Part shown: positions 1-22,219 of the stretch, piece by piece
Layout: every line of letters starts with the position of its first letter
Position numbering within the stretch: position 1 is the first letter of the stretch
IMG/VR virus record: IMGVR_UViG_3300020578_000472
Coordinates: 1-22,219 of that record
DNA length: 22,219 nucleotides
Direction: 5' to 3' (one strand)
DNA from: a virus
Program-made: the position numbers and the translations under genes
The notes under the pieces: model-generated
The model's database searches: none
Told to the model about the DNA's origin: nothing
Seen by the model: only the letters and a program-made list of their open reading frames with translations

Positions 1-443
1 AGCTCACTAACTCGCAAATTGGCCTCGCGAAATAGTCCATAAAGCTTTTGAAGCTCTGCTCTGCTTTTGTTTTCTAGCGCCTCTTGGCCTGCAGCGCGTC
101 CAGTAATGGCCCTGCCTACAGCTCCGGTGCCTGACGCAGGCCTCCCTTCTTCCTTGTATTTAACTTTAATCTCGATGGGGGTGGAAGTGGCACTGCGAAG
201 CGTTGCCAAGCTTTTATTAAGCGTGGCAATGCGTGTTCGCGCTGCAATTAGCTGGCTGTCTTCAATATTAATAACAGGCTTAATTCTTGATAATTCTTTT
301 AACTGTGTCTCAAAGTTCTTTTTATTGATTAATAAATTGACAGGGTAATAATATGCAGCAGAAGCTTGCGCTAGTTTGCCAAGTTGAGTCCGAAACGCTG
401 CAAGATCAAGCGTTACATTAAGCCTCAGCTCAGGAGCGGCCAT
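1..443 (-). CDS. Tail tape measure protein, N-terminal part (runs off left edge)
   Basis: Reading leftwards from an ATG at 443, the frame stays open to the window edge (147 codons seen), so only the N-terminus is present. Tape measure proteins set tail length and are ejected ahead of the DNA. The visible part begins MAAPELRLNVTLDLAAFRTQ and continues with basic, helix-forming sequence rich in Leu, Lys, Ala and Arg, as expected for a tape measure. Its place directly after a frameshifting tail assembly chaperone is the classic siphovirus order and is the strongest argument. No good Shine-Dalgarno sequence is visible; an AGGA lies about 14 nt upstream. Inferred from position and composition, not from a recognised domain. 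Confidence 0.8.
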   Translation of the reverse strand, partial: MAAPELRLNVTLDLAAFRTQLGKLAQASAAYYYPVNLLINKKNFETQLKELSRIKPVINIEDSQLIAARTRIATLNKSLATLRSATSTPIEIKVKYKEEGRPASGTGAVGRAITGRAAGQEALENKSRAELQKLYGLFREANLRVSE

Positions 444-476
444 ATTTACACAATAATCCTATTCTTTGTAGTGTAG

Positions 477-947
477 CTATTCACTGGCTTGTTTACGCGA
501 AGAAGCCATTTTCAGCTCATCAGCCAACAATGCAATAACACGTCCGTCCATTCTTCTGGAACGCATCAGGCGTTGAAGCACTGCCAAGCTCTCATTAGAA
601 AGCCCATTTTCTTTCTTAATCTTCTTGGTGTCGAATGGCAAGAAATCATCTACAGAAGCGCGAGCTTTCTTGCCTGCCAATGCACCTACCACTACTGTGC
701 CAAGTTTGGCCGTAGAGATGCTATTAATGTTGTATTTGGTAACGTCATACTTCTCTAGCCATTTCAAAGCAACTACCACGTCTTTCACGCGCTGCTTACC
801 AAAATTATTTCCTTCCCATCGGCTGTCCTTTAAGTCTGACGCGCTAAGACGAAAATAAATCTCGTCCCATTTCGTCAGACTTTTCAGGAACTGCCGCGCT
901 TGTTTTTCTAGCCGCTCGGCAACGCTTCCTTCGTCTTCCGGGGCGCT
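477..947 (-). CDS. Tail assembly chaperone -1 frame extension (T-like), made by frameshift
   Basis: The -1 frame is open from the slippery site at 947 to a TAG at 479-477, 156 codons, with no ATG in the stretch before a GTG at 788. The first 53 or so codons have clear protein character (for example RQFLKSLTKWDEIYFRLSAS) and would be lost if translation began at that GTG. The likely product is therefore a fusion of 169 residues of the upstream frame and 156 residues of this one, about 325 aa. In lambda-like tails the T domain lets the GT fusion recruit major tail protein to the tape measure. A separate protein of 103 aa from GTG 788 is possible but less likely. Confidence 0.75.
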   Translation of the reverse strand, partial: SAPEDEGSVAERLEKQARQFLKSLTKWDEIYFRLSASDLKDSRWEGNNFGKQRVKDVVVALKWLEKYDVTKYNINSISTAKLGTVVVGALAGKKARASVDDFLPFDTKKIKKENGLSNESLAVLQRLMRSRRMDGRVIALLADELKMASSRKQASE

Positions 948-1453
948 TTTTTTGCTTGTCCCGCTTCTTTCGCCTCAGCCTCCTGCTCGCTCATGATGAA
1001 CTCCATGCCCTTGCTGATCACTCGTCGGCCCATGCCTTTGGTGTCTTCAATGGACCAGTCATCAAGGGGCAACCACTCTTCGCCAATAAGCCCTTCACCA
1101 CGACAACGAATGAACACAGTGACCATGCGAGCATTACCAGTTTCAACGCTGCCGCCACTATTGATCATGCTAAGCGTTTCTTCAGTGAAGTCACTGAGGA
1201 GTTCCATCTCGCTCATGTCAGCGCCGCCTTGCAGCAATGCGAATGCTTCGTCGAGAGGGATGTTCTTGGCCGTAGCAATGCGCTTCGCCAGTTGCACTGC
1301 GCGAATGGTCGCTTGGCTTTGGGCCTTGCTTAGTTCCTCTTGCTCAATGCCCTCCGCAACAAGCCATCCGCCATGTTTGCGAAGCCTTACTTTAGGAGTG
1401 AGTTCAAAATATTCAGGCTCTTCGCTTTGAAGCAGAAAACTATACTTGCTCAT
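908..1453 (-). CDS. Tail assembly chaperone, short (G-like) product
   Basis: This 181 aa protein sits just upstream of the tape measure gene, where siphoviruses encode the G/GT chaperones that coat the tape measure during tail assembly. It is acidic and helical in the middle and turns basic at the C-terminus (AKKAPRKTKEA). Codons 167-169 read GCA AAA AAA, giving a slippery A AAA AAA at 953-947, and the normal stop follows 12 codons later at 910-908. The ATG at 1453 overlaps the previous gene by 14 nt, suggesting translational coupling. No strong Shine-Dalgarno sequence is seen. I do not recognise the sequence family; the call rests on position plus the frameshift architecture. Confidence 0.78.
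   Translation of the reverse strand: MSKYSFLLQSEEPEYFELTPKVRLRKHGGWLVAEGIEQEELSKAQSQATIRAVQLAKRIATAKNIPLDEAFALLQGGADMSEMELLSDFTEETLSMINSGGSVETGNARMVTVFIRCRGEGLIGEEWLPLDDWSIEDTKGMGRRVISKGMEFIMSEQEAEAKEAGQAKKAPRKTKEALPSG
947..953 (-). promoter_or_regulatory. -1 ribosomal frameshift slippery heptamer A AAA AAA (tail chaperone)
   Basis: On the minus strand the zero-frame codons are GCA AAA AAA GCG, which gives the heptamer A AAA AAA. A one-base slip back makes the next codon AGC and enters exactly the frame that is open to 477. No convincing downstream hairpin is seen, which is not unusual for tail chaperone frameshifts. Confidence 0.75.
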
Positions 1454-1679
1454 GGTAGAGAACGTTCAAGATGGCGTTGAACACCTTCACTCTTTCGCTT
1501 TGGGAGCGAAATTCTTTAGGCAGTTCAACTAAAAAAGAGTGATCTTCGTTTGCAATTCTAATAGTCTCTTCTGGAAGTGCCATAAGGCAAAGGATGCCTG
1601 CTTCGATGCTGGCACCTTCATAATTGCAGTTGATGGCATGGCAGCGGCCATCGGCGCTCCATAAATAGTCAATTTGCAT
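1440..1679 (-). CDS. Small unknown protein between gp10-like and chaperone genes
   Basis: A 79 aa protein from ATG 1679 overlaps its upstream neighbour by 11 nt and its downstream neighbour by 14 nt, so it is part of the packed tail operon. It has a mixed beta-strand-like sequence with four cysteines or near-cysteine positions (RCHAINCNYEG, ILCLMALPEE) and ends in HEQV. No signal peptide or membrane segment is visible. I do not recognise the family. A small tail-region accessory protein is the likely role from context only. Confidence 0.7.
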   Translation of the reverse strand: MQIDYLWSADGRCHAINCNYEGASIEAGILCLMALPEETIRIANEDHSFLVELPKEFRSQSERVKVFNAILNVLYHEQV

Positions 1680-2133
1680 TGAGACTGCCTAATGCGACAC
1701 TTACTCTAGACAGCAACGCTTTGCCAATTGGTTTTCTGAATGAAAATGCCATTCCTGATACGTCGTCGGTAAAAGCACGATCATAGGGATCATTGGTTCC
1801 AGCTCCTTCGTGTACATACCAAGCATATTCTCTTCCGCTTCTGTTTTTAGCATTCCAGTGCCAAGAAGCCGTAGCGCCGTCCCTAAACAACTGGAAATTG
1901 TAGCTTTCAACGCCACTTCTGTAAAGCTCGCCCAAGTCATAAATATCCCTAGGGCTTCCCACTGTATCGCCATTTGCCCGGATTGTCAATGGGCTGTGCT
2001 CCCATTTATCCTCTTTGAATTGATCGTCCCAAAAAGCATCGTTAATATCTTCTCTTGTCCAGCTCTCAAACGCCTTTAACAATGCACGCTCAATGTCATC
2101 TCCGCCAAAAAATCTTGCTCCAGCGACGGTCAT
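1669..2133 (-). CDS. HK97 gp10-like tail/neck protein
   Basis: This 154 aa protein starts at ATG 2133. Around residues 103-111 it has YAWYVHEGA, the signature seen near the middle of HK97 gp10-type tail components, and the N-terminal helical part (ERALLKAFESWTRED) fits too. Family members act at the head-tail or tail-tip junction. Here it lies downstream of the major tail and tail terminator genes rather than in its usual place before them. It starts 3 nt after the previous stop. The family call is from motif resemblance only. Confidence 0.62.
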   Translation of the reverse strand: MTVAGARFFGGDDIERALLKAFESWTREDINDAFWDDQFKEDKWEHSPLTIRANGDTVGSPRDIYDLGELYRSGVESYNFQLFRDGATASWHWNAKNRSGREYAWYVHEGAGTNDPYDRAFTDDVSGMAFSFRKPIGKALLSRVSVALGSLNAN

Positions 2134-2135
2134 GA

Positions 2136-2546
2136 TTAGGGACCAGGATAAAGGCGGCGAATGGTCATATCAGGAATGATAAAGCGACAACGTTCGTAAG
2201 CAATGTCATCACCAGGCGTAAATCGTAACGATGCATCGGGAAATCGCCTTACCATCCTGTCCATCGCGTCGGCAATTTCTTTTCCATCAGGGTTGTATTG
2301 CACAAGTATGACTTCCCATTGCTGCAGCACGCTTACAATTCCCACGCCCGCTTCGGGCAGTAATTCTGGATATTGTCGCATTGTCACTTCTAGCCCTGTC
2401 ACCTTCCATTCCGTTGGCACGCTTTTTTGTCCCACCACATACACAGCAGGAATGCTTGTGCCATTCGGAAAAGTGTAAGAGCCAATTAAATTAGGCGCTG
2501 CCGAAAGTAGTTCAACAATGGTCTCCCGAAGCTGAGTAATGTTCAC
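2136..2546 (-). CDS. Probable tail terminator / tail completion protein
   Basis: I place the start at GTG 2546, giving 136 aa beginning MNITQLRETIVELLSA. The frame extends upstream to a TTG at 2588, but that would read through the terminator hairpin. The 3' arm of this hairpin supplies a GGGGAGG 10 nt before the GTG. Size, the N-terminal amphipathic helix and the alternating strands (WEVILVQYN, RCRFIIPDMTIRRLYPGP) fit the small proteins that cap siphovirus tails, as does its place next to the major tail protein. Alternatively it could be another minor tail protein; no diagnostic motif is seen. Confidence 0.6.
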   Translation of the reverse strand: MNITQLRETIVELLSAAPNLIGSYTFPNGTSIPAVYVVGQKSVPTEWKVTGLEVTMRQYPELLPEAGVGIVSVLQQWEVILVQYNPDGKEIADAMDRMVRRFPDASLRFTPGDDIAYERCRFIIPDMTIRRLYPGP

Positions 2547-2548
2547 AA

Positions 2549-2576
2549 TAAAAAAGCCTCCCCGTAAGGAGAGGCT
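2549..2576 (-). terminator. Rho-independent terminator after the major tail gene, overlapping next RBS
   Basis: On the minus strand a 9-bp stem (2576-2568 with 2563-2555, one G-U pair) with a UUAC loop is followed by UUUUUUAUU. It lies 25 nt after the major tail protein stop and would reduce transcription of the downstream tail genes. The 3' arm contains GGGGAGG, which is also the only Shine-Dalgarno candidate for the GTG at 2546. Confidence 0.85.
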
Positions 2577-2600
2577 AACAGAAAACAATCAAGCGAAGGC

Positions 2601-3179
2601 TTAAGAGTTAGGAGCAGTTGGGATGATACTGCCAGAGCTAGTAGCATTTTGGTGAACACCAATGCGACCACGGCTGATCAGGTCAAAGGTGCATTCAACG
2701 AGGTTATCAGCAGGATAGCTTTCGTTGTAGTTCATCACAGTGGCAACATAAGCCACACGGTCGTAGTAGTAAGTGCTGCCACTCACGCCAAGCTGCTTGT
2801 TGATCTCAACGTACACTTCTTGGTTTTTGTCGTAGCGAATGGCGCTAATCACCTGGAAAGCTTCATCAAAGCTATCAGGAATAAATACCGTGCCGTCTAC
2901 GTCCTTCTGAAAATAAGAAGTGATGGAAGCAGTGGCCTGACTGGTGACGATCACGCTATCAGCAAAGCCACCGCCGCCAAGCAGGTAGAATTCAGTGTTG
3001 CCGTCGTTGAAAGCAACAGAAGCCGTCGTGGCTGCTTGCAGCGTGTAAAGAGTGGGAGCGCCGCTAACAGTGAACGTAGCGCCGGATTGAGTGATAACTG
3101 GACGGCCAGTGCCGCTGATAGAACCAACACGTACAATTACGTCTTGGCTCTTAACCAGTTCTGTGGGGTGGTAGAGCAT
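2601..3179 (-). CDS. Major tail protein
   Basis: A 192 aa protein from ATG 3179, preceded by a GAGG about 7 nt upstream. It is rich in Thr, Ser, Val and Gly with alternating beta strands, as expected of tail-tube subunits, and ends in a flexible SSGSIIPTAPNS. A C-terminal segment typical of tube proteins is present (DNLVECTFDLISRGRIG). It is followed by a strong terminator, consistent with a very abundant protein that needs more mRNA than its downstream neighbours. Position between the head-tail connector genes and the chaperone/tape measure supports the call; no named Pfam motif is claimed. Confidence 0.72.
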   Translation of the reverse strand: MLYHPTELVKSQDVIVRVGSISGTGRPVITQSGATFTVSGAPTLYTLQAATTASVAFNDGNTEFYLLGGGGFADSVIVTSQATASITSYFQKDVDGTVFIPDSFDEAFQVISAIRYDKNQEVYVEINKQLGVSGSTYYYDRVAYVATVMNYNESYPADNLVECTFDLISRGRIGVHQNATSSGSIIPTAPNS

Positions 3180-3219
3180 GAGATTGCCTCAGCAATGGGA
3201 AAGAGAAAGTGGTTAAGCG

Positions 3220-3609
3220 TCAAACGTTTTGTACGCTTCCTTTACCAACCAGTCTAAAGATGCCTCTGATTGGTGCGCCTAGGAACTGCCAATAATGTTC
3301 AGCAATTTGTTCGTTCGGCAATAGCTCAAACCGTCCTTCCCTTCCATTGATGGTGGCAGCAGCGGAGCTGCCAGGAGTGACACCAGAGAGGGCTAGAGGC
3401 CCCGTCAAGCGTCCTTCCATGTACACAGCCGTATTATCAGCACCAAGCAAATAATCGTACTGTGGATTACGCTTCTGCTTCAATGTGGCATAGTATGTCA
3501 CGCCAGTAGAAGTGGGAACGTAATTGCCAGTGCCTGATTCAACGACATAACCAGAAGCCACTGACCACACAAGAGTGGCATTAGCTAAAGGTAAGAGGAC
3601 GTTCGTCAT
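3220..3609 (-). CDS. Head-tail joining (stopper-like) protein
   Basis: This 129 aa protein overlaps the upstream connector gene by 4 nt (ATG 3609). It is beta-rich with a conserved-looking core (VYMEGRLTGPLALSGVTPG) and a C-terminal part (WRFLG-like, AEHYWQFLGAPIRGIFRLVG). Its size and location, one gene after the adaptor and one before the major tail protein, match head-completion stopper proteins such as SPP1 gp16 or lambda gpFII-type proteins. The specific family is not recognised, so this is a call from context. Confidence 0.5.
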   Translation of the reverse strand: MTNVLLPLANATLVWSVASGYVVESGTGNYVPTSTGVTYYATLKQKRNPQYDYLLGADNTAVYMEGRLTGPLALSGVTPGSSAAATINGREGRFELLPNEQIAEHYWQFLGAPIRGIFRLVGKGSVQNV

Positions 3610-3926
3610 GCAACAAAACCAATGGAGAAAGAACCAGCGACGGTTTCAAGCATTCGTTTGAACTCTTGGCCATATTGTGTGGCCTCAAGCCCCTTGCCAT
3701 ATACCTTGCCTTCTGTGGCACCAATTTGGATGCCCATTTGTGCAAGTTGAATGGCAATGATATGTGCAGCGAGATGTTTTACGGCGCGATCAGTTTGATC
3801 TCCAAAAACATCAGCACTAGCATCCGCTGTAGCTTCAGAAAGAGCCCCGTTTACAATTCCCGATGGATGGGGCGTAAATTCAGGGAAACGATCAAGAAAC
3901 GTTGCATAGGTAACAGTCATGGTCAA
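3606..3926 (-). CDS. Head-tail connector (adaptor), DUF4054-like
   Basis: A 106 aa protein from ATG 3926, overlapping the upstream gene by 4 nt. It begins TVTYATFLDRFPEF, followed by an acidic helix, a conserved AHIIAIQLAQ helix and a C-terminal TQYGQEFKRMLET. This pattern (FRARFPEF near the N-terminus, a LAAHL helix at about residues 50-60, then YG.EF) is typical of the DUF4054 / gp6-like adaptor proteins that dock beneath the portal. The 4-nt overlaps on both sides indicate coupled translation with the stopper. Confidence 0.75.
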   Translation of the reverse strand: MTMTVTYATFLDRFPEFTPHPSGIVNGALSEATADASADVFGDQTDRAVKHLAAHIIAIQLAQMGIQIGATEGKVYGKGLEATQYGQEFKRMLETVAGSFSIGFVA

Positions 3927-4309
3927 GCCCTTCCTGCCTTAATTGCTTCTTGACGCTTGGCAATAGCATTGCGAACCCTCACTCGCCCTTCAACTTTTTT
4001 CCATGACGCCAGTTGATCTAGGTCATGAATTAGTTCAATGGTCCGAGAGGCTTCAATGATGGGGAGATTTGAAAGAGTTTGAACGTCATGTGGAATGGTT
4101 TCCACAGTCGGCTGTTCCCTCACTTCTTCAATGGCGCCAATGGTCATCATCCGTTTAACGGTTGAATTGTCACGAGCCTTTTTCCATTGATCTTCTGGCA
4201 CTCCCTGGTTTAACCCAGGCACCAGTTGAATCATCCCTCCATCAGTGATGATGCCGAAGCCACCTTCACGAGGCGGATTTTCAAGCTCAGGGCGGTAAGC
4301 AATTAACAT
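3923..4309 (-). CDS. Unknown protein of the head-tail junction region
   Basis: A 128 aa charged protein starting at ATG 4309, located between the major capsid and adaptor genes. The N-terminal half is Gly/Pro-rich (NPPREGGFGIITDGGMIQL) and the C-terminal half is helical with basic residues (KVEGRVRVRNAIAKRQEAI). Proteins in this slot are often small head accessory or Ig-less structural proteins, but no family is recognised. It is separated from the capsid gene by 53 nt with no clear terminator or strong Shine-Dalgarno sequence, and overlaps the adaptor gene by 4 nt. Confidence 0.7.
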   Translation of the reverse strand: MLIAYRPELENPPREGGFGIITDGGMIQLVPGLNQGVPEDQWKKARDNSTVKRMMTIGAIEEVREQPTVETIPHDVQTLSNLPIIEASRTIELIHDLDQLASWKKVEGRVRVRNAIAKRQEAIKAGRA

Positions 4310-4362
4310 TTTATGTTCAATTAGAACTGATGATTAGCTTAACGCCCATTGCCTGACTAAGC

Positions 4363-5271
4363 TCAAGACGAGGCTTGAACGTAGATGACGCTCTTGGGGT
4401 AGTACAGAGCCACACCACCCACGCGAGCGTGAGCAGGGACAATGAACTCAAGACCGCGCTGCTGGGGCGGGAAAAGCTCCAGCGGTTGGGGGATGTGCAG
4501 TTGCACTTTCTCGGGGTCACGCTTGTACACCACCATGCGGTTGGTGTTCAGAACGCTATTGCTAGCATCCAGTTGGTTGATAGGCTCAACGTTACGGATG
4601 TAGGGATTCGTCCTAAGGAAATACTCAAGCACGGTCACGTCCGAAGAATCGGAGTTGCGGGTGGTGCTGATCTTGTTGTAGTCCTCGTAGGCCAGCAGGA
4701 TGGTGTCGGGCTGCTCCTTCATGTTGGAGGCGTTGATGATGGCGCTAACGCCATAGTTCAACAGTTCCAGCATTTCCTGAGCGGTGGTGCCGCTGCTGGT
4801 GAACCACTTGTCAGCAGCGATCACGTCAACAGTGGAGTTGTTGAAGAAACCAGCAAGTCCAACGGTGGATTCACCGAACATTGCAACGTTTTCAACTTTC
4901 TCTTCGTAAGCACGACGAACGGCAGAAGCGCGACGTTGCTCAAGAGCAATGTTTGCCATTTGAGCGGCACGCAGTTCTTGCACGGTGTAGCCAAAGCTAC
5001 CGCCGAACGAACGAATGTTAATGCTCTTCTCCACTTGGCTGATGTCGGCACGGGGCAGATCATCAGCAGCATCCGCAATCAGCTTGAACTCCCCAGTGGA
5101 GTCCATGATGCGGTAGGTGAAGGTTTGTGCGCCAGGACCAGCTTCGCTAGTTACAGGCAGCAGGGTGGGGTACTTGATGTCGGCATAAGCAACTTCAAAT
5201 ACTTGGGGGCGGATGTACTCAAGCTGACGCTCAAGAAACAGGCCCGCGTCGTCCATGCGAAAATCAGACAT
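4363..5271 (-). CDS. Major capsid protein, DUF2184 type
   Basis: A 302 aa protein with the best ribosome binding site in the window, AGGAGG at 5285-5280, 8 nt before ATG 5271. The segment at about residues 48-105 (TFTYRIMDSTGEFKLIADAA then SFGYTVQELRAAQM) is characteristic of the DUF2184 family of HK97-fold capsid proteins. The end of the protein (IPAHARVGGV-like, VPAHARVGGVALYYPKSVIY) also fits. There is no obvious long N-terminal delta domain, in keeping with the separate scaffold carried on the upstream protease gene. It follows the cement protein gene closely, as in other DUF2184 phages. Confidence 0.88.
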   Translation of the reverse strand: MSDFRMDDAGLFLERQLEYIRPQVFEVAYADIKYPTLLPVTSEAGPGAQTFTYRIMDSTGEFKLIADAADDLPRADISQVEKSINIRSFGGSFGYTVQELRAAQMANIALEQRRASAVRRAYEEKVENVAMFGESTVGLAGFFNNSTVDVIAADKWFTSSGTTAQEMLELLNYGVSAIINASNMKEQPDTILLAYEDYNKISTTRNSDSSDVTVLEYFLRTNPYIRNVEPINQLDASNSVLNTNRMVVYKRDPEKVQLHIPQPLELFPPQQRGLEFIVPAHARVGGVALYYPKSVIYVQASS

Positions 5272-5279
5272 TAGTAGGA

Positions 5280-5285
5280 CCTCCT
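5280..5285 (-). promoter_or_regulatory. Strong Shine-Dalgarno sequence for the major capsid gene
   Basis: AGGAGG on the minus strand with 8-nt spacing to the ATG at 5271. Most other genes in this operon have weak or absent sites, so this one likely sets the high output of capsid protein. Confidence 0.8.
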
Positions 5286-5286
5286 A

Positions 5287-5847
5287 TCAAGAATCAGCGG
5301 AGAGAGTGAAGCTCGGCCCGTTCAGCTCCAGCACTGCCAGTCCGCTTCCAGTGGTGGAAGTAAGGAAACGAGCATTGGAAAGACGAACGGTCTTGCCCGA
5401 AGCAAAAGCATGGCTGAATTGACCAGCCTTGCCAGTGCCACTTGCGCTATAAAGCACACGCACAGGCGATGCGGGAGTAACAGCGCCGGTCACGTAGACG
5501 GCCACTGCGCCTTCGTTGGCAACGTTCAGCACTTGATCGACTTTCACGCCAGGACGGCTATCGCCATTCAGAGCGGTTTCATCGACATAGGTGAGCACGT
5601 TGACGCCGAGAACGGTGTCAGAAGCGCCAGAAATGGTGGTTGCAGAATTGGCAACAGTGCCTGCAACGTTATAAACTTGTACATCACCAAAAGGCAGGAC
5701 AACTGCCGTTTCGTTGACGTAGGTGCCAATGGTGTTGTCGCGGATGTCAGAAAGTTGGCCTTCCAGAAGCGCAGCGTGAACGAGAGCATAGCTCTGTTGC
5801 ACACCGCCAGCGGAAGCGGTCCCTGACGTGGTAAAAGTTACGGCCAT
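5287..5847 (-). CDS. Capsid cement / decoration protein (Gp24-like)
   Basis: A 186 aa Ala/Gly/Thr/Val-rich protein with no Cys and only one Tyr-rich patch, beginning MAVTFTTSGTASAGGVQQSY. The motif ALLEGQLSDIRDNTIGTYVNE and the later strand-rich half resemble structural cement proteins encoded immediately before DUF2184 capsid genes. The ATG at 5847 is 3 nt after the protease/scaffold stop, with AAGGAG about 9 nt upstream. The expected role is to stabilise the expanded capsid surface. Family membership is judged from composition, size and gene order. Confidence 0.68.
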   Translation of the reverse strand: MAVTFTTSGTASAGGVQQSYALVHAALLEGQLSDIRDNTIGTYVNETAVVLPFGDVQVYNVAGTVANSATTISGASDTVLGVNVLTYVDETALNGDSRPGVKVDQVLNVANEGAVAVYVTGAVTPASPVRVLYSASGTGKAGQFSHAFASGKTVRLSNARFLTSTTGSGLAVLELNGPSFTLSADS

Positions 5848-5850
5848 GGG

Positions 5851-7044
5851 TCAGCGCTCCTTAGAGACGGAGAGAGGGGATTTCCAAGCATTCTGCAGCT
5901 TGTCCATGTAGGACGAAGGAGCAGACATGGGGGAAGCGATGGAAGCAACAGCTTTGCGCAGTTCTTCGGTGGCGGCGGAGTCGCTACGGGGAGCAGATTC
6001 AACCAGGGTGTCGAACATGGCGGTCACGTAATCGTCGGAACGGTCCGACAGATCAGCGTCACCACGCACGGCCTTAATAGAAGCTTCCATGATTTCACGA
6101 GCAGAAAGGCCCGCGAAGTCGAAAGCAGAGTCAAGGGAAGTACGGGCTTTGTCAATGAGAGCAATGCGCTCTTCAACAAGGCTGTCCACGTTCACTTGCT
6201 TAGCAGCGTCAAGGTCAAGCTTGAGGCTTTCCACTTCTTCGGCAAGGGCATCGGCCCGCCCTTCGGCAGAGTCGCACTTACCTTTCATTTCTTTTTGCAT
6301 GGCGTCCATTTCTTCCTTCATTTTGGAAGCTTCGGACATCATGCCATCGTACATTTTCTTCATGTCCTCGTAGGACATTTTGGCGTCTTCCCGTTCTTTG
6401 GTAATAGCCAGAGCTACGCTCTCGCTCACCTCAAACTCGGCGCCATCAAAGTTGACTTTGGCAGTCATAGATGAGTCCTCTATATGAGAAATTAGAGAAG
6501 GATCGGCAGCATCCAGACGATCTAGATGGAGCTTCACTTGCGGGCCAGCGCGGCCCCTGCGCACAACAGCAATGTGATTTCCGTTGATTTCCTTTTGGAT
6601 GCCATCGTAATTCTCACCACTGTCAGTAACGCCAGGCGTCGCTTCATAATTGACGCGATAACCAGCACTGACCTCCTTCGCATCACCACGCATAATGCGC
6701 TCAATGGCATCTTTGTCAGTGATAGTCATGACGGCACGGACAAAGCCGTTGTCATACACCACTTCAGTGCCACTAAAGCCCACTTGATAGTCCTTTGTAT
6801 TGGCGCTATCTAAGAGAACTGGAGGATGCTCAAGAGTGATTGCTTTGCCCGCAAATGAGGCCAAGCTTTCAGGAGACGCCACCTCCGCTTCGGGACGATA
6901 TTCACGGCGAATAGAGCCATCTGCATCGGTGTAATGTTGTACACCAGTGCGTGCGATGGTTGCCCAAGCACGAAGATAACCTTCGGGGGTTAGCTCGTAC
7001 TTGTCAATCGGCGCTACGTCGTAACGAAAGCATGTGTCGCTCAT
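5851..7044 (-). CDS. Prohead protease (DUF2213) fused to scaffold-like coiled coil
   Basis: A 397 aa protein. Residues 1-190 match the DUF2213 head maturation protease pattern: His73 in ITLEHPP and Ser126 in EVSAGYR are the likely catalytic pair, and VRRGRAGPQVKLHLD closes the domain. Residues about 210-300 are a highly charged coiled coil (MKKMYDGMMSEASKMKEEMD and following), then a helical tail. The second part most likely acts as the scaffold and is removed during maturation, as in phages where protease and scaffold share one gene. The ATG at 7044 overlaps the 5' side of the antisense regulator region. Upstream is AT-rich but no clear sigma-70 promoter is seen. Confidence 0.85.
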   Translation of the reverse strand: MSDTCFRYDVAPIDKYELTPEGYLRAWATIARTGVQHYTDADGSIRREYRPEAEVASPESLASFAGKAITLEHPPVLLDSANTKDYQVGFSGTEVVYDNGFVRAVMTITDKDAIERIMRGDAKEVSAGYRVNYEATPGVTDSGENYDGIQKEINGNHIAVVRRGRAGPQVKLHLDRLDAADPSLISHIEDSSMTAKVNFDGAEFEVSESVALAITKEREDAKMSYEDMKKMYDGMMSEASKMKEEMDAMQKEMKGKCDSAEGRADALAEEVESLKLDLDAAKQVNVDSLVEERIALIDKARTSLDSAFDFAGLSAREIMEASIKAVRGDADLSDRSDDYVTAMFDTLVESAPRSDSAATEELRKAVASIASPMSAPSSYMDKLQNAWKSPLSVSKER

Positions 7045-7105
7045 GCCTATACTCTATCAATTAATCATATGCGAGATAGACTTAAATAGGTTATTTCGCC
7101 TAAAA

Positions 7106-7402
7106 ATGCAGCACATTCAGCATCGCCGTCTCACCACGCGCCTCAAAGCGCCCATTGTCACCATTCAAGAAAGTAGGCGGATTATCGGAGAAAGAATGAA
7201 AGAAGCTCGTTTAAACTCTGGAATGTCACAGGGAAATGTCGCAGAAATGCTTCATTGTGATCAAACTACAATCTCACGAATGGAACGTGGACAAATCTCC
7301 CCTGACTGCGCCCAAATTCGTATTCTTAGTTCTATTTTTCAGCTTTCTATTTTGTACCTGCTCGGTTATCCTACGTTTGTGGTTTCCGCAGTAGAAAATT
7401 AA
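7106..7402 (+). CDS. XRE-family helix-turn-helix regulator, antisense within head operon
   Basis: The frame is open from about 7034 to TAA 7402. I choose ATG 7106 (98 aa) because it leaves the divergent gene intact and keeps the whole first helix. ATG 7197 has a better Shine-Dalgarno (GGAG) but would cut the domain. The HTH spans residues 28-62: IGERMKEARLNSGMSQGNVA, then DQTTISRMERG, a textbook XRE/Cro-CI fold. The hydrophobic C-terminus (FQLSILYLLGYPTF) resembles the continuation seen in cyanobacterial and phage XRE proteins. It is the only plus-strand gene inside 14 kb of minus-strand genes. A TATACT at 7049-7054 could be a -10 element; no -35 is evident. It ends 4 nt into the opposite gene. 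Confidence 0.78.
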   Translation: MQHIQHRRLTTRLKAPIVTIQESRRIIGERMKEARLNSGMSQGNVAEMLHCDQTTISRMERGQISPDCAQIRILSSIFQLSILYLLGYPTFVVSAVEN

Positions 7403-7704
7403 ACCTCTTCGTCGTCTCGCAAATCTGCAAGCTGGCTTTCAATACCTTCCATGACATAGGCCTTTGCCATTGCTTCCACTTCAAAAGTGAGGAACTTCGT
7501 CGGCTCAAAATGCTCGTCAGGTTTTTCGTAATAACTCTTCACAAAAATATGCGTTTCGTCAAGGCGGCCATTTTTGAAATGCTGCTCTTCGACAAGGCGC
7601 CAGTGAGAAGTATTGCGATGCTCATTGGCCGAAAGAATGGCCAGAGCCTTCATCACGCCAATGCCTTCTTCTTCTTCTTCAATTACGCGGACGTACTCAC
7701 TCAC
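7399..7704 (-). CDS. Unknown acidic protein downstream of the frameshift gene
   Basis: A 101 aa protein starting at GTG 7704, whose GTGA overlaps the TGA that ends the frameshifted product upstream, so it is probably translationally coupled to it. It starts with a run of glutamates (VIEEEEEGIGV) and has a compact beta-rich middle (HWRLVEEQHFKNGRLDETHI) and an acidic end (LADLRDDEEV). Convergent with the XRE regulator, sharing 4 bp. No known domain is recognised. Confidence 0.65.
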   Translation of the reverse strand: MSEYVRVIEEEEEGIGVMKALAILSANEHRNTSHWRLVEEQHFKNGRLDETHIFVKSYYEKPDEHFEPTKFLTFEVEAMAKAYVMEGIESQLADLRDDEEV

Positions 7705-8054
7705 TGTTTTGATTGGCGACTTTCCACCATCCTAATGATGCGGTTGGCCCACGCCTTACCCGCGTCTCCTCCCCATAGTTGCCAGGCGATATAGCCAGCG
7801 TCATTTTCGCCACCACTTTTATTCTTCTCGTGGCGAGAGAAAAACGCTGCCATACGCTTAATAGTGGCAAAGCTTATGCCGCCGCCGCTAGCAAGATCAC
7901 CAGCCCTTGCAACACCGCTGCCAATGCCCTGCTTTCCAGCCTCCTGCGTTGTCAGGCCGCCTTTGCCATATTTCTTGCGTAGTTCTAAGCCGCGACGCGC
8001 TGCAGCTCTTACAGACGATGGAGGGGCGAACGACTCAGCGTCGCCCCTGCCTAC
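7701..8054 (-). CDS. -1 frame C-terminal half of a frameshifted two-domain phage protein
   Basis: The frame is open for 117 codons from GTA at 8054 to TGA 7703-7701 with no ATG, GTG or TTG in its first 65 codons, so it cannot be made whole on its own. It contains a module I know from many phage proteins: RGLELRKKYGKGG, SGVARAGDL, ISFATIKRMAAFFSRHEKNK and IAWQLWGGDAGKAWANRII. Its biochemical role is not established as far as I know. The frame is entered exactly by a -1 slip at the A AAA AAG that precedes the stop of the upstream gene, giving a fusion of 216 aa. An ATG within the FATIKRM segment could give only a 50 aa fragment. Confidence 0.78.
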   Translation of the reverse strand, partial: VGRGDAESFAPPSSVRAAARRGLELRKKYGKGGLTTQEAGKQGIGSGVARAGDLASGGGISFATIKRMAAFFSRHEKNKSGGENDAGYIAWQLWGGDAGKAWANRIIRMVESRQSKQ

Positions 8055-8071
8055 TTTTTTTTATTCTTCCT
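8022..8071 (-). promoter_or_regulatory. dnaX-like -1 frameshift signal: slippery A AAA AAG plus stem-loop
   Basis: On the minus strand: AGGAAG at 8071-8066, the heptamer A AAA AAG at 8060-8054 in the correct zero-frame phase, the stop TAG at 8053-8051, a 5-nt spacer (8053-8049), then AGGGGCGA at 8048-8041 paired perfectly with TCGCCCCT at 8029-8022 around an 11-nt loop. Heptamer, spacer length and GC-rich stem match the E. coli dnaX arrangement. The internal Shine-Dalgarno-like element is closer to the heptamer than in dnaX. Confidence 0.8.
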
Positions 8072-8350
8072 GACGGTGCCTAAATAAGCTTTACAGCGCC
8101 TCTCTCCTAAGCTTTCATCCATCATATCTTCTTCCATTTCCCCTTCTTCTTCCATGCAGCACATAGCATCCACATAGGCATCTACATAAGCATCACTTTT
8201 GCCTTCCATTGACATGCCAGCTTCAGACATGGCAATGGCAATCGCCTGTTTGCGACTGACAATTGGCTTGCCATCGCTCCCTTTAAGAGTGCCAGCCTTA
8301 AATTCTCGCATCACTTTCGCCAGTTTGGCCTGTTTTTGCTTGTTAGTCAT
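8051..8350 (-). CDS. DUF6496-like small protein, zero-frame product of the frameshift gene
   Basis: A 99 aa protein from ATG 8350. Residues 12-45 (KVMREFKAGTLKGSDGKPIV then SRKQAIAIAMSEAG) match the small, widespread phage domain I know as DUF6496. An acidic, Met/Cys-rich linker follows (MCCMEEEGEMEEDMM), and the end is basic, RKNKKK. The last three sense codons are AAA AAA AAG directly before TAG, which builds the slippery sequence. The zero-frame product alone would be the abundant form and the fusion the minor one. Located between the methyltransferase and the protease/scaffold gene, so probably a virion or assembly component; function unknown. Confidence 0.8.
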   Translation of the reverse strand: MTNKQKQAKLAKVMREFKAGTLKGSDGKPIVSRKQAIAIAMSEAGMSMEGKSDAYVDAYVDAMCCMEEEGEMEEDMMDESLGERRCKAYLGTVRKNKKK

Positions 8351-8368
8351 GACTCTTTTTTTCTCAGT

Positions 8369-8899
8369 CTAGACCTTTACTCCATAGAAATACAAATCGC
8401 ACGACTGGGGATTAACACTGAATTCATAATCAGTAAAAATAGAGTCAAAATCAACAAAACTAAAATCCTCTGCGGTCAGATTTAAGTAGTAACTCCAGCC
8501 TTTGGCGATGGTCAGAGGACTGTCCTGTGGTGTGCTGCGTTCAGTGCCGTGCTCAGGACGGCCAGTGGTAGCACAAGTGAATACCACAAGCCCTCCGCTT
8601 TTACAAAGGCGAATCATATTCAAAAAAGTTTCCTTCCAGAAAGGATTGTGCTCAAAGCACTCGCAAGATATGCAGCAATCAAATGGCTTTTTGCTGTCAT
8701 ATTCATGGCCACTAATAACAACATCCACCCCTGGCCCATTCCCTACGTCTACTCCCACATACTCACGAGAAGTAAAAGCATTGCGCACTGTGCCATTGAT
8801 ATTTAAGCTTCCTACTTCTAGGGTCCTTTCCCCCTTGAAGGCAAGAGGGAACTTGGTCTGAAGCAATGTAATGTAGTCCGATTGTTCTTTGTGAGCCAT
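8369..8899 (-). CDS. SAM-dependent methyltransferase (class I)
   Basis: A 176 aa protein from ATG 8899. Motif I is TLEVGSLNINGTVR (residues 27-39), the acidic end of strand 2 is YVGVDVGNGPGVDVV (Asp51), and the post-motif region has FDCCISCECFEHNPFWKETF and LCKSGGLVVFTC, which is the Methyltransf_11-like layout. The substrate is not apparent. Placed next to three glycosyltransferase-type genes and 2 nt before the DUF4422 gene stop, it may methylate a sugar or a nucleotide-sugar. Small molecule, protein or DNA targets cannot be excluded. No DNA methyltransferase NPPY motif is seen. Confidence 0.8.
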   Translation of the reverse strand: MAHKEQSDYITLLQTKFPLAFKGERTLEVGSLNINGTVRNAFTSREYVGVDVGNGPGVDVVISGHEYDSKKPFDCCISCECFEHNPFWKETFLNMIRLCKSGGLVVFTCATTGRPEHGTERSTPQDSPLTIAKGWSYYLNLTAEDFSFVDFDSIFTDYEFSVNPQSCDLYFYGVKV

Positions 8900-8901
8900 G
8901 A

Positions 8902-9621
8902 TTATTTAATAAAGCCGATGGGGGCAGTGCCAATGTTCATCTCGGGGAAAAGCCTATCCCGGTATAAAACCATGCCAGTGATTAAACGCTCTGCAATGAA
9001 AGCAATAGCTCTTTTGTCATAGCCTTCAATCTGAAGAAATGCGTTTTTATGCGTTTCCCAAATTGGAGACAAGGCGTTAAGCAGTGTTGTCATGAAAAGC
9101 CGATATTCTGCTCGTGGACCACGCGCCATATTGCATCCAATGAACATATTTTGCGCCCAAATCTTGTCAATTTGCTCACGGGAGAACAGCCACTGTCCAG
9201 TGTCAGCCAGTGTCCTAGTAATTAATGGTGCATCAAATGCCGAATGCCCACCATAAAATTGCTGCTCAAGACTACAGCCAAATGTTGCAAATTCTGGAAC
9301 ATATAACGTACTTTCGCTGTACCAAGTGCTGCTTGGTTCCACCCAGTTACGCCGATACTGTGCATTACCGATATTTAGCTGCTCGGCATTATTTACTATC
9401 CATTGAATGCACGATAATTCGCCAAATTGAGAGTTCAATGGAGAAAGAGATGTTTGCCCTTCGTCGTCAAAAATGTAACCATTTTGTCGCAACTCTTTAC
9501 GTTCTTCTTCTGTTAGATCACATGCTCCCCCCATGATGGGAATCAATGGGGCGCGGGATGAGTATCGCACCGTCTCGCCAGGAATACACACTGCGTAAAT
9601 AGCGCAATCAGACGGTTGCAT
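8902..9621 (-). CDS. DUF4422-like glycosyltransferase
   Basis: A 239 aa protein from ATG 9621, overlapping the upstream gene by 14 nt. It shows the layout of DUF4422 proteins: an N-terminal strand (CAIYAVCIPGE), a segment IFDDEGQTSLSPLNSQFGEL (residues 50-69) where DUF4422 has its D-x-N-x-S-x-N-x-ELT core, then IGNAQYRRNW (84-93) in place of the usual IGLxHYRR. DUF4422 proteins are predicted glycosyltransferases in surface polysaccharide loci. Some core residues differ, so activity is uncertain. Member of a three-gene glycosyltransferase run. Confidence 0.62.
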   Translation of the reverse strand: MQPSDCAIYAVCIPGETVRYSSRAPLIPIMGGACDLTEEERKELRQNGYIFDDEGQTSLSPLNSQFGELSCIQWIVNNAEQLNIGNAQYRRNWVEPSSTWYSESTLYVPEFATFGCSLEQQFYGGHSAFDAPLITRTLADTGQWLFSREQIDKIWAQNMFIGCNMARGPRAEYRLFMTTLLNALSPIWETHKNAFLQIEGYDKRAIAFIAERLITGMVLYRDRLFPEMNIGTAPIGFIK

Positions 9622-10321
9622 ACACTTGCCTCGCAGCCCAAAGTTCGTTGTAATTATTTACGCCCTTGGCTCCCACTCCAGTTAAGTCACCACCGCCTGA
9701 AGGCTTGCTCCATGCCATAATCGTACCATCAGGCAAAACAAAGGCACGATTCTTTTGTTCGTACGTAGGCGTCAGTTCTAGATAGTCACCATAGACGAAA
9801 TTAGCATTGCCGCCATTTGCAGCAAGAGCCGCGCCCAGCAATGTTGGACCAGTGGGACACAATGGAGTGATTCCGTAGTACTGTTCGTGACAGTTGTTGA
9901 CTATCATTTCAATGGCAGTGGTCAGTGCTATGTTGCCAGGCTTTGAATAAAGAACAGTGGTCGCACACGCCCAAGTGGTGTAGCTAAAGCGTTGAATATC
10001 ACGGAACGCCAAAAATTCAATGCGTGGTCCCACTTCCACTGGATTCACCACCCTGACAGCAATATCCATATACCACCCTCCAAGCTTATTAAGCAAGCAG
10101 AATCTACCAAGATCGGCTTTGTACGAATAGGGCTTTAGACAGTCGTAGGCCCATAGAACTTCCTTCTCATAGTTAGCTTCAATAAAAGCCCGAAGGCTTT
10201 CTTTTGTGTAAATTTGATACTCTGCTTCAGGAAACGCTTGACGCACAGTGCCAGTGGCATGTTCTAAGAATGGTGACAACTCTGCACCATTATCAGAAAG
10301 AAAGATTTGTGAAATTTGCAT
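9608..10321 (-). CDS. GT32-type (Och1-like) glycosyltransferase with altered DXD
   Basis: A 237 aa protein from ATG 10321. Residues 66-90 (YSYKADLGRFCLLNKLGGWY then MDIAV) match the sugar-binding core of the GT32/Och1 family, where the usual motif is GGxYxDxD. Here the motif reads MDIA, so the second Asp is Ala88. Metal or nucleotide-sugar binding may be altered, or another residue may substitute. The C-terminal part ends NELWAARQVYATV. It starts 5 nt after the GT4 stop and overlaps the DUF4422 gene, pointing to a single transcript and a shared glycan pathway. Confidence 0.72.
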   Translation of the reverse strand: MQISQIFLSDNGAELSPFLEHATGTVRQAFPEAEYQIYTKESLRAFIEANYEKEVLWAYDCLKPYSYKADLGRFCLLNKLGGWYMDIAVRVVNPVEVGPRIEFLAFRDIQRFSYTTWACATTVLYSKPGNIALTTAIEMIVNNCHEQYYGITPLCPTGPTLLGAALAANGGNANFVYGDYLELTPTYEQKNRAFVLPDGTIMAWSKPSGGGDLTGVGAKGVNNYNELWAARQVYATV

Positions 10322-10326
10322 GATGA

Positions 10327-11547
10327 TTAAACGATTTTTGCGGGAACTCCAAAGCCTTTAAATGATTCCTTGCCTTGCATGCTGAGCACTTCATCTACGA
10401 TGCCAAGCATTTTTTTCGTAATAACAGGCCAAGTGAATTGCTTTTCATGAATACGGTCATAGCACCATTCACCAACTTTTTTCAGGGCAGAGCGGTCTTC
10501 GTAATAATTATTTAAGATGGCAGCTACGCTTTCAGGATCGGGCAGCAAGCGCTCCAGTCCGTAGTTCCTATCGGTTTCAGAGGCGTTACAGGAAACGCGG
10601 GGAATGTCATTGAAAATCTCCTTGAGGCTCGTATGGTCTGGCACCACCTGTGCAACACCAGTCGCCGCATGCTCACTATTAACCAGGCCCCAGCCTTCGC
10701 CAATACAAGTGTTGAGGCCAATGTCCACTGCGTTATACACTTTGTTTAACTTTTCAATGGGAAGGCAATTCTGTGTGGAGAAATGTGGGCTCGTAAGAAT
10801 AAGCTTGCCAGCAGCGTCGTACCCTGCGTCACGAGCCACCCGCTTGAACAGTGGAATAATCTCCCAGCCCATGTCCTTAGCGCCCATATTGAGCCATAGA
10901 CGGGCATCAGGCTTATCCTTGGCAAACTCAACGAACCCCTTAATGGTCAGGTCAATGCGCTTACGCGGCTGGTTCCTGTTGCCATTGAAGACAATAAACA
11001 CATCTTCTGGCACGCCAAGTTCCTTTCGGCATTCCAGGAGGTCAATGGGAAAGAATTTAGTGAAATCAGTTCCATGCGGAATGACGTGGATGGGCTTTTC
11101 GTAGCCCATCTTGATAAGTTCTTCTTTCCCAAATTCCGTGTAGGTGGCAAGGCCGTCCCACTCGCTTACGGATTCGTTTAATTCTGGGAACAGTCCGTAA
11201 CTATCAATGGGCGTGTAAACAAAAAATTTAAAACCGATGCTTTCCTTGAATGCCTTCACCGCTTGCCATAAATTAATACCCACCCATAGATCATTTGTCA
11301 CCCACACAAGGTCTGGTTTGATGGTTTGAACCAGTTCTGCAATGCGATGGGAACCAAACGGGTCGGAGCCGTGTGCCATCGCAGGATAGCTTTTGTATTT
11401 AACGGCTTCGTCGTCATGATCACCGTGCCAGTTTGTCGCGAGCACATGCACTTCATGCTCCTTTGCTAGAGCGGGAAGGAGATATTCTGCTACTCGCCCG
11501 AAGCCAGTCTGGACAAACGCATCACCTGCGTAGAGAATTTTTGCCAC
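10327..11547 (-). CDS. GT4-family glycosyltransferase (GT-B fold)
   Basis: A 406 aa protein from ATG 11547. The N-terminus (KILYAGDAFVQTGFGRVAEY) is the glycine-rich loop typical of GT-B enzymes that bind acceptor and donor. Residues 187-200 contain FNGNRNQPRKRIDL, the donor-side basic motif, and residues 284-292 (EGWGLVNSE) form the E-x7-E motif of retaining GT4 enzymes, followed by AATGVAQVVPDH. The length is normal for the family. It likely transfers a sugar from a nucleotide-sugar donor; substrate unknown. It is the first of the accessory genes after the MuF-like gene, with a 36-nt gap. Confidence 0.9.
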   Translation of the reverse strand: MAKILYAGDAFVQTGFGRVAEYLLPALAKEHEVHVLATNWHGDHDDEAVKYKSYPAMAHGSDPFGSHRIAELVQTIKPDLVWVTNDLWVGINLWQAVKAFKESIGFKFFVYTPIDSYGLFPELNESVSEWDGLATYTEFGKEELIKMGYEKPIHVIPHGTDFTKFFPIDLLECRKELGVPEDVFIVFNGNRNQPRKRIDLTIKGFVEFAKDKPDARLWLNMGAKDMGWEIIPLFKRVARDAGYDAAGKLILTSPHFSTQNCLPIEKLNKVYNAVDIGLNTCIGEGWGLVNSEHAATGVAQVVPDHTSLKEIFNDIPRVSCNASETDRNYGLERLLPDPESVAAILNNYYEDRSALKKVGEWCYDRIHEKQFTWPVITKKMLGIVDEVLSMQGKESFKGFGVPAKIV

Positions 11548-11583
11548 TAGAAAAACGAATCTTGTCTGATGATAGTGGCAAAA

Positions 11584-12261
11584 TTAAACGGGCACCACTG
11601 GCGCCTGCTGCCTGAAATACTCAACGCGACATTTGCAACGGGCTCCGCATTCACAGCGCACACCAGGAAGTGGAAGGCTTCCAATGGGGACCATTCCGCG
11701 AGAGGCATAGTTAAGGCAATCCTGACAATGCACGGCTTGGTTGTCCAAGATGCGTCGCATCAACGAAAACCCACGTTGTTGTTCGCGCAGTTCCGTACCT
11801 TGCCAATAAGATCCACGAACACTTTGAGCGTAAAGGCCGATACGAGCAATAGCCATGGGAGCAGAAACACGCCCATCCAAAAGGTCACGTACAAAGCCCT
11901 GAAGATAAGTGTATTCCGAACGAAGCCTCTGACCGATGCGGCCATATTCCGCACTGCCCATCTTACTTCGTCCGCCATAGCCAATAGTCGCTGCTTGAAT
12001 ATGACCCGCTTTAATTGCTTCGCGGACACTATCTTGCCATTGATCAAGCGTAATTGAACCATCGCCTAACATCCTCGTAAAACGCTTGAGTTGCGTTTCT
12101 AGTTTATCAATGCGACCATCAATCAGCATGCCTACTGCAGCTTTGCTGAGAAAGCGGCCTTTCTCATTGCGATAACGTCCACTACGTTGGTCATACGACC
12201 ATTCAGCGTCCATCCTGCTGGACAAAATGACGCTGCTGAAAGAGGATAAGTTATTCAGCAT
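11584..12261 (-). CDS. MuF/SPP1 gp7-like head morphogenesis protein with Cys cluster
   Basis: A 225 aa protein; ATG 12261 overlaps the portal stop by 11 nt. Met17 (12213) is an alternative start. The central part is helical (residues 50-160) and the C-terminus carries a Cys-rich signature, C179xxC182 then ASRGMVPIGSLPLPG, then C203xC205xxxC209xC211. That end is the metal-binding tail found in phage head morphogenesis proteins encoded directly after the portal. Such proteins are minor capsid components, sometimes ejected with DNA. Gene order (terminase, portal, MuF) supports the call. Confidence 0.78.
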   Translation of the reverse strand: MLNNLSSFSSVILSSRMDAEWSYDQRSGRYRNEKGRFLSKAAVGMLIDGRIDKLETQLKRFTRMLGDGSITLDQWQDSVREAIKAGHIQAATIGYGGRSKMGSAEYGRIGQRLRSEYTYLQGFVRDLLDGRVSAPMAIARIGLYAQSVRGSYWQGTELREQQRGFSLMRRILDNQAVHCQDCLNYASRGMVPIGSLPLPGVRCECGARCKCRVEYFRQQAPVVPV

Positions 12262-14299
12262 TGTCGGCCTCTAGTAGCTCTTTGAACTGCGCTGGAGCCT
12301 CTTCCTTCCATTCTTTCATGGCATTTTCAATGTCCTCGTCTGAGATGAATGCAGCCTCATCAATGCCAGCAAGCATTAGTCCTTCTACTTTCATGGGATC
12401 AATGGCATCCACTTTGCTACTAACAAGCTTTGCTGGTCCCTTCCGTTCAGGGTCAGGGTCAGCTTTACGCTTGCGGGCTACGATGGTTTGACGCTCTTCC
12501 TTTGACATGGCTTGAGCTTTGGCTTTAGGGAGGCACTTGGGCTTACCTTCCTTTTCACCACGTCCTCCGCATGGCCCCATAATTTCCCCATTGGCACCAA
12601 TCCTCACCCATTCTTCCTTGAACCATTTGTCAAGGTCGTCGGCGTGGATTTCGCCAGAGTCTCCCTTAAAGGCTCCAGCGGTGGAACCATGCTTTTCTTT
12701 GTACATGCGCTTGTACTGCTGCACCACATAGCCACTGGCATAAGCAGACGGCCACACCTTAAACTTTGCCTTTGCTGCGGCCACTGCACGACTATGCAGA
12801 GCCTCGTCAGTGAATTTCACATCGCCACGCTCGTGCTCCAAATCGCCCGGCAGATAAAGACCAGCAGAATCTTCCACTTCACGGCTTCCGTCCATGGGAA
12901 GCGTGCCATTTTCTTCGTTCAACGGATCGCGTCCGCCAGGAGGCACTTTCATTTGCCCTCCCTGCTGGGGCAGCTCACGAGGGAGCGATGGGTCAAGAGT
13001 GAGTTCCATTGACCATTCAGAGCCTCCGTAGCGAGCATCTGCCACTTCCTGCGGATGGAGCACGCCAAGTTGGATGTAGCGCCCATCAACGGCTGCTACA
13101 CGCGCACGCACGTCAGCCTTTTCGCGCTCGTTTAGTTCAAAGAGATCATTAAACTTAATCCGCCATGACTCAGGCAGCCGCCCATTAGTCGGGCCGTCCT
13201 TACTGAGCATGATCATTTTCATTAAATGATGCAGCGGACGCTTGTAGTGAGAAGCTTGATAATCACCAAGGTGCTTCGCAAAATCACGCTCCTCGCTCCG
13301 GCCAGTAGAGCCCAGGCCTCCAGGACTCTCACCAAATAAAATAGTATGGGGAATCTGAGAAGCGCCAATAATATCAATGCGAAGCTTTTCTAGGATTTCA
13401 CCAACGCCACCAAAGTTGCGACTAATAAATTCAAGCTCTTCTTTTTCTGCGTCAATTGCATAACCGCGATAAATGCTTTTGCTCATATCATTGAGCACAA
13501 GGCGATCACGCACGTCCTTCTCTTTGCCGGCGGCAAGCATAGAAGAAAGACCGCGAAGTTTATGCACAAAAATATCAAATTCTGTCAGCAAAGTTGCAGC
13601 AGAACTAATGCCAGTGGAATAAAAGCGGAAGCTGTCGTACACGCTTTGCAGCGTGCTCATTCCCCACCCATAATTTCTCTGTCGAATGCGATAAGGCAAC
13701 CATTCGCCGTCAAACCTGAGAATACGGTCTTTATGAATGTTGACCAATTGTGGCTGCCTAATTAGATCGCCAGAAATGATTTGATAATACGTTGCCTTGG
13801 AATAATCGTAGAGGCTATCTTCGTTAATCATTGGCGCAATCTGCCAACGATCTAGCACTTCCATGCCTTCAATGGAGCGAATATTTCTATAGTCAACAGG
13901 CTGATCAGCAGACCGCCCATCGTCAATGTAAAGAAGAATGACAGCGCCGCCGAAGAGGCGGGCATTCTTGGAAGCCAAGCCGAGATTTTCAAGGATGTAT
14001 AAGTCTTCAATCACCTGTTCAATGCCCGTCACTTCTTCCGCCGCTGCGCCCTCTCCGCCAAATAACACTTTGAAGCCTTTCCGCGTGGACTGCTCAGCAA
14101 CGATGTCCACGATGCGCTTGGGAATCCACTCGCTATAAAGGTTTTCAAGCTCTTCTTGGGCGAGAAAAACGATGGGAGTGGAGCCGGTGTATTGGCTCTT
14201 ATCTCTTCGGGTGCCCATGCCAGTGAGAGCGTTTACGAGCCCGTCCACTCGCAGGCCTTCATTGCCATTGTGACCAAGATCAACTAGCTCTTCCGACAT
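12251..14299 (-). CDS. Portal protein (DUF1073-type) with C-terminal DUF5872 extension
   Basis: A 682 aa protein from ATG 14299. Residues about 1-440 have the DUF1073-type portal layout: YSEWIPKRIVDIVAEQSTRK near the start, ARLFGGAVILLYIDDG at 113-128, and IPHTILFGESPGGLGSTG at 316-333, then DYQ.SHY and the stem helices. The portal is the dodecameric DNA gate of the capsid. Residues about 505-625 form a separate domain resembling DUF5872: AKFKVWPSAYASGYVVQQYK, DKWFKEEWVRI, GPCGGR and KPKCLPKAKA. The family is usually about 450-500 aa without this extension. Linker and tail are acidic and Pro-rich. It overlaps the MuF gene by 11 nt. Confidence 0.87.
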   Translation of the reverse strand: MSEELVDLGHNGNEGLRVDGLVNALTGMGTRRDKSQYTGSTPIVFLAQEELENLYSEWIPKRIVDIVAEQSTRKGFKVLFGGEGAAAEEVTGIEQVIEDLYILENLGLASKNARLFGGAVILLYIDDGRSADQPVDYRNIRSIEGMEVLDRWQIAPMINEDSLYDYSKATYYQIISGDLIRQPQLVNIHKDRILRFDGEWLPYRIRQRNYGWGMSTLQSVYDSFRFYSTGISSAATLLTEFDIFVHKLRGLSSMLAAGKEKDVRDRLVLNDMSKSIYRGYAIDAEKEELEFISRNFGGVGEILEKLRIDIIGASQIPHTILFGESPGGLGSTGRSEERDFAKHLGDYQASHYKRPLHHLMKMIMLSKDGPTNGRLPESWRIKFNDLFELNEREKADVRARVAAVDGRYIQLGVLHPQEVADARYGGSEWSMELTLDPSLPRELPQQGGQMKVPPGGRDPLNEENGTLPMDGSREVEDSAGLYLPGDLEHERGDVKFTDEALHSRAVAAAKAKFKVWPSAYASGYVVQQYKRMYKEKHGSTAGAFKGDSGEIHADDLDKWFKEEWVRIGANGEIMGPCGGRGEKEGKPKCLPKAKAQAMSKEERQTIVARKRKADPDPERKGPAKLVSSKVDAIDPMKVEGLMLAGIDEAAFISDEDIENAMKEWKEEAPAQFKELLEADNAE

Positions 14300-14317
14300 T
14301 TTTCAGCATGATGGGTA

Positions 14318-14345
14318 TTGACACCATGCTAACAGTGGCTAAGAT
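14318..14345 (+). promoter_or_regulatory. Sigma-70-like promoter for the nuclease-terminase operon
   Basis: TTGACA at 14318-14323 (perfect -35) and TAAGAT at 14340-14345 (4 of 6 matches to TATAAT) with a 16-bp spacer lie between the divergent portal and nuclease genes. A start near 14352 would give a leader of about 15 nt to ATG 14367. That rules out the upstream GTG 14346 as start. Confidence 0.6.
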
Positions 14346-14366
14346 GTGCCTGATCTTCTGTTGTTT

Positions 14367-14879
14367 ATGCCCACCCCCATTGAATTTGTCTTCTCTGACG
14401 AAGAACGGAAACTAGCGATGGAAGAAGGCCTGAGAAGGCAAGGCGTAAATGAAGCCAAGGGCCTTCGTGGGCGAAATGGTGGGGCTTGGCGCGGCAGTAA
14501 GGCTTTGGACATTCATTTACTTGGCGCTGCAGGGGAAATGGCTGTGGCGTCATATCTAGGAATGAAGGAGCATTTGTACAAAGAGACGGAAGCCAGGCGG
14601 GGAAGTGATGACTTGCCGGGTATTGATGTTAAAACCAGATCAAAATCGCACTACGATCTAATCGTTCAAAAAAACGAAGATCCTTTTAAGAGGTTTGTCC
14701 TCGTTACCATTGAAGACAAAACCACTCTCATTCATGGTTGGTGCCTTGGAAGAGAGGCAATGAAAAAAGAATATTGGGCAGATCCTGCTCGCGGACGCCC
14801 TGCGTATTTTGTGCCCAAGGAGGCTCTTTTTTCCATGAATAGCCTAAGGGAAGACTATGCCAAAGCTCAAATGCTCTGA
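14367..14879 (+). CDS. PD-(D/E)XK-type nuclease upstream of terminase
   Basis: I place the start at ATG 14367 (170 aa); an in-frame GTG at 14346 would precede the likely transcription start. Residues 53-62 (GAAGEMAVAS) carry Glu57 of the first helix, and residues 81-91 (DDLPGIDVKTR) give the D...D-x-K core (Asp82, Asp87, Lys89). The next strand is HYDLIVQK. This is the compact arrangement of small phage and archaeal Holliday-junction-like or restriction-type nucleases. It overlaps the terminase gene by 23 nt, so the two are co-translated; a role in DNA processing for packaging or in degrading host DNA is an inference. Confidence 0.72.
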   Translation: MPTPIEFVFSDEERKLAMEEGLRRQGVNEAKGLRGRNGGAWRGSKALDIHLLGAAGEMAVASYLGMKEHLYKETEARRGSDDLPGIDVKTRSKSHYDLIVQKNEDPFKRFVLVTIEDKTTLIHGWCLGREAMKKEYWADPARGRPAYFVPKEALFSMNSLREDYAKAQML

Positions 14880-16236
14880 CTTTGCCAAGCACGTATTAAA
14901 TACTCCACTATGGCCAAAGCAAGAGGAAATCCTTGATGAGTATTTCGGGGGCGGGAAAAGCCATGCTTGCTGGGCTCTTGGTAGGCGCTCTGGCAAGACT
15001 CTCATGGCTTCTATTGCAGCCGTATATGCCTGCTTCGTTCTAGAAAGCAGCTACAAGCGCAAAGTACGAAAGAACGAGAAATGGTACATCGTTACTATTG
15101 CTAACGATCAGCAGCAGGCGAAGATTGCCCTAAACAACATTCGTCAATTAGTGCTAGACAGTCCCCTTGGCACGGAAATCACCAGAGAAACTGCCACTGA
15201 AATTGAAATTAGTAATGGCTGCGTGTTCCAGGCCATTCCTGCTTCTGCTCGTGCATCACGGGGTAAGGCAGTAGTGATGTGCGTATTTGACGAGCTGGCC
15301 TTCCAGCTTGAAGGCGATGCCAACCGTGGCGCTAAAGCTATTTACGATGCTCTCTCGCCGTCCATTGCTCAATTTGGAGAAAATGGTCGCATATTGGAAC
15401 TGTCATCTCCTTGGCTGACAGATGGATTGTTTTATGAACATTTTAAAGAGGCTGAAAGCGGAGAATTTCCGTTTATGCAAGCCAAGAACATCCCAACGTG
15501 GGAGATCAACCCAAACCTCCCATGGGGCTGTCCATTCTTAGAAGCAGAACAAAAGCGAGACGAAGACAAGTTTTGGACTGAATATGGCGCTCGCTTCAGG
15601 GGTAATAAATCAGCATTGCTGGCTTCAGAAGTGGTGGATGCAGCTATTAATAAAGAACGAGGCATGCTCCTCCCAATTCGGGAATTCATGGGCAAGTATG
15701 TGCTGGCGCTAGACCCTGCTCGTGGTGGCGTGGGGCGAGACGAATATGTGGCCTGTATTGTGCATTTTGAAAAAGAAACTTTAGTGGTGGATAAGTTTCA
15801 CCTTTTCATGGCTGATTTTGAGATCAATGGGAAAAAGGAAGTGAGTGTTCAAGCCGTAGAAGATTGGATACGAGAGCACCATAAAATTTATCAATTTGAC
15901 AGTATTGTGCTTGACCAGTTCAACAGTTCTGCCACCATCCAAAGCCTCAATGCTGACTTCCCCATTAGAGAACTCACTTGGTCAGTAAGCACCAAGATGA
16001 AAGCTTTCAGCAAAATGAAAGAACTCTTTAATGCTGGCTTAGTGGACATCTATCCTCATGATCGTGCCATTCGTCAGCTCAAAAACCTCAACGTTCTGTA
16101 CAGACAAAGTGGACAATGGTCAGTAACTGGTGGTAAAGAAAGTGGTGTGGACGACTTCTGCTTTGCTCTTGCTGCTGCCATTCTTGAAGCTTCCAAGGAA
16201 GATGATTTAAATTGGCTGGAAGGACTTATTCGCTGA
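14857..16236 (+). CDS. terL: Terminase large subunit
   Basis: A 459 aa protein. The ATPase half has Walker A LGRRSGKT (residues 41-48), Walker B VVMCVFDE (139-146, catalytic Glu146) and the coupling motif LELSSPW (180-186). The nuclease half has the RNase H-like acidic residues Asp286 (VLALDPARGG), Asp353 (SIVLDQF) and Asp432/433 (GVDDFCFAL). The enzyme pumps DNA through the portal and cuts concatemers. No small terminase is obvious nearby, unless it is one of the tiny downstream genes or the nuclease takes part. It is transcribed away from the portal, which is unusual since these genes normally share a strand. Confidence 0.95.
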   Translation: MPKLKCSDFAKHVLNTPLWPKQEEILDEYFGGGKSHACWALGRRSGKTLMASIAAVYACFVLESSYKRKVRKNEKWYIVTIANDQQQAKIALNNIRQLVLDSPLGTEITRETATEIEISNGCVFQAIPASARASRGKAVVMCVFDELAFQLEGDANRGAKAIYDALSPSIAQFGENGRILELSSPWLTDGLFYEHFKEAESGEFPFMQAKNIPTWEINPNLPWGCPFLEAEQKRDEDKFWTEYGARFRGNKSALLASEVVDAAINKERGMLLPIREFMGKYVLALDPARGGVGRDEYVACIVHFEKETLVVDKFHLFMADFEINGKKEVSVQAVEDWIREHHKIYQFDSIVLDQFNSSATIQSLNADFPIRELTWSVSTKMKAFSKMKELFNAGLVDIYPHDRAIRQLKNLNVLYRQSGQWSVTGGKESGVDDFCFALAAAILEASKEDDLNWLEGLIR

Positions 16237-16284
16237 TTGTCATTAGAATTTTCAACAATTGGCATTTTCCTGCTTTCGTGAAAA

Positions 16285-16476
16285 ATGACTTCGTTTGAAC
16301 TATCTTCTAAAGAAGCCTCTTATCTCATTGCTCTTCTAGAGGCAGATAGACAAACAGCTTTGCAGTTATTAGCGGCTGACCATTTTTACCAGCCATCGTT
16401 GCTGCCACGGTTGAAAAAGTTTCAACGCTTGCTGAAGCATCAGCGAACAATGAAAGAAGAAGATGGCGTAGACTGA
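16285..16476 (+). CDS. Small unknown protein downstream of terminase
   Basis: A 63 aa, strongly helical protein beginning MTSFELSSKEASYLIALLEA and ending MKEEDGVD. It lies 48 nt after the terminase stop on the same strand. No Shine-Dalgarno is clear. The antisense frames here are Ser/Phe-rich and less convincing. Heptad-like Leu spacing suggests a helical bundle or a small DNA-binding or adaptor protein, but no family is recognised. Confidence 0.55.
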   Translation: MTSFELSSKEASYLIALLEADRQTALQLLAADHFYQPSLLPRLKKFQRLLKHQRTMKEEDGVD

Positions 16477-16495
16477 GCTTTCCTGCTTGCTTCCC

Positions 16496-16726
16496 ATGGC
16501 TCTCTCTAAGGCGGCTGAAGAAGCGTTCCATTCAGCGATTGAAGCGGCGTATGCCATGCAGGAGCCAAGCTCCTCAGAAGAGGACAGGCGGCTTGCCGGG
16601 AAAGCCTATGTGCTCTTCATGGAAGAATACTATGCACTGAGCAAGGAGCACAATAGTGAGCAATGGTGGGAAGCTGAATGCAGGGCTGATGCAAGCTTGG
16701 CCAGGTGCCGTATATACGATGTATAG
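16496..16726 (+). CDS. Small unknown helical protein
   Basis: A 76 aa protein from ATG 16496 (the frame also offers TTG 16487). It is acidic and helical: ALSKAAEEAFHSAIEAAYAM at the start, then EEDRRLAGKAYVLFMEEYYA and EQWWEAECRADASLARC. It starts 20 nt after the previous stop and ends 2 nt before another small frame, so this group looks like an operon of early or accessory genes. No domain is recognised. Confidence 0.6.
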   Translation: MALSKAAEEAFHSAIEAAYAMQEPSSSEEDRRLAGKAYVLFMEEYYALSKEHNSEQWWEAECRADASLARCRIYDV

Positions 16727-16728
16727 CC

Positions 16729-16857
16729 ATGGTTGGCTTGTTGTTCATCCTCCATGGGCAAACAAAGGAAATAGTGGTGCCCCTCCATGAAGCACGGCGC
16801 GTACATAAGCAACTTTGCCTAGAGGGAGCTGTTGTATTCTGGAGCTGGCGCTGCTAA
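16729..16857 (+). CDS. Very small ORF, possibly the 5' part of a decayed gene
   Basis: ATG 16729 to TAA 16857 encodes 42 aa (start MVGLLFILHGQTKEIVVPLH) with protein-like composition, 2 nt after the previous stop. After this stop, a -1 frame continues with protein-like sequence (LLNFESFLQEPIGQWLP, then FNGGSVVVLDSRSE) to about 16970. From there the original frame resumes (APLQIKAEHWPHQLIVYCDE) to TAG 17058 inside the tRNA. The pieces would make one gene of about 109 aa broken by two compensating shifts, or they are unrelated minigenes. The later pieces lack start codons. Confidence 0.4.
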   Translation: MVGLLFILHGQTKEIVVPLHEARRVHKQLCLEGAVVFWSWRC

Positions 16858-17048
16858 ACTTTGAAAGCTTCCTGCAGGAGCCCATTGGCCAATGGTTGCC
16901 AGTATCCTCGTCAATGCTGGCTTTTAACGGGGGTTCCGTCGTTGTTCTGGACTCTCGCTCAGAGGTGAGTTGAAGCACCTCTACAAATCAAGGCAGAGCA
17001 CTGGCCGCACCAGTTGATCGTCTATTGCGACGAAACTCTGCCCCATTT

Positions 17049-17123
17049 GCCCCTGTAGCCCAATAGGCAGTAGGCAACGGATTTAAGCTCCGTACAGTGT
17101 CAGTTCGACTCTGACCAGGGGTA
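17049..17123 (+). tRNA. tRNA-Leu (anticodon UAA), with a short variable loop
   Basis: The cloverleaf folds by eye: acceptor 17049-17055 with 17116-17122 (one G-U pair, otherwise perfect), T8 A9, D stem 17058-17060 with 17073-17075 and GG in the loop, a perfect 5-bp anticodon stem 17077-17081 with 17089-17093, loop TTTAAGC with anticodon TAA at 17084-17086, and a perfect 5-bp T stem 17099-17103 with 17111-17115 around TTCGACT. The discriminator is A123 and CCA is not encoded. The variable region is only 5 nt (17094-17098), whereas bacterial tRNA-Leu normally has a long arm. Phage tRNAs often help decode codons rare in the host. Confidence 0.9.
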
Positions 17124-17282
17124 TCCGCTATTTCCAGGCGCTCTTGTCAATTTGACAGGGGCGATATTTTTGTCCTCGATATTGAAGCCACATTGCTGGA
17201 CGATGCACCCATCGCCACCATTGTGAAAAAGCTTCATGCTCTGCCTCTAAAGAATAGGGGACGCCGCGATACACAAGTGTAG
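17115..17282 (+). pseudogene. Open frame without start codon just after the tRNA
   Basis: After an in-frame TGA inside the tRNA (17112-17114) the frame is open to TAG 17282. It reads protein-like from about 17145 onward (CQFDRGDIFVLDIEATLLDD, then APIATIVKKLHALPLKNRGR). There is no ATG or GTG before residue 40. An AGGGG at 17156-17160 precedes the ATT at 17166, a rare start type. It could be a gene remnant whose 5' end was displaced by the tRNA, or a gene using an unusual start. No family is recognised. Confidence 0.3.
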
Positions 17283-17300
17283 TCATTGATACAAAATTAT

Positions 17301-17368
17301 TTTTCTTAATGCTATGCCTGCCCCGTTTCTCAATTATTCGCCTGCGGATACACTAATTATTAAGAAAA
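17301..17368. repeat. 10-bp inverted repeat between convergent genes
   Basis: TTTTCTTAAT at 17301-17310 and its exact complement ATTAAGAAAA at 17359-17368 flank a 48-nt loop. They sit where plus-strand transcription from the terminase side meets the minus-strand cluster ending at 17371, and both arms are T-rich in the outgoing direction. A weak bidirectional terminator is possible, but the loop is long and the stem AT-rich. Confidence 0.35.
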
Positions 17369-17370
17369 GA

Positions 17371-17568
17371 TTATTTTTCTTTGCGGTGAATGTAAGTTTT
17401 TAATTCATGCAAATAGTTGCGGATCATTGCAGCTTTCTCCAAATGCCAGGGGTCGCGATGGAGAAAATATAAGCGCATGTGTTCATCAACTGCTTTTAGC
17501 AATTGATGAATCACTGGATTCCATGGCTCTCTAATGGGCGTGTTGAACGTCCGCCTGCGCTCGTCCAT
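17371..17568 (-). CDS. Small unknown basic protein
   Basis: I choose ATG 17568 (65 aa, MDERRRTFNTPIREPWNPV) rather than the ATT-type start 18 nt upstream. It overlaps the end of the metallophosphoesterase gene by 38 nt. The C-terminal half (HLEKAAMIRNYLHELKTYIH, then RKEK) has the helical layout of small phage proteins of unknown function that end in LR.YI..LK.WI. No enzymatic motif is seen. It is the last gene of the minus-strand right-arm cluster. Confidence 0.6.
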   Translation of the reverse strand: MDERRRTFNTPIREPWNPVIHQLLKAVDEHMRLYFLHRDPWHLEKAAMIRNYLHELKTYIHRKEK

Positions 17569-18103
17569 TAGAACGGAAATAATCAATGACCATTTCCAAT
17601 GGTACTGGAGAAAAATTATTTCTTTCTACACAGGCATTAAAATACCTTCCATCTGCCTGTCCATCTTTTATCGCTAAATGACAGTGCAAATGGCCATGCA
17701 CATTGCCACGATAGTGTCCTTGCAAATTATCGGGATGCACTGGAATGTGCGTGAAAACTATGCCACCAGGCATTAGCGATCCTGGCTGATGGAAATGAGC
17801 ACCACGAATGTCTTCAAAATGTTCAGCATAGTCTTTGAGCTTAAACGTGTCGTGATTGCCTCTAATGAGAATTTTTCTGCCATTGCATTTGGCTAAGTTG
17901 GCTAAGCTTCTGCGAGGGATGGCTACATCTCCTAAGTGATACACAGTGTCTTTTTGACGCACCACTGCGTTCCATCGTTCCACCATAATTTCGTCCATCT
18001 CTTCAACAGAATTAAAAGGACGCAATGGGGAACCATCGGGCTGAATAAAAGACAAGCTTTTGGCGTGTCCCCAGTGGGTGTCTCCAATGACGAAGGCGCT
18101 CAT
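17531..18103 (-). CDS. Calcineurin-like metallophosphoesterase
   Basis: A 190 aa protein with the complete metallophosphoesterase set: D8-x-H10 (IGDTHWGH), GD at 58-59 (YHLGDVA), GNHD at 82-85, H119 (FTHIPVH) and GHLH at 137-140. These residues bind two metal ions. Members hydrolyse phosphoesters; the substrate (nucleotide, RNA 2',3'-cyclic end or protein) is not predictable from sequence. It follows the ribonucleotide reductase beta gene, so a part in nucleotide turnover is plausible. ATG 18103 lies directly after a terminator U-tract, with no clear Shine-Dalgarno sequence. Confidence 0.88.
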   Translation of the reverse strand: MSAFVIGDTHWGHAKSLSFIQPDGSPLRPFNSVEEMDEIMVERWNAVVRQKDTVYHLGDVAIPRRSLANLAKCNGRKILIRGNHDTFKLKDYAEHFEDIRGAHFHQPGSLMPGGIVFTHIPVHPDNLQGHYRGNVHGHLHCHLAIKDGQADGRYFNACVERNNFSPVPLEMVIDYFRSNGRAQADVQHAH

Positions 18104-18125
18104 AAGAAAGGGAGCTTGCGCCCCC
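18104..18125 (-). terminator. Terminator hairpin between RNR beta and phosphoesterase genes
   Basis: On the minus strand GGGGGC (18125-18120), loop GCAA, GCTCCC (18115-18110) form 6 bp with one G-U, followed by TTTCTT and then immediately the ATG at 18103. The GNRA tetraloop favours folding. The U-tract is short and interrupted, so partial termination is likely. Confidence 0.65.
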
Positions 18126-18132
18126 TAGTTTA

Positions 18133-18876
18133 TCATTCCCGCCCGTAAGAAGGCAGATCGTAGTTAGGGCTTTCAAAAAACGCCACTTGCCTGCTGCTGC
18201 GCGTGGCAGCCATCTCAGGAGCCTTGCCCGTAAAGAACAACGACTCCGACTGTCGCAGCCAGAAATCCTTGTTCAGCCATTGCACAGTGCTTCGGCCAAG
18301 CTTTTCAAACAACCATGCGGCAGTAGCTGCCCGAAGCTTATTCAGGCTATGCGAATCCTCTTCACCCAGTTCCTTGGCAACCATGCCATGAATGGCCGTA
18401 TGCACGCGCTCATCGCGACTAATATCCGCCGAAACCGTCCGCATGCCCATGTCGCCATTTTGCCGAAAGAACGGCAATGCCACAAAGAAAATACTCCGCT
18501 CCAAAATGGAAGCTTTATGAATGGGGTGAGCAGGATGCTCCATCCATGCCTTTAAAATGCTCATCACTTCCTTCTCAGCCTTTGCATTAGTGCCATGAGC
18601 CATGGCAATGTAATTCAAAGCCTGGTCATGGCGCTCCTCATCTTCCTGATTGGAACGCAATGCCTCAATCACACCAAGAGTGGAAGGCAGTTCACGAGCC
18701 ATGCCTTGCTCCAAAAGCTCCTTTACGGGCATTTCTAAATGCCGCAGCGCCAAAGCTTTAAAAATGGTTTCTTCTGAACCTTCAGCAACATTTCCTTTTC
18801 CCACAGGCACGGCCTGCCAAGGACGCTTTTTAGCAATGGTGGACAAATAGGGCGAGTTCTCAACAGTGGCAATCAT
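18133..18876 (-). CDS. Class I ribonucleotide reductase beta (R2-like), no tyrosyl-radical Tyr
   Basis: A 247 aa ferritin-like protein. The diiron/dimanganese ligands are recognisable: E80-x-x-H83 (EERH), E126 (SILERSIFFV), E156 and H159 (SRDERVH), with E48 the likely first ligand. The residue four after H83, where E. coli NrdB has radical-bearing Tyr122, is Leu87; the next Tyr is Tyr89. The tail FESPNYDLPSYGRE has the C-terminal Tyr (239 or 244) used for radical transfer to alpha. It is shorter than E. coli NrdB (376 aa). A protein of this kind is reported next to the class I alpha in P-SSP7-like cyanophages. It supplies the radical for the alpha subunit 69 nt upstream. Confidence 0.82.
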   Translation of the reverse strand: MIATVENSPYLSTIAKKRPWQAVPVGKGNVAEGSEETIFKALALRHLEMPVKELLEQGMARELPSTLGVIEALRSNQEDEERHDQALNYIAMAHGTNAKAEKEVMSILKAWMEHPAHPIHKASILERSIFFVALPFFRQNGDMGMRTVSADISRDERVHTAIHGMVAKELGEEDSHSLNKLRAATAAWLFEKLGRSTVQWLNKDFWLRQSESLFFTGKAPEMAATRSSRQVAFFESPNYDLPSYGRE

Positions 18877-18890
18877 TCTTAATAAAGCGG

Positions 18891-18919
18891 AGGAAAAGAA
18901 AGGGCCGACAGGCGGCCCT
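18891..18919 (-). terminator. Terminator between RNR alpha and beta genes
   Basis: AGGGCCG (18919-18913), loop CCTGT, CGGCCCT (18907-18901) form a perfect 7-bp stem on the minus strand, followed by TTCTTTTCC. On the plus strand no T-run follows, so it acts on the minus-strand transcript, 26 nt after the alpha stop and 15 nt before the beta ATG. Confidence 0.8.
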
Positions 18920-18944
18920 CAATAAAGAATCAATGGGAAAGAAA

Positions 18945-20393
18945 CTATTCAGCACAACTGGAGCAAAAGCCAGCAGTCATGTCGCAAGCGACAGCATCCC
19001 CCTTAACCTCGTTGTCATCGAGGCCAAACATGCTCTTGAAATCGTCATCTAGCGCTGCAAAAGCATCGTCTTTTCGTTGGGTGTCAGGCAACACTTGCAA
19101 CGAATAGTAAAGACTAGTCTGAGGAGAATCAAGCCAATCTTTCAGGAACTGGCGGTCATAAACGACTACATCGCTCCAACTATTAAAACTATAGCCATGG
19201 AAAAGACCCGTTTGCTGATAGAGAGCCACAATGCCATTTGCCACACGGAAATAGTTGTCCCAACCAACGGTTTCAGCGATTTCTACTTCCCCGTAGTCAA
19301 AGCTCTCCACTCCAAATGTGCCAGAGTCTCTGTCCACTAAGCGTCCCACTGGAGGGGCAATTTCAGGAGTGGTCGTAAAGCCTTTCTTGTCTAAATAACG
19401 ATAAGAGCAGGAGGCTGTGGGGGCAATGCAAAAAGCTCGTTTCATGCCATGAGCACGAGCTACTTCTGCTGAATCTTCAATGGCAATATCAAGCAGCCAA
19501 ACAATATGACCAGCATGCGTGTCATGCCAAATAGTTTGCCAGTCAGAAGCATCATGATTTAAATAGGCTTCTAAAGCTTTCCCGAAATCTTCATACGATA
19601 CCTCCTCGGCAGCCAAGAAATTAGCTAAGCCAAGCATGCCAAGTCCCACTTGTTTGTCAATGACAGGCGGCAGATATTCATCAGTGTCGCCCACGCCCGT
19701 ACGAGGATGCAGCTCACAAAGCTGCTTCATGCCCTCCACAAAGGCTTCAGACAAATCAGACAGACCACATGCGCCCATATTCACATGCTGAAGCAGACAA
19801 GTGCCACGATGGGGCAAATACACTTCCAAGCAAACATTGGCACGGATGCGCTGGCCTTCATCGTCATAACGAATTTTATTAAGCCAGATGTCGCCAGAAC
19901 CAATGCCCTTCAGCAAAGCATCAATTAGTTCAGGAGAACTATTGTCCAAAAAACTATTGTCCACATTTAAACAACGCTTCACCCATGGCAGTTCTTGACG
20001 AGAAGCATTAATAAATTCAATGGCATCAGGATGGTCATAATCAAGATGCAACACTACAGCCCCATTTTTATATTTTCCACCCCGTCGTAAGATTTCATTT
20101 AATGCAGAATAAATTTTACCAAAACTTACGGGACCACTAGCTACAAGTCCTTTGCCATTTTCAGCACTCCTTTCACGCAAAGAAGACAAATGAATAGCGA
20201 CGCCCGCACCATTGCGCAGGCCATGGCTAACAAACTTCCAAGATGCTTCAATGCCATCTTCTCCCTCCATTGAATCTTCTACGGCAAATACTGTGCAACT
20301 CACGGGAAGACGACCATCATCATCTTCCATCCAGCTCTCCACCCTGCCAGTGCGAGCAATTTTTTCGCACCTTGCGCCTTCTTTGAGAATCAT
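18945..20393 (-). CDS. Class I ribonucleotide reductase alpha (short, cyanophage type)
   Basis: A 482 aa protein, against about 760 aa for E. coli NrdA, with no N-terminal ATP cone, so overall-activity control by dATP is probably absent. Catalytic residues are present: Cys33 (LPVSCTVF) and Cys199 (RGTCLLQH) as the redox pair, N186-x-C188-x-E190 (ANVCLEVY) as the active site, a loop CIAPTASCSYRY, adjacent Tyr-Tyr in TSLYYSLQV for radical transfer, and C477/C480 (GFCSSCAE) for regeneration by thioredoxin or glutaredoxin. The Tyr pair and the beta gene next door mark it as class I, although such short cyanophage enzymes have been annotated as class II. It makes dNDPs or dNTPs for replication. 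Confidence 0.87.
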   Translation of the reverse strand: MILKEGARCEKIARTGRVESWMEDDDGRLPVSCTVFAVEDSMEGEDGIEASWKFVSHGLRNGAGVAIHLSSLRERSAENGKGLVASGPVSFGKIYSALNEILRRGGKYKNGAVVLHLDYDHPDAIEFINASRQELPWVKRCLNVDNSFLDNSSPELIDALLKGIGSGDIWLNKIRYDDEGQRIRANVCLEVYLPHRGTCLLQHVNMGACGLSDLSEAFVEGMKQLCELHPRTGVGDTDEYLPPVIDKQVGLGMLGLANFLAAEEVSYEDFGKALEAYLNHDASDWQTIWHDTHAGHIVWLLDIAIEDSAEVARAHGMKRAFCIAPTASCSYRYLDKKGFTTTPEIAPPVGRLVDRDSGTFGVESFDYGEVEIAETVGWDNYFRVANGIVALYQQTGLFHGYSFNSWSDVVVYDRQFLKDWLDSPQTSLYYSLQVLPDTQRKDDAFAALDDDFKSMFGLDDNEVKGDAVACDMTAGFCSSCAE

Positions 20394-20396
20394 GAG

Positions 20397-20421
20397 ACAA
20401 CAAAGCCTGCTCCAAGCAGGC
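20397..20421 (-). terminator. Terminator just upstream of RNR alpha
   Basis: GCCTGCT (20421-20415), loop TGG, AGCAGGC (20411-20405) form a perfect 7-bp stem on the minus strand, followed by TTTGTTGT and then CTC-ATG (20393). It lies 26 nt after the stop of the 63 aa gene, so it can end that transcript or attenuate entry into the reductase gene. Confidence 0.75.
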
Positions 20422-20446
20422 CGAACGATCAGTGATTAGTTTAGCC

Positions 20447-20638
20447 TCAATCGCACAGCCCTTCAGGATCATTTCCGCTTTGAGCATCCCTTGCAAACAA
20501 TAGGGCCTCTTGCTTGCTGCGAAAATAATAGGGCTTCCCTTCATAAGCAATAAAATGCTTGAAACCAGGCCTGCTAGCACATGGCCAAACCTTTATCGCG
20601 CCCACCATAAACGGGCAAGGTAGATCATCAAAGCCCAT
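20447..20638 (-). CDS. Small unknown protein, terminator-linked start
   Basis: A 63 aa protein from ATG 20638 (MGFDDLPCPFMVGAIKVWPC). The middle, HFIAYEGKPYYFRSKQEALL followed by FARDAQ, resembles small DUF2188-like proteins with two strands and an amphipathic helix, but I cannot confirm the family. The start codon is exactly at the end of a terminator U-tract, and its AGGAGG Shine-Dalgarno is the 3' arm of that hairpin (spacing 7 nt). Confidence 0.65.
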   Translation of the reverse strand: MGFDDLPCPFMVGAIKVWPCASRPGFKHFIAYEGKPYYFRSKQEALLFARDAQSGNDPEGLCD

Positions 20639-20665
20639 AAAAAAACCTCCTGCTTTTACAGAAGG
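20639..20665 (-). terminator. Terminator whose 3' arm is the next gene's Shine-Dalgarno
   Basis: On the minus strand CCTTCTG (20665-20659), loop TAAAAG, CAGGAGG (20652-20646) form 7 bp with one G-U pair, then T7 and ATG 20638. G-U polarity shows it is built for the minus strand. AGGAGG in the 3' arm, 7 nt from the ATG, is a perfect ribosome binding site. Folding would both end transcription and hide the site. Confidence 0.8.
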
Positions 20666-20708
20666 CTAAGAACAATGGACGAGAAAATGTAGTAACGCTT
20701 GTTACTTA

Positions 20709-21086
20709 TTAAGGCATGTATTGATGGAACGCATCGGCCAGTATTTCTCTTGCATCGCTTTCTTCATCAAAGCCCTGTCGTTCAAAGATGGGATTTAACC
20801 ATTTATAAATGGCGGCAAAAATTGCGTCAGTGCGAGCCATGCTGTCCCCTCCATAGTTCTCCACTTCATACAACACTTGGTCGTAAATATTGGGAGTATT
20901 CTCTTTTTCTTCCATTGCAATCAGGTAGCCAAGGGCTGCTGCTCCTGTTTTGCTCGTGGCATGTTCGCACATGGCAAGGCGCTCTTTCAGTTCGTTGAAC
21001 TGCTCTTGAGAACCAAGGACGTGCTTGGTGACAACCTTGCTAAAGGCATTGAAGGAAGAGTCCATGGGAAGGGGAGAGGCGATCAC
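20709..21086 (-). CDS. Unknown helical protein upstream of the RNR cluster
   Basis: A protein of 125 aa from GTG 21086, which overlaps the preceding TGA as GTGA, or 118 aa from ATG 21065 (MDSSFNAFSKVVTKHVLGSQ); neither start has a clear Shine-Dalgarno. It is almost entirely helical, with segments EQFNELKERLAMCEHATSKT, YDQVLYEVENYGGDSM, DAIFAAIYKWLNPIFERQGF and a C-terminal REILADAFHQYMP. No catalytic motif is seen. First or second gene of the minus-strand right-arm cluster; role unknown. Confidence 0.68.
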   Translation of the reverse strand: MIASPLPMDSSFNAFSKVVTKHVLGSQEQFNELKERLAMCEHATSKTGAAALGYLIAMEEKENTPNIYDQVLYEVENYGGDSMARTDAIFAAIYKWLNPIFERQGFDEESDAREILADAFHQYMP

Positions 21087-21325
21087 CAGTCAGGATAGGC
21101 AAAACCAGGGGCAGAGTCAAGGGCAGGGTCAATGGAAAAGGAAGCGAGGTCTGCTTGGTAACCATCGTATTTGCCTACAGATGATTTCCAAATGCAATCA
21201 CGCTCTGGTTGGAGCTTCTCCTTGATCTCCGTAATGCACTTATTGAAATAACGACGGGCTGTGATGTGGACTTTCCACACTTGCGTGACAATCAGCGTGG
21301 TTTCTTGAGGGTCGTAGTATTTCAT
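21083..21325 (-). CDS. Unknown protein, probable first gene of the RNR cluster
   Basis: I start at ATG 21325 (80 aa, MKYYDPQETTLIVTQVWKVH); a TTG 6 nt upstream is the only alternative. A basic strand-helix region (VHITARRYFNKCITEIKEKL) is followed by an acidic, loop-rich end (DPALDSAPGFAYPDW). It overlaps the next gene by 4 nt. Three phased repeats (21392-21419) and a TTATAG (21386-21381) lie upstream and could drive the cluster. No known domain. Confidence 0.62.
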   Translation of the reverse strand: MKYYDPQETTLIVTQVWKVHITARRYFNKCITEIKEKLQPERDCIWKSSVGKYDGYQADLASFSIDPALDSAPGFAYPDW

Positions 21326-21380
21326 GCCCAAATCATAGCTTTAGCCAGTTTGTTAATTGGCATATTTACCAGCTTTCAGG

Positions 21381-21419
21381 CTATAACTAGAGTCTCATTT
21401 AAATCTCACTCGCGTCTCA
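21381..21419. promoter_or_regulatory. Three 8-bp direct repeats with 11-bp period and a possible -10
   Basis: GTCTCATT (21392-21399), ATCTCACT (21403-21410) and GTCTCATG (21414-21421) are separated by 3 bp each, sharing TCTCA. Read on the minus strand, the last repeat lies 5 nt before TTATAG (21386-21381), a -10-like hexamer. This is the geometry of activator boxes (Pho-box-like spacing), though the sequence does not match the Pho consensus. The interval 21326-21615 otherwise holds nothing I accept as a gene. Confidence 0.4.
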
Positions 21420-21615
21420 TGATACTGTGATTTACGATGGGTAAAGGCGATGCACACGCTCAGGATACTTACGCAGCAGCTAAGCATCCTCCGCGAGCCG
21501 CTCGCTCAGGAGCCCCAAGCGTTCCGGCCAAAGCGGCTCTGCTCCACCACCCTCCTCTGCTTACTTTCTTCTAGGAAGCCTTTGCAAGGAGCCCTACGAG
21601 CAGAGCCTCAAGCGC

Positions 21616-21768
21616 CTACGAAGCCAAGGGCTCCTTCCTAACCAACCACCATTCAATAATCTTCTTCGCGAGAGCACTAGAAGCTGCTATAACTATGCTC
21701 GCACACGCCCAAGCAATCAAAAAGAAATAAATCAATAGGAAAGACAAAAGAAAAGGCCGCTTGAACAA
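21616..21768 (-). CDS. Small membrane protein (50 aa), hairpin-controlled start
   Basis: A frame from TTG 21768 to TAG 21616 encodes 50 aa: a basic N-terminus (MFKRP), one hydrophobic segment at about residues 6-30 (FLLSFLLIYFFLIAWACASI and on), then AKKIIEWWLVRKEPLAS. This charge and hydrophobicity pattern suits a single-span inner-membrane protein such as a small holin-like or accessory protein. An AAGGAG lies only 2 nt before the TTG, and that site is inside the hairpin at 21753-21804. An internal TTG at 21744 is an alternative. Neither start is standard, so the call is tentative. Confidence 0.42.
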   Translation of the reverse strand: MFKRPFLLSFLLIYFFLIAWACASIVIAASSALAKKIIEWWLVRKEPLAS

Positions 21769-21804
21769 CGCTCCTTAAGGGAGCTACCATCTCGTAGCGG
21801 CCTT
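21753..21804. other. Two-tier hairpin at the small membrane gene leader
   Basis: An outer 9-bp perfect stem, AAGGCCGCT (21753-21761) with AGCGGCCTT (21796-21804), encloses an inner hairpin GCTCC (21770-21774) with GGAGC (21780-21784). On the minus strand it is followed by TTCTTTTGTC, so it could terminate transcription; the inner stem also contains the AAGGAG proposed for TTG 21768. Confidence 0.7.
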
Positions 21805-21807
21805 CCT

Positions 21808-21912
21808 ATGGCAAAGAAAATGACAGACATCGTTTGGTCAGTAAATATTGGCTTAGCCATAGTCCTCCTGGCAGTGGCTTATTGCATTGTTATCATCCTT
21901 CGCACACCGTAG
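21808..21912 (+). CDS. Tiny single-span membrane protein ORF
   Basis: ATG 21808 to TAG 21912 encodes 34 aa: MAKKMTDIVWS, a hydrophobic stretch of about 19 residues (NIGLAIVLLAVAYCIVIIL) and RTP. The layout recalls the very small one-helix subunits of cyanobacterial photosynthetic or NDH complexes, but I cannot match it to a named one. No Shine-Dalgarno is visible; the ATG is 3 nt after the hairpin at 21753-21804. A 35-codon frame on the other strand overlaps it. Confidence 0.42.
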   Translation: MAKKMTDIVWSVNIGLAIVLLAVAYCIVIILRTP

Positions 21913-21973
21913 TGACCTCACTACAGTTCGTAATTGTGCAATCGTTCGGTCAGTCGCCATTGACTTTACGAGC

Positions 21974-21995
21974 ATGTTCGTAAACTTACGAACAT
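21974..21995. promoter_or_regulatory. Perfect 22-bp palindrome, likely operator, with extra half-sites
   Basis: ATGTTCGTAA (21974-21983), AC, TTACGAACAT (21986-21995) is a perfect 10-bp inverted repeat with a 2-bp centre. A near copy of the right half, TTACGAGCAT (21966-21975, one mismatch), abuts it, and AGTTCGTAA at 21925-21933 repeats the left half. Such a group is typical of dimeric repressor operators. It lies 38 nt upstream of ATG 22034. Confidence 0.6.
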
Positions 21996-22033
21996 CGTAC
22001 TAAATTGCTTGTAAATGTTTGTATTGCGAATAA

Positions 22034-22213
22034 ATGGCGATTATTGACAATGCAAATAAAAATGAAAACTCGATGAAAAATTACGTCGCATTTGGAAGGG
22101 GTATCCCCGCGCTTTCGCGATCTGGTATCACGCGCTACTGCTCTGTGTCTGTATCGGTTGCTACTGTTTCACAATTTGTAACGTTGGAGCTTGTTGAGAA
22201 TCGCTTTCAATAG
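22034..22213 (+). CDS. Small ORF downstream of the palindrome
   Basis: ATG 22034 to TAG 22213 encodes 59 aa (MAIIDNANKNENSMKNYVAF), with an internal ATG at 22073 giving 46 aa. The C-terminal half is Ser/Val-rich (RYCSVSVSVATVSQFVTLEL). No Shine-Dalgarno or known motif is seen. The palindromic operator candidate just upstream is the main argument that this is a regulated gene. Confidence 0.35.
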   Translation: MAIIDNANKNENSMKNYVAFGRGIPALSRSGITRYCSVSVSVATVSQFVTLELVENRFQ

Positions 22214-22219
22214 GCTAAT

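Follow-up and report, generated by a model that had tools for sequence, protein, structure and literature searches.

The hairpins that separate the genes of a ribonucleotide reductase cluster in a viral DNA are, on balance, probably gene-boundary elements rather than a uniform row of terminators, and at several genes they would act as insulators that carry the gene's own promoter. The DNA analyzed here (the window) is a stretch of 22,219 nucleotides from a relative of the Synechococcus siphophage S-CBS4. As read from its letters, such an element would join a terminator-like hairpin and U-tract, which should halt, and fold shut, the RNA arriving from the upstream gene, to the gene's own promoter, an extended -10-like TG[CT]TAnnnT or GCTAnnnT without a conserved -35 box. 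If this is true, cyanophage siphoviruses separate genes by elements that stop, start and gate expression together, and a gene whose hairpin has its own start signal may be shielded from its neighbor and switched on separately. A hairpin ahead of a gene would be better interpreted together with the gene that follows it than as a terminator for the gene before, and the descending expression gradient proposed in an earlier note on this DNA is not a natural prediction if each gene has its own promoter. Compact insulated promoters of this type, if real, could be tried in cyanobacteria.

Genes and hairpins of the window

The cluster comprises the following genes:

20447-20638, minus strand: 63-aa protein of unknown function, with a homologue in 79 of 118 loci searched
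18945-20393, minus strand: nrdA-like ribonucleotide reductase large subunit, 482 aa
18133-18876, minus strand: nrdB-like ribonucleotide reductase small subunit, 247 aa (phrog_6799)
17531-18103, minus strand: phosphoesterase-like protein, 190 aa (phrog_547)

The 63-aa protein found no match in Pfam or PHROG, and an Rfam search returned a tRNA as its sole match. As reported in the earlier note, four minus-strand hairpins, each followed by a U-rich tract, are present at 20665-20646, 20421-20405, 18918-18902 and 18125-18110 (hairpins 1 to 4, in gaps 1 to 4), and the next start codon lies 0-14 nt beyond the stretches named there; counted from the stem, the distances are 7, 11, 25 and 6 nt. The calculated RNA fold energies of hairpins 1 to 4 are -12.9, -12.7, -13.9 and -12.4 kcal/mol (z -3.6, -2.5, -3.2 and -3.1). 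The statement that every gene is separated in this way holds for these four gaps only, as the ORFs 21083-21331 and 20709-21086 overlap, and likewise 17531-18103 and 17371-17586.

A fifth hairpin at 2575-2556 (-16.0 kcal/mol, z -4.6), ahead of a structural gene, was absent from the earlier account. When both strands were scanned, the top five terminator-like hairpins in the window were the four named ones and this fifth, all on the gene strand and inside gaps. Hairpins were scored as d, with the formula and constants of d'Aubenton Carafa and Lesnik. A hairpin-plus-U scan of the whole window on both strands gave 5 sites at d>=0, compared with 0-3 (mean 1.2) in ten dinucleotide shuffles; a simpler scan was less selective (35 found versus 21.4 in shuffles), with the named four among its top matches. 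Scores are highest at the fifth site (39) and gap 1 (21.5) and modest at gaps 2 (6.6) and 4 (6.7). Between minus-strand neighbors there are 13 gaps that reach 20 nt, and a hairpin site is found in 4 of 4 in the reductase cluster and in 1 of 9 elsewhere. A GC-rich hairpin followed by a U-tract, the mark of an intrinsic terminator, is present here above chance.

For the comparison with relatives, identical gap sequences were counted once throughout; loci with the nrdA start missing or near the contig end were dropped, as were, before counting, 3 of 104 loci in which 469 nt separate nrdA from nrdB. Gap-based counts (the 110 gap hairpins, strand-bias patterns, the 57-hairpin control, distances to and families of upstream genes, and the nrdA-nrdB motif count) rest on a home-made gene caller using dicodon scores. 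Hairpin position is kept, with compensating stem changes, in 48 of 52 nrdA leaders, 54 of 65 nrdA-nrdB gaps and 59 of 59 relatives at the fifth site. The stems are therefore conserved at these three places, and the lack of conservation that the earlier note had named as counting against its proposal does not apply there. Conservation is much weaker at gap 1, with d>=0 in just 8 of 30 distinct relatives, and at gap 4, whose hairpin the window shares with a single other distinct sequence.

Stem letters vary among relatives with pairing kept. In a test against shuffled partners, the two arms of one and the same nrdA hairpin pair in 32 of 35 cases versus 11.2 after shuffling (leaders with identical arms merged, 48 to 35), and the arms of the nrdA-nrdB hairpin in 26 of 36 versus 11.4 (17 gaps without five G/C before TT left out). 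Note that an RNAalifold consensus on a MAFFT alignment of 39 of the 48 nrdA leaders gave just 3 pairs, because stems of unequal length misalign. Palindromic stems near promoters might also be protein-binding DNA operators rather than RNA structures, but this is very improbable, given that their letters differ with pairing kept and that at nrdA and the fifth site the opposite strand has no scoring hairpin (0).

The fifth site and elements of the same plan

The hairpins assigned to kind I, and the features around them, are:

2601-3179: major-tail-like protein
2572-2580, minus strand: TGTTAGCCT, extended -10-like element over the 5' arm of hairpin 5
2556-2575, minus strand: hairpin 5, with a Shine-Dalgarno in its 3' arm GGGGAGGC, then TTTTTTATT and GTG (2546)
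2136-2546, minus strand: gene behind hairpin 5, first after the major-tail-like protein in a head-to-tail gene block
20663-20668, minus strand: TAGCCT, putative -10-like hexamer over the 5' arm of hairpin 1, assigned by comparison (looser kind I; C, not G, two bases before TA)
20646-20665, minus strand: hairpin 1, 3' arm 20653-20646 with Shine-Dalgarno AGGAGG (20651-20646)
20639-20645, minus strand: U7 tract, also the spacer from Shine-Dalgarno to ATG (20638-20636)

The gene at 2136-2546 found no PHROG match. The predicted plan of kind I, seen at the fifth site, more loosely in gap 1 and, as to the motif, at endonuclease VII-like genes of relatives, is an extended -10-like TG[CT]TAnnnT that overlaps the 5' arm, a start in the loop, a Shine-Dalgarno in the 3' arm and a U-tract that serves as spacer to the start codon. 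At the fifth site all 59 distinct relatives have a hairpin with d>=0 (other strand 0, shuffles 0.4). TG[CT]TAnnnT spans the stem base in 57 of the 59 (about 4% expected by chance for G[CT]TAnnnT), and a Shine-Dalgarno core lies within the 3' arm in 51. Of 57 terminator-like hairpins between convergent genes, taken as control, 2 have the motif and none the Shine-Dalgarno core. In the endonuclease VII-like family the promoter-like motif is found at the hairpin in 7 of 7 cases; in T4, endonuclease VII is gene 49. Note that a Shine-Dalgarno or start codon inside the hairpin was seen in 0 of 43 cases at nrdA, 0 of 7 in the endonuclease VII-like family and 0 of 15 at nrdB.

The usual distance from a -10 element to the start site is about 7 nt. 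At the fifth site the predicted +7 falls in the loop in 57 of 57 cases and is an A in 48 of them; in the window it would be at about 2565, within the hairpin 5 loop. Transcripts that start at this distance from a kind I motif would begin in the loop, would be without the 5' arm and could not form the hairpin, and RNAs truncated at the predicted starts have no stable fold (-0.2 kcal/mol at gap 1, 0 at the fifth site and 0 at gap 4). At the fifth site and gap 1 such local RNA would expose the Shine-Dalgarno of the 3' arm. Read-through RNA, on the other hand, would fold the hairpin and stop at the U-tract, and transcripts that escape would have their ribosome site closed.

Ordinary intrinsic terminators of single-gene or short units, used by the host RNA polymerase and close to start codons because the gaps are compact, are an unlikely explanation of the whole set. 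The hairpins do score as such, and 22 rho-independent terminators have been predicted in the Prochlorococcus siphophage P-SS2, which is reported with 19 sigma-70 promoters as well (PMC2784084). Neither the motif over the stem base nor the Shine-Dalgarno in the 3' arm, both nearly confined to the fifth-site hairpins in the comparison with controls, is explained by this reading, nor is the nearly fixed distance between hairpin and nrdA start described below, which persists behind different upstream genes.

The leader of nrdA

The gap ahead of nrdA holds an element of kind II:

20438-20445, minus strand: GCTAAACT, promoter-like element of nrdA
20405-20421, minus strand: hairpin 2, nrdA leader hairpin, then TTTGTTGTCTC and ATG

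A hairpin with d>=0 is found in 48 of 52 distinct nrdA leaders, and all 48 have GCTAnnnT 12-18 nt ahead of it, a pattern that in a looser form occurs in 6% of shuffled intervals. TTT directly follows the stem in 47 of 48, the hairpin lies 11-12 nt from the ATG in 37 of 48, and the leader is about 37 nt long. From hairpin to preceding stop codon the distance ranges from about 0 to 3097 nt (33 leaders), with 11 families of upstream genes. In two of the four exceptions an ORF lies between nrdA and the same module, which is thereby displaced to about 600 nt upstream. The order GCTAnnnT, 12-18 nt, hairpin, TTT, ATG, regardless of the upstream gene, suggests that kind II is nrdA's own leader. The claim of a terminator after each gene stands as far as hairpins above chance are concerned; at nrdA and the fifth site, however, a close or fixed distance to the start and a promoter-like motif before or within the hairpin assign it to the following gene.

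Among 1024 patterns of the form ABCD...X, none has a stronger strand bias in upstream gaps than GCTAnnnT (125 sense, 53 antisense), and GCTA[AG][GAC]CT reaches 38 to 1. In a search for a -35 box of nrdA, the information stays at or below 0.64 bits at all positions from 30 to 5 bases ahead of GCTA; as no -35 is conserved, the motif may be something other than a sigma-70 promoter. CCATTG was considered as a second promoter motif and rejected (in gaps only about twofold enriched in sense, 1.92 versus 0.93 per kb, with 1.02-1.24 in coding sequence; no partner at a fixed distance).

The predicted 5' ends of nrdA RNA lie 7-8 nt after GCTAAGCT, about 20431-20430 in the window, and a GT-rich start region is kept 7-9 nt after GCTAnnnT. 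The start would be some 6-12 nt 5' of the hairpin, which places the hairpin within nrdA's own leader. With the motif 5' of the hairpin, nrdA's own RNA should therefore also form it, and insulation alone does not explain its presence. The hairpin would insulate nrdA from upstream RNA and may also tune output through partial early termination or guard the 5' end; it may even attenuate or protect instead. Attenuation, antitermination and 5'-end protection, all raised in the earlier note, may thus apply to nrdA only, where the predicted start is 5' of the hairpin.

Attenuation would mean that RNA from GCTAnnnT mostly halts at about +33, until transcription speeds up or a factor from the phage or the host permits passage, as in a miniature lambda tR' or put-like site. 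In lambda-type promoter-proximal terminators and put sites the promoter is closely followed by a terminator-like hairpin, the arrangement predicted at nrdA. A promoter motif upstream of a terminator-like leader hairpin is present in 48 of the 52 leaders, and the GT-rich start region and the TTT after the stem fit as well. We nevertheless hold this to be rather doubtful. Unlike in the lambda-type systems, no antitermination factor or site was identified here, and no more than about 10-30 nt separate the hairpin from the predicted start; the U-tract of many nrdA leaders is interrupted by a G at positions 4-5, and a sequence-specific factor on the stem is unlikely because its letters vary freely.

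A hairpin that guards the 5' end of the mRNA from nucleases, and behind which the U/C-rich stretch before the ATG is no terminator tail but offers ribosomes an unstructured place to enter, seems improbable to us. It would account for the pyrimidine-rich stretch of nrdA, which is without a Shine-Dalgarno, and a gene of S-CBS4 is annotated as RNase E. However, the TTT after the stem would be needless, and protection does not fit kind I, whose predicted RNA is without the 5' arm, or kind III, described below, with no promoter motif ahead. A tentative extension of the insulator reading, and one we would not call likely, is that one set of bases in a gene-bound element of about 35 nt does four jobs: it terminates upstream RNA, supplies the next gene with a -10 promoter and with a Shine-Dalgarno, and locks that Shine-Dalgarno on upstream RNA only. 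By the same extension, a related element in these phages, whose promoter lies 5' of the hairpin, would expose nrdA to early termination no more than about 35 nt from its start.

The nrdA-nrdB boundary and known systems

The remaining two gaps of the cluster contain:

18902-18918, minus strand: hairpin 3, terminator-like, nrdA-nrdB gap (kind III), then TTTCTTTTCC
18127-18132, minus strand: TAAACT, one base ahead of hairpin 4, a possible -10 hexamer; a single other locus shares this plan
18110-18125, minus strand: hairpin 4, gap between nrdB and the phosphoesterase gene, just 7 nt past the nrdB stop codon

Between nrdA and nrdB the hairpin scores d>=0 in 54 of 65 distinct gaps in sense and in 33 of 65 on the other strand (shuffles 0.6), with both directions scoring in 31 of the 54. 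It lies near the stop codon, and G[CT]TAnnnT was found at 0 of 54 of these hairpins. Kind III thus appears to be a plain, often bidirectional terminator without a promoter-like motif, and here position and bidirectionality do speak for ordinary termination. Of the 110 gap hairpins, 60 are without TAnnnT at either place, and most terminator-like hairpins in these phages are therefore not of kind I or II. In six T7-like cyanophages examined the same two reductase genes overlap or nearly so, with no such hairpin between them; if the insulator reading is true, the two groups of phages can readily be compared as alternative solutions to expressing this enzyme. As for the position of hairpin 4, a terminator starting 7 nt after a stop codon is described as having nearly failed in E. 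coli (PMC4824070).

By analogy, the elements are best read as resembling T4's hairpin-embedded late promoters with a terminator U-tract added. In the accounts of e, soc, 49, I-TevI and mobE of Aeh1, the promoter lies in the DNA encoding the hairpin's 5' strand; long upstream transcripts fold and hide the Shine-Dalgarno, and local transcripts without the 5' strand are translated (PMC3014915, PMC2988022). Here, too, a promoter-like motif occupies the 5' strand in 57/59 of the fifth-site hairpins and sits at the hairpin of endonuclease VII-like genes in 7/7, and the Shine-Dalgarno is inside the hairpin at the fifth site (51/59, control 0/57) and in gap 1 of the window (AGGAGG). The likeness ends at nrdA, with its motif 12-18 nt upstream of the hairpin, and at nrdA-nrdB (0/54). 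Unlike those of T4, the hairpins lead straight into a U-tract and score as intrinsic terminators too; the motif is of the extended -10 type TG[CT]TAnnnT rather than the T4 late TATAAATA, in different phages and at different genes; and promoter activity was tested in T4, whereas it is predicted for the present elements. With intrinsic (rho-independent) terminators they share the GC-rich stem, short loop and U-tract, but they lie ahead of, or partly inside, the start region of the next gene and overlap a promoter motif and Shine-Dalgarno.

The PeSL of T4-like phages, described as a promoter joined to a terminator stem-loop within a single short stretch between genes and said to mediate shuffling (PMC4503421), are composites of the same type as judged by motif only. 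That the present elements are mobile cassettes which shuffle genes among phages is highly improbable, even though motif and stem form one compact unit that is also carried by endonuclease-like genes. In a search for near-identical copies only, the same element was not found before different genes; of the 99 stretches that match the fifth-site element exactly, the 80 listed all lie ahead of one and the same gene (80 of 80), and all exact copies of the nrdA element stand before nrdA itself (25 of 25).

Hairpins in and around the reductase cluster

This IMG/VR virus record of 22,219 bases has Synechococcus siphophage S-CBS4 as its nearest annotated relative in the phage collection, with 70% identity for the nrdA-nrdB DNA and 79% for the nrdB protein. 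The reductase cluster lies on the minus strand, its genes following one another in this order:

125-aa protein
63-aa protein (20447-20638, minus)
nrdA (482 aa)
nrdB (247 aa, phrog_6799)
phosphoesterase (phrog_547)

The earlier note had described a GC-rich hairpin with a U-rich tract behind it in four gaps of this cluster. These gaps precede the genes for the 63-aa protein (gap 1), nrdA (gap 2), nrdB (gap 3) and the phosphoesterase (gap 4). All four hairpins are present, and the observation was even understated. A scan for hairpins plus U-tract on both strands of the whole window, with a score d of at least 0 taken as terminator-like, yielded five sites, versus 0-3 per shuffled window (n=10). 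These are the four gaps and a hairpin at 2575-2556 on the minus strand, the fifth site, ahead of gene 2136..2546; all are found on the gene strand within gaps, with a start codon a few bases beyond. Counting the 13 same-strand minus gaps that are 20 nt or longer, a site occurs in 4/4 within the cluster versus 1/9 elsewhere; the clustering is thus real, yet it does not characterize the window as a whole.

Note that the scan takes single hairpins of up to 46 nt, and that a nested element at 21808-21745 (minus) is absent from its list. This further terminator-like hairpin, GGCCGCT...AGCGGCC around GCTCC/GGAGC and then TTTTCTTTT, has a folding energy of -26.8 kcal/mol (z -3.7). The plus strand holds two additional features:

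17048-17126, plus, tRNA-Leu(taa)
17139-17163, plus, 11-bp hairpin and T-rich tract after tRNA-Leu(taa)

The latter is probably the terminator of the tRNA gene; among the relatives, a family of five has a similar hairpin.

Conservation and the elements flanking nrdA

We compared 118 sequences with at least one of three genes; S-CBS4 and the window were included, and the rest are loci on viral contigs. Hairpins with d of at least 0 occur on the sense strand in 48 of 52 distinct nrdA leaders (antisense 0, shuffles 0.4) and in 54 of 65 distinct nrdA|nrdB gaps (other strand 33, shuffles 0.6). They are found at the fifth site in 59/59 cases, downstream of nrdB in 21/69, upstream of the 63-aa protein gene in 8/30 and upstream of the phosphoesterase gene in 9/70. 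In S-CBS4, hairpins separate the nrdA, nrdB, endonuclease VII and phosphoesterase genes. A survey of 70 non-redundant loci, with genes called by a home-made caller, gave 102 sense and 34 antisense hairpins in 391 same-direction gaps of 20-300 nt (shuffle expectation 2.2), and 4 sense versus 31 antisense in 425 kb of coding interiors. Stem conservation, proposed earlier as a check, was borne out at two sites: a 3' arm can pair with the 5' arm of the same hairpin in 32/35 cases for nrdA and 26/36 for nrdA|nrdB, versus 11.2 and 11.4 after partner shuffling. By these counts, it is the pairing of the stems that is conserved, not their letters.

As read from the sequences, the leader hairpin belongs to nrdA, the gene that follows. 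In the 48 leaders with a hairpin its distance to the ATG is 12.9 +/- 3.1 nt, while that to the preceding stop codon ranges from about 0 to 3097 nt (33 measurable leaders), and 11 gene families were found upstream. The motif GCTAnnnT sits 12-18 nt 5' of the stem in 48/48, in the form GCTAGCCT in 21, and the ninth base past its last T is a T in 45 of 46 distinct leaders. This is the pattern that a -10 element followed by a start site would be expected to give, though no conserved -35 was seen in the 48 leaders. Four leaders lack the hairpin next to nrdA. In two of them (L035, L090) the entire nrdA module is located some 600 nt upstream, with another ORF in between; in L054 the hairpin is absent within 1500 nt upstream of nrdA, and in L021 the contig end is too close to assess a displaced module. 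The ORF directly upstream of nrdA in L035 and L090, and also in L054 and L021, is AP2/HNH endonuclease-like by eye.

The nrdA|nrdB gap has a motif of the type G[CT]TAnnnT in 0/54 cases. In 31/54 its hairpin scores as terminator-like on either strand, with an A-tract before and a U-tract after, though both genes run in the same direction, hinting at antisense transcription. The claim of a terminator after each gene was half right: the nrdA|nrdB gap holds a plain terminator, but the elements at nrdA and the fifth site belong to the following gene and look as if they carry its promoter. Less firmly, the same may be said of gap 1. In gap 4 the stem starts 7 nt past the nrdB stop codon, the corresponding distances in gaps 1, 2 and 3 being 43, 25 and 26 nt from coordinates. 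For E. coli tR2 it was reported that efficiency fell from about 90% to below 10% when the distance from the upstream stop codon was shortened from 28 to 5 bp, and that the full effect needs more than 27 nt (PMC4824070); because of this distance effect, the gap 4 terminator may be leaky during nrdB translation.

Promoter-like motifs overlapping hairpins

At the fifth site, TG[CT]TAnnnT spans the stem base in 57/59 sequences; the base 7 nt beyond the motif falls in the loop in 57/57 and is an A in 48, and a Shine-Dalgarno core lies within the 3' arm in 51/59. As a control, 57 hairpins that separate convergent genes on contigs of this kind were examined, and the motif was found in 2 and the core in 0. 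Gap 1 of the window follows the same plan: TTAGCCT covers the 5' arm, the 3' arm contains AGGAGG, and U7 and ATG come next. The motif lacks its G here, however, and only some relatives share the plan. In relatives, the endonuclease VII-like genes that follow nrdB (L015, L120, L023 and others) have GCTAGnAT or similar in 7/7; it lies at the 5' arm, or within it, of a terminator-like hairpin immediately 5' of the start. Of 1024 patterns of this form, none is more strand-biased in upstream gaps than GCTAnnnT, and GCTA[AG][GAC]CT occurs 38 times sense versus once antisense. The hexamer CCATTG has about double the frequency on the sense strand of upstream gaps (70 non-redundant loci) that it has elsewhere, and it often sits 5-25 nt ahead of a start codon.

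We infer from sequence the functions of all these elements, be it promoter, terminator or gating. RNA arriving from upstream would form the full hairpin and then be stopped at the U-tract, whereas RNA from the embedded promoter would start in the loop, form no hairpin and leave the Shine-Dalgarno sequence free; truncated RNAs from the predicted starts have no stable fold (-0.2 kcal/mol in gap 1, 0 at the fifth site and 0 in gap 4). Such an element would insulate a gene from its neighbor and supply its own start. In nrdA the predicted start precedes the hairpin, so that the gene's own RNA would include it; its role there may be partial early termination, antitermination or protection of the 5' end.

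Known systems and further observations

In phage T4, genes e, soc and 49 and those for homing endonucleases are described with late promoters embedded in hairpins: the promoter occupies the 5' strand, and on longer RNAs the hairpin blocks the ribosome site (PMC3014915, PMC2988022). The elements with an overlapping motif appear to be of the same design with a terminator tail added, here read from sequence, and T4 gene 49 has its parallel in the endonuclease VII-like genes with the motif at the hairpin (7/7). Composite promoter-terminator motifs of T4-like phages (PeSLs) are said to shuffle genes (PMC4503421). In a search for near-identical copies, the present elements did not behave as such mobile cassettes, because exact copies stay with their own genes, in 80/80 loci examined among 99 matches for the fifth site and in 25/25 for nrdA. 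Predicted terminators and promoters have been reported earlier from cyanophage genomes (PMC2784084, PMC3037559). A literature search, made mostly outside subscription journals, gave no paper on combined elements in cyanophage siphoviruses, though such papers may exist. In six T7-like cyanophages (Syn5, P-SSP7, S-CBP1, S-TIP37, S-RIP1, SS120-1) nrdA and nrdB either overlap or leave 17 nt between them, and their junction lacks a terminator-like hairpin; SS120-1 has one weak site (d 4.6) inside nrdB.

The 63-aa protein gave no match in Pfam and PHROG searches; its gene has homologues in 79/118 loci, often a short way upstream of nrdA. The portal protein (gene at 12251-14299, minus) is extended at its C-terminus, where residues 497-606 match DUF5872, and a small helix-turn-helix regulator-like gene (7034-7402, plus) lies on the opposite strand within the structural block. 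S-CBS4 (NC_016766.1) has a gene at 61648-62379 annotated, as deposited, 'Rnase E', of relevance to mRNA processing or protection.
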